From NCBI RefSeq assembly GCF_019670005.1, contig NZ_AP019783.1, positions 1,322,501 through 1,386,500 on the forward strand: a stretch of 64,000 bases of DNA, given 5' to 3'. The notes beneath the pieces are model-generated. The model was not told where the DNA came from. It worked only from the letters and a program-made list of their open reading frames with translations, and did not search any database. This document shows positions 1-64,000 of this stretch, in pieces (position 1 is the first letter of the stretch; each line of letters starts with the position of its first letter). The translations under genes were made by a program, and so were the position numbers. The stretch comes from Methylomagnum ishizawai. Lineage in GTDB: Bacteria > Pseudomonadota > Gammaproteobacteria > Methylococcales > Methylococcaceae.

Positions 1-459
1 GGCGATACCAAAGTCATCGAATACCTGAACAAGGTGCTGACCAACGAACTGACCGCGATCAACCAGTATTTCCTGCATGCGCGGATGTTCAAGAATTGGG
101 GCTTCAGCAAGCTCAACGAGAAGGAGTACCACGAATCCATCGACGAGATGAAGCACGCCGATAAGCTGATTGAGCGCATCCTGTTCCTCGAGGGGCTGCC
201 CAACCTGCAAGACCTCGGCAGGCTCAAGATCGGCGAGCATACCCAGGAAATCCTCCAGTGCGATTTGGCGCTGGAATTGGCGGCGATGCCCCTGCTGCGC
301 GAAGCCATCGCCTATTGCGAGCAGGTGCAGGATTTCGTCACCCGCGAGCTGTTCGAGCATATCCTCGACAGCGAGGAAGAACACGTCGATTGGCTGGAAA
401 CCCAGCTGGACCTGATCGCCAAGATCGGCATCCAGAACTACCAGCAATCCATGATGTAA
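1..459 (+). CDS. bfr: Bacterioferritin (partial, 5' end outside window)
   Basis: The reading frame is open from base 1 and the first residues ([20 protein letters not shown]) match the usual bacterioferritin N-terminus just after its first two residues, so only about two codons are missing. The 152 visible residues span nearly the whole four-helix ferritin fold. Ferroxidase-type ligands are visible: Glu in [10 protein letters not shown], the E-x-x-H pairs (DEMKHADK) and EEEHVDW near the C-terminus. The family forms 24-mer cages that oxidise Fe(II), store the mineral core in the cytoplasm and bind heme between subunits. An intrinsic terminator follows 28 bases after the stop, so this is the last gene of its transcript. 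Identification is firm; the exact start is not visible. Confidence 0.93.
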
Positions 460-486
460 ACGATGTTGTAAGCGAAAGGCGCACTC

Positions 487-512
487 GGGCGGCGATGAGC
501 CGCCCTTTTTTT
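487..512 (+). terminator. Intrinsic terminator after bfr
   Basis: A 7-bp stem GGGCGGC/GCCGCCC with a GATGA loop is followed directly by seven T residues. It lies 28 bases past the bacterioferritin stop. Confidence 0.9.
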
Positions 513-625
513 GGCCGCTTGCCGGGCCTTCCTCCCGTTACCGCGCGCCCGCGCCGTAATTCCTAGCGCCATGCTCGGGAAATCGCCTTACAATAGCCGG
601 TTCCGATTTCCCAGCCCCACGCCCG

Positions 626-2770
626 ATGAACACAGCCACCGACCTCTTCTCCTACCGGAAATTCTGGGCCAAACGCTTCGGCGTGGCACCGCAACTGCCC
701 ACCTGCCGCGCCGAAATGGACGCGCTGGGTTGGGATGCCTGCGATATCGTGATCGTGACCGGCGATGCCTATGTGGACCATCCCAGCTTCGGCATGGCGA
801 TCATCGGGCGGCTGTTGGAGGCGCAGGGCTTCCGGGTCGGCATCCTGGCCCAGCCGGATTGGACTTCGGCGGAGGATTTCAAGCGGTTGGGGCGGCCCAA
901 CCTGTTCTTCGGCGTCACCGGCGGCAATATGGATTCCATGGTCAACCGCTATACCTCCGACCGCCGCATCCGTTCCAACGACGCCTACACCCCCGGCGGC
1001 GAGGCCGATAAGCGTCCCGACCGCTGCGTGACCGTGTATTCGCACCGTTGCCGCGAGGCGTTCAAGGAGGTGCCCATCGTGCTGGGCGGGATCGAGGCCA
1101 GTTTGCGCCGCATCGCCCATTACGATTATTGGTCCGATACGGTGCGGCGTTCGGTGCTGGTGGATGCCAAGGCCGACTTGCTGGTGTATGGCAATGGCGA
1201 ACGGCAGGTGGTCGAAATCGCCCACCGTTTGGCGGCGGGCACGGCTATCGCCGAGCTCACCGATATCCGCGGCACGGCCTTCCTGCGGAAAACACTGCCC
1301 GAAGGCTGGACCGAATTGGATTCCACCCAGGTGGACACGCCCGGCCCGCTGGCCGCGCCGGTCGATCCGTATCAGGAAGCGCCGCCCACCTGCGCCACCG
1401 AATCCGCGCCCAAAGCTTCCGGCGTGCTGCGTTTCGAGCGCCGCCGCGCCATCGATCCCGCCCGCACGGTGATCCGCCTGCCCGCGTTCGAGGCGGTGAA
1501 GGCGGACACGGTGTTGTATGCCCACGCTTCCCGCGTGCTGCATCAGGAAACCAACCCCGGCAACGCCCGAGCCCTGGTCCAGCGCCATGGCGACCGCGAG
1601 GTCTGGATCAATCCGCCGCCCATCCCGCTGACCACCCAGGAAATGGACGGCGTCTACGGCCTGCCGTATTCGCGCCAGCCGCACCCAGCCTACGGTGGCA
1701 ACAAGATTCCGGCCTTCGAGATGATCCAGCATTCGGTGACGATCATGCGCGGCTGCTTCGGTGGTTGCACCTTTTGCTCGATCACCGAGCATGAGGGCCG
1801 CATCATCCAGAACCGCTCGGAAGATTCGATCATCCGCGAACTCGAAGCCATCCGCGACACTTCGCCGGCTTTTACCGGCCATATCTCGGACCTGGGCGGA
1901 CCCACCGCCAATATGTACCGGCTGGCCTGCAAAGACCCCAAGATCGAAGCGTCCTGCCGCCGCCCCTCCTGCGTCTACCCCGGCATCTGCAAGAACCTCG
2001 ATACCGACCATGGCCCGCTCATCAAGCTATACCGCCGCGCCCGCGCCTTGCCCGGCATCAAGAAAATCACCATCGGCTCGGGTCTGCGCTACGACTTGGC
2101 GGTGGAATCGCCCGAATACGTGAAGGAATTGGTGACGCACCATGTCGGCGGTTATCTCAAGATCGCCCCGGAGCATACCGAAACCGGCCCCTTGTCCAAG
2201 ATGATGAAGCCGGGGATGGGCACCTACGACCGCTTCAAGGCGCTGTTCGACAAATACTCGAAAGAGGCGGGCAAGGAGCAATACCTGATTCCCTATTTCA
2301 TCGCCGCCCATCCCGGCACCACCGACCAGGACATGCTGAACCTGGCGCTGTGGCTCAAGCGCAATGGTTTCCGGGCCGACCAGGTGCAGGCGTTCCTGCC
2401 TTCGCCGCTGGCGACCGCGACCGCCATGTACCACACCGGCAAGAATCCCCTGCACCGCATTGGCCGCGACAGCGAGGACGTCTATATCCCCAGGAACATG
2501 AAGCAGCGCCGTTTGCACAAGGCTTTCCTGCGCTACCACGACGCCGAGAACTGGCCATTGCTGCGCGAAGCCTTGAAACGCATGGGCCGGGCCGATTTGA
2601 TCGGCAATGGCAAGCACCATCTGGTGCCGAGTTGGCAGCCCGCCGGAACGGGCGTACAGCCGGAAGGGGCGCGGGCCGTGCGTAAGCCCCAGCCGTTCCG
2701 CACCCAGCATACGGGCTTGCCGCCCTTGGGGGGCAAGCCCCGCAAGCCGTCAGGGAAGGGGAAAAAGTAG
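626..2770 (+). CDS. ygiQ: YgiQ family radical SAM protein
   Basis: A 714-residue protein, the usual length for the YgiQ (UPF0313) family. It has an N-terminal domain that begins [13 protein letters not shown] and a central radical-SAM core with the CX3CX2C iron-sulfur motif at Cys377, Cys381 and Cys384 ([10 protein letters not shown]). A further Cys-rich segment ([19 protein letters not shown]) follows near residue 440, and the C-terminal tail is basic and Gly/Lys-rich. YgiQ proteins are cytoplasmic [4Fe-4S]/SAM enzymes whose substrate is unknown. The ATG at 626 is the first in-frame start and puts the family N-terminus in place. The gene stands alone between a terminator and a convergent regulator gene. 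Confidence 0.93.
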
Positions 2771-2798
2771 GGGGGAGCCCCGTGCCGACCGGCGGCGG

Positions 2799-4196
2799 CT
2801 ACACCGATTCCCGCAACCCATATTTCCGCACCCGGTAGCGCAGGGTCTCCCGCGTGGTGCCCAGGGCGCGGGCGGCGGCGGTGACGTTGCCCTGGTGCCG
2901 GTTCAGCGTGGTTTCGATGATGTAGCGGTCCATGTCGTCCAGGTCCATGCTGCCATCGAGCGGGATGAACAGGCCGTCCACGCCGCCTTCGGTCACGGAA
3001 CGCACCGCCGCCGCGGGTTGGGTGCCGGGCAATTGCAACCATTGCGCCGGGAACACCGGCCCGTCGGCGAACAAAACGCAGCGCTCGACCAGGTTGCGGA
3101 GTTCGCGCACATTGCCCGGCCAATCATGGGCGCGGAGCGCGGTCCAGACCTCCTGCGGCACCATCTTCACTTGTTTGCCGGCCTTGGCGTTGATCTCGGC
3201 GATGAAGATCGGCACCAACTCCTCCAAATCCTCCTTGACTTCCCGCAGCGGCGGCAAGGCCAGCTTGAACACGCTGAGCCGGTGATAAAGGTCGCCGCGG
3301 AATTCGCCGTTCTTGACCATGGTTTCCAGGTCGCGGTGGCTGGCGGCGAGGATTTGCACGTCCACCGCGATTTCCCGCTCCGAACCCAGGCGGCGGAATT
3401 TGCGGTCCTCGATGGCTTTCAGCAGCTTGGCCTGCAAGTCCATCGACATCTCGCCGATCTCGTCCAGGAACAAGGTGCCGCCGTCGGCCTGTTCGATCAG
3501 GCCGCGATGGCGGCCCGAGGCCCCGGTGAACGCGCCGGCCTCGTGCCCGAACAATTGCGATTCCAGCAGTTCGCGGGGCAGGGCGGCGCAATTGAGTTCC
3601 ACCAAAGGGCTTTGTCCGCGCTTGCCGCCGTAATGGAGGATGCGCGCCGCCAGCCCCTTGCCGGTGCCGGTTTCCCCGGCGATCACGATGGCGCTGAACG
3701 GCACCTTGGTCAGCCGGGCCAGCATTTCCCGCACGTTGCGGGCGGCGGGGCTGCGGCCCACGAAGGCTTCCGGGGAATAGCGCCGGTAGCCGTGTTCGGC
3801 CTGCTCGATCAAACGGCGCTGGGCCAGGGCGCTGCGCGAGGCGCTGGCCATCACCAAATCCAGCCGGTCCATCTCGCAGGGTTTTTCCAGGAATTCGTAG
3901 GCGCCGAGCCGCAAGGCCCGCACCGAATCCTGCACGCTGCCATAGCCGGTCAGGAACAGCCATTCGCAATGCGGCACCCGGTCCTTGATCTGTTCCATCA
4001 GGTCCAGGGCGTTGCCGTCCGGCAGGTTCATATCGGACAGGATCAGCAAGGGTTCGCAGTGCTGGTCCAGCAACAAGCGGCGGGCCTCGGCCAGGCTGCG
4101 CACCCATTCGACCTCCCAACCGCCGCGGCGGTAGTGGCGGGTCAGTTCCTGGCCGAGCAGGGTTTCGTCCTCGATAAGCAATAGGCTATTGGGCAT
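2799..4196 (-). CDS. Sigma-54 dependent response regulator, NtrC family
   Basis: A 465-residue transcriptional activator in three parts. The receiver domain (1-120) has phospho-acceptor Asp55 (SDMNLPDG) and conserved Lys105 (EKP). The AAA+ domain has Walker A GETGTGKG at 174-181 and the sigma-54 contact loop GAFTGA at 221-226. The Fis-type helix-turn-helix is at the C-terminus (GNVTAAARALGTTRETLRYR). Such proteins hydrolyse ATP to open sigma-54 promoters when phosphorylated by a partner kinase. No histidine kinase gene is next to it. It is the third gene of a likely minus-strand operon behind two DUF2490 genes (42-base gap), so it may control them or be controlled with them; that link is inference. 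The ligand or signal is unknown. Confidence 0.92.
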   Translation of the reverse strand: MPNSLLLIEDETLLGQELTRHYRRGGWEVEWVRSLAEARRLLLDQHCEPLLILSDMNLPDGNALDLMEQIKDRVPHCEWLFLTGYGSVQDSVRALRLGAYEFLEKPCEMDRLDLVMASASRSALAQRRLIEQAEHGYRRYSPEAFVGRSPAARNVREMLARLTKVPFSAIVIAGETGTGKGLAARILHYGGKRGQSPLVELNCAALPRELLESQLFGHEAGAFTGASGRHRGLIEQADGGTLFLDEIGEMSMDLQAKLLKAIEDRKFRRLGSEREIAVDVQILAASHRDLETMVKNGEFRGDLYHRLSVFKLALPPLREVKEDLEELVPIFIAEINAKAGKQVKMVPQEVWTALRAHDWPGNVRELRNLVERCVLFADGPVFPAQWLQLPGTQPAAAVRSVTEGGVDGLFIPLDGSMDLDDMDRYIIETTLNRHQGNVTAAARALGTTRETLRYRVRKYGLRESV

Positions 4197-4238
4197 GGCG
4201 GTCCTCGTGGATGGTTCGGGTGGCTCCGCGGCGGGGCG

Positions 4239-4931
4239 TCAGAAGCCATACCTCAGGTTCGTTTGCAGGTTGTGGATGAATAAATCGCTTTGGCCTGGGT
4301 TCGACACATATTGGCCGAGATAGCCCAGATCGAGGCCGAGGCGGGGGCTGAAGTCGTAGGCCAAGCCCGCCAGGGCGCGGTTTTCGCTGAAGCCGGCCTG
4401 GCCGAAAGCGCTGTCGTTGGCATAGACCAACACCTCGTCCCCCAGATAGGCACCCAGGCCGCGCAGCCAGGGCAAGGGGTAGTTGATTTGCAGCGACTGC
4501 CTGATGCGGACGCCGACATCCCCGGTGCTTTGGTTGATGCGCTCCTCCAGCCGGAGCCGCGCCGTGACGCGCCCCGCCAACCAAGGCTGGCCGAAACCAT
4601 AAGCCTGGAAAGGACGGTTTTCCTGGTGCGCGGGCCGGTCCAAGGGATGCGCCCAATCATGCAGGTAGCCAAGCCAAAGGCTCGAATAGGGGGTGAGGTC
4701 GTAGCCCACCTGGGCCAACAGCAGGTTCTCGGACAGGCGGATGCCGTCGGGATCGTCGGCCCGCAGCCGGGCTTGGTTTACCACCAGCCAGCGCCAGGGC
4801 CGCGCGAAGTGGCCGGATAGGCTCAGCGAACCCGCCGCGCCGAAGATGTTTTCGGTCGGGGCGGCGTGGGCGGCCGCGAAGGACAAGGCCGCGGCCAGGC
4901 CGGACAGGGCCGAGCGGGACCGGGGGTTCAT
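4239..4931 (-). CDS. DUF2490 family outer-membrane protein (copy 2)
   Basis: A 230-residue secreted protein. The start at 4931 is chosen because GGAGGA lies just upstream and the N-terminus becomes a clean signal peptide (MNPRSRSALSGLAAALSFAA, cleavage near AHA). The mature part is rich in alternating beta strands (SLWLGYLHDWAH, GLDLGYLGQYVSN) and ends in an aromatic residue (LRYGF), as outer-membrane beta barrels do. It matches DUF2490, a family of unknown function. It is a distant paralogue of the next upstream gene: both carry the segments PFQ/PFE..., F(S)ENRAL/FDQNRAF and GYL.QY. Further-upstream ATG codons exist but give no plausible signal peptide. Confidence 0.75.
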   Translation of the reverse strand: MNPRSRSALSGLAAALSFAAAHAAPTENIFGAAGSLSLSGHFARPWRWLVVNQARLRADDPDGIRLSENLLLAQVGYDLTPYSSLWLGYLHDWAHPLDRPAHQENRPFQAYGFGQPWLAGRVTARLRLEERINQSTGDVGVRIRQSLQINYPLPWLRGLGAYLGDEVLVYANDSAFGQAGFSENRALAGLAYDFSPRLGLDLGYLGQYVSNPGQSDLFIHNLQTNLRYGF

Positions 4932-5109
4932 GGCCCGGTCCTCCGGGAACGGGCGGGGTCGTGGTTGGCCATGGGGATGCGCCGCGTTGTGGCTGGGCGG
5001 GATATTGTCCATGGCGCGGCCTCCCCCGGAAAAGCGCCCCGGCGGCGGGATGCCGGGCCGGACGGGTTGGGCGTTGGGACGGGGCGGTCCTCATGGGGGT
5101 GGATGCGGC

Positions 5110-5826
5110 TCAAAAATTGATGAACAAAGACCCCATGATGAGGTGGTGCATGGTTTCGGCGCTATGGTCGGCGTTGTCGATGTACTGGTTCAGATAACCC
5201 AACTCGGTGCGGAAGTTCGGGTTGAAGGTCCAGGCTCCGCCGAGGAAGGCCCGGTTCTGGTCGAAGCCGGATTGGCCGCCGACCGGGGTGCTGTTCAAGC
5301 GTATGAAGAACTCGTCCCAGGCCACCAACGCCAGCCGCGGCTCGAACTCGAAGGGGCGCATATAGCGGATCATTTGCCGGGGTCGCACCCGCACCGAGTC
5401 GGCGACGATGAAATTGGTCTCCAGCAGGGTCCTGAAGGTGAAGGTGCCGAAATCGGTCGGCAGGACGTAGCGGAAGGCGGGCCACAAATCCTGTTGGGCG
5501 TAATAGGGTTTGCCGACGTTCTGGGTGGGCAGGAAGGTATAGCCCATCCACACCGTGGCCCGCTCGCCCAGCGAGTAGCCGAGCGCCACCCGGGCCATGC
5601 CCTGGTACCAATGGTCCCAGTTGTCGTCCCAGCGCGACTGGCCTTCCAGCCAGAGGCGGCCTTTTTGCAGGTTGGGATCGATGAAGCCCAGGCTGCCCTC
5701 GGCGACCACCTGCGCCCAGGAGCCGCCGTCCTGGGTGAGGTCGTCGGCGCGAGCGGCGGGACTCGCGCCCAGGACGGCGTAGGCGGTGGCGGAGATCATC
5801 AGGCTCTTGATGTTGAAATTGGGCAT
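5110..5826 (-). CDS. DUF2490 family outer-membrane protein (copy 1)
   Basis: A 238-residue protein with a signal peptide (hydrophobic stretch SLMISATAYAVLGA, cleavage near ARA). The rest is strand-rich and aromatic, with YxxQY-type turns and a terminal LFINF, the signature of an outer-membrane barrel. DUF2490 proteins have no established function. It heads the minus-strand group made up of this gene, the second DUF2490 gene and the sigma-54 activator. Tandem duplication followed by divergence is the simplest history. Confidence 0.75.
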   Translation of the reverse strand: MPNFNIKSLMISATAYAVLGASPAARADDLTQDGGSWAQVVAEGSLGFIDPNLQKGRLWLEGQSRWDDNWDHWYQGMARVALGYSLGERATVWMGYTFLPTQNVGKPYYAQQDLWPAFRYVLPTDFGTFTFRTLLETNFIVADSVRVRPRQMIRYMRPFEFEPRLALVAWDEFFIRLNSTPVGGQSGFDQNRAFLGGAWTFNPNFRTELGYLNQYIDNADHSAETMHHLIMGSLFINF

Positions 5827-6309
5827 ACCTTGGTGTATTGCGACGGTGTGGAGGAAAAAAGTATGGGTTGAGGGTGGTCCAGGCGGGGCGAAGCGGAATC
5901 CGCAAGAGGATTCCCCGTATTGCCTCGGTTAAGGGGTTTCGGGGCGCGACGGCTCCGGCATCGTGGGCGGCATGGCTGGCGTGCTTTCGTGCTGGGGCGA
6001 TGGCCTTCTTTAGCGACTTGCATGCCATGGCCGGGCCGGGCCGATAAGCCTATGAAATCGCGCCGTTTATCGCCGCTTCCCAAGGTCGGGGCCGCTTTGA
6101 ATCCGGTGGATTGGGACCGGCGATGGTGGATATGAACCTATTTCCGGGGTGGCGGTTGCCGGTAGGGCGATGGGTTAAACTTGGAAGCCGGTCGCGGGTA
6201 TGGCAGGACGGCCATGCGGGAGGCCGCGCCGCGGCGTCCTGGCGCGCCAGGGTGGGATATTCGAGGCTCCGCGACGGGAGCCGGTTTTATTTAACGCGAG
6301 ACTTGAATC
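5827..6309. other. Intergenic region between divergent genes
   Basis: About 480 bases between the DUF2490 gene (minus) and the kelch gene (plus). It should hold both promoters, but no convincing -35/-10 pair stands out. A 7-bp inverted repeat GGAATCC-N6-GGATTCC lies at 5895-5914 with no T tract. No gene could be supported. Confidence 0.4.
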
Positions 6310-7884
6310 ATGCCGAAGCAACGTGGACGCCTGCGGGCGCTTGCGCTCGGGACCGTTTTGGGCCTGGGAGGATGGGGGATGGCGGACGGTGCCGGAGCCG
6401 CCACCTGGACGCCGCTGCGGAACGCCGCGCCCGATAAGGCCGGCACGATGCTGCTGCTGACCGATGGCACGGTCATGGTCCAGCAGAACGGCGCGGGCAA
6501 TACCGCCCAATGGATGAAACTGTCCCCCGACCCCGGCGGCGGCTATGTCGCCGGGACGTGGTCCAAACTGGCGGCCATGGGCACGCCCCGGCTGTATTTC
6601 CCCTCGCATGTGCTGCCGGATGGCCGGGTCTGGGTCTTGGGCGGCGAATACAGCGCCTCCGCGACCGCCGTTCACCTCAACACCGGGGAAATCTACGATC
6701 CCGTGGCCGACCGCTGGTCCCCCATCGCCAAGCATCCCCAGGCCTTGTTCGGGGATGTGCCGACCCTGCTGCTGGACGGGGGCAAAATCCTGGCCGGTTC
6801 CATCCTGAGTTCGGGCTTTGCCGCGGGCCGCTCCACCTTCCTCTACGATATCGCCAGCAATACCTGGTCGGGCGCGATTCCCAAGGTCCATGCCGATTCC
6901 AGCGCCGAGGAATCCTGGGCGCTGATGGGCGATGGCCGGGTGTTGACCTACGATGTCTACAAGAGCAACGCCACGGCGTCCGCCATCGGCGGCGGCATGT
7001 ACGCCGAGGCGTTCGACCCCGCCCATTACACCGACGGCGATCCCGCGACCCGGCCCTGGGTTTCCATCAGTCCCAGCGACGGCACCGCCTCCGGCACGAT
7101 CCCTCTGCTGGGGCAGGGCGATGGCGAGATGGGGCCGATCCTGCGCCTATACGATGGTCGGATGTTCCTGATCGGGGCCACGGGCCGCACCGCGTTCTAT
7201 GCGCCCGATACCCGCACCTGGATGGCCGGACCCAGCGTCCCCGGCGGTTTGGCGGTGAACGACGCGCCCGCCGCCATCCTGCCCAATGGCCATGTGATCC
7301 TGGCGGCCGAAGGGGGCGGGGGGCGGCCCTTGTTCGATTTCAATCCCGCCACCCAAGCCATGGCCCGGTTGTCCCTGCCCAGCGCTTTATCGAACGACCT
7401 GGGCAATACCGCTTATCAAATCAGGCTGCTGTTGTTGCCGACCGGGCAATTGCTGCTGGCCACGGCGTCCACCCGGCTCTGGGTTTACACGCCGGACGGC
7501 ACGCCCAAAGCGGCCTACCGTCCCTTGGTGAAGAAACTGGCCGCCCAGGGTTGCGGCAAGTTCACCCTGACCGGCAAGCGCCTCACCGGGCAGTCGGCGG
7601 GCGCGGCCTATGGCGACGATGCCGAGATGGACGAGAACTATCCCATCGTCCGGTTCCAGGACGCCGCGGGCGGTGGCTTCTACGCCAAAACCACCCATTG
7701 GAGCACCACCCGCATCGCGACCGGCGACGCCCTGGTCACCACCGATTTCAGCCTGCCGGCCGGTTTCGCCGCCGGGAATTATCAGATGACGGTGAGTGCC
7801 GCCGGTATCCAATCCCTCGCCACGGCGGTCAATATCACGGCCTCCCAATTGCCGTCCCAGCCCGGTTGTCCCGCCGCCCAATAA
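6310..7884 (+). CDS. Secreted kelch-repeat (galactose oxidase-like) beta-propeller protein
   Basis: A 524-residue protein with a signal peptide (ALALGTVLGLGGWGMADGAGA). Kelch-type blades are visible through the middle: RLYFPSHVLPDGRVWVLGGEY, GEIYDPVADRWSPI, FLYDIASNTWS and FYAPDTRTWMAGP. The final ~110 residues after residue 410 (CGKFTLTGKRL..., FSLPAGFAAGNYQMTVSAAG) look like an immunoglobulin-like E-set domain, the arrangement of galactose/glyoxal oxidases. I cannot point to the Cys-Tyr radical site, so an enzymatic role is not claimed; the fold is the secure part. An intrinsic terminator follows 52 bases after the stop. Confidence 0.75.
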   Translation: MPKQRGRLRALALGTVLGLGGWGMADGAGAATWTPLRNAAPDKAGTMLLLTDGTVMVQQNGAGNTAQWMKLSPDPGGGYVAGTWSKLAAMGTPRLYFPSHVLPDGRVWVLGGEYSASATAVHLNTGEIYDPVADRWSPIAKHPQALFGDVPTLLLDGGKILAGSILSSGFAAGRSTFLYDIASNTWSGAIPKVHADSSAEESWALMGDGRVLTYDVYKSNATASAIGGGMYAEAFDPAHYTDGDPATRPWVSISPSDGTASGTIPLLGQGDGEMGPILRLYDGRMFLIGATGRTAFYAPDTRTWMAGPSVPGGLAVNDAPAAILPNGHVILAAEGGGGRPLFDFNPATQAMARLSLPSALSNDLGNTAYQIRLLLLPTGQLLLATASTRLWVYTPDGTPKAAYRPLVKKLAAQGCGKFTLTGKRLTGQSAGAAYGDDAEMDENYPIVRFQDAAGGGFYAKTTHWSTTRIATGDALVTTDFSLPAGFAAGNYQMTVSAAGIQSLATAVNITASQLPSQPGCPAAQ

Positions 7885-7936
7885 GGCATGGCGGGCCGTG
7901 GTGGCACTGCATCCGCGAGCCGTTTTCGCGCCAAGG

Positions 7937-7968
7937 ACGGGCCGGTGTTCCAACCGGCCCGTTTTTTT
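7937..7968 (+). terminator. Intrinsic terminator after the kelch gene
   Basis: A 10-bp stem ACGGGCCGGT/ACCGGCCCGT around a six-base loop runs into seven T residues. Confidence 0.9.
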
Positions 7969-8044
7969 GGCCTGCGGAAAGTGGGATGGTGATGGGTTTT
8001 CCAGGATAACCCTGGAAGGCGGAAGGTCATTTATAAGGCTTGGT

Positions 8045-8100
8045 TATTGATTCAATCATGACAATTTAATTTTCTTTATATACCAGTCCACTTATAGTCT
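8045..8100 (+). promoter_or_regulatory. Probable cbbLS promoter/operator region
   Basis: An unusually AT-rich block upstream of cbbL. It holds a perfect 11-bp palindrome TGATTCAATCA (8048-8058), an ATGACA hexamer (8058-8063) and -10 like TATATA (8077-8082) and TATAGT (8093-8098). The spacing does not fit one clean sigma-70 promoter, which would suit an activator-dependent promoter. CbbR (LysR type) usually controls cbb genes, but no cbbR gene is present here, so the operator assignment is inference. Confidence 0.4.
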
Positions 8101-8187
8101 GTTCACTGGATAGGGATGCGGGAGCGGGAGGCTCGGGATGGAAGCCGCCACATAACAACAATCCAAAAAACGAGGAGGAAGGCCGCC

Positions 8188-9609
8188 ATGGCCACGAAGA
8201 CCTATAGCGCGGGCGTCAAGCAATATCGCGAGACCTACTGGGACCCCGATTACACCCCCGCTGCCACCGATTTGCTCGCGGTGTTCAAGATCACCCCGCA
8301 ACCGGGCGTGGACCCCGAGGAAGCCGCCGCCGCCGTCGCCTCCGAATCCTCCACCGGCACCTGGACCACGGTCTGGACCGACCTCCTCACCGATCTCGAT
8401 TATTACAAGGGCCGCGCCTACCGCATCGAGGCCGTGCCCGGCCATCCCGAACAGTTCTACGCCTTCATCGCCTATCCCATCGATTTGTTCGAGGAAGGCT
8501 CGGTGGTCAACGTGCTGACTTCCTTGGTCGGCAATGTGTTCGGCTTCAAGGCCGTGCGCGGGCTGAGGCTGGAGGACGTGCATTTCCCCATCGCCTATAT
8601 CAAGACCTGCGGCGGGCCGCCCCACGGCATCCAGGTCGAGCGCGACATCATGAATGTCTATGGGCGTCCCTTGCTGGGTTGCACCATCAAGCCCAAGCTC
8701 GGTTTGTCGGCCAAGAACTATGGCCGCGCCGTGTACGAATGCCTGCGCGGCGGGCTGGATTTCACTAAGGACGACGAGAACGTCAACAGCCAGCCGTTCA
8801 TGCGCTGGCGGCAACGCTTCGATTTCGTGCAGGAGGCCATCGATAAGGCCGAGGCCGAAACCGGCGAGCGCAAAGGCCATTACCTCAACGTGACCGCGCC
8901 CACCCCGGAAGACATGTATAAGCGGGCCGAATACGCCAAGGCCATCGGTTCGCGCATCATCATGCACGATTTCCTCAGCGGCGGTTTCTGCGCCAATACC
9001 GGGCTGGCCAATTGGTGCCGCGGGAACGGGATGCTGCTGCACATCCACCGCGCCATGCACGCCGTCATCGACCGCAATCCCAGCCACGGCATCCATTTCC
9101 GCGTGCTGGCGAAGGTGCTGCGCCTGTCGGGCGGCGACCATCTCCACACCGGCACCGTGGTCGGCAAACTGGAAGGCGACCGCGCCGCCGTGCTGGGCGT
9201 GATCGACCTATTGCGCGAGCGCCATATCAAGGAAGACCGGAGCCGGGGCATTTTCTTCGACCAGGATTGGGGTTCGATGCCCGGCGTGTTCACGGTGGGT
9301 TCGGGCGGCATCCATGTTTGGCATATGCCCGCCTTATTGGGGATTTTCGGCGACGACGCGGTATTCCAGTTCGGCGGCGGCACGCTCGGCCATCCTTGGG
9401 GCAACGCGGCGGGGGCGGCGGCCAACCGGGTCGCGCTGGAAGCCTGCGTCGCGGCCCGCAACGAAGGCCGCTCCCTGGAACAGGAGGGCCGGGCGGTCCT
9501 GCTGGCGGCGGCGGAGCATTCGCCCGAACTCAAGGCCGCTTTGGAGACTTGGAAGGAAATCAAGTTCGAGTTCGACACCGTGGACAAACTCGACGTGGCC
9601 CGCCCCTGA
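8188..9609 (+). CDS. cbbL: RuBisCO large subunit, form I
   Basis: A 473-residue protein, the standard length. It fixes CO2 onto ribulose-1,5-bisphosphate in the Calvin cycle. Active-site elements are complete: catalytic Lys168 (TIKPK), the carbamylated Lys194 with its Asp/Glu metal ligands ([10 protein letters not shown]), HIHRAMHA, and loop-6 equivalent TVVGKLEGD. The ATG at 8188 follows a strong GAGGAGG ribosome site; an in-frame ATG 72 bases upstream gives a tail foreign to the family. The pairing with cbbS 53 bases downstream makes it form I, and the sequence looks like the IA type of proteobacteria. No cbbX or cbbQ/cbbO activase gene is adjacent. Confidence 0.97.
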
Positions 9610-9662
9610 GCGCGGAACCCGATCAGCATCGACTAATTTTGATAGCAACGAGGAGCCAAGAT

Positions 9663-10007
9663 ATGAGCGAAATCCGGGATTTTTCCCCATCCAGCCGCAA
9701 GCTCGGAACCTTTTCCTATCTGAAGGAGATGGAGCCGGAGCGCATCCGCAAGCAGGTCGAGTACATCGTGCGCCGGGGTTGGAATCCGGCGGTGGAGCAT
9801 AGCGAGCCGGAGAACGCCTTCGATCATTATTGGTATATGTGGAAGCTGCCGCTGTTCGGCGAGACCGATGTGGATAAAATCCTGGCCGAGGCCGCGGCCT
9901 GCCGCGCCGCCCATCCCCACAACCATGTGCGCCTGGTCGGCTACGACACCCGCAGGCAATCGCAGGGGGCGGCGCTGGTGGTCTACCGGGGTTTGGCGGC
10001 GGCTTGA
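9663..10007 (+). CDS. cbbS: RuBisCO small subunit
   Basis: A 114-residue protein. It has the typical small-subunit segments [34 protein letters not shown] and NHVRLVGYD. Eight copies cap the L8S8 holoenzyme. GAGGAG lies 7 bases before the ATG. It is co-transcribed with cbbL and is the last gene of the unit; the next gene (rnpB) is convergent. Confidence 0.96.
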
Positions 10008-10024
10008 CGGGATTGGGAAGGAGG

Positions 10025-10044
10025 ACCGGGGCGTCGGCCCCGGT
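10025..10044. terminator. Strong hairpin between convergent cbbS and rnpB
   Basis: Stem ACCGGGGC/GCCCCGGT with a 4-base loop, without a T tract on either strand. It sits exactly between the ends of two convergent transcripts and may act as a shared or processing-type end. Confidence 0.4.
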
Positions 10045-10060
10045 GCGTAGGGAAATAAGT

Positions 10061-10423
10061 GGAGTTGGCCGATAAGCCGGGTTCTGTCTTGGACAGCCAT
10101 TCATCTGGGACGCGCCTCGCGACGCGCCTCGAGCGACCTACCCGGGAGCCGTGCGGACCACACGTCCGGGTTACCCCGATGCCCCCCTATTTGGTCTTGC
10201 TCCGGGTGGGGTTTGCCCTGCCACCGCCGTTGCCGGCCGTGCGGTGCGCTCTTACCGCACCATTTCACCCTTACCCCGCCGGCCCGGAAGGACCGATGGG
10301 GCGGTATATTTTCTGTGGCACTTTCCATAGGCTCGCGCCTTCCAGGCATTACCTGGCACCCTGTCCTGTGGAGCCCGGACTTTCCTCCACCCCGAAGGGC
10401 AGCGGCTGCCTGGCCGACTCCGC
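10061..10423 (-). ncRNA. rnpB: RNase P RNA (class A)
   Basis: The minus strand carries the RNase P signature GGAGGAAAGTCCGGGC and the 3' consensus ACAGAACCCGGCTTAT. The two ends pair as helix P1 (GGAGUCGGCC with GGCCAACUCC), which sets the borders within a few bases. The pseudoknot and P-loop regions in between look intact. It is the catalytic RNA that trims the 5' leader of pre-tRNA. It runs antisense to, and converges with, cbbLS. Confidence 0.95.
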
Positions 10424-10428
10424 CGCCA

Positions 10429-10469
10429 AGTCTACCACGAAAAGCGGGGATATCTTGATCCAAGTCAAG
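10429..10469 (-). promoter_or_regulatory. rnpB promoter with an FNR-like box
   Basis: Reading the minus strand, an extended -10 (TGG then TAGACT) lies at 10437-10429, just before the RNA 5' end. Upstream is TTGACTTGGATCAA (10469-10456), which fits the FNR/Anr consensus TTGAT-N4-ATCAA at nine of ten fixed positions and also supplies a TTGACT hexamer. Whether the box is used is unknown. Confidence 0.45.
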
Positions 10470-10603
10470 AAGTGGCCCAGGGTTTGCCGTTATCCTAACC
10501 ACCAATGATGAAGCACTGGTTTACAGTGAATTCATTCCCCTACTCCTTGTCCCCCAATTCCGGGTGACATCCACCGAATTTTCGAATCCTCTGGGATGGT
10601 GTT

Positions 10604-10638
10604 GCGGGCTAAGGCATTGCCGAAGCCCGCTTTTTTTT
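10604..10638 (+). terminator. Orphan intrinsic terminator
   Basis: Stem GCGGGCT/AGCCCGC, 13-base loop, then eight T residues. No plus-strand gene lies upstream between cbbS (ended 600 bases earlier, across the antisense rnpB) and this point, so the transcript it ends is not identified. The flanking stretch 10424-10964 holds no protein gene I can support. Confidence 0.7.
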
Positions 10639-10718
10639 GCCCGCCGCCTGGTTTTCGGAACCCCCACCGCCCCCCCCGAAACCGCCGTTTTTCCCTTCTA
10701 ACTCAAGGACTCGCCGCG

Positions 10719-10747
10719 TTGAGGCAGTGGGGCATTTATGTTCTAAT
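10719..10747 (+). promoter_or_regulatory. Predicted promoter of the nqr operon
   Basis: TTGAGG (10719-10724), a 17-base spacer and TCTAAT (10742-10747) make a fair sigma-70 promoter. It predicts a 5' leader of roughly 210 bases before nqrA, in which short stems such as CGAG-CGAAC-CTCG are visible but no known riboswitch was recognised. Confidence 0.45.
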
Positions 10748-10940
10748 ACCGGACTGGTTTACCTAAGTCTTAGGATTGCGCCGAGCGAACCTCGCGTTGC
10801 GCGGTGTCCGAATTCCGGCCATGTCCGGGACGGCTCCCCGCCTTTCGGCGTGCCTTAAACCGAACGAAATCCTTGCACTCCCCCCTGCGTCTTCCTTGTG
10901 AACCATTGCGGGCCGCGATGAGGAGTGGTTTGGCCGTTAA

Positions 10941-12322
<1,382 letters not shown>

Positions 12323-12323
<1 letters not shown>

Positions 12324-13528
12324 TGTCCAGTACCCGGCAATTTCTAGACAAGCTACACCCGCACTTCGTCAAGGGCGGGAAGTTGGAGAAGCTGTATCCC
12401 GTCTACGAGATGGTGGATACCTTCCTCTATAGCCCGCCCGATGTCACCCACGGCTCGGCCCATGTCCGCGATGCGGTGGACCTGAAGCGGGTGATGACCT
12501 ATGTGTGGATCGCGGCCCTGCCGTGCATGTTGATGGCGATGTTCAACACCGGCTATCAGGCCAACGCCGCCATGCAGGCTTTGGGGCTTACCGAAGTTCC
12601 GAATTGGCGCGGTCTGATCCAGAACTTCTTCGGCTTCAATCCGAACAATCCCATTTCCGACCTCGTTCATGGCGCTTTGTATTTCCTGCCGGTCTACATC
12701 GTCACCTTGGTGGCGGGTGGTATCTGGGAAGTGTTGTTCGCTGTGGTGCGTAAGCACGATGTCAACGAAGGCTTTTTTGTTTCTTCCATTTTGTTCGCCC
12801 TGACCCTGCCGCCGGATATTCCCCTGTGGCAAGTCGCCCTTGGCATTTCCTTCGGCGTGGTCATCGGCAAGGAAATTTTCGGCGGTACCGGCAAGAACTT
12901 CTTGAACCCGGCCCTGACGGGCCGCGCTTTCCTCTACTTCGCGTATCCGGCTTCCATGTCGGGCGACGCGGTGTGGACGGCAGTGGACGGCTTCAGCGGC
13001 GCGACCGCCTTGGGCGTCGCGGCCATGGGCGGCGTGCAAGGCATCCACGATGCGGGCATTTCCTGGATTCAGACCTTCTTCGGGTTTGAACAGGGCTCCA
13101 TGGGTGAAACTTCCACCTTTGCTTGCTTGATTGGCGCAGCTTTCTTGCTCTACACCCGCATCGCCAACTACCGCATCATCGCGGGCGTCCTGGTCGGCAT
13201 GATCGCGACTTCCACCCTGTTGAACATCGTTGGCAGCGATTCCAACGCCATGTTCTCCATGCCGTGGTATTGGCACCTGACCCTGGGCGGTTTCGCCTTC
13301 GGCACGGTCTATATGGCCACCGATCCGGTCAGCGCGGCCCAAACTAACACGGGCCGGTGGATTTTCGGTGCCTTGATCGGCTTCATGACCGTCCTGATCC
13401 GCGTCGTCAACCCGGCGTTCCCGGAAGGCATCATGTTGGCGATCCTGTTCTCCAACATCTTCGCGCCGCTCATCGATTACGCGGTCATCAAGGCCAATAT
13501 CGCCCGGAGGGTCAGACGCCATGTCTAA
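12323..13528 (+). CDS. nqrB: Na+-NQR subunit B
   Basis: A 401-residue membrane subunit with about ten hydrophobic segments. The motif SGAT at 225-228 ([10 protein letters not shown]) carries Thr228, the residue family-wide that holds a covalent FMN by phosphoester. NqrB also contributes riboflavin binding and the Na+ path. It overlaps nqrC by 8 bases, indicating translational coupling. Confidence 0.96.
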
Positions 13529-14447
13529 TTCGGAAAATCTCAACGCCGCGCCGCCCCTGCCCAAAAGCAAGCTGGCGCAATATATCGAGACGGTGCAGCA
13601 GCGGATGCAGCCCATCCTCGACCTGCCCAACGACAGTTTCAAGAAGACGGTGATGGTGGCTTTGTGGCTGTGCCTCGCGGGCGCGGTCGTGGTCGCCGGT
13701 TCTGCCGTGTCGCTCAAGCCCTTGCAGGAAAGCAACAAGGCCCGCGACGAGAAGGTCAACATCCTGGAAGTCGCCGACCTGTTGAAGGCCGACACCGATG
13801 TGGACGCGGTGTTCAACAACATCGAAACCAAGATCGTGGACCTCGCGACCGGCGACACTGTCGATTCGGTCGATGCCAAGACCTACGATCAATGGAAGGC
13901 CGCGAAAGACCCCGGCATGAGCGACGCCATCCCGCCGGAAAAGGACATCGCCAGCATCAAGCGCAAGCCCAAATACGCCAAGGTCTACTTGGTGAAAGAG
14001 GGCGGCCAGCTCAAGTCGGTGATCCTGCCGGTCAATGGCTATGGCCTGTGGTCCACCATGTACGGCTTCATTTCCCTGGAAGCGGACGCCCAGACCGTGG
14101 TCGGCATGAACCTCTACGACCAGGCCGAAACCCCCGGCCTCGGCGGCGAGGTGGTCAACCCGAAATGGAAAGCCCTGTGGAAAGGCAAGAAGGTCTACAA
14201 CTTCACCGGCAAGGAACTGCACGAGAGCAACCTGAGCGAAAAGGGCCAGGCCATCGAAATCGGCGAAGTCGCTTTGGGCTTGGTCAAAGGTTCGGTCGAA
14301 CCCGGCAAGCCCGGTTCCGAATTCCAGGTGGACGCCCTGGCCGGCGCCACCCTCACCAGCCGCGGCGTGAGCAATCTCGTGCAGTACTGGATGGGCAAGG
14401 AAGGCTACGGCATCTATCTCGCCAAGCTTAGAAGCGCAAGAGGATAA
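13521..14447 (+). CDS. nqrC: Na+-NQR subunit C
   Basis: A 308-residue protein, a little longer than common family members (~260) because of an N-terminal extension before the single membrane helix (residues 44-64). The FMN-attachment motif is [10 protein letters not shown] with Thr277; Ala replaces the more usual Ser at 274, which should not affect the attached Thr. The periplasmic domain passes electrons between the covalent flavins of NqrC and NqrB. Confidence 0.95.
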
Positions 14448-14451
14448 ACCC

Positions 14452-15129
14452 ATGAACCTGAACGCAGAACACAAGAAAGTTCTTGTCGATCCGTTGGTGG
14501 ACAACAATCCCATCACCTTGCAGGTGTTGGGCATTTGTTCGGCGCTGGCGGTGACTTCCCAATTGTCCACGGCGCTCATCATGAGCTTGGCGCTGACCTC
14601 GGTCACGGCTTGCTCCAGCGCCGGGATCGCCTTGATCCGCAACCACATCCCGAGCAGCATCCGCATCATCGCGCAGATGGTCATCATCGCGTCCTTGGTG
14701 ATCGTGGTGGACCAGATGCTCAAGGCGTTCGCCTATGACATCAGCAAAAAGCTGTCGGTGTTCGTCGGTCTCATCATCACCAACTGTATCGTGATGGGCC
14801 GCGCCGAAGCCTATGCTATGAAGAATCCGCCCTGGGAAAGCTTCCTGGACGGCATCGGCAACGGTCTGGGCTACAGCCTGATCCTCGTCACCGTCGCCGT
14901 AGTCCGCGAACTGTTCGGCTCCGGCAAATTGCTGGGGTTGGACATCCTGCCCTTGGTCAAGGATGGCGGCTGGTACGTCCCGAACGGCCTGCTGCTGCTG
15001 CCGCCCAGCGCCTTCTTCCTGATCGGTTTGATTATCTGGGCGGTGCGTTCCTGGAAGCCGAAGCAGGTCGAAAAGGCCGACTTCGCCATCCAACCGGCCC
15101 ATGGTCTGGCTCACGGGGAGGCCCATTGA
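14452..15129 (+). CDS. nqrD: Na+-NQR subunit D
   Basis: A 225-residue integral membrane protein with six predicted helices. The start ([27 protein letters not shown]) is typical. Conserved Cys residues in CSALAV and [10 protein letters not shown] match the pair that, with NqrE, holds an intramembrane iron-sulfur centre. It is four bases behind nqrC and one base ahead of nqrE. Confidence 0.95.
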
Positions 15130-15130
15130 T

Positions 15131-15739
15131 ATGGAAGCCTATATCAACCTCTTTATTAAGTCGGTCTTCATCGAGAACATGGCGCTCTCCTTCTTCCTGG
15201 GGATGTGCACCTTCATCGCCGTGTCGAAGAAGATCGAAACCGCCGTCGGCCTCGGCATCGCCGTCGTCATCGTGCAAACGCTGACGGTCCCGGCCAACAA
15301 CGTGATCTATTCCTACCTCCTGAAGGAAAACGCCCTGACCTGGGCGGGCATCCAAGGCGTGGACCTGTCGTTCATCGCCCTGATGGCCTGTATCGGCGTG
15401 ATCGCGGCCATCGTGCAAATCCTGGAAATGGTGCTGGATAAGTTCTTCCCCGCGCTCTACAACGCGCTGGGCATCTTCCTCCCGCTCATCACCGTGAACT
15501 GCGCGATCCTGGCCGGCAGCCTCTTCATGATCGAGCGCGATTACAACTTCAAGGAAAGCGTGGTGTACGGCGTCGGCAGCGGCTTCGGCTGGGCCTTGGC
15601 CATCGTGCTGATGGCCGGTGTGCGCGAAAAGCTGAAATACAGCGACGTGCCCGCCGGTTTGCGCGGTCTGGGCATCACGTTCATCACCGCGGGGCTGATG
15701 GCCTTGGGCTTCATGGCCTTCTCCGGTATTCAGCTATAA
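15131..15739 (+). CDS. nqrE: Na+-NQR subunit E
   Basis: A 202-residue integral membrane protein homologous to NqrD in inverted topology. It shows the typical start [26 protein letters not shown] and the second conserved Cys segment [11 protein letters not shown]. The ATG at 15131 is the family start; an in-frame ATG ten codons earlier overlaps nqrD without a ribosome site. Confidence 0.95.
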
Positions 15740-15754
15740 GGCGGGGCGGAAACG

Positions 15755-16975
15755 ATGTTGGAAATTATCCTGGGTGTATTGTTTTTCACGGTGATCGTGA
15801 TCGCCTTGGTCTTCGTCATTTTGGGGGCGAAATCCAAGCTGGTCGCGGAAGGCTCCGTGGAAGTTGTGATTAACGACGAGAAGAAAATCCAAGTGCCCAT
15901 CGGTGCCAAGCTGCTGACCGGGCTCGCGGATGCCAACCTGTTCGTGTCCTCCGCCTGTGGCGGCGGCGGCACTTGCGGCCAGTGCAAGGTGAAGGTGCAT
16001 GAAGGCGGCGGCGATATCCTGCCGACCGAGCTTTCGCACATCTCCAAGCGCGAGGCGAAGGATGGCGACCGTCTGGCTTGTCAGGTCACGGTCAAGCAGA
16101 ACATGAAGATCCACGTCCACGACGATGTGTTCGGCGTCAAGAAGTGGGAAACCACGGTGCGTTCGAACCACAACGTGGCGACCTTCATCAAGGAACTGGT
16201 GCTGGAACTGCCGAAGGGCCAAACCGTGGACTTCCGCGCGGGTGGCTACATCCAAATCGAATGTCCGCCCTACCATGCGAAGTTCAAGGACTTCGCGGTG
16301 GAAGAGCGCTTCCACGAGGATTGGGACAAGTACAACATTTGGCGCTACGAGTCCGTGGTCAAGGAACCGGCCATCCGCGCCTATTCCATGGCCAACTACC
16401 CGGAAGAAAGCGATATCATCATGCTCAACGTGCGTATCGCCACGCCGCCTCCGGGCCGCGACGAGATCCCGCCGGGCATCATGTCGTCCTATATCTTCAA
16501 CCTGAAGCCGGGCGACAAGGTCACCATCTCCGGGCCGTTCGGCGAATTCTTCGCCCGCGAGACCGACAAGGAAATGGTGTTCGTCGGCGGTGGCGCGGGT
16601 ATGGCCCCGATGCGTTCGCACATCTTCGACCAGCTGCGCCGCATCAAGACCAAGCGCAAGATAACCTTCTGGTACGGTGCCCGCAGCTTGCGCGAAATGT
16701 TCTACGTGGACGATTTCAACACCTTGCAGGCCGAGAACGAGAACTTCACCTGGCATATCGCGCTGTCCGAGCCGAAGCCGGAGGACAACTGGACCGGCTA
16801 CACCGGGTTCATCCATAACGTCCTGTTCGAGAACTACATCAAGAACCACCCGGCACCGGAAGACTGCGAGTACTACATGTGCGGCCCGCCCATGATGAAC
16901 TCCGCCGTCATCAAGATGCTGGTGGATAACGGCGTGGACCGCGAAAACATCATGCTGGACGACTTCGGCGGCTAA
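15755..16975 (+). CDS. nqrF: Na+-NQR subunit F (NADH-binding)
   Basis: A 406-residue subunit and the electron entry point. One N-terminal membrane helix (5-23) is followed by a [2Fe-2S] ferredoxin domain with Cys68, Cys74, Cys77 and Cys109. Next come the FAD domain ([11 protein letters not shown]) and the NADH domain ([15 protein letters not shown]), ending in the conserved MLDDFGG. It closes the nqrABCDEF operon, followed 28 bases later by a terminator. Confidence 0.97.
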
Positions 16976-17002
16976 TTCCCACCGGGTCCGATGGCTTGAG
17001 GA

Positions 17003-17036
17003 AGCGGAGGGTGTTTCGGCACCCTCCGCTTTTATT
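17003..17036 (+). terminator. Intrinsic terminator after nqrF
   Basis: An 11-bp stem AGCGGAGGGTG/CACCCTCCGCT around TTTCGG is followed by a T-rich run. Confidence 0.9.
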
Positions 17037-17108
17037 TTTTGGGAAAAGGAGTAAATTCCTCGTCCCATTCCATCCACCCCAAATACCGATATTTTCCGAG
17101 GATCGATC

Positions 17109-17300
17109 ATGGCTATCTTCCTGGTTACTTTCGTCATCATCGCCGTGGTGATCGCGCTCATGGCCATCGGCGTCATGTTTGGCCGCGCCGCCATCAAAGG
17201 TTCTTGCGGCGGGGTCAACAGCGATTGCGCCTGCGCCACCAAGTGCGACAAGCGGCTGAAATGGGAGGCCGAACAAACCAAGCTGGCCGCCCAGGAATAG
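17109..17300 (+). CDS. nqrM: Na+-NQR maturation factor NqrM
   Basis: A 63-residue protein with one N-terminal helix and a Cys cluster (GSCGG...DCACATKCDK, four Cys). That is the pattern of NqrM, the small factor needed to deliver iron to the NqrD/NqrE centre. It follows nqrF across a terminator, so it is likely transcribed separately or by read-through. Confidence 0.9.
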   Translation: MAIFLVTFVIIAVVIALMAIGVMFGRAAIKGSCGGVNSDCACATKCDKRLKWEAEQTKLAAQE

Positions 17301-17401
17301 CCGGCGACGGCGGCGGGTCCGGCGCCGCGCTCCATTCCACCCGCCCACGATCCGCCGCTGCGTGACCCATAGCGGCCCAAGAACAAGAAGGAGCAGGAAC
17401 C

Positions 17402-17797
17402 ATGTTGGCGAACATCGGCGTGCGCGAGCACATGACCGCGAATCCTTTGGTATTCAGCCCGGAGTTGGACGTATTCGAAGCGATACGCCAGCTCATCGAC
17501 CATAAAATCACCGGAGCGCCGGTGGTGGACGCCAAGGGCAAGCTGGTGGGGGTGTTTTCGGAACTGGATTGTATGAAGCTGGCGGTGGAGGCGTCCTATC
17601 ACGAGGGGATGCCGGGCAAGGTGGGCGATAACATGACCACCGATTTCAAAGCGGTCGGCGGCGATACCAGCATCCTCGAAGCCGCCGAAATCTTCGCCAA
17701 AAGCCCCTTGCGCAACCTGCCCGTGGTGGATGGGAGCCATGTGGTGGGTATCCTCAGCCGGGTGGACGTGCTGAAAGCGGTCATCAAAATCTGGTGA
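17402..17797 (+). CDS. CBS-domain pair protein
   Basis: A 131-residue protein that is almost entirely two CBS motifs (about 5-60 and 70-128), each ending in the usual VVD.KG.LVGVFSELD or VVDGSHVVGILSRVD. CBS pairs bind adenosyl nucleotides and act as cytoplasmic sensors, but stand-alone versions have no fixed role. A possible GAAGGAGCAGG ribosome site precedes the ATG. Confidence 0.88.
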   Translation: MLANIGVREHMTANPLVFSPELDVFEAIRQLIDHKITGAPVVDAKGKLVGVFSELDCMKLAVEASYHEGMPGKVGDNMTTDFKAVGGDTSILEAAEIFAKSPLRNLPVVDGSHVVGILSRVDVLKAVIKIW

Positions 17798-17807
17798 GCC
17801 CCTGCCC

Positions 17808-19235
17808 GTGACCGCCACCTTCTACTGGTACGACTACGAAACCTTCGGGGCCGATCCGCGGGTGGATCGCCCCGCCCAATTCGCCGGACTCCGCACCGAC
17901 GCCGATCTGAATCCCATCGCCGCGCCCTTGGTGCGGTATTGCCGCCCCGCCCCGGATTGCCTGCCCCATCCCGACGCCTGCCTGATTACCGGCATCACGC
18001 CGCAAGTCGCCCGGCGCGAGGGTCTGCCCGAAGCCGAATTCATCGCCGAAATCAACGCCGAGTTCTCGCTGCCCGGCACCTGCGTGGCCGGGTTCAACAA
18101 TCTGCGCTTCGACGACGAAGTGACCCGCCACAGCCTCTACCGCAATCTGCTCGATCCCTACGCCCGCGAATGGCGCAACGGCAATTCCCGCTGGGATATA
18201 ATCGACCCGCTACGATTGGCCCGCGCCTTGCGCCCCGAAGGCATCGTCTGGCCCGACGACGCCACCACCGGACGCCCCAGTTTCCGCTTGCAGGCGCTGA
18301 CCGCGGCCAATGGCATCGCCCATGACGATGCCCACGACGCGCTGGCCGATGTCCAGGCCACCATTGCCATGGCCCGCTTGCTGCGCGAACGCCAGCCCAG
18401 GCTGTTCCGGTTCTTGCTGGACCACCGGAGCAAACAGAAAGCCGCCGATTTGCTGGGCTTGGGCAAGCTGACGCCGGTGATCCACGCTTCCGAGAAATTC
18501 CCCGCCGAGCGCCATTGCATCGGCGTCGTGGTGGCTTTGGCGCGGCATCCGGTCCATCCGAATGGCATCGTGGTCTACGATCTCGCCTTCGATCCCACGC
18601 CGCTGCTGACGCTGGACGCCGCCACCCTGCGCCAGCGCCTTTATACCCCGGTGGCCGATTTGCCCGCGGGGGTCGAGCGCCTGCACCTCAAGACCGTGCA
18701 TATCAATAAATGCCCGGTCCTCGCACCATTGCAAACGATGCGACCCCAGGATGGCGAGCGTTTGGGCTTGGATATGCGGCGCTGTCTCGAACATCTGGAC
18801 ATGCTGCGCGGCGCTCCCGACCTCGCGGCCAAGGTCCAGCAGATCGTGGGCGGCGAACGGGAAGAAGTCCTGGCCGACGTCGCCACCGACCCCGACACAA
18901 TGCTCTACGGCGGCGGTTTTTTCAGCGACCGCGACCGGGCCACGCTGGATTATCTGCGCGGCCTGCCGCCCGCCGAATTGGGCCGGGCCAGGCCGGTGTT
19001 CGAGGATGAACGCCTGCCGGAAATGCTGTTCCGCTACCGGGCGCGGAATTACCCGGAAACCCTCGACGCCACCGAAACCGCCCGCTGGGAAAGCTTCCGC
19101 CGCGGACGCCTGCGGGCCGCCCAAGGCGCTTATGAAGCCCGGTTGCGGGAATTGGAAGCCGGGCCGGACGCGGGGCCGGAACATCGGCGGGTGCTGGCCG
19201 AACTCGCGGCCTACCTCCGGGAAATCCTCCCTTAA
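17808..19235 (+). CDS. sbcB: Exodeoxyribonuclease I
   Basis: A 475-residue protein matching the ~475 of E. coli ExoI. The DEDD exonuclease fold shows YDYETFG (first Asp and Glu), GFNNLRFDDE (second Asp) and HDDAHDALADV (last Asp), followed by the SH3-like and C-terminal domains. It digests single-stranded DNA 3' to 5' in recombination and mismatch repair. The GTG at 17808 is required to include the YWYDYETFG motif and lies only ten bases after the CBS gene. Confidence 0.93.
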   Translation: MTATFYWYDYETFGADPRVDRPAQFAGLRTDADLNPIAAPLVRYCRPAPDCLPHPDACLITGITPQVARREGLPEAEFIAEINAEFSLPGTCVAGFNNLRFDDEVTRHSLYRNLLDPYAREWRNGNSRWDIIDPLRLARALRPEGIVWPDDATTGRPSFRLQALTAANGIAHDDAHDALADVQATIAMARLLRERQPRLFRFLLDHRSKQKAADLLGLGKLTPVIHASEKFPAERHCIGVVVALARHPVHPNGIVVYDLAFDPTPLLTLDAATLRQRLYTPVADLPAGVERLHLKTVHINKCPVLAPLQTMRPQDGERLGLDMRRCLEHLDMLRGAPDLAAKVQQIVGGEREEVLADVATDPDTMLYGGGFFSDRDRATLDYLRGLPPAELGRARPVFEDERLPEMLFRYRARNYPETLDATETARWESFRRGRLRAAQGAYEARLRELEAGPDAGPEHRRVLAELAAYLREILP

Positions 19236-19297
19236 TCGGCTGGCGGGTTTGCCTTATACTTCCGCGCTTTGTTCGCCACAACTCTTGGGAGATATTG

Positions 19298-19834
19298 ATG
19301 AAAAAGCTGTTGTCCATCGTCGCCGCCGGTTCCTTGTTGTGGGCGGGTCTGGCCGAAGCCCATGGCCCCACCCGCCAGAAGATGGTGGAAACCATCGAGA
19401 TCAACGCCGCGCCGGAAGCCGTGTGGGCCTTGGTCGGCGATTATGCCCATCCCGAAAAATGGATGCCCCCGGTGGAAAGCACCACGACCACCAGCGGCAA
19501 TGAAAAAGGCTCGGTCCGCGAATTGCACATCAAATCCGGCGGCACCTTGAAAGAAGAACTCAAGGACATCGACGCCGCCAAGATGAGCCTCAAGTACAAG
19601 GCCATCGACCCGACCGATCCCAAAGTCCTGCCGGTCAACAACTACGCCTCCGAAATCAGCGTCGAAGCCAACGGCGCGGGCGGCAGCAAGGTGGAGTGGA
19701 AAGGGGCCTATTACCGCTGGTTCCTGAACAACAACCCGCCCGAAGGCGAGAACGAAGAAGCCGCCAACAGCGTGGTCGGCAAGATCTACAAGGACAGCCT
19801 CGCCAACCTGAAAGCCCTGGTCGAAAAGAAATAA
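19298..19834 (+). CDS. MxaD-like periplasmic SRPBCC protein
   Basis: A 178-residue protein with a signal peptide (LSIVAAGSLLWAGLAEA). The mature protein starts HGPTRQKMVETIEINAAPEAVW and has one SRPBCC (START-like) domain. MxaD of methylotrophs has this size, export signal and HGPT.QKV start, and is associated with methanol dehydrogenase and its cytochrome cL; the family link is a resemblance, not proof. ATG 19298 is chosen over a TTG one codon before. It runs into a beta-propeller gene six bases later, so the pair is an operon. Confidence 0.7.
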   Translation: MKKLLSIVAAGSLLWAGLAEAHGPTRQKMVETIEINAAPEAVWALVGDYAHPEKWMPPVESTTTTSGNEKGSVRELHIKSGGTLKEELKDIDAAKMSLKYKAIDPTDPKVLPVNNYASEISVEANGAGGSKVEWKGAYYRWFLNNNPPEGENEEAANSVVGKIYKDSLANLKALVEKK

Positions 19835-19840
19835 GCGGCC

Positions 19841-20821
19841 ATGTTCGCGCTCGGCGAAAAATCCCTGCAAGCGGCGGCCTTGGCCGCCGCTTGCTTTTGC
19901 GCGGGTGGCGGTGCGGCGGCGGCACCGTTCGCCTATATCACCAACCAGAAGGACGATTCCGTCTCGGTCATCGACACCGCCAGCGGCCAGGTGGTGAAAA
20001 CCCTCGCCGTCGGCGGGCAACCGGCGGGCGTGGCGACCAGCCGCGATGGCGCGGTGGTCGCCATCAGCAATCCGGCCGGCAAGCAAATCACCCTCATCGA
20101 CGGGCGCGCCCAATCCGTGTGGGCCTCCCTTCCCGTGGGCGAGGGACCGTTGGGGCTGGCCATGGATGCGCGGGGTGGCCGGGTGTTCGTCGCCGATTTC
20201 TACGAGAACTACCTGTCGGTGCTGGACGTGGCGGAGCAACGGGTCGTTAAGCGGATTCCCGTGGGCAGCCATCCCGCCGGCGTGCTGGTCGACCCCGATG
20301 GCGCGAAAATCTACGTGGCGAACCGCGACGACGATTCGGTGTCCGCCATCGACGCCGCCACGCTGGAAGTGGGGAAGACCGTGCGGGTCGGCAAACACCC
20401 GTTCGGCCTTTTGGTGGTCGGCAAGCACCTGTTCGCGGCCAATGTGGAAGGCAACGATGTGTCGGTGGTCGATACCGGGCGCATGGAAGTGGTGAAGCAC
20501 ATCCCGGTGGGCGACCGGCCTTATGCCTTGGCCGCGGCCCTGGGCGGCTCGCGGGTGTTCGTGACCAACCAGTACGACAACACCCTGTCGGTGATCGATA
20601 CCCGGAAGCTGGAAACCGTGGCCAGCGTCAAGGTCGGCGAATACCCGGAAGGCATCGCCTCGCACCCGGACGACCGCCATGTCTATGTCGCCAACTGGTT
20701 CAACAACACGGTGTCGGTGGTCGATGCCCAAAACCTCAAGGTCGAGAAAACCATCCTGACCGGCGATGGCAGCCGGGCGTTCGGGCAGTTCATACCGTTG
20801 GGGGAGGCGACGGCGCGTTAG
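19841..20821 (+). CDS. Periplasmic YVTN-type beta-propeller protein
   Basis: A 326-residue exported protein made of about seven ~42-residue repeats, each with the pattern VFVAN/YVAN-x-x-DDSVSVID-x-x-x-x-x-V (for instance YITNQKDDSVSVIDTASGQV and YVANWFNNTVSVVDAQNLKV). Such propellers are protein scaffolds or cofactor binders. They recur next to quinoprotein dehydrogenases and also share a fold with the heme d1 proteins encoded just downstream. No CXXCH heme site is present. Its exact role is unknown. Confidence 0.75.
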   Translation: MFALGEKSLQAAALAAACFCAGGGAAAAPFAYITNQKDDSVSVIDTASGQVVKTLAVGGQPAGVATSRDGAVVAISNPAGKQITLIDGRAQSVWASLPVGEGPLGLAMDARGGRVFVADFYENYLSVLDVAEQRVVKRIPVGSHPAGVLVDPDGAKIYVANRDDDSVSAIDAATLEVGKTVRVGKHPFGLLVVGKHLFAANVEGNDVSVVDTGRMEVVKHIPVGDRPYALAAALGGSRVFVTNQYDNTLSVIDTRKLETVASVKVGEYPEGIASHPDDRHVYVANWFNNTVSVVDAQNLKVEKTILTGDGSRAFGQFIPLGEATAR

Positions 20822-20855
20822 GGCCGCGTTGGATCCAGGCCGGTCCGGTGGTCTG

Positions 20856-20896
20856 TTGACAGGGATGGAATAATTGTTTAGAGTCGATACTATAAT
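20856..20896 (+). promoter_or_regulatory. FNR/DNR-like class II promoter of the nir operon
   Basis: A perfect TATAAT lies at 20891-20896 with no -35 at the right distance. Instead TTGAC-AGGG-ATGGA (20856-20869), a partial FNR box, is centred about 40.5 bases before the predicted start site near 20903, the position used by class II FNR/DNR activators. The right half-site is degenerate (three of five). A GGGGCTGG/CCGGCCCC hairpin follows at 20903-20922. Confidence 0.5.
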
Positions 20897-20981
20897 TGGT
20901 CGGGGCTGGTTTTCCGGCCCCCGCATAAAATAAATCCAGCGGCCATGGCCGGACCCACTTTGCGCGAGGTTTTTTGTCCCC

Positions 20982-22565
20982 ATGAATAAAGCGATCCTAT
21001 TTGGCATCGCGGCGGCCCTGTTCGGGGCTGGCGCGGCATCCGCCACCGAATTCACCGCCGCCGACCCACAACGCGCCGAGCAAATCTTCAACGACAACTG
21101 CGCGAGCTGCCATGGCCACGACCTGGGCGGCTACCTCGCCCCGCCCTTGAACCAGGACCGGCTCAAGGGCCGCAGCCCCACCAGCCTCCGCAGCCTTATC
21201 ATGGCCGGGTCGTTCGACACCCTGATGCCGCCCTTCTACGGCAAGCTGTCCGACGAAGACATCCGGCTGGTGGTCAACCGCATCCTCAACACGCCCAAGC
21301 TCGACCCGCAATGGACCCTGGACGACATCAAGAAGTCGCTGAAGGTCCATGTCGCCGACGAGTCCACCCTGCCCGACAAACCCGGCTACGCTATCGACAA
21401 CATGGACGACCTGATCGGCGTCGCCGCCCGCGGCCGCTATGGCCGGGGCGAAGGCTCCAAAGCGGTGTTCATCAACAGCGCCACCAACACCCAGGTCGGC
21501 GAAGTACCCACCCGAACCGCCGCCCATATCATCGAATTCAATCCGGTCAATCCGCGCTGGGCCTACGTCAAGACCGACACCGCCGAGGTCTACAAGGTCG
21601 ATCTCTATTCCATGAAGATCGTGCGCGAAATCAAGACCGGCCTCAACGGCCCGGCCCTGGGCGTGTCGCGCGATGGCAAATACCTGATGGCGGGTTCCTT
21701 CGTGCCGCATTTCGCCGTGCTGCTGGACGCCAACACCTTGGAACCGCTGAAATATTTCAAGCTGGAAGGCACCGACCCGGACGGCAAGTTCGTCACCTCC
21801 GATTCCGGCATGATCACCGGCACGCCCTATGCCGATATCTTCGCCATCGCCCTGGAAAACGCCGGGCAGGTCTGGGTGGTGGACCTCACCCAGCCGGATT
21901 TCCCCGTCACCCAGATTCCCAACGTGGGCCGCCATTTGCACGACGCCTTCCTCTCCCATGGCGGACGCAAACTGATGGTCGCCTCCTACGACGACAGCAT
22001 CGTCGCCGCCATCGACCTCGCCGATAAGAAAGTGCTGGCCAAGCTGCCCGCCGGTTGCGTGCCCCATGTCGGCGGCGGCTCGGTGGTGCAGGTGAATGGC
22101 CGGACCCTGGGCTTCGGCACCAACTTCGGCGACTGCGCCAAGGAAGTGGTCAGCGTGTGGGATTTGGACAAGATGGAAGTGGTGAAGCAGGTGCCGGTCT
22201 CGGGCGGCACCGAATCCCCGGCGGCGCACTACAACGCGCCCTATGTGGCGGTGGATATCATCAGCAAGGACCGCCGCGCCCGCACCATCCAGTTGATCGA
22301 CAAGAACACCCTGGAAGTCGCCAAGACCTTGGACGTGGGCGGCCATGCCTATTTCCCGGAATATAACGCCAAGGGCGACCGGCTCTATGTCAGCGCGGGC
22401 TATAACGGCGACGAGGTGGTGGCTTTCGATTCCAAGACCCTGGAACGGGTGGCGTCCTTCCCCATGCAAAGCCCGGCGGGCATCTTCTCCCGCGCCCGCG
22501 CCAAATTCATGACCCGTGGCCTATCGCCGGAAGCGGTGCAGGCCGATTTGGCGAAAGCCCAATAA
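20982..22565 (+). CDS. nirS: Cytochrome cd1-type protein, NirS/NirN family
   Basis: A 527-residue exported protein with a signal peptide. An N-terminal cytochrome c domain has CASCH at Cys40/Cys43/His44, and an eight-bladed heme d1 propeller makes up the rest. His182 (TAAHII) fits the proximal d1 ligand. His319 (HLHD) and His361 (VPHVGGG) are 42 residues apart, as are the two catalytic His residues reported for Pseudomonas NirS (327/369), which favours nitrite reductase (nitrite to NO). Other stretches ([25 protein letters not shown]) look more like NirN, the dihydro-d1 dehydrogenase. It heads the nir operon, so I favour NirS, but NirN or a divergent third clade is possible. Confidence 0.65.
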
Positions 22566-22621
22566 GTGAAAACCGTGGGAGCGGGCTAAAACCCTCTCCC
22601 GCACAACAGGGGGATCAACCT

Positions 22622-22993
22622 ATGAAATGTTTAGCCATAACAACACTTATGGCCCTGCTATTCAGCGCCGGGACCGCTAATGCCATCAATTCGGAGGCAA
22701 TCACCACCGCTATGCAGATCGCTGCCTCCAGAACCACCGCCCCCAGCCCGGAAGCGGGCAAGGCCAAGGTGGAAACAGTCTGCGCGGCTTGCCATGGCAT
22801 CGCCGGCATCAGCGCCGCCCCGGCCTTTCCCAATCTGGCGGGCCAGAAAGAGGCTTATCTCCAAGCCGCCTTGACCGCCTACAAGGACGGCAGCCGCAAG
22901 AATCCCATCATGGGCAATATAGCCGCTGGCCTTTCCGATGCGGATATCGCCGATCTCGCCGCTTATCTGTCCGGGCTGAAGCGTTGTGAATAA
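22622..22993 (+). CDS. Class I cytochrome c (c553-like)
   Basis: A 123-residue periplasmic monoheme cytochrome with a signal peptide. It has CAACH at Cys54/Cys57/His58 and a distal ligand Met97 in NPIMGNIA. Placed between the cd1 gene and nirC, it is a likely electron donor to the cd1 enzyme, in the role played by c551 or c553 elsewhere. It overlaps nirC by eight bases. Confidence 0.85.
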
Positions 22994-23306
22994 ACGGTCC
23001 TGGGCCTGGATCGCCTGCGGCGGCGGGTTGCTGCTGGGTTCCGCCCAGGCGGCGGACCCGTCGCCGGAACGGCAGGCCGCGCTGACCCATCTGCTGCGGC
23101 AGGATTGCGGTTCCTGCCACGGCATGACCCTGCACGGAGGCTTGGGTCCGGCGCTGTTGCCCGCGGCCCTGGCCGGGAAACCCGATGCCTTCCTGGTTGA
23201 AACCATCCTGAACGGACGCCCCGGCACGGCCATGCCGCCGTGGCGGAGCTTGTTGACGCCGGACGAAGCCGCGTGGCTGGTCGGGCAATTGCGGAAGACG
23301 CCATGA
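22986..23306 (+). CDS. nirC: NirC-like cytochrome c
   Basis: A 106-residue monoheme cytochrome with a signal peptide, CGSCH at Cys41/Cys44/His45 and distal Met in GTAMPPW. Size, motif spacing and position (directly before nirF) match NirC, linked to electron transfer during cd1 maturation or turnover. It starts with GTG inside the end of the preceding cytochrome and ends in an ATGA overlap with nirF. Confidence 0.8.
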
Positions 23307-24481
23307 TCCGAATCAAGAAACTCGCCCTGGCACTGTCACTCACCTTGGTTACGGCCCTGGATGGGCGCGCCGCCGAACTACGCGGCACCGGCGACCTGGG
23401 CTTGGTGGTCGAGCGGGCGGCGGGCAGCGTGCAGATCGTCGATACCACCCACCGCACCGCGCTGGGCCGGGTGCAGGGCTTGGGCGATTTGTCCCATGCC
23501 AGCTTGGTGTATTCCCCGGACGAGCGCTACGCCTATGTGTTCGGGCGCGACGGGGCCTTGACCAAGATCGATCTGCTGGAAGCCCGCATCGTCAAGCGCA
23601 TCGAGCAGGCCCACAACAGCGTGGGCGGGGCGATTTCCCAGGATGGCCGCTGGATCGCCACCTCCAACTACGAACCGGGTGGGGTGCGGGTGTTCTCCGC
23701 CGACACCCTGGACAAGGTGGCCGATATCCCCTCCGTGACCGCCGATGGCAAAGCCTCCAAAGTCGTGGGCTTGGTGGACGCGCCCGGACAGCGCTTCGTG
23801 TTCAGCCTGTTCGAGGCCGGGGAAATCTGGGTGGCCGATCTACACGACCCCAAAGCCCCGAAACTCCAGAAGTTCAAGGCGGGCAAGGAGCCCTACGACG
23901 CGCTGATTTCCCCCGAGGGCCGCTATTACATCGCCGGGCTGTTCGGCGAAGAAGGCGTGGCCTTGTTGGACCTGTGGAACCTGGACTCAGGGGTAAAGCG
24001 CATCCTGCCGGAACATGCCAAGGACGATCCCAAGTTTCCCGTGTTCAAGATGCCCCACCTGGAAGGCCGGGCGCTGATCGGCGATTACTGGTTCCTGCCC
24101 GCCGTGGGCCGCCATGAAATGCTGGTGATCGACCGCCGCGATTGGAAGGTGGTGAAGAAAATCCCGCTGGACGGCCAGCCGGTGTTCGTCATCCCGAGGC
24201 CGGACGAGCGCCAGGTCTGGATCAATTTCGCCCTGCCCGACAACGACAAGCTGGAAATCATCGATACCCGCGACCTCGGCGTGGTCAAGCGCTTGAATCC
24301 CGGCAAGGCGGTGCTGCATATGGAATTCACCCCCAAGGGCGACGAGGTCTGGGTCTCGGTGCGCGACGACGACCGGGTGATGGTCTACGACACCGAAACC
24401 TTCGCCGAATTGGCCCGGATCAAGGCCGACAAGCCCAGCGGCATTTTCTTCACCGCGCGCGCCCACCGCCTGGGTTTGTGA
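23303..24481 (+). CDS. nirF: Heme d1 biosynthesis protein NirF
   Basis: A 392-residue propeller protein with a signal sequence (KLALALSLTLVTALDGRAA). Typical stretches are RGTGDLGLVVERAAGSVQIVD, SNYEPGGVRVF and KMPHLEGRALIGDYWFLPAVG. It lacks CXXCH. NirF is periplasmic and acts in the late steps turning a d1 precursor to dihydro-d1. ATG 23303 overlaps the nirC stop (ATGA). Confidence 0.92.
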   Translation: MIRIKKLALALSLTLVTALDGRAAELRGTGDLGLVVERAAGSVQIVDTTHRTALGRVQGLGDLSHASLVYSPDERYAYVFGRDGALTKIDLLEARIVKRIEQAHNSVGGAISQDGRWIATSNYEPGGVRVFSADTLDKVADIPSVTADGKASKVVGLVDAPGQRFVFSLFEAGEIWVADLHDPKAPKLQKFKAGKEPYDALISPEGRYYIAGLFGEEGVALLDLWNLDSGVKRILPEHAKDDPKFPVFKMPHLEGRALIGDYWFLPAVGRHEMLVIDRRDWKVVKKIPLDGQPVFVIPRPDERQVWINFALPDNDKLEIIDTRDLGVVKRLNPGKAVLHMEFTPKGDEVWVSVRDDDRVMVYDTETFAELARIKADKPSGIFFTARAHRLGL

Positions 24482-24491
24482 GGACAAGGCC

Positions 24492-24959
24492 TTGTCGCTG
24501 ACCCCTTTGCAAAAACGCTTGCTCAACGATTTCCAGCGCGGCTTCCCGCTGTCGCCGCGGCCTTTCCAAGCCCTGGCCGAAACTTTGGGCGTGGACGAGG
24601 CCGAGGTGCTGGAAAACCTTCGGGTCTTGAGCGATAGCCAAATGGTCAGCCGGGTGGGGCCGGTGTTCGCGCCCCAGCGGGTCGGAGCCAGCACGCTGGC
24701 GGCCCTGGCCGTACCGGCGGAACGCCTGGAAGCCGTTGCCGCCTGGATCAGCGATCTCCCCGAAGTGAACCACAACTACGAGCGGGAACACCGCTACAAC
24801 CTGTGGTTCGTCCTCACCGCCGCCGACCCGGAACGCTTGGACGCGGCGCTGGCCCGGATCGAGCGGCATACGGGATTGGCCGTGTTGTCGCTGCCCTTGC
24901 TGGAGGATTTCCATATCGACCTGGGTTTTCCGCTGGACTTCGGGAGCGGACCCACATGA
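24492..24959 (+). CDS. nirD: Siroheme decarboxylase subunit NirD
   Basis: A 155-residue AsnC/Lrp-fold protein: winged helix N-terminal half (LTPLQKRLLNDFQRGFPLSPRPF) and a RAM-like half with HNYEREHRYNLWFVLTA, containing the conserved His-x-Tyr-Asn-x-Trp active-site segment. With NirL, NirG and NirH it removes two acetate carboxyls from siroheme. The start is TTG at 24492, behind AGGACAAGG; no ATG fits the family N-terminus. Confidence 0.88.
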   Translation: MSLTPLQKRLLNDFQRGFPLSPRPFQALAETLGVDEAEVLENLRVLSDSQMVSRVGPVFAPQRVGASTLAALAVPAERLEAVAAWISDLPEVNHNYEREHRYNLWFVLTAADPERLDAALARIERHTGLAVLSLPLLEDFHIDLGFPLDFGSGPT

Positions 24960-25507
24960 GCGGGATGCCACTCCGGGCGGTGGATTTCCCCGCCGTGTTT
25001 CCCGGTCCGGCCCCGGTCCATTGCGGAACCCATCCCGACGCGGCCAGCGACCTACGCTTGCTGGCGGCGGTCCAGCACGGCCTGCCCCTGGTGCCCCGGC
25101 CCTATGCCGAACTGGGGCGGCAGGTGGGTTTGAGCGAGGCCGAGGTCATCGAACGGCTGGAACGCTGGCTCGCAACCGGGATCGTCAAACGCCTGGGGGT
25201 GGTGGTCCGCCATCGCAAACTCGGCTACCGCGCCAACGCCATGGTGGTGTTCGACGTACCGGACGCCCTGGTCGGCGCCGTCGGTGCCCGGCTGGCCGCT
25301 TTCGCCTGTGTCACGCTGTGTTACCGCCGTCCGCGCCGGGGCGAGGCCTGGCCCTATAATCTGTTCTGCATGATCCATGGCCGGGATCGCGCCACCGTCG
25401 AAGCCCAGGTGGAGGCGTTGACCCTCGCCTGCGGCCTGGAGGCCATGCCCCGCGCCGTATTATTCAGCCGCCGCTGTTTCAAGCAGCGCGGCGCGGTCTA
25501 CCGTTAA
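24956..25507 (+). CDS. nirL: Siroheme decarboxylase subunit NirL
   Basis: A 183-residue AsnC-fold protein starting at an ATGA overlap with nirD. It has an extra ~25-residue N-terminal segment before the winged helix (LLAAVQHGLPLVPRPYAELG). Conserved RLGVVVRHRKLGYRANAM and CYRRPRRGEAWPYNLFCMIHG mark the NirL/NirH branch of the family. Confidence 0.88.
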   Translation: MSGMPLRAVDFPAVFPGPAPVHCGTHPDAASDLRLLAAVQHGLPLVPRPYAELGRQVGLSEAEVIERLERWLATGIVKRLGVVVRHRKLGYRANAMVVFDVPDALVGAVGARLAAFACVTLCYRRPRRGEAWPYNLFCMIHGRDRATVEAQVEALTLACGLEAMPRAVLFSRRCFKQRGAVYR

Positions 25508-25524
25508 GCTTTTCCCCACTCCCC

Positions 25525-25968
25525 ATGAACGCCCTGGAACGCACCCTCATCAACGGCCTGCAAGGCGGTTTCCCGATTTGCGAGCGGCCCTATTTGGCAG
25601 TCGCGGAACGCCTGGGTTTGACCGAGGAAGCAGTCATCGAAGGACTGCGCGGCTTGTTGGACCAAGGCATCCTGAGCCGCTTCGGGCCGCTCTACCATGC
25701 CGAGCGCATGGGCGGGGCGCTGAGCCTGGCGGCGCTGGCCGTGCCCGAGGCCGATTTCGAGCGGGTGGTGGCCGAGGTCAACGCTTTCCCGGAAGTCGCC
25801 CACAACTACGCCCGCGACCATGCCTTGAACATGTGGTTCGTCCTCGCGACCGAAAAGCCGGAGCGCAAGGCCGAAGTCATCGCGGGGATAGAAGCCGCCA
25901 CCGGCTTGAAGGTCCACGATATGCCCAAACTGGCCGAGTACTACGTGGGCCTGCGCCTGGAGGTATGA
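25525..25968 (+). CDS. nirG: Siroheme decarboxylase subunit NirG
   Basis: A 147-residue AsnC-fold protein most like NirD within the cluster (RTLINGLQGGFPICERPYLAVAE, HNYARDHALNMWFVLAT). The D/G and L/H pairs alternate in this operon, in line with two heteromers arising by tandem duplication. Confidence 0.87.
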   Translation: MNALERTLINGLQGGFPICERPYLAVAERLGLTEEAVIEGLRGLLDQGILSRFGPLYHAERMGGALSLAALAVPEADFERVVAEVNAFPEVAHNYARDHALNMWFVLATEKPERKAEVIAGIEAATGLKVHDMPKLAEYYVGLRLEV

Positions 25969-25970
25969 CC

Positions 25971-26462
25971 ATGCAAGACCGCGACGCCATCGACGAGATC
26001 GACCGCCAAATCATCCGCGCCACCCAGGCCGGTTTGCCGCTGACGCCCCGGCCCTACGCGGCCATCGCCGAACAACTGGGCCTCTCCGCCGACGTGGTGA
26101 TGGCGCGGCTGCGGGCGATGCAGGAACGCGGGGTGATCCGCCGCATCGGCGCGGTGCCCAATCATTACAAGTTGGGCTACCGGGCCAATGGCATGACGGT
26201 CTGGGATGTGCCGGATGAAGCGATCGACGCACTCGGGGCGCGGGTCGGTGCCTTGGATGCGGTCAGCCATTGCTACCACCGCCCGCGCCATCGGCCCGAC
26301 TGGCCGTATAACCTGTTCGCCATGGTCCATGGCCGGACCCGTGAAGAGGTCGAGCGGGAAACCGCCCGCATCGCGGCCTTGCTGGGCGAGGCCAACCGGG
26401 GCCATGCCGTGCTGTACAGCACGCGCATCTTGAAGAAAACCGGCTTGCGTATCGGCGATTAA
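25971..26462 (+). CDS. nirH: Siroheme decarboxylase subunit NirH
   Basis: A 163-residue AsnC-fold protein of the NirL/NirH branch (RRIGAVPNHYKLGYRANGM, CYHRPRHRPDWPYNLFAMVHG). Two starts are possible: an ATG at 25965 overlapping nirG, and the ATG at 25971, chosen because GGAGG is then seven bases upstream. Confidence 0.88.
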   Translation: MQDRDAIDEIDRQIIRATQAGLPLTPRPYAAIAEQLGLSADVVMARLRAMQERGVIRRIGAVPNHYKLGYRANGMTVWDVPDEAIDALGARVGALDAVSHCYHRPRHRPDWPYNLFAMVHGRTREEVERETARIAALLGEANRGHAVLYSTRILKKTGLRIGD

Positions 26463-26469
26463 CCCCCCC

Positions 26470-27639
26470 ATGTTCCGCATCACCCAATACATCGCCGAAC
26501 TGCTGGATCCCCCGGCGGAACCGCTTCCCGCCGCGCCACGCCGCCGGGTCATGCCCGGCCCCGTGGTGATTTGGAACCTGATCCGCCGCTGCAATCTGGC
26601 CTGCAAGCATTGCTACACCACCTCGGCGGATATCGACTTCCCCGGCGAACTCGATACCGATGCGGTCTTCGCGGTGATGGACGACCTCAGGGCGTTCTGG
26701 GTGCCGGTGTTGATTCTGTCCGGTGGGGAGCCGCTGCTGCGGCCCGATATCTTCGCCATCGCCCAACGCGCCAAGGCCATGGGTTTCTACGTGGGGCTGT
26801 CCAGCAACGGCACCCTCATCACCGAACAGAACATCGCCGCCATCGCCGCCACCGGCTTCGACTACGTGGGCGTCAGCCTGGACGGCATAGGCAAGACCCA
26901 CGACGATTTCCGCCAGAGTCCCGGTTCCTTCGAGCGTTCGCTGCATGGGGTCCGGCTCTGCCGCGAACGGGACATCAAGGTCGGCCTGCGCTTCACCCTG
27001 ACCCGCGACAACCACGCCGACCTGCCCGCCCTGCTCGACCTGATGGAACGGGAAGGCGTGGACAAGTTCTATCTCTCCCACCTCAACTACGGCGGTCGCG
27101 GCCACCGCAACCGCAAGGACGACGCGGTGTTCGCCACGACCCGCGCCGCCATGGACCTCTTGTTCGATACCTGCCTGGACCGGCTCCGGGCGGGGCGGCC
27201 CGCCGAATTCGTCACCGGCAACAACGACGCCGACGGGGTTTACCTGTTGCACTGGGCGCGGCGGCGCTTCCCCGACCAAGCGGGAAGGCTGCGCGCCCGG
27301 CTGGCCCAATGGGGCGGCAATGCCTCCGGCGTCAACATCGCCAATATCGACAACCTGGGGAACGTCCATCCCGACACCTTCTGGTGGCATTACAGCCTGG
27401 GGAATGTGCGGGAACGGCCTTTTTCGGAGATTTGGCGGGATGTGTCGGACCCCTTGATGGCGGGCCTGAAAGCCAGTCCGCGCCCGGTCAAGGGCCGCTG
27501 CGCGGAATGCGCCCATCTCGATCTTTGCAATGGCAACACGCGGGTGCGTGCCCACCAGACCACCGGGGATTTCTGGGCCGAAGATCCCGGCTGCTATCTC
27601 GCCGACGACGAGATCGGCCTCCAGGCACGGGACCGCTGA
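26470..27639 (+). CDS. nirJ: Heme d1 biosynthesis radical SAM protein NirJ
   Basis: A 389-residue radical SAM/SPASM protein. The N-terminal cluster motif is Cys41-x3-Cys45-x2-Cys48 (CNLACKHCY), followed by SGGEPLLR; the C-terminal Cys-rich segment (CAECAHLDLCNGN...) fits an auxiliary [4Fe-4S] cluster. NirJ removes the two propionate chains from didecarboxysiroheme on the way to heme d1. It is the last nir gene, seven bases behind nirH. Confidence 0.93.
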   Translation: MFRITQYIAELLDPPAEPLPAAPRRRVMPGPVVIWNLIRRCNLACKHCYTTSADIDFPGELDTDAVFAVMDDLRAFWVPVLILSGGEPLLRPDIFAIAQRAKAMGFYVGLSSNGTLITEQNIAAIAATGFDYVGVSLDGIGKTHDDFRQSPGSFERSLHGVRLCRERDIKVGLRFTLTRDNHADLPALLDLMEREGVDKFYLSHLNYGGRGHRNRKDDAVFATTRAAMDLLFDTCLDRLRAGRPAEFVTGNNDADGVYLLHWARRRFPDQAGRLRARLAQWGGNASGVNIANIDNLGNVHPDTFWWHYSLGNVRERPFSEIWRDVSDPLMAGLKASPRPVKGRCAECAHLDLCNGNTRVRAHQTTGDFWAEDPGCYLADDEIGLQARDR

Positions 27640-27996
27640 CGCGGATTGCCCGGCCCTGCCTGTGCCCGTAACCCTTCCTCTTGGCTACGAGGCGGCGACG
27701 CCCGTCCTCGGTGGCCCGTTCCCATGAATCGCGCGAAACTCATACAGCCATAAAAAAGCCCGCTTGCCGCGGGCTTCCAGGAAATCCTTGACGGAATCGC
27801 CGGCGGTGGTGGCTTTGAGAACGCTCCCACGACGCGGGGCTTGCCTTAATAGTACACCCTTCTTGTAATCGTCTAGGCTTAGTAGATCGGGGGAGGCCGC
27901 AACGCCGCTCGCGGGTCGGATGGTGTTCTCATTTGGGCGCAACGCCGCCCGCCGGATTCGATAAATTCCAAAGCGACAAAACAAAAAGGAGCTACG
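27640..27996. other. Intergenic region after nirJ
   Basis: About 360 bases without a supported gene. It contains a minus-strand terminator (listed separately). A minus-strand reading frame of 99 codons runs through that terminator and has no recognisable family. A degenerate AT-rich stretch before 27997 may hold the promoter of the next gene. Confidence 0.4.
27752..27776 (-). terminator. Minus-strand intrinsic terminator without an assigned gene
   Basis: On the minus strand AGCCCGC-GGCAA-GCGGGCT is followed by six T residues. On the plus strand no T tract follows, so it is not a good end for nirJ. The nearest minus-strand gene to the right is the IS relic near 30.8 kb, too far to explain it. 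Confidence 0.65.
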
Positions 27997-28626
27997 ATGA
28001 ATTACAAATTGATTGCCACGGCAGCTTTAATGCTAGCAACCCAAGGTTTTAGTTCGTCCGCGCAGGCATTCCAATATGAATATCTATTAGCCCAGTCTCC
28101 AGACCGATATATGAACGACGAGGATTATCAGCTTATGCTGGAGACCGGGCAGGACATATTGGATCACGGCAAGGATGGTGCGAGTAAAGGCTGGAAAAAC
28201 CCCAAAACCGGTAGCAAGGGGGTGTTCAAGGTACTACTGTCGTATAAGGATTCCGGTTTGTCATGCCGACAAACCGCGTTGGCCACCAAAACGGCGAGCG
28301 GTATCTCGGAAAAATCGGTCTTGAGTTTCTGCAAGATCGAAGGCCAGTGGAAGATCAAGGCGTCGCCCGCCGAATCCTTTACCGACGAAGATTGGGGGCT
28401 GTTCGACAAAGCGGCCCAAGACGCCTTGGATAACGCGAAAGATGGCAAAGCCAAGACTTGGCACAACCCCAAAACCGATCATTCCGGAACCTTCAAACCC
28501 ACCGCGACCGGCGACAACGGTTGCCGCACGCTGTTCTTGGCGATAGGAAAATCCAAAAAGGACAGCGCCGAAACCACCCTCGATGTATGCAAGAAGCCTG
28601 ATGGCACGTGGGAACAACGCAAATAA
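27997..28626 (+). CDS. Exported two-repeat protein, surface-antigen-like domains
   Basis: A 209-residue protein with a signal peptide (LIATAALMLATQGFSSSAQA). Residues ~52-130 and ~133-209 are two copies of one module: DILDHGKDGASKGWKNPKTGSKGVF and DALDNAKDGKAKTWHNPKT, each ending with two Cys and a W (CKIEGQW, CKKPDGTW). The W-x-NP-x-(T/S)G-x-x-G...C...C-x-x-PDG-x-W pattern resembles the RT0821/Lpp0805 17-kDa surface protein family. Function unknown. AAAAGGAG precedes the ATG. Base composition is lower in GC than neighbouring genes. Confidence 0.6.
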   Translation: MNYKLIATAALMLATQGFSSSAQAFQYEYLLAQSPDRYMNDEDYQLMLETGQDILDHGKDGASKGWKNPKTGSKGVFKVLLSYKDSGLSCRQTALATKTASGISEKSVLSFCKIEGQWKIKASPAESFTDEDWGLFDKAAQDALDNAKDGKAKTWHNPKTDHSGTFKPTATGDNGCRTLFLAIGKSKKDSAETTLDVCKKPDGTWEQRK

Positions 28627-29143
28627 GGGCGATGCGGTCACCGGGGCCGACGCCCGTTTCAAGCTCGGCCTCGCCGTACTGATTGTCAGCAATCTGCTGT
28701 TCGCGGTTCCGTTTTTTATCCAAGAACATTGGCCGGGATGGCTCAAAGCCTTGGCCGGTTCCCTGCTGCTGGCGCCGGATATCGGAACCTTGGCGGCGGT
28801 GGCGATCATGGGCAAGGAGAACTTCGACCGCATCGTGTCCGCCGTGAAGCGTTGGTTCGCCAGCCAGAAACCAGCGGGCAACGTGGGGCCGGTCCGCCAT
28901 GCCTTCGGACTGGTGCTATTCCTGTCGCCGCTGGTCGTGACCTATATCCAAGGCTATTTTCCCGAATGGCTCCCGGATGCTTCGCCTTGGCGCTTTTACG
29001 CGAACCTTGCCAGCGACCTGGTATTCCTGGCCAGCCTCTTCGTGCTGGGCGGTGATTTTTGGGACAAGCTCCGGGCCTTGTTCGTGCGCGAGGCCCGCGC
29101 GGTGTTTCCCGAAAAGGCCCGTGGGGAAAATCGACCGGGCTGA
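28601..29143 (+). CDS. Small membrane protein with transporter-suffix domain
   Basis: About 180 residues with four hydrophobic segments arranged in two similar halves (KLGLAVLIVSNLLFAVPFF...LAAVAIMGKENF and HAFGLVLFLSPLVVTYIQGYF...LASLFVLGGDFWDKLR). The repeated G-(K/G)-(E/D)-x-F/W-(D)-(R/K) ends are characteristic of the so-called transporter suffix domain, whose function is not known. The coding start overlaps the end of the preceding gene; ATG 28601 is preferred to an ATG 18 bases earlier. Confidence 0.6.
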   Translation: MARGNNANKGDAVTGADARFKLGLAVLIVSNLLFAVPFFIQEHWPGWLKALAGSLLLAPDIGTLAAVAIMGKENFDRIVSAVKRWFASQKPAGNVGPVRHAFGLVLFLSPLVVTYIQGYFPEWLPDASPWRFYANLASDLVFLASLFVLGGDFWDKLRALFVREARAVFPEKARGENRPG

Positions 29144-29182
29144 TTGCCGCTTATCGACCGCCGCCAATGGGGTTCCACGTTG

Positions 29183-30610
29183 ATGTCCACCCGGAAATCC
29201 AGCTGCCTAGGTGAACTCCCCGGAAAAGCGCCGCCCGCGACCAACACCGTGCCGCACAGATGCCTACGTTCCCTGACGATGACAGCCCCGTTGTTGGGCC
29301 TGCTCGGGAGTAGTTGTGCGCTGATCCATAAGACCGTGGAGCTCCCGGCCCGCATGGTAGTGGCAATACTTCCCGGAGCGCCGGAAACCGAGCCGGCCGA
29401 CCCCATCAAACTCCAAGACGACCTGCTCCGTTTCGCGGACAATTTCGTGTTCTCGACCACGCAGGCGGCGGAGCACCTCTCCACCAGCGAAGGCCCGATC
29501 AAAAGGGCCGATCTCCTCGCCATCAAATCGGCCTTGGCCACGGATGTTTACGGATTGGCTTCGGGTTCCAATCCCATCTCCAACCTGGTCAGCCTGACCG
29601 TGCTCGCCTCGGAGGCCCGGCACCGCGTCGAGGACTACTGGCTGCCCAAGGTCTATGGCCCCTCGGCGGAACCCATGCTCCGCTGCTTCAAGGATCGGGA
29701 AAGGGAAATCTGGGCCATCGCGGAGCGGGCGCTCAGCCCGGAAATGCGCGCCGAACTGCGGAAGGAAATCGAGCGGTGGCGGCGGAGCTTCGCCGAACCG
29801 AACGCGGACCCCGAAGCCTTCGCCGGTATCGCGATGGTCAACGATATCACCAAGGGATTGGAGGTCAACCGGTCCAGCGCGCTGCCGAACAGTGTCTTCG
29901 GACTCCTCGGCATAGATCCCCTCGCGGGACTCGATCCGGCCGCCCGCGAATTGGCGGAAACCCGTCTTTTCGCGGAGCGCGCCCTTTTCATCGGGCAACG
30001 GCTCCCCCAGACGATGGGATGGCAGGCGGAACTCCTGGCCCTGCGTTCCGCCGAGATCCCAGAAGTCGCCAGCCTGGTCGGCAGCGGTTCCCAGATCGCC
30101 GGTTCCAGCGAGCGGCTTTCCAAAAGCCTCGAATCCCTGCCGGCCTTTTTGTCTTCGGAACGGGAGAGCGTCCTCAAGGCCTTCACCCAGGAGCGCATCG
30201 GGCTGGTCGGTCTGGCCCAAGCCACGAAAGAGACCCTCGCGGAAGGCACCCACATGGCCCAGGCGACCGCCCAGGTCTTGAAATCCTACGAAGGCATCGC
30301 GCAACAGCTACGGGATTCGCCCGACGATCCCAACGCGCCGCCGTTCGACATCCGGGAATGGGGCAAGGCCGCCGGGGAAGTCAGCCATATGTCCGCCGAG
30401 CTTCATGGGCTTTTAAGCCTGGCGGTCTCCGCCACCCACAAAGACCAGCTTGCGGTGGTCACGCAAGCCTCGCGCGAGGCCGGCGAAGCCCTGGTCGATT
30501 ACGTATTCCGGAAGCTGCTCCTCTTGGTGGTCCTATCCGGGCTGTTCATCACCGGCCTTCGATTGACCTACCATTGGCTCCGGGCCCGTTTACGCCTTCA
30601 TAACGGTTGA
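29183..30610 (+). CDS. Hypothetical membrane-anchored helical protein
   Basis: About 475 residues, no family recognised. The N-terminus is uncertain: TTG 29144, ATG 29183, GTG 29249 and ATG 29279 are all in frame, and the segment TAPLLGLLGSSC looks like a signal/lipoprotein sequence, which would favour a later start. The middle is highly helical (EREREIWAIAERALSPEMRAELRKEIERW), followed by a Ser/Glu/Leu-rich coiled segment (AGSSERLSKSLESL). One membrane helix near the C-terminus (LLLLVVLSGLFITGL) is followed by a basic tail. It follows the transporter-suffix gene closely and may be co-transcribed. Confidence 0.5.
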   Translation: MSTRKSSCLGELPGKAPPATNTVPHRCLRSLTMTAPLLGLLGSSCALIHKTVELPARMVVAILPGAPETEPADPIKLQDDLLRFADNFVFSTTQAAEHLSTSEGPIKRADLLAIKSALATDVYGLASGSNPISNLVSLTVLASEARHRVEDYWLPKVYGPSAEPMLRCFKDREREIWAIAERALSPEMRAELRKEIERWRRSFAEPNADPEAFAGIAMVNDITKGLEVNRSSALPNSVFGLLGIDPLAGLDPAARELAETRLFAERALFIGQRLPQTMGWQAELLALRSAEIPEVASLVGSGSQIAGSSERLSKSLESLPAFLSSERESVLKAFTQERIGLVGLAQATKETLAEGTHMAQATAQVLKSYEGIAQQLRDSPDDPNAPPFDIREWGKAAGEVSHMSAELHGLLSLAVSATHKDQLAVVTQASREAGEALVDYVFRKLLLLVVLSGLFITGLRLTYHWLRARLRLHNG

Positions 30611-30631
30611 TCCGGCCTTTGAAGTTTTGGA

Positions 30632-30840
30632 TCAATAGCGGGATGGACCGCCCCGGAAATTCCGGAGGCTGTTTGCTGTGAGCCACGCCGCGATGGCGGG
30701 CTCGGTAAGGCTACGGTAGTAGGCGGCTTCGGCCTCGGCGGGCGTGATGTCGCCGATGAACCCCGTCCACCCAGGCCAGGGTGGCCCATTCCACCGCCTC
30801 CAGATTCTTCCAGGATTGCCGATGGATCTGTTGGTACGCT
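30632..30840 (-). pseudogene. Relic of an IS3-family transposase (OrfB C-terminus)
   Basis: Two minus-strand frames together give a transposase tail. One frame holds HRQSWKNLEAVEWATLAWVD (30830-30775 region), the other continues GDITPAEAEAAYYRSL to a stop at 30632. In intact IS3 OrfB proteins these are joined by a short W-(F/Y)-NHRRL segment; here that segment is missing and the frame shifts, so a small deletion has broken the gene. No terminal inverted repeats or other IS parts are seen. Confidence 0.7.
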
Positions 30841-30982
30841 GGTTGGCCGGGATCGATACCCGGCTGGATTTGCCATGGGATTTTCCGTCCGTGCGCATAA
30901 CCACCCCAGAATTGCCGGGCTTTTCCTACCCTGTGCCGGATGGTCTGGCATCCCCAACCCAATCCTATTTGGAGCGCTCCCC

Positions 30983-32029
30983 ATGACCGCCAAACAACTT
31001 TCCGTCCTGGTCCTTTCCGCAAGCTTGAGCCTTGGCTTGCTGGACCAAGCAGCCACGGCTTGCTCGCGCATCCTGCTCAACACGGACCATGGCCATGTCG
31101 TAGGCCGCACCATGGACCTTTACATACCGGACCATCCCAAGCTCGTGGCCTATCCCCGGGGCATTGCCAGGGATGGGGCCGTTACCGATGGCAACGGGGT
31201 GCGCTGGGTCTCGAAATACGGCAGCGTGGTGGTGAATTCTTTAGGGATAGCCACCTCCGATGGCATGAACGAAAAGGGGTTCGTGGCGAACCTCCTTTAT
31301 CTGCATGACTCCCAATACGAAACCAGGGATACCCGCCCCGGCGTGGCCAATGCCATGGTGCTTCAATACCTCTTGGATGTTTCCGCCACGGTTGCCGAGG
31401 CCTTGGCGGAGTTGGACAAAGTCCAAATCGTCTCGGTGAAGGCGGCGGGGCGGGAATGGCCGCTGCACATCTCCATTTCCGACGCCACCGGCGATTCCGC
31501 CGTCATCGAGTTCGTCAACGGGGCCAAGGTGGTGCATCGCGGCAAGGATTCGTCCGTCATGACCAATGAGCCGCCTTTGGATTGGCAACTGAACAATCTT
31601 AAAAAATACAGGTATTTCGGCGGGACCGAACCCCTGCCCGGCGACATCGACCCCGCCAGCCGCTTTGTCCGCGCCTCGGCCTTTTTGAAAACAATACCCG
31701 CGCCCAAGGATATCCGGGAGGCTTTGGCCGAGGTCTACAGCATTGTCAAAACGGTCTCGGTTCCGCTCGGTGCCGAAAATACATCGGCGGGAGTCCATTC
31801 CGAAGATACTTGGCCCACCTTGTGGACCACATTGGCGGACGCGGGCGACCGGCTCTACTTCTTCCAGGCTTCCGGTTCCCCGAATATGTTCTGGATCGAC
31901 CTCGGCAAAATCAATTTCGCCAAGGGTATGCCCATCAAGCAGGTTTCCGGGGAGGAGATTTCGTTGGTGGGCGAGGTTTCCAGCAAGTTAAAGCCGATTA
32001 AGAATAAACATCATCGGAAACCGGTTTGA
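30983..32029 (+). CDS. Linear amide C-N hydrolase, choloylglycine hydrolase family
   Basis: A 348-residue Ntn-hydrolase. A signal-like sequence (VLVLSASLSLGLLDQAATA) precedes Cys27 (ACSRILL), which would become the N-terminal nucleophile after cleavage. Downstream blocks fit the family: GRTMDLY, NSLGIATSDGMNEKGFVANLLYL, and NEPPLDWQLNNL. Members cleave conjugated bile salts, penicillin V or acyl-homoserine lactones; in a methanotroph-like host an amide or lactone signal is more likely than bile salt, but substrate cannot be read from sequence. GGAGCG lies eight bases before the ATG. Confidence 0.85.
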   Translation: MTAKQLSVLVLSASLSLGLLDQAATACSRILLNTDHGHVVGRTMDLYIPDHPKLVAYPRGIARDGAVTDGNGVRWVSKYGSVVVNSLGIATSDGMNEKGFVANLLYLHDSQYETRDTRPGVANAMVLQYLLDVSATVAEALAELDKVQIVSVKAAGREWPLHISISDATGDSAVIEFVNGAKVVHRGKDSSVMTNEPPLDWQLNNLKKYRYFGGTEPLPGDIDPASRFVRASAFLKTIPAPKDIREALAEVYSIVKTVSVPLGAENTSAGVHSEDTWPTLWTTLADAGDRLYFFQASGSPNMFWIDLGKINFAKGMPIKQVSGEEISLVGEVSSKLKPIKNKHHRKPV

Positions 32030-32078
32030 AAACCAAATCAATTAACTACCGCCTCCCAAAATTCTACAGCTGAAAACC

Positions 32079-32104
32079 AAAAAAAAGCCCGCATGAAGCG
32101 GGCT
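32079..32104 (-). terminator. Intrinsic terminator after ssb
   Basis: Minus strand AGCCCGC-TTCAT-GCGGGCT followed by eight T residues, 38 bases beyond the ssb stop. Confidence 0.88.
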
Positions 32105-32141
32105 TTGGAGAGATTCTTAATAAATGCTCTGATGGTAGAAC

Positions 32142-32681
32142 CTAGAACGGGATATCGTCGTCGAAATCATCCATGCCGCCGCCCGCCGGTGGCGCGGGCG
32201 GGCGTTGGGGTGCCGGGGAACCCGTCGTGGTCTGGGGCGGCGGGGCGTAGCGTTCGGAATCGCGGTCGCGGGTGGCGGTGGGCGGTGTCGCTTCCGACCA
32301 GGGGCCGGGGTCTCCGCCGCCTCCGCCCATGCCGCCGCCGCCACCGGCGCGGTCGAGCATCTGCATTTCGTTGGCGATGATTTCGGTGGTGTAGCGGTCC
32401 TGGCCGTTCTTATCCTGCCATTTGCGGGTGCGGAGGCTGCCTTCGACGTAGACCTTGCCGCCTTTCTTCAGGTATTGGCCGACGATTTCCGCCAGCTTGC
32501 GATAGAACACCACGTTATGCCATTCGGTGCGCTCTTGGGTGTTGCCTTGCGGGTCTTTCCAAGAGTCGCTGGTGGCGATGGTGACGTTGGCCACGGCTTC
32601 GCCGTTGGGCATGTAGCGGACTTCGGGGTCTCGGCCCAGATTGCCGATGAGGATGACTTTGTTGATGCCGCGAGAGGCCAT
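32142..32681 (-). CDS. ssb: Single-stranded DNA-binding protein
   Basis: A 179-residue protein. The OB fold (1-112) starts [23 protein letters not shown]; a Gly/Pro-rich linker follows and the tail ends [10 protein letters not shown], the acidic tip that docks repair and replication partners including RecQ. ATG 32681 is chosen for the conserved N-terminus. A terminator lies downstream. Confidence 0.97.
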
Positions 32682-32786
32682 GGGAAGTTTCTCCGATAGT
32701 GTGCATTCGGGGTGTCCGGGGCCGTAGGGGCGGCCCGGACGGTTCAATGCCGGGTTCGCCCCGGTCTTGCTGTCGTAGAGGGCGGA

Positions 32787-34181
32787 TCAGGCCGCCTGGG
32801 TTTGGAACAATTCTTCGGTCAGGGCCGCGCGGTCCAGGGTGTCCTTATCCACCTTGAGATAGGCCACGCCATCCTCGGCCAGGACCACCGCCTCGGCCAC
32901 GCCCGGCACTTGCAGCAAACGGCCCGAGAGGGTGGCGGCTTGTTCCCGGCTCAACGCGCCGACATTGACCAGGAGGCTGCTGACATGGCGCGGCGGGCGC
33001 ATCCCCAGGGCCACCGCCAGCCAGATGAGGGCCGCCACCGCGCAATACAGGAACACCGCCGGGATGCCGTGATGCCCGTAAATCCAGCCCCCGCCCGCGC
33101 CGCCCGCGAACGCGCCCAGGAATTGGGCGGTGGAATAAACGCCCATGGCCGTGCCCTTGAGGTCGGGCGGGGCGATCTTGGACACCATGGAGGGCAGGGT
33201 GGCTTCCAGCAGGTTGAAGCCGGTGAAGTACAGGTAGAGCAGCCCGAACACCGCCCAGAAACTCGCGCCGAATCCCAGGAAACCCAGGTCGGCCAGCGCC
33301 ACCACGGCGATGGCCCCGAGGAACACCGGCTTCATCTTGCGCTTTTTCTCGGCCACGATCACGAAAGGCACCATGCTCGCCATCGCCAGCACGAACACCG
33401 GCAAATAGAGATGCCAATGCTGGGCGGTGGGCAGGTCGAGCGTGTCGCGCAGTACCAGGGGCAGCACCACGAAAGTGGCGGTGAGGATCAGGTGCAGGCA
33501 GAAGATGCCAAGGTCGAGCCGCAACAGTTCCGGGTTGCCCAGCACCGTGCCGAACGAAGCGGTCCTGACCTCGGCGTCGCGGTGGAAGCGGCTGGTCACG
33601 GGATCGGGCACGGCGGTATAGAGCACCACGATGCCCAGCGCGGCCAAGGCGGTGACCACCCAGAACAAGCCCTTCAGTCCCATCCAGGCCGAGAGTATCG
33701 GTCCCGCCACCATCGACAGGGCGAAGGAGAAGCCGATGCTGACGCCGATCAAGGCCATGGCCTTGGTGCGGTGCTCCTCGCGGGTGAGGTCGGCGGCGAG
33801 GGCCATCACCACCGCCGCCACCGCGCCCGCGCCTTGCAGGGCGCGGCCCGCGATGATGCCGTAGATATCGTCGGACAGGGCGGCGAGGGCGCTGCCCAGC
33901 ACGAACAGGACGAGTCCTATCGTGATGACGGGCTTGCGGCCATAGCGGTCGGACCACAGGCCGAAGGGAATCTGGAACAGGGCTTGGGTCAGCCCGTAGG
34001 CGCTGATGGCGAGGCCGACCAGGGCCGGGGTGGCGCCGGGCAGGTCGCGGGCGAACACCGAGAACACCGGCAGGATCAGGAACATTCCCAGCATCCTCAA
34101 CATATAGATACCGGCCAGGGACAGGCTGGCGCGGACCTCGGCGCGGGTCATGGGGGTATCGATTTCCAGGGCCGGTTTCAA
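32787..34181 (-). CDS. YajR-like MFS transporter with C-terminal YAM-type domain
   Basis: About 464 residues: twelve membrane helices with the MFS motif A (GLWSDRYGRKPVI) after helix 2, then a cytosolic ~70-residue domain (LSGRLLQVPGVAEAVVLAEDGVAYLKVD) with the beta-alpha-beta pattern of the YAM domain of YajR. Substrate unknown; family members are drug/proton antiporter-like. The TTG at 34181 is preferred because AAGGAG sits six bases upstream; ATG 34151 and ATG 34235 are alternatives. Confidence 0.8.
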   Translation of the reverse strand: MKPALEIDTPMTRAEVRASLSLAGIYMLRMLGMFLILPVFSVFARDLPGATPALVGLAISAYGLTQALFQIPFGLWSDRYGRKPVITIGLVLFVLGSALAALSDDIYGIIAGRALQGAGAVAAVVMALAADLTREEHRTKAMALIGVSIGFSFALSMVAGPILSAWMGLKGLFWVVTALAALGIVVLYTAVPDPVTSRFHRDAEVRTASFGTVLGNPELLRLDLGIFCLHLILTATFVVLPLVLRDTLDLPTAQHWHLYLPVFVLAMASMVPFVIVAEKKRKMKPVFLGAIAVVALADLGFLGFGASFWAVFGLLYLYFTGFNLLEATLPSMVSKIAPPDLKGTAMGVYSTAQFLGAFAGGAGGGWIYGHHGIPAVFLYCAVAALIWLAVALGMRPPRHVSSLLVNVGALSREQAATLSGRLLQVPGVAEAVVLAEDGVAYLKVDKDTLDRAALTEELFQTQAA

Positions 34182-34310
34182 GGGAGGCTCCTTCTGCGGG
34201 ATGTGGAAGCCCGGTATGGTAGCAGGTTCGCCCATGGCCTTGAATTTGCGGGAAGGTCCGGTTCTTTTGATTGAGCGTTTCGCTGGGCGGGGCGTGTAGG
34301 GGATGCTGGT

Positions 34311-36479
<2,169 letters not shown>

Positions 36480-36601
36480 GCGCCGGTTCCGATGGGGGTG
36501 GAAATGTCCATTCTTCCATGCCGTACCGGGCCCCGCCACTGTTCCCGCCGTTCCGGGGCCTGGGTCCGGCGGGCACATGCGTATAAGCCTATGCCAAAAG
36601 G

Positions 36602-36655
36602 TTATAGCTATAAGTTAGCGGAAGGACATCCGTTATAACGGATGGCACTTATACT
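36602..36655 (+). promoter_or_regulatory. Palindromic operator and promoter before the TSUP gene
   Basis: A perfect 18-bp palindrome CATCCGTTATAACGGATG (36627-36644) directly precedes a TATACT -10 hexamer (36650-36655), covering the place of the -35 element. A 12-bp palindrome TTATAGCTATAA lies at 36602-36613. The arrangement fits a dimeric repressor or activator of the downstream exporter; the regulator is not known. Confidence 0.55.
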
Positions 36656-36695
36656 GTGCCCCTTTCCTATATCGATTCCAACGAAGGCATTCCCT

Positions 36696-37490
36696 ATGGA
36701 AACAGCGTACATCGTCTCCGGCGTCCTGGTCGGGGTATTAGTCGGGTTGACCGGTGTCGGCGGCGGTTCCCTGATGACCCCGCTCTTGGTGTTCTTGTTC
36801 GGTTTCGCGCCCAGCACGGCGGTCGGCACCGATTTGTTGTTCGCCTCCATCACCAAGACCGGCGGCACCTTGGTCCACCATGGCAAGCACAAGTCGGTGG
36901 AATGGAAGATTGTGGGCTGGTTGGCCCTTGGTAGCCTGCCGGCCGCGGGCGTGGTGCTGTACCTGTTGGAAACCACCTTCAAGAAAGACCCCGCCGTCAC
37001 CGCGATCATGACCACGACCCTGGGCGTGGCCTTGCTGCTGACCGCCGTGGCCTTGTTGTTCCGCAACCGCTTGATGAGGAAATCCCACGAATCCGCCCTA
37101 CAGCGCAAAACCCACAGCGAGCGCTTCGGACGCTGGCAAGCGCCGATCACGGTATGCGTGGGCGTGATGCTGGGGGTGTTGGTGACCTTGTCCTCGGTGG
37201 GGGCGGGGGCCTTGGGCACGGTGGCCTTGTTGTTCCTGTATCCGCGCTTGGCGACGGTGCGGGTGGTGGGGACCGACCTGGCCCATGCCATTCCCTTGAC
37301 CGCCGTGGCGGGGCTGGGCCATCTGCACATGGGCAATGTGAATTTCGAGCTGTTGGGGAGCCTGTTGATCGGCTCGTTGCCGGGAATCTATGTCGGGAGC
37401 CATTTGAGCGGCAGGATTCCCGAACACATCATGCGCCCCATCCTGGCGAGCATCCTGGTTTTGATCGGACTCAAGTTCGTGCTGGCTTGA
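36696..37490 (+). CDS. TSUP family (TauE/SafE) membrane exporter
   Basis: A 264-residue integral membrane protein with about eight helices. The family motif VGLTGVGGGSLMTPLLV follows the first helix, and the second half starts with the related SSVGAGALGTVALLFLYP. TSUP proteins export sulfite, sulfoacetate or other organosulfur anions; substrate here is not determined. ATG 36696 gives a correct N-terminal helix. It is transcribed away from recQ. Confidence 0.88.
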   Translation: METAYIVSGVLVGVLVGLTGVGGGSLMTPLLVFLFGFAPSTAVGTDLLFASITKTGGTLVHHGKHKSVEWKIVGWLALGSLPAAGVVLYLLETTFKKDPAVTAIMTTTLGVALLLTAVALLFRNRLMRKSHESALQRKTHSERFGRWQAPITVCVGVMLGVLVTLSSVGAGALGTVALLFLYPRLATVRVVGTDLAHAIPLTAVAGLGHLHMGNVNFELLGSLLIGSLPGIYVGSHLSGRIPEHIMRPILASILVLIGLKFVLA

Positions 37491-37496
37491 GGCTGG

Positions 37497-37521
37497 GCGG
37501 AATCCCCGGCCCGGATTCCGC
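37497..37521. terminator. Hairpin between convergent genes
   Basis: A 9-bp stem GCGGAATCC/GGATTCCGC with a seven-base loop lies just after the TSUP stop and before the stop of the opposing gene. No clear T tract, so a weak or bidirectional terminator at best. Confidence 0.4.
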
Positions 37522-37548
37522 GCAATCCTGTTTGTTCCCGCCGCGGGT

Positions 37549-38577
37549 TTATTGGCAGGTGCCCACGAGGATGGTCCCGCCCTGGCCCACGCCGACGAAG
37601 CGGCCATGGGCCCAGGCGATATCGGTCAAGGCGGCGCTGGTGGCCGGGGTTTGGAGCGTCCAGGCCACGCCATCCGGGCTGGTCAACAGCGCGCCTTGAT
37701 CCCCCACGGCCACGAACCGGCCCGCGCCCCAGGCCACGCCATATAGTGTGGCGGTGGTGTTCGAGGTTTGGGTGTCCCAGACCGCGCCGTCCGGGCTGGT
37801 CAGGATGGCACCTCCCGCCCCCACGGCGACGAATTTCCCCGCCCCCCAAGCGACGCCCATGAGCCACTGATCGGTCCCGGAATCGTGCCCGGTCCAATGG
37901 AGGCCGTCCGGGCTGGTCAGGACAGTGCCGACAGGGCTCCCGTCGCCCGCCAGCCCGATCCCGACCACCACGAACCGGCCATGGCCCCGGGCGATATCGG
38001 TCAGCGTGGGCGAACTGAGCGAAGTATTGCCAAGTAGCCGCGCCGTCCAGCGTTTCCCGGTCGGGCTGGTGAGGATCGCCCCGTAATCGCCCACGGCTAC
38101 GAACCGGCCACGGCCCCAGGCCACGGCGAGGAGCCGGTTGCCGGTGGCGGCGATGGGCGTCCAGCGCTTGCCGTTCGGGCTGATCGCGATGGTCCTGCCC
38201 TCGTAGGATTGATAACCACCGTCCGTGGGGAAACAAGAGAACGGGTTGCCGGGGTCGCTACAGGTTGGCTGGGCGGTTTGCAGACTGTCCGCCCCCACCG
38301 CCACGAACTTGTTGCCGCCCCTGGCGATGTCGAAATAGAGGCCGGCAAGGGTCGCGGTGGGGGTCCAGGCCATGCCGGTGGGACTGGCGCTGACGGAACC
38401 CTGGTGGTCGACGGCCACGAACCGGCCCGCGCCCCAGGCCACGCCGGATAAATCGCCGGTGCCGCTGGAGACGGCGGGCGGGTTCCAGGCGATTTGGCAT
38501 TGCTTGGCTTGGGAGGGGCCGGAGGCGGTCAAGATCCATAAGGGAAGGAGCGCGGCGATCAGGCGGGTTTTGTTCAT
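37549..38577 (-). CDS. Secreted BNR-repeat beta-propeller protein
   Basis: A 342-residue protein with a signal peptide (LIAALLPLWILTASGPSQA). It consists of about seven repeats of the form GVAWGAGRFVAVGDQGALLTSPDG..W, the sialidase/BNR (Asp-box like) pattern of a propeller. Nothing marks a sialidase active site, so the role is probably binding or structural. Four Cys residues may form disulfides. It lies 93 bases downstream of the GH94 gene on the same strand. Confidence 0.7.
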   Translation of the reverse strand: MNKTRLIAALLPLWILTASGPSQAKQCQIAWNPPAVSSGTGDLSGVAWGAGRFVAVDHQGSVSASPTGMAWTPTATLAGLYFDIARGGNKFVAVGADSLQTAQPTCSDPGNPFSCFPTDGGYQSYEGRTIAISPNGKRWTPIAATGNRLLAVAWGRGRFVAVGDYGAILTSPTGKRWTARLLGNTSLSSPTLTDIARGHGRFVVVGIGLAGDGSPVGTVLTSPDGLHWTGHDSGTDQWLMGVAWGAGKFVAVGAGGAILTSPDGAVWDTQTSNTTATLYGVAWGAGRFVAVGDQGALLTSPDGVAWTLQTPATSAALTDIAWAHGRFVGVGQGGTILVGTCQ

Positions 38578-38670
38578 GGCGGATACTCCGGAAGGAGGCG
38601 CTTGGGTTCGGTCCGCCGCCGGGCAACACGGGGCTTGGGGCCGGGTTTTGGGGTCAGGCGGTGCCGCGGC

Positions 38671-41600
38671 TTAGCCGATACCCACCGCCAATTCGTTGCT
38701 CCCCTCGACCAAGCGTAGCACCAGGTCCGCCATCGGTATCGCGGCCCCGCCGGGCCGGTAGGGATTGGCCGTGCGCTCGAACGCCAGTGCGCTTCCGTTC
38801 AGGCTCAAGGCTTCCACCCCGCAACCCCGCGTCCCGACCCGGTAGCGCAGCGTCAAGGGACGGCCCGCCACCTGGGTGTCCACCCGCAAGCCATCCAGGG
38901 CCGCGGGCAACACCGGATCGATCACCAGGGCCGAGTCTTCCCGCTGTATCCCGAACAAGCCGCGCACGATCAAGCCCAGCCCGATCCCCGCCCCGCTGGA
39001 ATAGACCCGCCAGCCGCCTTCCAGCCCGATTTCACCGCGCAGCGCCTTCCCGTATTCGGCGTAGGCTTGGTAGCGGTCGGTGAAATCGGCGTCCGAGCTG
39101 GAGTAATAGCAATTCGCCTGCCGGGGCCGCGCACCGGGCACCCGCGCCGCGATGCCGATGGGATGGGCGAGGCACAAGGCCGCGAAGAAGGGTTCGGCCT
39201 CGCCCAGCCGGGCCAGCGCCTCGGCGTAGCGCAAATGGGCGTGGGTGTACATCAGGCCGATTTCCCGGCCAAAGTAGGTACTGCTCTCGGCGCGTTGGAA
39301 GAACCGCTGCGGCCCGCCGCGATAGGCCATGGGCCGGTCGAACAAACGGGCACCGTCCGGGCCGGACAAATGGGCGCGGATGATATCGAGGTGTTTCCGG
39401 GCTTGATCGGGGCGCAACAAGCCGTTGGCGATGGCGTGGATCATCGGCAACAGGCTGTAATGCAGGCCGGTTTGGCCGTCGCGGGGATGCAGGAGGTAGT
39501 CGATGCGCCCGTCTTCGTGGAAATAGGCGTAACCGGCCAGCACGCCATCCACGATCAAAAGCTTCTGGAAATCCTTCAGCACGGCTTCCGCCCCGCGCTC
39601 GAACCGTCCCGCCGGCAGGTCGTGGCCCAATCGCCGCAGCGCCTGCGCCAAGGTGGTCAGCACTTGGTGGTGCAAGGTCACGGTCCAGGCGCTGCACAGC
39701 CGTTCGCGCATGGCGGGATCGACGGGTTGCAGCGAGTCGTTCCAATCGCCGTGCCCATAGGCCGCCAGCCGGGTGCCGGGAATCCGGCGGCGGGCGATGA
39801 CTTCGAGGGCGCGTTCGACATGGATATCCAGGGTGGCGCGTTCGGCTTTTTCCTCGCCCTCCGGGTGGAAGAACGGCAAAATCTCGTTGATGAAACCGGC
39901 GTCCCCGCTCGCCAAAAGATATTGTCCCAGCGCCAACAGCGGCCAGAACACGATATCGCCATGCGAATCCTCCGGCCTGATGCCGCGCTCGCGCTCGAAG
40001 AACATGAACCATTGCGGCCAATCGCCGTCCGGGTTCTGGTTCTTGAACACCCGGACCAGGAGGTCGCGGATCGGCGCGGTTTGGCCCAGGGCCAGCAGCA
40101 ATTCCACCGGGCCTTGGGACACATCGCGGGTGCCCCAGCCGCCGCCGGAATACTGTTCCAGGCCACGCGGGCTGAGATAGTGGATCAAGGCGTTATGGGC
40201 GAACCAGGGCAGGATTTCCACAAGACCGGCCAGTTCCGCGGCCAGGGGGCTGTTTTCGGGCGGATGGACGCGCAAGCCGCCCGTCATCGCCGCCCAATAG
40301 GTGTCGGAATCGGTCGTGCTGGCGTCGGCCAGCGCGGTCTCGACGGAGGTGAGGTGCCCGGTGATCCGCAGGCGCTGCTCTGGTGCCGGTGCCAGGACCA
40401 GGCACAGGAACGGCTGGTCGCGGGATAACCCGTCGGCGTACAGCAGTTCATCTCCGCCGACCCGCTCCAACACCGTGCCCGGTAGTGGATCGACCCGGAA
40501 GCCGCCTTCCGGGAAGCGGCGGCCCACATCGCTGTCAGGGAGGGCCTGGACGAACACGCCTTCCTCGTCCTGGACGAAACTGGCCGGTCCCGGCACCGCG
40601 CCATCGTCGCCATTCAGCGCGATGTGGTGGGTGACGAGGCATCTCGGGGCCGGTCCCGAGCGCACGATCAGGGCCAGCCCCAATTCATGGCGTTGGGCCG
40701 GGGCGGTGGCGCGGACTTCGAGCAAGCCGTCGGCGTGGCGATAAAACCAGCGGCAGCCGTCCGGGCTGATTTCGTAGGCCGAGGGCAGGTCCAGCAAGCG
40801 CCAGCCTTCCGCCAACTCCACGAACACCCGTTGCCCGTGCGAGCGGAACAGCCCGAGATAGCTATGGGTGGTCGAGAGGAAACGGTTGATGCTGACATGG
40901 CCCTGGGTCAACATCGAATGGAACACGCCGTTCATCCAGGTGGTGGAGGTGAGGGCGGTTTCGTCCGGCGTGGGCAAGGCTCCGGTGCGGAGGATATGGC
41001 CGTGGGGCCGCAACACCTTCAGCTCCTTGGCTTTCAGTACCACATGGCGGCGCTCGCCATGGAAGAAGGACAGGATTTGGCCGTCCGCATCCCGTTCGAC
41101 TGCCCGGAGATCGGTCCCGAACAAGGCGGCGAGGGTCTCGGCGTCGAGGTCCAGCGCGGCCAGCGGCGGCGCGGTGGCGAACAGGCTGGGGCAGGGCGGG
41201 GCGCTGCCGTCCGGCGGCGCGGCGGCTGCGGGAGCCTGGGCTTCCGGCAGGGCCAGCAGGGTATCGACAAAGTCCAAATCCGCCGTCGCGGTCGCCGCCG
41301 GATGATCCGCCACGAAACCGCCGAAAAAGCCGCGTTCGACCCGTTGTCCCGGTTCCAGCCGGCAGGGCGCGTCCTGGATCGCCGCCATCGAATGCTCATG
41401 CTGGCGGCGGCTGCCGGGCAAGCCTTGGGCGAGTCCCGTCGGCATGGCTCCGGCCCGGTGGGCCAGTCCGTGGACTTGCAGGGCGTCGGTGGCGTAGTCC
41501 GCGCCCCGGCCCAGGCTGCCGACCAGGCTCCAAGGATGGCGGCCCGCCATGGCTTGGTTCTGCCGCGAAGCCACGACCCAGCCGCGTTCCCGATGCTCCA

Positions 41601-42063
41601 GCGGCGTGTGGTCCACGTATTGGCTGACGTAGTATTCATTCAGCCGTACCGTGCCATACTGGGCCAGCCCCACATCCTGGGCATGGATCAAGTCCAGTTC
41701 CGCCGCCGTGTCGCCGGTATTTTCCAGGGCGATATGCCAGAACCACGCGGGCAGGGCCGCGGCCAGCGCCAGCGTCACCGTGTAGCGGAGGCCGCGCCAT
41801 TCGCCTTGTAGCCGCAGGCGTTCTCCCTCCTGCCAGACCACGCCCCCGCCGCCCGGACCCAGCAGCGGCACCGCCTCGACCGTCGCGCCCAGCCGGCGTA
41901 GATACAGATTGGCCGGACCGCCCTCGACCGCGTTGCCGGGAAACAAATTCAGCAGGATATCGCCGTGGTCGATGCGGTGGAGCGAACCGTCGGCGTTGAA
42001 TCGGAACGCGAGGCCGGACGGGCTGGCGATGCGGAAGGTCTGGGCGGTTGGCAAGGCATTCAT
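38671..42063 (-). CDS. GH94-family glycoside phosphorylase-like protein
   Basis: A 1130-residue protein. Two beta-sandwich regions (about 1-280 and 380-680) precede an (alpha/alpha)6 barrel (~700-1050) containing [11 protein letters not shown], where the Asp before Asn is the general acid of GH94 enzymes. [12 protein letters not shown] and [15 protein letters not shown] fit cellobiose-phosphorylase and cyclic beta-glucan-synthase C-terminal domains. GH94 enzymes split beta-glucosides with phosphate to release sugar-1-phosphate. The substrate is not clear. ATG 42063 is chosen; an open frame upstream overlaps the xfp leader and is not protein-like. Divergent from phosphoketolase. Confidence 0.8.
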
Positions 42064-42195
42064 AGGCTGTTTCCTTGTTGTGGCGGTTGGCGTTGGGGAC
42101 GGGGGCGGCCTTGTCTGGCCCGCTTCATCATAGAAGCTATCCTTCACGGGCGACAGCCGCGGCTTTGCCGTATACGCCCGTTGGGGCCGCTGGAG

Positions 42196-42249
42196 TCCAA
42201 AGCTTGCTTTGGAAACCACGCCCGACCCAGGCGAGCTTTGGATTCCAAA
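42196..42249. repeat. Two inverted repeats in the xfp leader region
   Basis: TCCAAAGC-TT-GCTTTGGA (42196-42213) and TTTGGA-T-TCCAAA (42237-42249) share the TTTGGA/TCCAAA core. They lie in the 291-base gap between the divergent GH94 and xfp genes. They could be an operator pair or a dispersed palindromic element; a copy search would tell. Confidence 0.5.
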
Positions 42250-42354
42250 CGGTTTAGCGGATACCAAATCCGCGCTTTCCGTATTGAAAGCCTTCAAAAA
42301 ACCGGCGTACCCTTGCCGCCGGATCGCAAAAACCACACATCCCAGGAGGGACTC

Positions 42355-44781
42355 ATGTCGGATACCGCACAAGCCAATGCCAGCATCGCCGCTTTTGGTC
42401 CGGCCCGCGCCACCGTGGCCGGTGCGCCCCTAAGCCCCGAAGAATTGCGCCAAACCCATGCCTTCTGGCGGGCTTGCAATTACCTCGCCCTGGGCATGAT
42501 CTACCTCCAGGACAATCCCCTGCTGCGCGAGCCGCTCAAGCCGGCGCATATCAAGAACCGCCTCTTGGGCCATTGGGGCGCGAGTCCGGCCCTGGCCTTC
42601 GCCTACACCCATCTCAACCGCGCCATCAAGCAATACGATCTCGACGCCATCTTCCTGGCGGGGCCGGGCCATGGAGCGCCCGGTGTGCTGGGTCCGGTGT
42701 ACCTCGAAGGCAGTTATTCCGAAATCTACCCCGACAAGAGCCTGGACGAAGAAGGCTTGCTGGCTTTCTTCAAGCAATTCTCTTTCCCCGGCGGCATCGG
42801 CAGTCATTGCACCCCGGAAACCCCCGGTTCCATCCACGAGGGCGGCGAACTGGGCTATGTGCTGTCCCACGCCTGCGGGGCGGCGTTCGATAATCCGGGG
42901 CTGATCGTGGCGGCGGTGGTCGGCGATGGCGAGGCCGAGACCGGGCCCTTGGCGACCTCCTGGCATATCAACAAATACCTCAACCCGGCCCGCGACGGCG
43001 CGGTGCTGCCGATCCTCAACCTCAACGGCTACAAGATCAACAATCCCACCCTGTTGGCCCGCATCGGCCATGCCGAGTTGCAAAAGCTGTTCGAGGGCTA
43101 CGGCTGGACGCCGTATTTCGTGGAAGGCTCCGACTCCGACACCATGCACCAGGCCATGGCGGCGACTATCGACCGCTGCGTCGAGGACATCCGCGCCATC
43201 CGGGCCACGGCCCGCGCCGGGGGTCCGGTCCGCCGCCCGCACTGGCCCATGATCGTGCTGCGCAGCCCCAAGGGCTGGACCGCGCCCGGCGAGATCGACG
43301 GCCACAAGGTCGAGGGTTTCTGGCGCGCCCATCAGGTGCCCATCGCCGATGTGAAGAAGAAACCCCAACACCTCAAACTGCTGGAAGACTGGATGCGCAG
43401 CTACCGGCCGGAAGAATTATTCGACGCCGACGGTGCTCCGGTCCCGGAACTCCGCGCCTACGCCCCGGCCGGCAACCGCCGCATGGGGTCCAATCCCCAC
43501 GCCAATGGCGGCTTGCTCAAGAAGGCGCTCAGGATGCCGGATTTCCGCGATTACGCCCTCGCGGTCGAGCAGCCGGGCCGGATCGAGGCCGAGAACACCC
43601 GGCCCTTGGGCGTGTTCCTGCGCGATATCATGCAGGCCAATATGAAGAACTTCCGGGTGTTCGGCCCGGACGAGAACACCTCGAACAAGCTCGACGCGGT
43701 GTACGAGGCCGCCAAGAAATTCTGGATCGCCGAGTATTTCCCCGAGGACGCCGACGGCACCGAGATGGACACCGAGGGCCGGGTGCTGGAGATGCTGAGC
43801 GAGCACACCCTGGAAGGCATGTTGGAGGGTTATTTGCTGACCGGGCGGCATGGCTTTTTTTCCACCTATGAAGCCTTCGTCCATGTCATCGATTCCATGT
43901 TCAACCAGCACGCCAAATGGCTGTCGATCTGCAACCATCTGTCGTGGCGGGCGGGCATCGCCTCGCTGAACCTGCTCATCACCTCCACCGTGTGGCGGCA
44001 GGACCATAACGGCTTCACCCACCAAGACCCCGGTTTCCTCGACGTGGTGGTCAACAAGAGCGCCGAAGTGACCCGCATCTATCTGCCGCCCGATGTGAAT
44101 TGCCTGCTGTCGGTGGCCGACCATTGCCTCAGGAGCGAAAACTACGTCAATGTCATCGTGTGCGATAAGCAGAACCACCTGCAATACCTGGACATGGAGA
44201 GCGCCATCGTCCATTGCACCAAGGGTATCGGGCTATGGGACTGGGCCAGCAACGACCAGGGCGTGGAGCCGGATGTGGTGATCGCCAGCGCGGGCGATAT
44301 TCCGACCAAGGAGGCGCTGGCCGCCGTCGCCATGCTGCGGGCGGAATTCCCCGACCTCAAGCTCCGCTTCGTCAACGTGGTGGACCTCTTCAAGCTGCAA
44401 CCGGACACCGAGCATCCGCACGGGCTTTCCGACCGCGATTTCGACAGCCTGTTCACCGTGGACAAGCCCATCATCTTCAATTTCCACGGCTATCCCTGGT
44501 TGATCCACCGCCTCGCCTACCGTAGGACCAACCATAAGAACCTGCATGTCCGCGGCTACAAGGAAAAGGGCAATATCAACACGCCCCTGGAATTGGCGAT
44601 CAACAATCAAATCGACCGTTTCAGCCTCGCCATCGATGTGATCGACCGGGTGCCGCGGCTGCATGTCGCCGGGGCGCACGCCAAGGAGAAATTCAAGAAT
44701 CGGCAACTGGCCTGCCGCCATTATGCCTACGCCCACGGGACGGATTTGCCCGAGGTGGCGGATTGGCGTTGGGAGGATTGA
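42355..44781 (+). CDS. xfp: Phosphoketolase (Xfp)
   Basis: An 808-residue thiamine-diphosphate enzyme, full family length. The TPP-binding segment [20 protein letters not shown] and the stretches [18 protein letters not shown] and [19 protein letters not shown] are hallmark phosphoketolase sequence. It cleaves xylulose-5-phosphate and/or fructose-6-phosphate with phosphate to acetyl phosphate plus a triose/tetrose phosphate. In methanotrophs this gives a carbon-saving route from the ribulose monophosphate cycle to acetyl units. ATG 42355 follows CAGGAGGG. Confidence 0.96.
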
Positions 44782-44876
44782 GCGGGGGTTGATGTTGGAG
44801 CGGGGCGGGGGCGATTCCCGGCCCTGTTCCGTCCTTGTGGAGAAAATCTTGTCGTTCCAGATTACCGGAGCTTGCT

Positions 44877-45092
44877 ATGTCATCGAAAGCGTTTTTGCCC
44901 ATCGCCCTGGTGGCGCTGTGGTTGGGTGGGTGTTCCGGCGGTGCCGATAAAACCCCCAAGGAAACACCACCGGAGGATAGGGTGTTGCTGGATGCGACCA
45001 AGGCACCGTTGGATCAGGCCCGCGCGGTCGAACAGCAGACCTTGGAAGCCGCCGAGGCGCAGCGACGGCAAATAGAGGAGGAATCGAAGTAG
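44877..45092 (+). CDS. Small putative lipoprotein
   Basis: A 71-residue protein with a lipoprotein signal: hydrophobic PIALVALWLGG then Cys19 (LGGC). The remaining ~50 residues are charged and helical (ARAVEQQTLEAAEAQRRQIEEESK), suggesting a short coiled coil anchored in a membrane. Function unknown. GGAG lies eight bases before the ATG. Confidence 0.65.
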   Translation: MSSKAFLPIALVALWLGGCSGGADKTPKETPPEDRVLLDATKAPLDQARAVEQQTLEAAEAQRRQIEEESK

Positions 45093-45114
45093 GCGGGGGG
45101 TTCCGACGACGATC

Positions 45115-45144
45115 CGTCGTTCCGGCATTCTTGCCGGAACGACG
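45115..45144. repeat. Long perfect hairpin, probable dispersed palindromic element
   Basis: A 12-bp perfect stem CGTCGTTCCGGC/GCCGGAACGACG closes a six-base loop; no T tract follows. It lies in the 274-base gap after the small lipoprotein. The look (CGTCGTTCCGGCA...) is that of REP-like intergenic palindromes. No further gene is seen in the gap. Confidence 0.6.
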
Positions 45145-45366
45145 CTATCGAGGTTGCCTTTGGCCCAAACCGAGAATAGCGGTACATCTACGGCCTACTC
45201 GGCGGGCTGCGCCGGCTAGCACCGCTTTGTTAAGTTTTTATGAAAATTCGCGGATCGGGCGATTTCGCGATAGCGGGAGCCGCCCGGTTTGATTTATAAA
45301 AGGGGTTAATCGCCGAACCGGCGAGATCGTTCAATCCGTTCCATCCTCCCCAAGGAGCAACCGAAG

Positions 45367-45873
45367 ATGGCAAGAAAGCATTCCGCTAGCACCGACACCG
45401 AAGCCACCGGAACCACCCCGGAAACCGTGGAAACCACCACCGAGACCACCGAAACCGTGGCACTCAGCGAAGCCGTGGAAATCACCACCGACACCGTGAC
45501 CGTCAGCGAGGCCGTGGAAACCCCGGAAGCCGCCGGCATCATGGAGTCCGAAGCGGCCCCGGCCCAGACCACCGCCCTGGAAGTCACCCAGGCCCCCAGC
45601 GAAGGTCTCTCCGAGGCGATCCGCGAGGGCGCGTCCGATGCCCGCGCCGCCGTGGTCAGCCTCAAGGGCTTCGTCCGCAAGGGGGTTTATACCGGCTTCT
45701 ACTACGCCACCTACGGCGTGGTGTTCGGCGCCCTGATGGTCGGCAGTCTCATCCCCAGCAACAACGCCATGGGCGAAGGCGTCCGCGATGGCTTCAAAGC
45801 CGCGCAGAAAGACTTCGAGACCGGCAAGCACGCCGAGGAAGGCCTGGCCGAAGCCGGATTGGCCGCGGCCTGA
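45367..45873 (+). CDS. Hypothetical Thr/Glu-rich protein with one hydrophobic segment
   Basis: A 168-residue protein, family not recognised. Residues 10-75 are low-complexity, dominated by Thr, Glu, Val and Ala (ETVETTTETTETVALSEAVE), probably disordered. The second half contains KGVYTGFYYATYGVVFGALMVGSLIP, a single membrane-like helix with Gly and Tyr, flanked by amphipathic helices. CAAGGAG precedes the ATG. The balanced codon use supports a real gene. Confidence 0.6.
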   Translation: MARKHSASTDTEATGTTPETVETTTETTETVALSEAVEITTDTVTVSEAVETPEAAGIMESEAAPAQTTALEVTQAPSEGLSEAIREGASDARAAVVSLKGFVRKGVYTGFYYATYGVVFGALMVGSLIPSNNAMGEGVRDGFKAAQKDFETGKHAEEGLAEAGLAAA

Positions 45874-45906
45874 GCCTGGGCGGGGAGCGGAGCGCCGCTC
45901 CCCGCG

Positions 45907-48387
45907 CTATCCACCCGGTCCAGCCTGGGGTTGGATGTTCCAGATCGACCCGGCATATTCCCGGATCGAGCGGTCGCTGGAAAACCAACCCGACCCCGCC
46001 ACATTCAACACCGCCTTCCTGGCCCACGCCTCCTCGTCCCCATAGAGCCGGTCCACCGCCTCCTGCGCCGCCACATAGGCCGCGTAATCGGCCAGCACCG
46101 CCCACTGGTCGCCGCCCATCAGCAAGGAATCCACCAGGGGCTTGAACCGATCCGGCTCCTCCGGCGAGAAATAGCCGGAGGCGATCATGTCCAAGGCCCG
46201 CCGCAGTTCGCTGTTGGCGTGGTAATAATCCCAGGGCTGGTAGCCGCGGCGGCGCAGTTCCGCCAATTCCCCGGCGGTCAGGCCGAAGATGAACAGATTG
46301 TCCCGGCCCACCTGCTCGGCGATTTCGATATTGGCCCCGTCCAGGGTGCCGATGGTGAGGGCGCCGTTCATCGTCATCTTCATATTGCTGGTGCCGGACG
46401 CCTCGGTGCCCGCCGTCGAAATCTGTTCCGACAAGTCCACGGCGGGAATCAGTTCCATGGCCCGCGATACGTTGTAATCGGGCACGAACGCCAGTTTCAG
46501 CCGTCCTTTTAGCGCCGGGTCGCGGTCCACCACGCGGGCGATATCGTTGGCGAGCTTGATGACGAGCTTGGCCATGCGGTAGCCCGGCGCGGCCTTGCCG
46601 CCCAGGATCACGGTGCGCGGTATCCAGGCCGCCGTGGGCTGGTCCTTGATGCGGTTGTAGCGGGTGACCACATGCAGGAGGTTGAGCAATTGCCGCTTGT
46701 ATTCGTGGATGCGCTTGATCTGCACATCGAACAGCGACAGGGGGTCGAGTGCCAGGCCCAGCCGTTGTTTCAGCAGCCCGGCCAGCCGCGCCTTGTTGTC
46801 GAACTTGGCGGCGCGGAAACGGCGGCGGAATTCGGCGTCCTCGGCCAAGGGGACCAAACCGCGCAGCCGCTCCAAATCCGAGACCCAGGCGCTATCGCCC
46901 AAGGCTTCGGTGATGAGTCCCGCAAGGCCGGGATTGGCCTGGTGCAGCCAGCGCCGGGGCGTGACGCCGTTGGTGATGTTGATGAAGCGGTCGGGGAACA
47001 GGCGGGCGAAATCGCGGAAGATGGTGCTTTGCATCAATTCGCTATGGAGTTTGGCCACGCCGTTGACCTTGTGGCTGCCGACGATGGCGAGGTGCGACAT
47101 GCGGATCCGTCTGCCGTTGTCCTCGTCGATCAAGGACACCCGCCGGATCAAGCCGCCATCGCCGGGGAAGCGCCGCCCGACCTCGTCCAGGAATTTCTGG
47201 TTGATGTCGTAGATGATCTGGAGATGGCGCGGCAACAGCCGCTCGAACAAACGCACCGGCCAGGTTTCCAGGGCTTCCGGCAGCAGGGTGTGGTTGGTGT
47301 AGGCGAAAATCCGCACCGTGATCCCGAACGCCTGGTCCCAGGCCAGCCCATGCTGGTCCAGCAGGATACGCATCAGTTCGGCGATGGCGATGGCGGGATG
47401 GGTATCGTTGAGCTGGATCGCCACCTCGTCCGGTAATTCCGCCAGGTCCCGATGCTCGGTGCCGAAATGGACCAGGATGTCCTGCAACGAGGCGCTGACG
47501 AAGAAATATTCCTGCTTCAGCCGCAGTTCCCGGCCCATCTGGGTGGTGTCGTCGGGATACAGCACCTTCGAGAGGTTCTCCGACGAGGTTTTCTGCTCCA
47601 CCGCCTTGATGTAGTTGCCTTCGTTGAAATAGCGCAGCTCGAAATCGCGGGTGGCCTTGGCGGCCCACAGCCGGAGGTTGTTCACCGTGCCCTCGCCGTA
47701 GCCGGGGATGGGCAGGTCGTAGGCCATCGCCATCACGTCCTGGGTATCCAGCCATTGATAGCGGCGCTGGCCGTTGGCATCCTTGGTTTCCACCAGCCGC
47801 CCGTAGAATTGCACCCGGTACAGCACTTCGGGCCGGGCGAATTCCCACGGATTGCCGTAGCGTAGCCAATTGTCGGGGTGCTCGACCTGCCAGCCGTCCT
47901 CGATGCGCTGGGAGAAAATACCGTAGTCGTAGCGGATGCCATAGCCGAAGCCCGGCATCCTGAGCGAGGCCAGCGAGTCCAGGAAACAGGCCGCCAGCCG
48001 CCCCAGGCCGCCATTGCCGAGCGCGGCTTCTTCCTCCTGGCCGCCGATGTTCTCCAGGCTCATGCCCATGTCTTCCAGGGCGAGGCGGAAAGCCTCGTAG
48101 CCGCCGGTATTGAGCAGGGCGTGGTCCAGGGTGCGGCCTATGAGGAACTCCATCGACAGGTAATAGACCCGCTTGGCGTCGCTCAAATAATACTGGCGCA
48201 TGGATTCCATCCAGCGCAGGGTGATCTGGTCGCGCACCACATGCGCCAGGGCGAAGAACCAATCCCGTTCGTGGGTGTCGATGGGGTCTTTGCCGATGGA
48301 ATAGATCAGGCGGTTGACCAGGGCCGTTTTCAGTTCCCCGATATTCTTGGGATTGGAGACGGCATAAGAATCGCGGAATTCCTTCAT
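45907..48387 (-). CDS. glgP: Glycogen/starch phosphorylase
   Basis: An 826-residue PLP enzyme, normal family length. EASGTSNMKMTMNGALTIGT carries the PLP lysine, with GGLGRLAACFLDSLA and LNDTHPAIAIAELMR as other family blocks. It releases glucose-1-phosphate from storage glucan. ATG 48387 follows GGAG at proper distance; ATG 48399 is an alternative. It lies divergently from the SCO1-MauG gene. Confidence 0.96.
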   Translation of the reverse strand: MKEFRDSYAVSNPKNIGELKTALVNRLIYSIGKDPIDTHERDWFFALAHVVRDQITLRWMESMRQYYLSDAKRVYYLSMEFLIGRTLDHALLNTGGYEAFRLALEDMGMSLENIGGQEEEAALGNGGLGRLAACFLDSLASLRMPGFGYGIRYDYGIFSQRIEDGWQVEHPDNWLRYGNPWEFARPEVLYRVQFYGRLVETKDANGQRRYQWLDTQDVMAMAYDLPIPGYGEGTVNNLRLWAAKATRDFELRYFNEGNYIKAVEQKTSSENLSKVLYPDDTTQMGRELRLKQEYFFVSASLQDILVHFGTEHRDLAELPDEVAIQLNDTHPAIAIAELMRILLDQHGLAWDQAFGITVRIFAYTNHTLLPEALETWPVRLFERLLPRHLQIIYDINQKFLDEVGRRFPGDGGLIRRVSLIDEDNGRRIRMSHLAIVGSHKVNGVAKLHSELMQSTIFRDFARLFPDRFINITNGVTPRRWLHQANPGLAGLITEALGDSAWVSDLERLRGLVPLAEDAEFRRRFRAAKFDNKARLAGLLKQRLGLALDPLSLFDVQIKRIHEYKRQLLNLLHVVTRYNRIKDQPTAAWIPRTVILGGKAAPGYRMAKLVIKLANDIARVVDRDPALKGRLKLAFVPDYNVSRAMELIPAVDLSEQISTAGTEASGTSNMKMTMNGALTIGTLDGANIEIAEQVGRDNLFIFGLTAGELAELRRRGYQPWDYYHANSELRRALDMIASGYFSPEEPDRFKPLVDSLLMGGDQWAVLADYAAYVAAQEAVDRLYGDEEAWARKAVLNVAGSGWFSSDRSIREYAGSIWNIQPQAGPGG

Positions 48388-48533
48388 GTTTTTCTCCATC
48401 GATGGTTGGAACAACCCGGTTGCGGGGCGGGTATGGGGGCGGCGCGATATTCCGGCTCCGGCCGGGATGGGGCGTGCCCGAACAGCGCTTAAACTTGTCC
48501 TGGCTTTTTTCATCCATCCAGACCACGCGATCC

Positions 48534-50426
48534 ATGTATAGCATCCTATCCAAGAGCGCGGCGCTCCTCGCCGCCGCCTGCCTGATGGCGGGCTCCGTCC
48601 GGGCCGGGGAAGCCGCCCAGCCTTTGGCGCCCGGCTACCAAGAACTCCCGTTCAAGTTGCCGGAACCCGGCTCCTATGAACTGCCCGCCTTGGGCCAGGC
48701 CGCCGATGGCCGCGTGTTGGACAGCACGGGCCGGGATTTGAACCTGCACCAGCTTTACGGCGACAAGCTGGTGTTGTTGAGCTTCATCTATTCGGCCTGC
48801 GCCGATATGAACGGCTGTCCGCTGGCGACCGCCGTGTTCCACAAGCTGCAAAAGCGCCTGCTGCGCCAACCCGATATCGCGAGCCAACTGCGGCTCGTCA
48901 CCTTGAGCTTCAACCCCGGCCACGATACGCCCGAGGTCATGGCCCGGTACGGCCAATCCTTCGGCGAGGGGCTGGAGTGGCGCTTCCTCACCACCCGTTC
49001 CGAGGCCGATATCCAGCCCATCCTGCAAGCCTACGGCCAGACGGCGCAAAAGGATTACGACGCCCAGGGCCATTTCACCGGGACATTTTCCCATATCCTC
49101 CGGGTGTATTTGATCGACCGCGAGCGGCGCATCCGCAACATTTATACCGTGTCGTTCCTGCATCCCGATACCTTGTTCAACGATGTGAGGACGCTGCTGC
49201 TGGAACGGCCCAAAACCGCCGCCGCCCGCCCCGGCCCGCCCGCCGCCGGTGCCTTGGGTCCGGGCGACGCCAAAGCTGGCTACGAACACGGCGACTACCA
49301 AACCCGCTCGGTGGCGCTGACCGAACGCCAGGGCCGGCGGGCGGATTTGCGGCGTTATGTCAGCCATCCACCCTTGGGTTTGCCGCCCGTGCCGGTGCCG
49401 CCCGCCAACCCTATCACCCCGGCCAGGATCGAACTCGGGCGCAAGCTGTTCTACGACCGCCGCCTCTCGCTCAACAATACTTTTTCCTGCGCCATGTGCC
49501 ATATCCCGGAGCAGGGTTTCGCTAGCAACGAACAGGCCACGGCGGTGGGCATCGAAGGCCGCAGCGTGCGGCGCAACGCCCCGACCCTATACAACACGGC
49601 CTATCTGCAACGACTGTTCCACGATGGCCGCGAGGACAACCTGGAGCAACAGGTCTGGGGTCCGCTGTTGGCCCGGAACGAAATGGGCGCGCCCTCGGTC
49701 GGCTATGTGGTCGGGAAGCTCAAGGGCTTGGCGGATTATGCCGGGCTGTTCGAGCGGGCTTTCAATAGACGCGGGCCGTCCATGGAAACCCTCGGCATGG
49801 CCATCGCCGCCTACGAGCGGACGCTGGATTCCGCCGATTCGCCCTTCGACCGCTGGCGCTATGGCCAGCAGGCGGGGGCGCTCGGTCCCGCCGCCCGGCG
49901 CGGGTTCGCGCTATTCACCGGCAAGGCCGGCTGTTCCGCCTGCCACACGGTGGGGGAAAAGTATGCGCTGTTCACCGACCAGGGCTTGCACAACACCGGC
50001 GTCGGCTACCGCGCCGCCATGGGGTCGGCGGCGGCCGCCCCGGTCCAGGTCGCGCCAGGGGTCGCGGTGAACATCGATCCCGCCGCGTTGGCCTCGGTCA
50101 GCGAACCCAAGCCCAACGACCTGGGACGCTATGAAATCACCCAGGACCCGGCGGACCGCTGGCAATACCGGACGCCCTCCTTGCGCAATATCGCCTTGAC
50201 CGCGCCCTATATGCACGATGGCTCGCTGGCGACGCTCAAGGCCGTGGTGGAGTTCTACAACCGGGGCGGCGTGCCCAATGAAAACCTCGATCCTTTGATG
50301 AAGCCCTTGGAACTCGACGCCGGTGAAGTGGCCGACCTGGTCGAATTCCTGAATTCCTTGACCGGGTCCAATGTCCGCGACTTGGTGCTGGACGCCTTCG
50401 CCGCCCCGGTGGGCGATCCGCGCTGA
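48534..50426 (+). CDS. SCO1-MauG/cytochrome c peroxidase fusion protein
   Basis: A 630-residue exported protein in two parts. Residues ~45-225 are a SCO1/thioredoxin-like domain with Cys89 and Cys95 (SACADMNGCP) and His187 (SHILRV), the candidate copper ligands; the Cys spacing is CX5C instead of the usual CX3C. Residues ~275-615 form a diheme peroxidase/MauG domain with CAMCH (319-323) and CSACH (467-471) and the family blocks GRKLFYDRRLS and RTPSLRNIALTAPYMHDG. SCO proteins load copper or reduce Cys pairs; MauG-like proteins oxidise proteins or peroxide. Fusion suggests redox chemistry on a copper site in the periplasm. Substrate unknown. Confidence 0.85.
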   Translation: MYSILSKSAALLAAACLMAGSVRAGEAAQPLAPGYQELPFKLPEPGSYELPALGQAADGRVLDSTGRDLNLHQLYGDKLVLLSFIYSACADMNGCPLATAVFHKLQKRLLRQPDIASQLRLVTLSFNPGHDTPEVMARYGQSFGEGLEWRFLTTRSEADIQPILQAYGQTAQKDYDAQGHFTGTFSHILRVYLIDRERRIRNIYTVSFLHPDTLFNDVRTLLLERPKTAAARPGPPAAGALGPGDAKAGYEHGDYQTRSVALTERQGRRADLRRYVSHPPLGLPPVPVPPANPITPARIELGRKLFYDRRLSLNNTFSCAMCHIPEQGFASNEQATAVGIEGRSVRRNAPTLYNTAYLQRLFHDGREDNLEQQVWGPLLARNEMGAPSVGYVVGKLKGLADYAGLFERAFNRRGPSMETLGMAIAAYERTLDSADSPFDRWRYGQQAGALGPAARRGFALFTGKAGCSACHTVGEKYALFTDQGLHNTGVGYRAAMGSAAAAPVQVAPGVAVNIDPAALASVSEPKPNDLGRYEITQDPADRWQYRTPSLRNIALTAPYMHDGSLATLKAVVEFYNRGGVPNENLDPLMKPLELDAGEVADLVEFLNSLTGSNVRDLVLDAFAAPVGDPR

Positions 50427-50437
50427 GTTTGGGGGAA

Positions 50438-50872
50438 TCAGAGGAAGGCGTAGACGATGGCGGCGTAGCGCAAACCCTTGCCCAAGGCCATCGCCGGCAA
50501 GCAGCGCCAGAAGGGTAGTCGTAGCCAACCCGCCGCGAAGCAAAAGCCGTCGCCCACCACCGGCAGCCAGGACAGCAATAGGAGATAGACCCCATGCCGC
50601 CGCACCGCGGCCACGGCCCGCTGGCGGCGCGGGTCGGCGGCGGGGCGTTCGGCGGGATAGCGCCAAGCGGCCAGCCAGCCCAGCAGCCAGGTGGTGACGG
50701 CCCCCAGGGTATTGCCCAAGGTGGCCGTTCCCAGCAGGATCAGCGGCTCGTGCCGGGCCTGATGGACCAGATAGGCCAACACCGCCTCCGAACCGCCCGG
50801 CGCCAAGGTCGCCGAAACGAAGGCGCTGGCGAACAGGCTCCACAGCGCGAACGAGCCTTGCAATGCTTCCAC
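50438..50872 (-). CDS. yqaA: YqaA family membrane protein
   Basis: A 144-residue integral membrane protein of the DedA/VTT-related YqaA family. Characteristic segments are LFASAFVSATLAPGGSEAVL, ATLGNTLGAVTTWLLG and LLLLSWLPVVGDGFCFAAGWLR. Role in the cell is not established. The GTG at 50872 fits the E. coli protein start (EAL...FSLFAS) and has GGAGG nine bases upstream; ATG 50881 is right on the ribosome site. It converges with the SCO1-MauG gene. Confidence 0.85.
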   Translation of the reverse strand: MEALQGSFALWSLFASAFVSATLAPGGSEAVLAYLVHQARHEPLILLGTATLGNTLGAVTTWLLGWLAAWRYPAERPAADPRRQRAVAAVRRHGVYLLLLSWLPVVGDGFCFAAGWLRLPFWRCLPAMALGKGLRYAAIVYAFL

Positions 50873-50976
50873 CCGGATCATCCTCCGTTCAGGGTAAGCG
50901 CCCATCCGACGCGGATGGGCGCGGGCCGTGGATATTGACACGGCATGGCCGGAAACGTAAGATGCGCGTCTTCCAA

Positions 50977-51053
50977 GGCAACGTAGCTCAGTCGGTTAGA
51001 GCACCGCATTCATAATGCGGGTGTCGCAGGTTCGAGTCCCGCCGTTGCTACCA
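50977..51053 (+). tRNA. tRNA-Met (CAT), elongator
   Basis: Full cloverleaf of 77 bases with encoded CCA. Acceptor GGCAACG/CGTTGCT, D-arm GCTCAGTCGGTTAGAGC, anticodon stem CCGCA around TTCATAA, and T-arm GCAGGTTCGAGTCCCGC. The G1-U72 wobble is tolerable. The adjacent integrase shows that its 3' end is the prophage attachment site. Confidence 0.95.
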
Positions 51054-51061
51054 AAGAATTC

Positions 51062-51094
51062 AAAGGCTTGGCGGTTTCTCGCCAAGCCTTTTTT
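51062..51094 (+). terminator. Intrinsic terminator after tRNA-Met
   Basis: A 12-bp stem AAAGGCTTGGCG/CGCCAAGCCTTT with loop GTTTCT runs into a T tract. The A run on the other flank lets it also end the integrase transcript on the minus strand. Confidence 0.85.
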
Positions 51095-51125
51095 CTTGCC
51101 TGGGTAAATTGCCGGGTAAATCCGT

Positions 51126-52241
51126 TCACCGCGCCACCCGCAACAGGGTCGGCGCTCCATCCATCTCCACGATGCGCTCCACCGCGTCCAGCAGTTCCCG
51201 GAGTTCCGCCGGGCTGTAGTGGACGGTGATGTCGCCGTCCGCATGGTCCATCAGTGCCTTCCTGGTTTCGAGCGGCACGCCCGCGAGGCGCAGGCGGCGG
51301 GCGAACGTGTGCCGGAGGTTGTGGACCCCGGCGCGGGTCCGGTCGTCGCGGGGCAGGCCCGCCGCCGCCCAGGCTTTCCGCCAACCGCTGTTGTTCATGC
51401 GGTCGATGCGGTGGCCCCGGTAGGTGAACACCCATTCCGGGTCGAGGCCGCGCCGGGCTTCGACGACGGCGCGGGCGGTGCGGTTCAGCACGATCACGCC
51501 ATCTTCCTTGCTCTTGGTGCCTTCCCAGCCGTAGCGGGCGACGGGGCGACCCGGCACCACGAACACCTTCGTGCCCAGTTCGGGAATCCTTTCCTCCCAG
51601 TCCCAGCGTAGGGAGCAGACGACTTGTTCCCGTTGGCCGGTGTTGACGGCGAACAGGGCCATTTCGGCCAGGTGCTTGGGGAGCGCTTGGAACAGCGCCC
51701 GCTGTTCTTCCCATTTGAGCGGGTGGGGTTCGGCGGCGTCGTCCCAGTCGGGGGTTTCCAGCAGCGGCACGGCCTGGGGTAGCCAGGGCTTGCCGTCCGG
51801 GTCGCGCCAGACCCGCGCCGCTTTGGTCAGCACCATGCGGACCACGGCCAAGTCGCGGCGGACGGTGCCGGACTTGATGCCTTCCCCGCGCCGGGCCGCG
51901 ATGAAATCCTCTAGGGTGCCCTGGTGGATTTGGTCGAGCGGCAGGTGGCCGATATGGGGGCGGAGCGCCGCGAGGCTGTCGGCATCGCGCCCGATGCTGG
52001 CCTTGGTGGCGGTTTCCAGGTATTGGGTCGCGGCGTCCAAGAAGGTCAGCTTCCGGGGTTGGCGGGTCCGCGCCCGTTCGGTTTCGGCGCGGTTGATGGC
52101 GGCGAGGTATTCGGCTTCGGCTTCTTGTCGCGTGCCCGCTTTAAAGCGGTGTCGAACGCGGATTCCGCCGACGCGCTTGTCGATGCTGCCTTCGCCGGTT
52201 TTCTTGTCCCAGTACAGCCCTGGGTGGCTTCGTTTCGCCAT
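51126..52241 (-). CDS. int: Phage tyrosine integrase
   Basis: A 371-residue tyrosine recombinase. The N-terminal part holds a basic arm-binding domain and core-binding domain (LDAATQYLETATKASIGRDADSL). The catalytic residues are present: Arg204 (TGQRE), His307-x-x-Arg310 (HNLRHTF), His333 and nucleophile Tyr342 (DITVHYS). It directs recombination at the tRNA-Met site. GAGGAGG sits seven bases before ATG 52241. Its first 196 bases are also covered by the excisionase frame. Confidence 0.95.
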   Translation of the reverse strand: MAKRSHPGLYWDKKTGEGSIDKRVGGIRVRHRFKAGTRQEAEAEYLAAINRAETERARTRQPRKLTFLDAATQYLETATKASIGRDADSLAALRPHIGHLPLDQIHQGTLEDFIAARRGEGIKSGTVRRDLAVVRMVLTKAARVWRDPDGKPWLPQAVPLLETPDWDDAAEPHPLKWEEQRALFQALPKHLAEMALFAVNTGQREQVVCSLRWDWEERIPELGTKVFVVPGRPVARYGWEGTKSKEDGVIVLNRTARAVVEARRGLDPEWVFTYRGHRIDRMNNSGWRKAWAAAGLPRDDRTRAGVHNLRHTFARRLRLAGVPLETRKALMDHADGDITVHYSPAELRELLDAVERIVEMDGAPTLLRVAR

Positions 52242-52465
52242 GGGGTTTCCTCCTCGTTGTCGGTGGTCACGCCCGGCGACAGGTTGCGGGTCTTATAGTT
52301 GTCGAGCGCGGCGTCCAGGTCAATGCGGTCGAAGCCGATGCCTTGCTTGCCGATGGGGATGGCCGGGATGTGCGGGCGGATTTCGGTGTCGAACAGGGTC
52401 CGGCCCATGCCGCAGTAGTAGGCGGCTTCGGTGGGGCGCATGAAGCGCGGGGGGAATTCGGGCAT
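52046..52465 (-). CDS. AlpA-like excisionase / DNA-binding protein, overprints int
   Basis: The first ~70 residues (RFMRPTEAAYYCGMGRTLFDTEIRPHIPAIPIGKQGIGFDRIDLDAAL in parts) are a winged-helix AlpA/Xis-type fold: helix-turn-helix, then I-G-x-x-G-x-x-F/W-D-x-x-D-L/I-D. GGAGGG precedes ATG 52465. The frame has no stop until 52046, giving a 139-residue protein whose last 65 residues use the integrase coding strand in another frame. The tail is Pro/Ala/Lys-rich, as expected for overprinted sequence, and may be dispensable. Confidence 0.65.
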   Translation of the reverse strand: MPEFPPRFMRPTEAAYYCGMGRTLFDTEIRPHIPAIPIGKQGIGFDRIDLDAALDNYKTRNLSPGVTTDNEEETPWRNEATQGCTGTRKPAKAASTSASAESAFDTALKRARDKKPKPNTSPPSTAPKPNGRGPANPGS

Positions 52466-52526
52466 TGGTTCCCTCCAAGTGGGGAAGGTAGATCGCGGGG
52501 CCGTCCGTGGCCCCGCTGGGGGGTGG

Positions 52527-52745
52527 TTAGTGTGCGCGTGTGGCTCGGGGCGCGGGTTCCGGCTCGGACGTGCCTTGTTCCAGGCGGCGGATGGCGCGGT
52601 CGAGTTCGAGGGCTTCCTGGCTGCGGAGGTGTTCCATGTAGAGCGCGTCCAGGGCTTGGCCGTGGTGGAGCTTGGCGGCGGCCCGCGCCTTGTCCCGGCG
52701 GTTGCGGAGCCATGCGAGGTAGAGGCGGCGGGCAAGGAGGGTCAT
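52527..52745 (-). CDS. Small hypothetical phage protein
   Basis: A 72-residue basic, strongly helical protein (RRLYLAWLRNRRDKARAAAKLHHGQALDALYMEHLRSQEAL), no family recognised. GGGAGG lies nine bases before ATG 52745. It is in line with the leftward early genes. Confidence 0.5.
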   Translation of the reverse strand: MTLLARRLYLAWLRNRRDKARAAAKLHHGQALDALYMEHLRSQEALELDRAIRRLEQGTSEPEPAPRATRAH

Positions 52746-52760
52746 GGCGGCGGGCCTCCC

Positions 52761-53171
52761 TCAGTGGGCCAACGCGGCTTCGACGGCGGCGCGGCCTTCT
52801 TCCCGGTCCATCGCCGCGGCGGTGCCGATGGGGTAGGGGTTGTCGGTGGCGGTGGGTCCGGTCTGCGCGGTCCCGGCGGATGGGTCCGGGGCGGCGCTGG
52901 CCCGGCCCGTTTCCCAGTCGCCATATCCGATGCCGGGTTTGGGGTAGGGGTTGTCGGCGGCGGTCAGTCCCAGCCTACCCGCCGCCATGCCTTCGCGGAA
53001 GGCGGGGCTTTGGGCGGAGTCCGCGTCGTTGGCGGGGTCCGGCAAAATGGCCGCGAGGCGGTCGAGCAGCGCGGACTTGCTGCCGAAGACGTGGGTATCG
53101 GTGGCGTTTTCACTGGTCATGAGGACGAAGCCGTTGGCGGCGATGTGGATTCCGAGTCGATGGGCGGGCAT
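52761..53171 (-). CDS. Phage protein with RMF-like motifs
   Basis: A 136-residue protein. The N-terminal ~45 residues (GIHIAANGFVLMTSENATDTHVF) form a small strand-rich unit. The rest contains two copies of a ribosome-modulation-factor-like pattern: FREGMAAGRLGLTAADNPYP...YGDWETGRA and TATDNPYP...REEGRAAV. RMF-fold proteins bind ribosomes or other nucleoprotein; many phages carry them with unknown role. ATG 53171 has AGGAG seven bases upstream. Confidence 0.55.
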   Translation of the reverse strand: MPAHRLGIHIAANGFVLMTSENATDTHVFGSKSALLDRLAAILPDPANDADSAQSPAFREGMAAGRLGLTAADNPYPKPGIGYGDWETGRASAAPDPSAGTAQTGPTATDNPYPIGTAAAMDREEGRAAVEAALAH

Positions 53172-53273
53172 GGGATGGCTCCTGTTGGGTGGAATGTGAA
53201 AAGCGCGGGCCGTGGGTCCGGCCCGCCGAGTTAGGCTCACAACAACACGCCTTGGGGACGTGCTGGCGGCTAT

Positions 53274-53294
53274 TTTTACGAGTTTATCGTAAAA
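53274..53294. promoter_or_regulatory. Phage operator site 1
   Basis: Perfect inverted repeat TTTTACGA-GTTTA-TCGTAAAA. Same core as sites 2 and 3. It lies upstream of the leftward early genes, so repressor binding would silence int, xis and the RMF-like gene. Confidence 0.8.
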
Positions 53295-53307
53295 GTCAAG
53301 CGGGGGA

Positions 53308-53328
53308 TTTTACGAATAAAACGTAAAA
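53308..53328. promoter_or_regulatory. Phage operator site 2
   Basis: Inverted repeat TTTTACG-AATAAAA-CGTAAAA, centre 34 bases (about three helical turns) from site 1, allowing side-by-side repressor dimers. It also overlaps the minus-strand terminator region behind the repressor gene. Confidence 0.78.
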
Positions 53329-53350
53329 AGCCCGCGATGAAAAGCGGGCT
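53324..53350 (-). terminator. Intrinsic terminator after the CI-like repressor
   Basis: Minus strand AGCCCGC-TTTTCATC-GCGGGCT followed by five T residues, 74 bases past the repressor stop. It separates the repressor transcript from the leftward early genes. Confidence 0.8.
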
Positions 53351-53423
53351 GGGTTGGGGGATGGTTTTGGAGGGGGTTAAGGATCAGCCGCTGGGCGGCT
53401 GCTCGGGATCGTGTGCGCCGGGG

Positions 53424-53786
53424 TCAGGCGGCGTTGGCTGGGGTTTCGGTTGTTTCGGGTGTGCGACCGGGTTGAGGTTGAGATTCCGCAACGTTCCAGA
53501 TTGTGCGCTTGCCTTGTTCGTTGGTTTGACGGAAGGCCTGGATGATCTGGCGTTCCCGTTCGTTCAACAAATCTTCGTCGCAATTCAGCACATAAGCCTC
53601 GGAGACTTCCAAGACTTTCGCCAGCCGTTTGTAGGTCGAAACCTTCGCTTCGCTCTTGCCGAGTTCGTAGCCGTTCAGCGTGGAGGGTTTCAGGCCCGGC
53701 ACGCGGTCGCAAACCTCTTGGAGCGTCCAATTTTTGGCGTCGCGGGCAGCTTTGAGCCGTAATCCGATGATGGTGGTTTCGTCCAT
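53424..53786 (-). CDS. CI-type phage repressor (XRE helix-turn-helix)
   Basis: A 120-residue protein. The XRE helix-turn-helix is in residues 8-65 (LRLKAARDAKNWTLQEVCDRVPGLKPSTLNGYELGK). The tail (NERERQIIQAFRQTNEQGKRT) is short, with no LexA-like Ser-Lys protease domain, so induction is not by classical RecA self-cleavage. ATG 53786 has no clear ribosome site upstream. It is divergent from the Cro-type gene with operator 3 between them. Confidence 0.82.
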   Translation of the reverse strand: MDETTIIGLRLKAARDAKNWTLQEVCDRVPGLKPSTLNGYELGKSEAKVSTYKRLAKVLEVSEAYVLNCDEDLLNERERQIIQAFRQTNEQGKRTIWNVAESQPQPGRTPETTETPANAA

Positions 53787-53846
53787 AGTCAAATTGTCAG
53801 CGGGGGATGGGCGGGTGGCTATCAAATAATCTCGTAAATTTTGGTC

Positions 53847-53875
53847 TTGACAATTACGAATATCTCGTAAGAATA
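53847..53875 (+). promoter_or_regulatory. Rightward early promoter with operator site 3
   Basis: TTGACA (53847-53852) is followed by inverted repeat TTACGA-ATATC-TCGTAA (53854-53870), which fills the spacer up to a weak -10 (AGAATA). It shares the core of sites 1 and 2, placing repressor binding right on the promoter. A half-site CTCGTAAATTTT lies at 53831-53842. Confidence 0.7.
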
Positions 53876-53883
53876 GGGTTTCC

Positions 53884-54135
53884 ATGAGCAAGATGACCTT
53901 GAGCGATTTCATTAGGCAAAAAGGCGATGAGGCCGTGGCCGGGGCATGCGGGGTGAAACCCCGTACCGCCGCCGATTGGCGGCGCGGCGACCGCGTGCCG
54001 TTGGCGAAGTATCACCGTGCGCTGCTGGACCTGGGGTTGAGCATCGAGGGCATTTGCGCCGCGAACGGCCCGCCCCGCCAGAAGCGCCGGTATGTGCGGC
54101 GGTATCCCGCGCTCGAATCCCCTCCGGTCCGGTGA
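53884..54135 (+). CDS. Cro/YdaS-type DNA-binding protein
   Basis: An 83-residue protein with a small helix-turn-helix (LSDFIRQKGDEAVAGACGVKPRTAADWRRGDRVPL), the form of Cro/YdaS-like proteins. The tail is basic (RQKRRYVRRYP). It is the first rightward early gene and diverges from the repressor gene, so it likely competes for the same operators. ATG 53884 is nine bases from the operator's promoter end, with AGGG upstream. Confidence 0.75.
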   Translation: MSKMTLSDFIRQKGDEAVAGACGVKPRTAADWRRGDRVPLAKYHRALLDLGLSIEGICAANGPPRQKRRYVRRYPALESPPVR

Positions 54136-54210
54136 GGCCCACCGTGCCGGGGATGTCGTTTCCTCCTCTCGCGCCGGGCTGCGGCCCGGCTTTTTTCAGG
54201 AGTCCATGCT

Positions 54211-54414
54211 GTGCCGGATAAGCGGTTCATCAATCTCAAGCTCACCGTGTCGGTGCCGGTGGCCGATGCCTTGGAGCGGTCGGCGGCGCGGCGCGGGGTG
54301 AAACTGGCGACGCGGGCCAGCGAGATATTGGAGGAGAAGTTGCTGGGCGAGGATTGTACGGCCCGGAAGCTGATGGAGCAGCTCGAACGGTCGCACCGCA
54401 AGTGCGAGCGATAA
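54211..54414 (+). CDS. Small ribbon-helix-helix-like phage protein
   Basis: A 67-residue protein (KRFINLKLTVSVPVADALERSAARRGVKLATRASEILEEKLLG): one strand and two helices, as in Arc/MetJ-type DNA binders. The GTG at 54211 follows AGGAG eight bases upstream. Partner or target is unknown. Confidence 0.55.
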   Translation: MPDKRFINLKLTVSVPVADALERSAARRGVKLATRASEILEEKLLGEDCTARKLMEQLERSHRKCER

Positions 54415-54629
54415 CGCTGGACTTGCCGATTCCGGCGGGGTTGTGGTTCCGCTTGGAGTCGGCGGCGAACCTGCGCGGATGCACGGTCGAGGAATTCGCG
54501 GCCCGGATCATTACGCGGGAGGTCGCCATCGAGCATTTGGTGGGCGGGGACACGGACGCCTTGGTCGCCGATTTCATCGCCGGATTCCAGGCCCAGGCCG
54601 GAACCGGCCCGGACCCGGAGTGCGAGTGA
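54402..54629 (+). CDS. Small phage protein, start uncertain
   Basis: About 75 residues (VRAITLDLPIPAGLWFRLESAANLRGCTVEEFAARIITREV) with the same strand-helix-helix layout as the previous gene, so perhaps a second ribbon-helix-helix protein. The GTG at 54402 overlaps the previous gene; a TTG at 54354 is the other choice. It ends in a TGATG overlap with the muramidase gene. Confidence 0.45.
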   Translation: MRAITLDLPIPAGLWFRLESAANLRGCTVEEFAARIITREVAIEHLVGGDTDALVADFIAGFQAQAGTGPDPECE

Positions 54630-55186
54630 TGACTGGAATGAGCAATGCGTTTTTGCGGGCGTTCCGCGAGGTGGTTGGCATCGAGGGGCGGTATAGCAAC
54701 CATCCGGCGGATTCCGGTGGGGAGACCCTGTACGGCATCACGCTGGCGACCGCCCGTGCGGCGGGCTACACCGGCCCTATGAAGTTGATGCCGCTGAGCG
54801 AGGCCCGCCGTATCTACAAGGGGGAGTTTTGGGACAAGTTGAATTTGGATGCCATCGCGGATACCTCGCCGGAGGTGGCGCTGGAGGTGTTCGAGCAGGG
54901 GGTGAACATGGGTATCGCCCGCGCCGGGCGGAACCTACAGAGCGCTTTGAACGTGCTGAACCGGGCCGGGACCGATTACCCGGATGTGTCGGTGGACGGC
55001 AAGGTCGGGCCGGTGACCGTCCGTGCGTTGTTCGGTTTGAACCAGCGCCGCAAGACGGACGGTTTGAAGGCGTTATGCCGGGCGTTGAATGTCCAGCAAG
55101 GGGCGTTCTACCTTGAGCTGGCCGGGCGTAGGGAGAAGGATGAGTCGTTCGTGCTGGGCTGGTTGCTGAATCGGGTGGCCTTGTGA
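54629..55186 (+). CDS. GH108 N-acetylmuramidase (endolysin-type)
   Basis: A 185-residue protein. Residues 5-95 are the GH108 lysozyme-like domain with EVVGIEGRYSNHPADSGGETLYGIT, in which the Glu of the EG motif is the catalytic residue. Residues 100-180 are a peptidoglycan-binding domain (DGKVGPVTVRALFGLN...). It should cut the glycan chain of peptidoglycan for lysis. No signal peptide, so a holin is needed. Its place in the early region, far from the holin candidates, is unusual. Confidence 0.88.
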   Translation: MTGMSNAFLRAFREVVGIEGRYSNHPADSGGETLYGITLATARAAGYTGPMKLMPLSEARRIYKGEFWDKLNLDAIADTSPEVALEVFEQGVNMGIARAGRNLQSALNVLNRAGTDYPDVSVDGKVGPVTVRALFGLNQRRKTDGLKALCRALNVQQGAFYLELAGRREKDESFVLGWLLNRVAL

Positions 55187-55223
55187 AGCAGCTTGCCCTG
55201 CCCCTGGCCGATTAGGGGGCGTC

Positions 55224-55520
55224 GTGGCCGTGCTTTACACCCATCCCGCCCGGCGCTATCCTCTTTTCCGCTCCCCGGACGCATCCGGGGCCGGGTTTGA
55301 CAGCCTGGAAAACTATCTGGCGCATAGCCCCCAATTCCGCGTAACGGGCGTTTTTTACGCCCGGAATCCGCTCAGAGTTCAATGGCGGGGTGCATGGGAC
55401 ACCGCAAGGTGTGCCGGTTCCCAGATGGCCGGTCTGTCAACCTATCGCATCCCGTCACCATATCGTTTGACAGCGACGGTGACGGTTCCAAGCTTTACAT
55501 CTGGAGTCCGTCATGGCTAA
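55224..55520 (+). CDS. Small phage ORF, unrecognised
   Basis: A possible 98-residue protein beginning with GTG (AVLYTHPARRYPLFRSPDASGAGF...). The composition is rich in Arg, Ser, Tyr and Phe. Its end overlaps the next gene by ATGGCTAA. It recalls the poorly defined small reading frames (Ash/Icd type) found just before Rha genes in other prophages, but I cannot confirm a family. Confidence 0.35.
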   Translation: MAVLYTHPARRYPLFRSPDASGAGFDSLENYLAHSPQFRVTGVFYARNPLRVQWRGAWDTARCAGSQMAGLSTYRIPSPYRLTATVTVPSFTSGVRHG

Positions 55521-55812
55521 CCACGCCCCTATTGCGCCCGAAATCCGCCCATTCAACGCTGAGTCGGCAATCTCATCCCTATTCCGCGCCGTTTTGATCC
55601 ACGGCCCTTGGGGTTGTGGCAAGACCCGCAACGCCGCCCGCTTCATGGCCGCTTTCGGCTGCGAAACCCTGGTGGACGAATGGCGTCCCGGCACACCGAT
55701 TCCCGACCGCGCCTTGGTGTTGACCGGACGGCCCCTGGAGGATTTCCCCCTGGGCCTGCGCGTGCTGTCCTTCGTGGAAGCCCTGGAAATCTTGGGGGTG
55801 CGTCATGGCTAA
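55513..55812 (+). CDS. Small P-loop phage protein
   Basis: A 99-residue protein with Walker A GPWGCGKT near residue 31 and a plausible Walker B-like VLTGRPL segment. It is too short for a full AAA ATPase and may be a stripped NTP-binding protein or regulator. Coupled by 8-base overlaps (ATGGCTAA) to both neighbours. Confidence 0.55.
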   Translation: MANHAPIAPEIRPFNAESAISSLFRAVLIHGPWGCGKTRNAARFMAAFGCETLVDEWRPGTPIPDRALVLTGRPLEDFPLGLRVLSFVEALEILGVRHG

Positions 55813-56362
55813 TCAGCCGAATCGTACCCAAAATCCGCCCGTCGTCTCCATGTCCTCCCGCGAAATCGCGGAGCTTTGTGGCAAGCGCCATGACAATGTA
55901 ATGGCCGATTGCCGCAAGATGTTGGTTGAACTTTATGGGGAGGCGGGTCTCCTGAATTTTCAGGACACCCATACGAATCCCCAGAACAGCCAAACCTATC
56001 CCGTTTTCATCTTGCCGAAGCGCGAAACCCTGATCCTGGTCTCCGGCTATAGCGTCAAAATGCGTGCCAGGATCATCGACCGTTTGACGGAATTAGAGCA
56101 AACCATCCTCGTCCCGCCTATCTCCATTCCCACCCGTTCCCGCCTCCTATTGACCCTCGAAGAGGGCCGCGTGGTCGAGTCGCGGCCCGTGCCGCCGGAT
56201 GCGGTGCCCGTGTCGGCGCAACTGCTGATGGACCTCTGCGCCACGGTGAATACCCTCGACGTGATCGCCGGGCAGGCCATGGCGTTGGTGGGCGAGTTGC
56301 GGACCGTGACCGGCTTGACCTTGCACGGCAAGGCGCGGGACCGGGGGGTGGGCCATGGCTGA
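55805..56362 (+). CDS. Rha family phage regulatory protein
   Basis: A 185-residue protein. The N-terminal domain VSMSSREIAELCGKRHDNVMADCRKML...TYPVFILPKRETLILVSGYSVKMRARIIDRLTELE is the Rha signature. Rha proteins are phage regulators that interfere with growth in hosts lacking IHF. The C-terminal 80 residues are less conserved. Overlaps both neighbours. Confidence 0.85.
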   Translation: MANQPNRTQNPPVVSMSSREIAELCGKRHDNVMADCRKMLVELYGEAGLLNFQDTHTNPQNSQTYPVFILPKRETLILVSGYSVKMRARIIDRLTELEQTILVPPISIPTRSRLLLTLEEGRVVESRPVPPDAVPVSAQLLMDLCATVNTLDVIAGQAMALVGELRTVTGLTLHGKARDRGVGHG

Positions 56363-56714
56363 AACCGACCCGCAAGTCCTGGCCCTTGAACAGGAGGCCC
56401 GGCGGATGCGGGCCGAGGGTTCGTTGAAAGCCCCGAAGCGCAACCGCGCCCACGGGAAAGCCCACGCCGGAGGCCGCGCCAAGGGGCGGACCTGCCGGTA
56501 TCCCGTTCCGCTGTCGCCCACCACCAAGGAACGGGTGTTGCGGGTATGCCTGGCGTTGAATATCCCCCCGCATGAATTCATGGCGGACGCCATCGAGGAG
56601 AAGGTGCGGGCGGTTTGGGCGGAAATGGAGGCCACGAAGCCGTCCGTGCCGGATGGCCAGCCCGGCGCGGGCCGGGCCGGGTATGGGGGTTCGGAATGCC
56701 CGCCGCCCTGGTGA
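56355..56714 (+). CDS. Hypothetical phage protein
   Basis: A 119-residue protein starting inside the rha stop (ATGGCTGA overlap). The basic N-terminal half (KAPKRNRAHGKAHAGGRAKGR) precedes a helix-rich stretch (PTTKERVLRVCLALNIPPHEFMADAIEEKVRAVW). Nucleic-acid binding is plausible; no family recognised. Confidence 0.5.
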   Translation: MAETDPQVLALEQEARRMRAEGSLKAPKRNRAHGKAHAGGRAKGRTCRYPVPLSPTTKERVLRVCLALNIPPHEFMADAIEEKVRAVWAEMEATKPSVPDGQPGAGRAGYGGSECPPPW

Positions 56715-56845
56715 AATATGGCCGTCGCGCAGCGACACCTTTTGGGACTGGGCCCCGGTTTTTTTTTCGCCCGAATCCGGGCCAACCCCGGACCCCGTGG
56801 GCTGAAGCGGACACGGAGACTCAGCAAAAAGCCGGGAGGCGTTGA
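56696..56845 (+). CDS. Possible 49-residue linking ORF
   Basis: Short frame (MPAALVKYGRRAATPFGTG...) from inside the previous gene to a TGATG overlap with the primase gene. It contains the run of nine T residues at 56759-56767. The chain of overlaps favours translation; no family resemblance. Confidence 0.3.
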   Translation: MPAALVKYGRRAATPFGTGPRFFFRPNPGQPRTPWAEADTETQQKAGRR

Positions 56846-59613
56846 TGGCCGCCCCGGACCGGATCGATACCCGCGCCTTGCTGGCGGGGGTGGATATTGT
56901 CGAGGTGGTGCGCGGCTACCTGGGCCGCGACGCCCTCAGGAAGGAGGGCGCGGAATGGGCGGCGTGCTGCCCGTTCCACACCGAGGCGACGCCCTCGTTC
57001 AAGGTGAACCCGGCCAAGCAGATGTACCACTGCTTCGGGTGCGGCGCGAACGGGGACGCTATCAAGTTCGTGCGGGACTATGAGCGGGTGGGGTTCCGCA
57101 AGGCGGTGGAAATCCTGGGCGGCGGGGCGTTCGCGCCCGCGTCCAGGCCTCCGGCCAGCCCGGCCCCGCCAGCGCGGAAAGCCCGTAGCGATTGGACGCC
57201 CATCGTCCCGGCGGATGCCGATGCCTTCGCGGCCAAACTGAGCCACGGGCACCGGGGCATGCCGGAAGCGGTGTACACCTACCGGGATCAACAAGGGCGG
57301 TTGCTGGGCTACACCCGGCGCTTCCGCACCTCGGACGGCGGCAAGGAAGTCTTGCCGCTGACCTGGGCGCGGAACGAAGCGGGGGAGCGCATGTGGCGCG
57401 ACCTGGCGTTCCCGGTGCCGCGCCCGTTGTATGGATTGGATCGGCTGCCCGGCGACAGGCCGGTGCTGATCGTCGAGGGAGAAAAATGCGTGGATGTCGC
57501 ATCCGCGCACGTCGAAACGGATTTCGTGGTGGTGAGCTGGCCCGGCGGTGGCAAAGCCGTCGATAAGGCCGATTGGTCGCCGTTGGCGGGCCGGATCGTC
57601 GCGATCTGGCCGGACTGCGACGCCAAGCGGGTCAAGCCGACCCGCGAGGAAACGGCGGCGGGCGTGGACCCGCTGTCGAAACCGTTGCTGCCGGAGGCGG
57701 AGCAACCGGGGATGAAGGCGGCGCGCCTGATCATCGCGCAACTCCACGCCCTGGAACCGCCCGCGGTGGTGAACTTGGTGGCGATTCCCCGCCCCGGCGA
57801 GAAGCCGGACGGCTGGGACATCGCCGATGCCATCGGGGAGGGGCTGACCGGCGTCGCGCTGGTGGCCCATATCCGTAAAGGGTCCGTCCACATCGCGCCC
57901 GAGGCGCATCGAACCCAGACCTGTAGGACCGATGATGGTCCCCCACCCCCGGCTACCGTGTCGCATGGTTCCGGGCGTGTCGCGAGGCTGGGTGGCGATA
58001 CGGCGCGGCCAGGGGGCGGCCCGGACGATGGCGGAGGAGGCGGCGAGGGCAGGCCGGAGGTCAAGATCGGCCCCGACCGGCTCATCAGCGCCATGTTGGA
58101 AGCGGAGCGGGTGCTGTTCGCGGGCACCGACCCGCCCTTCTTCGAGCGGGGCGGGATATTGACGCGGACGGCCTACATCGACCGGGTGCGCGAGCGCCAG
58201 GGCGAGGTAGTGGTTGAACCCGGCGCTTTGACCCTGGTGCCGGTCAACGTGGGTTGGCTACGGCGGCGGATGCAGGTGGCGTGCAGGTTCGTGTCCTGGA
58301 ATAGCCGGGCCGAAAGTTGGCTGCCCTGCAACCTGCCGAAGGAGTACGCGGAATCGTACATCGACGGCAACGAATGGATGGTGCCGGTGCTGCGGGCCGT
58401 GGTGGAAGCCCCGGTCTTGCGCCCGGATGGGTCGATCCTATCGAGGCCGGGCTTCGATCCGAAGACCGGGATTTATCTGGCCAGCGAGGTGAAATGGAAG
58501 CTGCCGCCGAACCGGACCCAGGGCGGAAGGATCGATCCGGGGACCGATACGGCGGTGCAATGGGCGCGGGCGCAGTTCGAGGACTTGTTCAACCCGTTCA
58601 AGCCCGAGGCCGGGCCGGATATCGCGGTGCTGATCACGGCGGTGTTGACCGGCCTGGTCAAGACCCAGTGCGGCCCGGCGCCGGGGTTCATCATCACCGC
58701 CCCGGTGTTCGGTTCGGGCAAGGGCAAGCTGGCGGACATCATCGGCATCATCCTGACCGGGCGCACCGTGCCCATGATGACGATGCCGGTGGATTCCAAG
58801 GGCAAGGCCGACGAGAAGGAGTTCAAGAAGGCGCTGTTCGCGACCTTGTTGGGCGGCGAGCGCATCGTCTGCATCGACGAGGTGAAGCGGACGCTGGCCT
58901 CCCCGACCTTGGATTCGATGCTGACCCAGGAAACGGTGTTCGACCGGGTGCTGGGGGTGTCGAAGAACGCCACCGTGCGGCCCACGGATAGCCTGTTCCT
59001 GGCGCTGGGCAACAACGTCACGGTATCGGCGGACAGCTCGCGGCGCTGGCTGCGGTGCTATCTGAATCCGAACTGCGCGGACCCGCACCTCCGGGTGTTC
59101 GACCGCGACGCCATCCTGCACGCCAAGGAAAACCGGGTGAAGCTGGTGTGCGCGGCCCTGACCTTGCTGCACGCCTATGTCATGGCGGGTTCGCCGGATA
59201 TGGGGGTGCGCCTGGGCAGTTTCGAGCGCTGGGCGGCCCTGGTGCCGTCCGCCGTGCGCTGGCTGGGATTGCCGGACCCGTGCAAGACCCAGGAAGCCTG
59301 GAAGGAACAGGACGAGGACCGGGCCGACTTGGCGCGGCTGCTGGAAGCCTGGAGCGAGCGCTACGGGGATATTCCCGTGACGGCGCAGGAGGTTTGCCGG
59401 GAAATGGAGGACCGGCCCAAGCACGAACCCAATGCGAAATTGCTCGGGGTCCTGAAGGACATTTGCGGCGAGAAAAGCGGGTTCAACGCCAACCGCCTGG
59501 GCGTCCACCTCAGCCGCAAGGGCAAGCGGGTGGTCGATGGGAAGCGGTTCGAGGATGCCGGGAAGAAAAGCCACAAGACGCAGTGGAAGGTGGTCGAGGT
59601 CGGCAAGGCGTGA
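56845..59613 (+). CDS. Phage DNA primase-helicase (CHC2/TOPRIM)
   Basis: A 922-residue replication protein. Residues 1-95 form a DnaG-type CHC2 zinc finger (CCPFHTEATPSFKVNP...YHCFGCGANGDAIKF; Cys42, His45, Cys63, Cys66). A TOPRIM-like domain follows at ~195-330 (VLIVEGEKCVDVA). A Pro/Gly-rich linker (~355-400) leads to an ATPase module with P-loop VFGSGKGKLADI near residue 620 and a Walker-B-like ERIVCIDEVKR. It should prime and unwind DNA at the phage origin; the iterons lie directly behind it. ATG 56845 follows GGGAGG. Confidence 0.88.
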   Translation: MAAPDRIDTRALLAGVDIVEVVRGYLGRDALRKEGAEWAACCPFHTEATPSFKVNPAKQMYHCFGCGANGDAIKFVRDYERVGFRKAVEILGGGAFAPASRPPASPAPPARKARSDWTPIVPADADAFAAKLSHGHRGMPEAVYTYRDQQGRLLGYTRRFRTSDGGKEVLPLTWARNEAGERMWRDLAFPVPRPLYGLDRLPGDRPVLIVEGEKCVDVASAHVETDFVVVSWPGGGKAVDKADWSPLAGRIVAIWPDCDAKRVKPTREETAAGVDPLSKPLLPEAEQPGMKAARLIIAQLHALEPPAVVNLVAIPRPGEKPDGWDIADAIGEGLTGVALVAHIRKGSVHIAPEAHRTQTCRTDDGPPPPATVSHGSGRVARLGGDTARPGGGPDDGGGGGEGRPEVKIGPDRLISAMLEAERVLFAGTDPPFFERGGILTRTAYIDRVRERQGEVVVEPGALTLVPVNVGWLRRRMQVACRFVSWNSRAESWLPCNLPKEYAESYIDGNEWMVPVLRAVVEAPVLRPDGSILSRPGFDPKTGIYLASEVKWKLPPNRTQGGRIDPGTDTAVQWARAQFEDLFNPFKPEAGPDIAVLITAVLTGLVKTQCGPAPGFIITAPVFGSGKGKLADIIGIILTGRTVPMMTMPVDSKGKADEKEFKKALFATLLGGERIVCIDEVKRTLASPTLDSMLTQETVFDRVLGVSKNATVRPTDSLFLALGNNVTVSADSSRRWLRCYLNPNCADPHLRVFDRDAILHAKENRVKLVCAALTLLHAYVMAGSPDMGVRLGSFERWAALVPSAVRWLGLPDPCKTQEAWKEQDEDRADLARLLEAWSERYGDIPVTAQEVCREMEDRPKHEPNAKLLGVLKDICGEKSGFNANRLGVHLSRKGKRVVDGKRFEDAGKKSHKTQWKVVEVGKA

Positions 59614-59633
59614 GCCTGGAAATCCCAAAGTAC

Positions 59634-59909
59634 CAGACTCACGGCAGACTCACGGCAGACTCACGGGGATAACCGATTGAATTGGAAGGGGTTTATGGCC
59701 TTTCCGTGAGTCTGCTGAGTTTGGATTCCATTTCTACGCGCGGGCGGTTTCGCGCAATGCCATGGCCCACAGGGGGAAAGGATGAAAAAGCTTCCGCGTG
59801 AATATGGAAAGCAGACTCACCAGACTCACCAAAGCAGGGTGAATGCTTTGGAAATCATCGGCTTGCGCCCGTGAGTCTGCCGTGAGTTTGCCGTGAGTCT
59901 GGGAGTCTG
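59634..59909. repeat. Iteron cluster, likely prophage replication origin
   Basis: Ten copies of a 9-11 bp word CAGACTCAC(GG) or its complement lie in one 276-base gap. Forward copies: 59634, 59645 and 59656 (three perfect tandem 11-mers), and 59812 and 59821. Reverse copies: 59704-59714 (perfect), 59871-59879, 59882-59890 (one mismatch), 59893-59901 and 59901-59909 (one mismatch). Between them is a relatively AT-rich patch (59670-59760). No gene is seen in 59614-60014. Repeats right behind a replication protein gene are typical of iteron origins. Confidence 0.75.
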
Positions 59910-60014
59910 CCCGGCGGCGTGCGCTTACCGCTTATCCGGTGGGTGCCGGTCGGGGTTGGGTCCTGTCGCCACGAAGGTGGGGGGATGGTCGGTTTAGCAA
60001 CGGGGAATGAGGGA

Positions 60015-60467
60015 ATGAGGCAGGGGAATCCAATCCAGAAAACGGTCACGCCCATCGTCGCCCTGGACGTGGTGGAGGCCACGTTGAGGCTCTGGGGCGA
60101 ATATGCGGCGTCCGGGGCGGCGGCGGACGCGGAGTTACGCGGTTATCCCAGGCGTAGCGCCCACGTCCCGCGCCCGCCGCGCTCCAGCCGTTGCGGCCAC
60201 GACCCGGACCGGGCGGCGGCGGCCCAGGTGCGGACCCTGGCCGGATTGGTCGAAGAAATCCTGCCCCAGATCGAACCCCGGTTGCGGGTGATCCTGCGCC
60301 AGCGCTACCAGTTGCGGATGCCGTGCCGCACGGGACGGGAGGATGTGCGGTTGGTGGGCGCGGGCGGCGGGCGGATGGGCGAGCGGGAATACCAATCGCT
60401 ACGGAAACTGGCGGTGGAACGGGTAGGGCAATTGCTGGGTCATCGTTTGCGCCAGTCGATACGCTAG
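60015..60467 (+). CDS. Putative phage late-gene regulator (Q/ArpU-like)
   Basis: A 150-residue basic protein. The C-terminal part (EPRLRVILRQRYQLRMPCR...GEREYQSLRKLAVERVGQLLG) resembles the sigma-region-4-like helix-turn-helix in phage antiterminators and ArpU/RinA-type late activators. Its position between replication genes and the lysis/packaging genes, right before a strong terminator, fits such a role. ATG 60015 has GAGGG close upstream; longer starts exist. The function is inferred. Confidence 0.55.
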   Translation: MRQGNPIQKTVTPIVALDVVEATLRLWGEYAASGAAADAELRGYPRRSAHVPRPPRSSRCGHDPDRAAAAQVRTLAGLVEEILPQIEPRLRVILRQRYQLRMPCRTGREDVRLVGAGGGRMGEREYQSLRKLAVERVGQLLGHRLRQSIR

Positions 60468-60527
60468 GGGGGTTGCAACCGTGTCGGAGCTGTGGTAGAA
60501 AGTAGCTAATATCGAATAGGTATGTCC

Positions 60528-60561
60528 AAAGCCCGCTATGGCCCATAGCGGGCTTTTTTTT
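60528..60561 (+). terminator. Intrinsic terminator before the late genes
   Basis: Stem AAAGCCCGCTAT/ATAGCGGGCTTT around GGCCC, followed by eight T residues. It stands between the putative late regulator and the late operon, the spot where lambdoid phages need antitermination. Confidence 0.88.
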
Positions 60562-60587
60562 GGCCCGAATTTTACCGGAGGCGGCGC

Positions 60588-60752
60588 GTGCGGAACTGGA
60601 AAACCACCCTGTGCGGACTCGGCGGCGCGGTCGCCGTCGCTTGGCAACCCTATCTGACCGGCGGGCAATCCCCGGGGCCGGAGGATTTGATCCTGGCCGC
60701 GACGGTGGCCGCGCTGGGTTTCTTCGCGCGGGACGCATCCCATGGCGGCTAA
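60588..60752 (+). CDS. Small phage membrane protein, holin candidate
   Basis: A 54-residue protein translated from GTG (WKTTLCGLGGAVAVAWQPYL...PEDLILAATVAALGFFARD). Two short hydrophobic stretches separated by a GG-x-SPGP turn are compatible with a small holin. GGAGG lies six bases before the start. It overlaps the next gene by 11 bases (ATGGCGGCTAA). Confidence 0.55.
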   Translation: MRNWKTTLCGLGGAVAVAWQPYLTGGQSPGPEDLILAATVAALGFFARDASHGG

Positions 60753-60972
60753 AGGCAGGCCCGGCCAGGAAGGCCAGCACGGGGACGACAGGGTGCGGGT
60801 CGTGGATATCGACGATGGCCGCACGCTATCCACCCAGGACATCGCGGATTTCCACGAGCTGATCAACGCCTACAGGGCATTGAGATGGCTGCTGGCGGCG
60901 GGGATCGCCTTCGTGATGCTGGTGGGTTTCGACAAGCTCTACGGCTTCGTCAAGGCGCATTGGGTGGGTTGA
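60742..60972 (+). CDS. Small phage membrane protein
   Basis: A 76-residue protein: charged N-terminal half (GQHGDDRVRVVDIDDGRTLSTQDIADFHELI) and one C-terminal membrane helix (WLLAAGIAFVMLVGFDKLYGF). Could be an antiholin or spanin-like partner of the preceding gene. Ends in a TGATG overlap. Confidence 0.5.
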   Translation: MAAKGRPGQEGQHGDDRVRVVDIDDGRTLSTQDIADFHELINAYRALRWLLAAGIAFVMLVGFDKLYGFVKAHWVG

Positions 60973-61262
60973 TGGCCGCGCAAGGGTATTCGTCGCTGGG
61001 GGAGGGCATCGCCACGTTGTGGCGCGGCAAGCCCCGCCCGCCCGCCAAGACCGTCAAGGTCGATCTGGCGGAGGTCCGGGCGCGGGCCATCGAGGAGGCC
61101 CGTCTGCGCGGGGTGGACATCGATGTGGATGGGTTGATCGAGGCGGCGGTGGCGGACCGGGGCGTCCTGGACGCGCGGACCCGTGTCGGCGCGGCCCTCG
61201 CCCTGGCCGAGGAGGGGTTGAGCGATGGAAGCCGGGGAAAAGCCGCAGGCCGGACGGGTTGA
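60972..61262 (+). CDS. Hypothetical phage protein before terminase
   Basis: A 96-residue protein, helical and acidic in its second half (VDLAEVRARAIEEARLRGVDIDVDGLIEAAV). No family recognised. It overlaps the next gene by 38 bases. Confidence 0.45.
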   Translation: MAAQGYSSLGEGIATLWRGKPRPPAKTVKVDLAEVRARAIEEARLRGVDIDVDGLIEAAVADRGVLDARTRVGAALALAEEGLSDGSRGKAAGRTG

Positions 61263-61620
61263 GTCGAGGCTGGCGCAAATCCGCGCGATGTTCCGCGAGC
61301 GGGGGTTCGATCCCATCGCGGTGGTGGTCGAGGAAATCCAGGCCGGGCCACGGGTGGTCGGCGGGATCGTCATGGGCTTGTCGGCGTCGGAAACGGTGTC
61401 GGCGGCGCTCGGCGTGGCGAAGCTGGAAGCGGAGTGGGAGAAGATCGAACTCGCCAAGAACCCCCCGGCGGGGAAGCGCGGCGGGGCGCGGGTCACGGTC
61501 AACCCGGACGGGTCGGTGCAGACCGATATTTTCGCGGACCTGGAAAGCATTTCGGATGAGCAACTCGAACAACGCATCGCCCGCCGCCAGGAAGCGCTCG
61601 GAATTGTTGGCGCTGGATAG
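61225..61620 (+). CDS. Hypothetical phage protein, possible small terminase
   Basis: A 131-residue protein placed directly before TerL, where TerS is usual. It contains RLAQIRAMFRERGFDPIAVVVEEIQA and a helical central region (ETVSAALGVAKLEAEWEKIELAKN). No clear TerS helix-turn-helix, so the assignment rests on position. It overlaps TerL by 65 bases. Confidence 0.45.
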   Translation: MEAGEKPQAGRVESRLAQIRAMFRERGFDPIAVVVEEIQAGPRVVGGIVMGLSASETVSAALGVAKLEAEWEKIELAKNPPAGKRGGARVTVNPDGSVQTDIFADLESISDEQLEQRIARRQEALGIVGAG

Positions 61621-63103
61621 GGAGCTGGCTGAGCTGGAACGGCGGCGGGCGCGGCGGAAGTTGTTCACGTACTACCCGGAGACCGGCCCGCTCCGGCGCG
61701 GGTTGTACCCCAAGCACCTGGAGTTTTTCCGGGCCGGGAAGGATTTCCAGGAGCGCTGCGCGATGGCGGCGAACCGGATCGGCAAAACCGAGGGGATGGG
61801 CGGCTACGAGTTCGCCCTGCACCTGACGGGCCGGTACCCGGAGTGGTGGCCGGGGCGGCGGTTCGATAGGCCGGTCAAGGCCATCGCGGCGGGCAAGCTG
61901 AAGGAATCCACCCGCGACATCGTGCAGGAGAAATTGTTCGGTCCCATCCTCTACCAGGTCGGCGGCAAGGCGTTCGCGGGCACGGGCCTGGTGCCGGGCG
62001 ACGATATCGCCAAGGCGCTGTGGCGCACGGGGATCAACCCGCCGATGGCCGACACGGTATATGTCGTCCATTGGAAGGAGGGCCAACCGGATGGCTATTC
62101 GATTTGCAAGTTGAAGAGCTACGAGCAAGGCCGGGCGGTGTTCGAGGGGTTCGAGGCCGATGTGTTCTGGGGCGACGAGGAGCCGCCGTGGGAGGTCTAC
62201 GACGAGGCGATGGTCCGGCTCATGACGACCGGCGGGCTGTCGATGCTGACCTACACGCCGCTGGACGGCATCACCGAGGTGGTGGAGCTGTTCATGCCGG
62301 GGATCGGCATCGGGCCGGTGCCGGAGTCCACCACCAAGTACACGGTCAACGCGGGGTGGGACGACGCGCCGCATTTGAGCCCGGAGGAAATCGCCAAGCG
62401 CCGGGCGGAAACGCCGAAAAGGTTGTTGGCGGCGCGGTCGCAGGGGCTGCCCGTGCTGGGGTCGGGGCTGGTCTTCCCGGTGGACGACGAGGGGATCGTG
62501 GTCGATCCGTTCCCCCTCCCGGACCATTGGCCGCGCATCTGCGGGCAGGATTTCGGGTGGGACCATCCGCACGCCAACGTGTGGCTGGCCTGGGACCGGG
62601 AGACCGACACCGTGTACGTCTACGACGAGTACGCGGCGTCGGAATCGTCGGCACCGATCCATGCCTCGGCGATCAAGGCGCGGGGGGATTGGATCCCGGT
62701 GGCCTGGCCCGCCGATGGATTGCAGCACGAGAAGGGGTCGGGCACCCAGTTGGCCGGGCAATACCGGGCCGAAGGCGTGGCGATGCTGCACGAACACGCG
62801 AGGTTCCCGGAGGTGGGGGAAAGCACCGAGACGGAGTCCAGCCGGGTGAGCGTCGAGGCCGGGCTGAACGAGATGTTGACCCGGATGCAAACCGGGCGTT
62901 GGAAGGTGTTCCGGGTGTGCCAGGGCTGGCTGAAGGAAAAGGCCATCTACCGAAGGGACAAGAAAGGCAAGATCGTGAAGACCAACGACGACCGGATCGA
63001 CGCCAGCCGCTACGGGCTGATGATGCTCAGGTTCGCCCGGACCCGGCCCGTGGTGGAAGCCTCCCTGTCCGGCTATTACAGCCGCAAGGCGGGTTGGCGC
63101 TGA
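61556..63103 (+). CDS. Phage terminase large subunit
   Basis: A 515-residue packaging motor. The ATPase half has the Walker A variant AANRIGKTEG (71-80) and a Walker B-like VFWGDEEPP near residue 203. The nuclease half has CGQDFGWDHPHANVWLAWD and DDRIDASRYGLMML with the metal-binding Asp residues. It cuts and pumps DNA into the prohead. The ATG at 61556 is the first start that gives a compact N-terminus (SELLALDRELAELERRRARRK); an open frame upstream is only a shadow. Confidence 0.92.
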   Translation: MSNSNNASPAARKRSELLALDRELAELERRRARRKLFTYYPETGPLRRGLYPKHLEFFRAGKDFQERCAMAANRIGKTEGMGGYEFALHLTGRYPEWWPGRRFDRPVKAIAAGKLKESTRDIVQEKLFGPILYQVGGKAFAGTGLVPGDDIAKALWRTGINPPMADTVYVVHWKEGQPDGYSICKLKSYEQGRAVFEGFEADVFWGDEEPPWEVYDEAMVRLMTTGGLSMLTYTPLDGITEVVELFMPGIGIGPVPESTTKYTVNAGWDDAPHLSPEEIAKRRAETPKRLLAARSQGLPVLGSGLVFPVDDEGIVVDPFPLPDHWPRICGQDFGWDHPHANVWLAWDRETDTVYVYDEYAASESSAPIHASAIKARGDWIPVAWPADGLQHEKGSGTQLAGQYRAEGVAMLHEHARFPEVGESTETESSRVSVEAGLNEMLTRMQTGRWKVFRVCQGWLKEKAIYRRDKKGKIVKTNDDRIDASRYGLMMLRFARTRPVVEASLSGYYSRKAGWR

Positions 63104-64000
63104 TGGAGGGCGGGATGCAGCAGCGGGTGGTGGACAAGCTGGACCGGGACCGCGACCCGCGTTCCGATGGCCTGAGCCTGGCGCAGTTCGAGAAGTTCAC
63201 CCAGCAAATCCGGGATCAACCGGACTGGCGGGTGGAGGCGGACAGGTGCGCCGACTACTACGACAACAACCAGTTGGACCGGGAGACCCTGGCGCGGCTG
63301 GAAGCGCGGGGCATGGGGCCGCTGATCCGCAACCTGGTCAAGCCGACCATCGATCTGGTCCTGGGGATCGAGGCGCAGAACAAACGGGACTGGCGGGTGG
63401 AGGCCGATACCGACGAGGTGGAGGAAACCGCCGAGGGGCTGTCGAGCAAGCTGCACGAATCCGAGCGGGAGGCGCGGGCCGACCGGGCGATTTCCGATGC
63501 GTTCGGGGCTTCGGTCAAGGCCGGGCTGGGTTGGGTGGAGGTCGGGGAAAGCCCGGACCCGTTCGACTATCCCGACACCGTGGAATACATCCACCGCCGG
63601 GAAATGTGGTGGGACTGGTTCGCCCGGAAGCCGGACCTGAAGGACGCGGGCTGGTTGATCCGGCGGCGCTGGTACGAGGTGGACTACCTCAAGGGGCTGC
63701 TGCCGCAATGGGCCTGGGTGTTCGACACGGCGTTCGACAACTGGGGCCGGGCCTGGATCGATAGCGGCGACCGCCAGCCCTGGCTCGGCGAGGGGCCGGA
63801 ACAGCCCGCGCGGTCCTCGTTGACGGAAATGGAGTGGATCGACCGGACCCGGCGGCGGGTGTGCCTGCACGAGGTCCGGCACCGGGTCTATGTGCGCGGG
63901 TATGTGCTCACGCTGCCGGATGGCCGGGTGGTGGAGTTGGACCTGGACAATCCGATGCACCTCCTGGCGGTCAACCAGGGCGTCAGGCCGGAGGCGCGGC
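63103..64000 (+). CDS. Phage portal protein, P22-like (partial, 3' end outside window)
   Basis: The first ~299 residues, beginning at a TGATG overlap with terL. Characteristic segments include IRDQPDWRVEADRCADYYDNNQ, LVKPTIDLVLGIEAQNKRDWRV and AFGASVKAGLGWVEVG, as in P22-type portals. The dodecameric portal is the DNA gate of the capsid. The frame is open at the window edge. Confidence 0.88.
   Translation, partial: MEGGMQQRVVDKLDRDRDPRSDGLSLAQFEKFTQQIRDQPDWRVEADRCADYYDNNQLDRETLARLEARGMGPLIRNLVKPTIDLVLGIEAQNKRDWRVEADTDEVEETAEGLSSKLHESEREARADRAISDAFGASVKAGLGWVEVGESPDPFDYPDTVEYIHRREMWWDWFARKPDLKDAGWLIRRRWYEVDYLKGLLPQWAWVFDTAFDNWGRAWIDSGDRQPWLGEGPEQPARSSLTEMEWIDRTRRRVCLHEVRHRVYVRGYVLTLPDGRVVELDLDNPMHLLAVNQGVRPEAR

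Follow-up and report, generated by a model that had tools for sequence, protein, structure and literature searches.

Iteron origins placed 3' of the gene for a self-loading helicase are a known kind of replication system, and the dyad design beside the initiator has previously been described mainly for phage satellites and some plasmids. Origins of the lambda/P22 type hold their iterons within the coding sequence of the initiator gene, and in P4 two cis sites far from each other, ori1 and crr, are used. The origins bound by SaPI Rep and SCCmec Cch2 lie immediately 3' of the respective genes, the C-terminal domain of SaPI Rep being the part reported to recognise the origin (PMC7581432). Replication of the Streptomyces plasmid pWTY27 is reported to require repA, repB and 300 bp 3' of repA; RepA shifts and footprints the stretch 3' of repA, where GTGGGAAC repeats run in both directions, and bidirectional replication was inferred by the authors (PMC3583192). 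For the crenarchaeal plasmid pRN1 (ORF904), the described origin follows the rep gene on its 3' side and is a 100-bp inverted repeat or stem-loop, whose stem measures 21 nt and whose loop 58 nt at 75 °C; Bordetella phage BIP-1 is reported to have a similar stem-loop 3' of its replication protein, so that a 3' inverted-repeat origin in a phage has precedent (PMC4234260). Apart from BIP-1, the titles and abstract openings listed in searches of the open literature described no phage with such an origin.

In the window, that is, the whole 64-kb stretch of DNA analysed, two mirror sets of iterons lie directly 3' of a prophage primase-helicase gene, and this layout recurs after homologous genes with other words. 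Judging from sequence comparison, the cluster is very probably the replication origin of the prophage, at which the self-loading primase-helicase would bind the two mirror iteron sets and start bidirectional replication. Unlike the iterons of lambda/P22-type origins, these lie past the stop codon, except for one copy that overlaps it. The likeness to PICI/SaPI elements (SaPIbov1, SaPI5, EcCICFT073) comprises an origin directly 3' of rep, which is sometimes fused to pri, two mirror iteron sets around a spacer that is modestly A+T-richer in the window element, and a D5/SF3-like fold of the helicase together with a DNA-binding domain at the C terminus, both predicted here. The window primase, however, is of the CHC2/TOPRIM type, whereas those of SaPIbov1 and SaPI5 are reported to be of the AEP type (PMC7581432); the window helicase half has no Pfam family, and its carrier is a phage-sized prophage rather than a helper-dependent satellite. 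Because terminase, portal and head-type genes are present, the prophage is not a PICI and has the replicon type alone in common with one.

The pWTY27 system has a homologous helicase and iterons in both directions within 300 bp after the gene, but it belongs to a plasmid, has a separate primase-polymerase (RepB) and uses the different word given above. P4 alpha likewise joins a TOPRIM-type primase, a helicase and a repeat-binding domain on one protein (PMC4234260). In place of the two cis sites of P4, the window has its exact copies in one compact cluster, with no other within the prophage. The pRN1 description matches in its inverted repeat of about 100 bp 3' of a primase-helicase-winged-helix gene and in its two-ring bidirectional model; pRN1 and BIP-1 differ in being described as stem-loops without iterons and in their archaeo-eukaryotic-type primase (PMC4234260). 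As far as searched, the new elements are the phage-sized prophage carrier with a DnaG-type primase, the absence of any Pfam family for the helicase half, a dyad layout that is shared with loci of the VapE type, and the speed of word change.

Iteron Cluster and Dyad Symmetry

The word under study is the 9-mer CAGACTCAC. Eight exact copies occur in the window, every one inside 59634-59901. Two more copies, each with one mismatch, lie at 59882-59890 and 59901-59909 and bring the total in 59634-59909 to ten, five on each strand; positions 59634-59666 consist of three tandem 11-mers, CAGACTCACGG. The preliminary description, which had counted ten words in both directions within 276 bases and three perfect tandem 11-mers, was accurate on these points. 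The 5.2-Mb genome contains 11 exact copies, eight of them in the cluster and none of the other three inside the prophage ends. With up to one mismatch, 263 copies are found genome-wide, or about 0.014 expected per 276 bp, so the cluster is not due to chance. A scattered host repeat, a possibility raised earlier, is ruled out by the same counts, the word not being dispersed in the host genome.

The first iteron of the main cluster lies 20 bp past the primase stop codon. Two ORFs at the right end of the cluster (59855-60082 on the minus strand and 59919-60467 on the plus strand) matched no PHROG family, and the second matched no Pfam family; the earlier statement that the gap holds no gene therefore stands as far as tested.

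The dyad layout is a feature that the preliminary description overlooked. The copies are arranged with two-fold symmetry about an axis at 59767.5, with four exact mirror pairs at offsets 20/279, 31/268, 42/257 and 92/207 (59614 = 0), every pair summing to 299. By sequence reading, a two-mismatch copy at offset 101 pairs with 198, and the copies at offsets -4 and 287 are unpaired. Four mirror pairs were reached by 1 of 2000 randomised layouts, as computed for row L069, whose sequence is the same as that of the window stretch. The core (59706-59829) has two copies a side, including the degenerate one, to which outer triplets are added (Table 1). The A+T content of the spacer is a modest enrichment over the 36% of the window.

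In a same-genus genome (locus L070), the helicase is 94% identical and is followed by the same repeats with the same word, so that the cluster is kept in a close relative along with the primase-helicase. Between L070 and the window, 1 of 98 iteron positions differs against 17 of 202 spacer positions (Fisher P 0.009).

Table 1. Positions of the primase-helicase gene, the iterons and the inverted repeat in the window.
Feature	Position	Strand	Basis or remark
Primase-helicase gene, 923 aa, TTG start, proposed initiator	56842-59613	+	Pfam, motifs, AlphaFold, fold search
Stretch coding for predicted C-terminal winged helix (aa 848-919), proposed iteron reader	59383-59598	+	Predicted structure
Extra one-mismatch copy, overlaps primase stop codon	59610-59618	-	Exact in L070 (same-genus genome G001)
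Left arm of overall inverted repeat	59633-59740	+	Score 33; control-window 99th percentile 12.3
Iteron 1, mirror partner 59893	59634-59642	+	Word search and mirror test
Iteron 2, mirror partner 59882	59645-59653	+	Word search and mirror test
Iteron 3, mirror partner 59871	59656-59664	+	Word search and mirror test
Iteron 4, inner left, mirror partner 59821	59706-59714	-	Word search and mirror test
Degenerate iteron, two mismatches, mirror partner 59812	59715-59723	-	Sequence reading; unchanged in L070
Central spacer between inner iterons, proposed melting region	59724-59811		A+T 45% (59724-59809)
Right arm of overall inverted repeat	59795-59902	-	Arms pair over 108 bp
Iteron 5, inner right	59812-59820	+	Word search
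Iteron 6, inner right, mirror partner 59706	59821-59829	+	Word search and mirror test
Iteron 7	59871-59879	-	Word search and mirror test
Iteron 8, one mismatch, canonical in L070	59882-59890	-	Word search
Iteron 9	59893-59901	-	Word search and mirror test
Iteron 10, one mismatch, outside dyad	59901-59909	-	Word search

Recurrence of the Layout after Homologous Helicases

Relatives of the helicase half were drawn from the same-genus genome, other genomes, plasmids, phages and viral contigs, giving 116 distinct full-length downstream stretches with the window included, after exclusion of identical, short or N-containing ones; related loci among them are non-independent and fall into 68 groups at 70% identity. 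An element composed of tandem 9-mers, a spacer and an inverted copy, with a word that varies, scored above the control 99th percentile in 77 of the 116, by an inverted-repeat test designed after layouts had been seen in loci. The cut-off came from 232 control windows of the same loci, about 1% of which pass by construction; one of them scored 28, and 232 shuffles scored at most 11.0. At least one element was present in 47 of the 68 groups. By this test, 39 of the 116 stretches following a homologous helicase lack the inverted repeat, among them those of the homologues L078-L082 (host's family and order) and L093 and L094 (host's class).

In 62 of the 77 loci the start of the left arm falls in the interval from 15 bp ahead of the stop codon to 45 bp past it; an internal period of 9 is the best in 53, and the spacer A+T exceeds that of the locus in 75. 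In its minimal form the element consists of three tandem 9-mers, a spacer and the inverted copy, as in L107 (18+ 27+ 36+ 112- 121- 130-). Of the 80 loci among L117-L202 that could be evaluated, an earlier scan by word count had picked out only 6, since the minimal form has few copies. Viral contigs yielded no relatives when scanned with the window helicase half alone and no matches with L071; relatives were found with the L107 protein or a five-sequence alignment.

Plasmid pWTY27 is itself one of these loci (L110), its RepA gene (621-2237) encoding a protein that shares 31% identity with the window helicase across 348 aa (tblastn 4e-28). Run independently of the paper, the word scan returned GTGGGAACC in 10 copies, of which all but one fall within the published interval 338-606. 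The reading of the cluster as an iteron origin, put forward in the preliminary description, is thus well supported by this characterised homologue and by the recurrence of the element, with due regard to the stretches that lack it.

The position of the cluster at the border of the replication and packaging genes would also suit an array of operators for a phage regulator, controlling the late operon (59919 onward) or serving autoregulation of the primase operon, with no origin involved. The prophage encodes an HTH protein at 53424-53909 and a weaker HTH at 53884-54132 (Pfam 0.009, below the cut-off; PHROG 35, repressor, 7e-6) that could act in this way. Mirror symmetry about a long spacer is, however, atypical of operators, and the same layout is found after homologous helicase genes in other gene neighbourhoods, on plasmids and viruses. 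Promoter-like and terminator-like matches were absent from 59500-60100, which is a weak test in such an organism. As the pWTY27 version is moreover reported to be required for replication (PMC3583192), the operator explanation is highly improbable.

A further alternative retains the origin and has the initiator recognise a cruciform or long stem-loop instead of duplex iterons; recognition of this kind has been proposed for pRN1 and was suggested in the case of pWTY27. The pairing of the arms over 108 bp agrees with it, as does the much similar geometry of the pRN1 origin (21-nt stem and 58-nt loop; PMC4234260), and a folded structure was suggested by the pWTY27 authors (PMC3583192). Yet the tandem 9-mers in the arms, with 9 the best lag in the 53 loci noted above, would be needless for a hairpin. 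In SCCmec, binding by Cch2 is reported to be lost on deletion of direct repeats but not on deletion of inverted repeats, and its isolated C-terminal domain binds the duplex (PMC7581432). Recognition of a folded structure is accordingly unlikely.

Relatives of the Primase Half

Twenty-six viral contigs encode proteins related to the primase half. Pfam searches of 10 of these proteins gave seven VapE-like helicases, one DUF5906, one AAA_25 and one with neither; most other loci were assigned to the VapE type by alignment, L025 and L033 by primase search alone. Short DnaG-like matches (L046-L068) were removed ahead of the word scan. Two further loci, L039 and L040, were omitted from the locus counts: their primase ORFs span just 302 and 339 aa, so the 3' stretch does not follow a helicase. 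Downstream of most such genes lie clusters of other words, among them TTCCATACC, TCCTAACC, TCCCAACC, GTCCAACC and GGTTACGCG.

The mirror-pair test covered 28 rows (24 primase-half loci, the window copy L069, and L070, L071 and L086), each compared with 2000 randomised layouts; for L021, where the word scan gave a GC-rich word, GGTATGGAA was chosen by hand. The observed count was reached by at most 5% of the randomised layouts in 20 of the 28 rows; the count was 6 of 6 pairs for L023 and L034 and five pairs for L017, L019, L020, L021 and L022. The remaining eight rows (L011, L014, L015, L016, L018, L033, L038 and L086) were no better than randomised layouts.

Of the 29 distinct primase-half loci, 24 score as positive in the inverted-repeat test; the others are L013, L035, L036 and L037, which have other helicases, and L045. 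Where the same primase is joined to a VapE/DUF5906-type helicase, the element is present in 24 of 25 loci relative to a matched cut-off of 11.0, obtained from 200 control windows. Since at least one of 100 shuffles reached 13.0 and at least one control window 12.5, L033 and L038, both scoring 12.5, are marginal. The spacer A+T is above that of the locus in just 5 of 24 VapE-type loci. The AAA_25 locus L013 has a weak cluster of seven copies and no inverted repeat. A VapE-type model (L034) matched PriRep1 (7pds) with a Z-score of 32.7 over 391 aligned residues at 27% identity. Neither a repeat cluster nor an inverted repeat was found downstream in the cultured phages Bordetella PY223, Bordetella PBb002 and Pseudomonas Dolphis, whose match (39-40% identity) is confined to the primase half.

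Among 24 loci of the VapE/DUF5906 type, 7 whose iteron words differ (L011, L017, L018, L019, L021, L023 and L038) have a separate box, GAAACCCGC, in the origin stretch, compared with 0.008 per 440 bp elsewhere in these loci; the box is perhaps a priming or loading site.

Predicted Fold of the Primase-Helicase

The gene before the cluster had been described as encoding a CHC2/TOPRIM primase-helicase, and the protein analysis agrees. Residues 12-92 form a CHC2 zinc finger (PF01807), followed by EGEK at aa 212 and DCDA at 258, which we take to be TOPRIM-like motifs, GSGKGK at 624 and CIDE at 677. The helicase half (aa 397-923) matched no Pfam family, and Pfam searches of 29 helicase-half members returned one weak DUF5906 match and one TarS_linker, leaving 28 of 29 without a Pfam helicase match. 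Its best PHROGs were 29234 and 10537, both of unknown function, then 19930 (DNA polymerase/primase), and a sequence-only search of solved structures gave just unrelated proteins or a bare P-loop.

The AlphaFold model of aa 397-923, built with 42 relatives, has a pLDDT of 88.9 and a pTM of 0.85. The fold search gave tied matches to vaccinia D5 (8apl, Z 14.3, rmsd 5.4, 319 aligned), the SaPI5 primase-helicase (7ola, Z 13.9, rmsd 4.8, 311 aligned; 7om0, Z 13.8, rmsd 6.9, 361 aligned, reaching model residue 516) and PriRep1 (7pds, Z 13.8, rmsd 7.0, 372 aligned). Foldseek placed an African swine fever virus PrimPol chain first (1.1e-8, TM 0.43 by query length) and SaPI5 7ola_B fifth (6.3e-8, TM 0.38), all TM-scores by query length for the helicase half being below 0.5. 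The end of the 527-aa model comprises helices 452-461, 469-479 and 487-497 and strands 505-513 and 516-523, a two-strand wing. The helicase half is thus predicted to have a D5/SF3-like fold that ends in a winged helix; sharing a fold is by itself no proof of function.

Proposed Mechanism of Initiation

The preliminary description found the initiator not obvious, a view that can be improved upon: homology and the structural model point to the C-terminal half of the primase-helicase, so that the initiator is most probably this protein itself, with the link between word and winged helix being a weak one. The winged helix would bind the 9-bp iterons, and the mirror iteron sets would seat helicase hexamers, probably two, in opposite orientation. 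These hexamers would melt the spacer and travel outwards, while the fused CHC2/TOPRIM primase would prime both forks, with bidirectional theta replication after induction as the expected outcome. A role in strengthening binding or in copy-number control is conceivable for the outer triplets (59634-59664 and 59871-59901). Many prophages, plasmids and viral contigs that are so far uncharacterised, and whose helicases have no Pfam match, thereby gain a probable origin and initiator.

Turnover of the Iteron Word

Similar words were shared by 11% of pairs among the 77 loci below 30% helicase identity and by 20% in each of the classes 30-40, 40-50 and 50-70%, rising to 65% at 70-90% and to 75% (12 pairs) above 90%; shuffled arms gave similar words in 4%. 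Since the words agree only above 70% helicase identity, they change well ahead of the helicases. Such turnover would be expected if elements sharing a cell are selected against reading each other's origin (incompatibility).

The helicase-half blocks whose identity best tracks word similarity, over and above the remainder of the protein, are aa 381-430 (partial rho 0.15; 0.146) and 481-527 (0.13), compared with -0.005 for the stretch 201-350. For aa 441-527 as one block the partial rho is 0.095, a value attained in 7 of 300 permutations, and block 381-430, outside the winged helix, scored higher. This covariation is a weak hint that the C-terminal part may read the iteron word.

It is quite possible, if rather less than probable, that a 3' dyad-iteron origin is general to self-loading helicases of the D5/SF3 kind, whether carried by phages, satellites, plasmids or archaeal elements, instead of being a PICI signature, with the 9-bp word serving as a fast-changing specificity tag. 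With dozens of initiators naturally matched to an origin word, it becomes possible to test directly how self-loading helicases recognise DNA and how origin specificity evolves.

Prophage Context

The prophage adjoins a tRNA-Met gene (50977-51053) next to its integrase and carries a terminase gene (61499-63100), with portal and head-type protein genes downstream; of the P22-like gene order named in the preliminary description, these genes are what the analysis covered. Part of the stretch at the left end has a copy, 82% identical, 64 kb away at C1:1437505-1437594 (G000), and no second copy better than 82% was found; the tRNA-Met end and this copy are candidate attL and attR. Since the candidate attR gives a length of about 64 kb, with portal and head-type genes included, the prophage is phage-sized and no satellite.

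An integrase and a candidate attR suggest an excisable element, and iterons running in both directions could then mark a centromere-like partition or incompatibility site in a prophage able to live as a plasmid. The subset of ORFs scanned contained no ParA or ParB family match, however, and the element recurs next to the helicase gene, which makes a partition site extremely improbable as compared with the replication origin favoured here.

C4-type RNAs act as immunity RNAs in P1/P7 and P4. A C4 antisense RNA was detected at 55378-55462 on the plus strand (RF01695, 64.3 bits, gathering threshold 45), upstream of a pRha gene and the primase; another lies at L070:325-411, and none was found in the 13 scanned loci with primase-half relatives. 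The early region ahead of the primase also contains an endolysin-type gene (GH108/PG_binding_3, 54569-55183). Elsewhere in the window, CCAGCCCG recurs within 37675-38062, partly at a spacing of 117 bp, perhaps as part of a repeat-containing gene.
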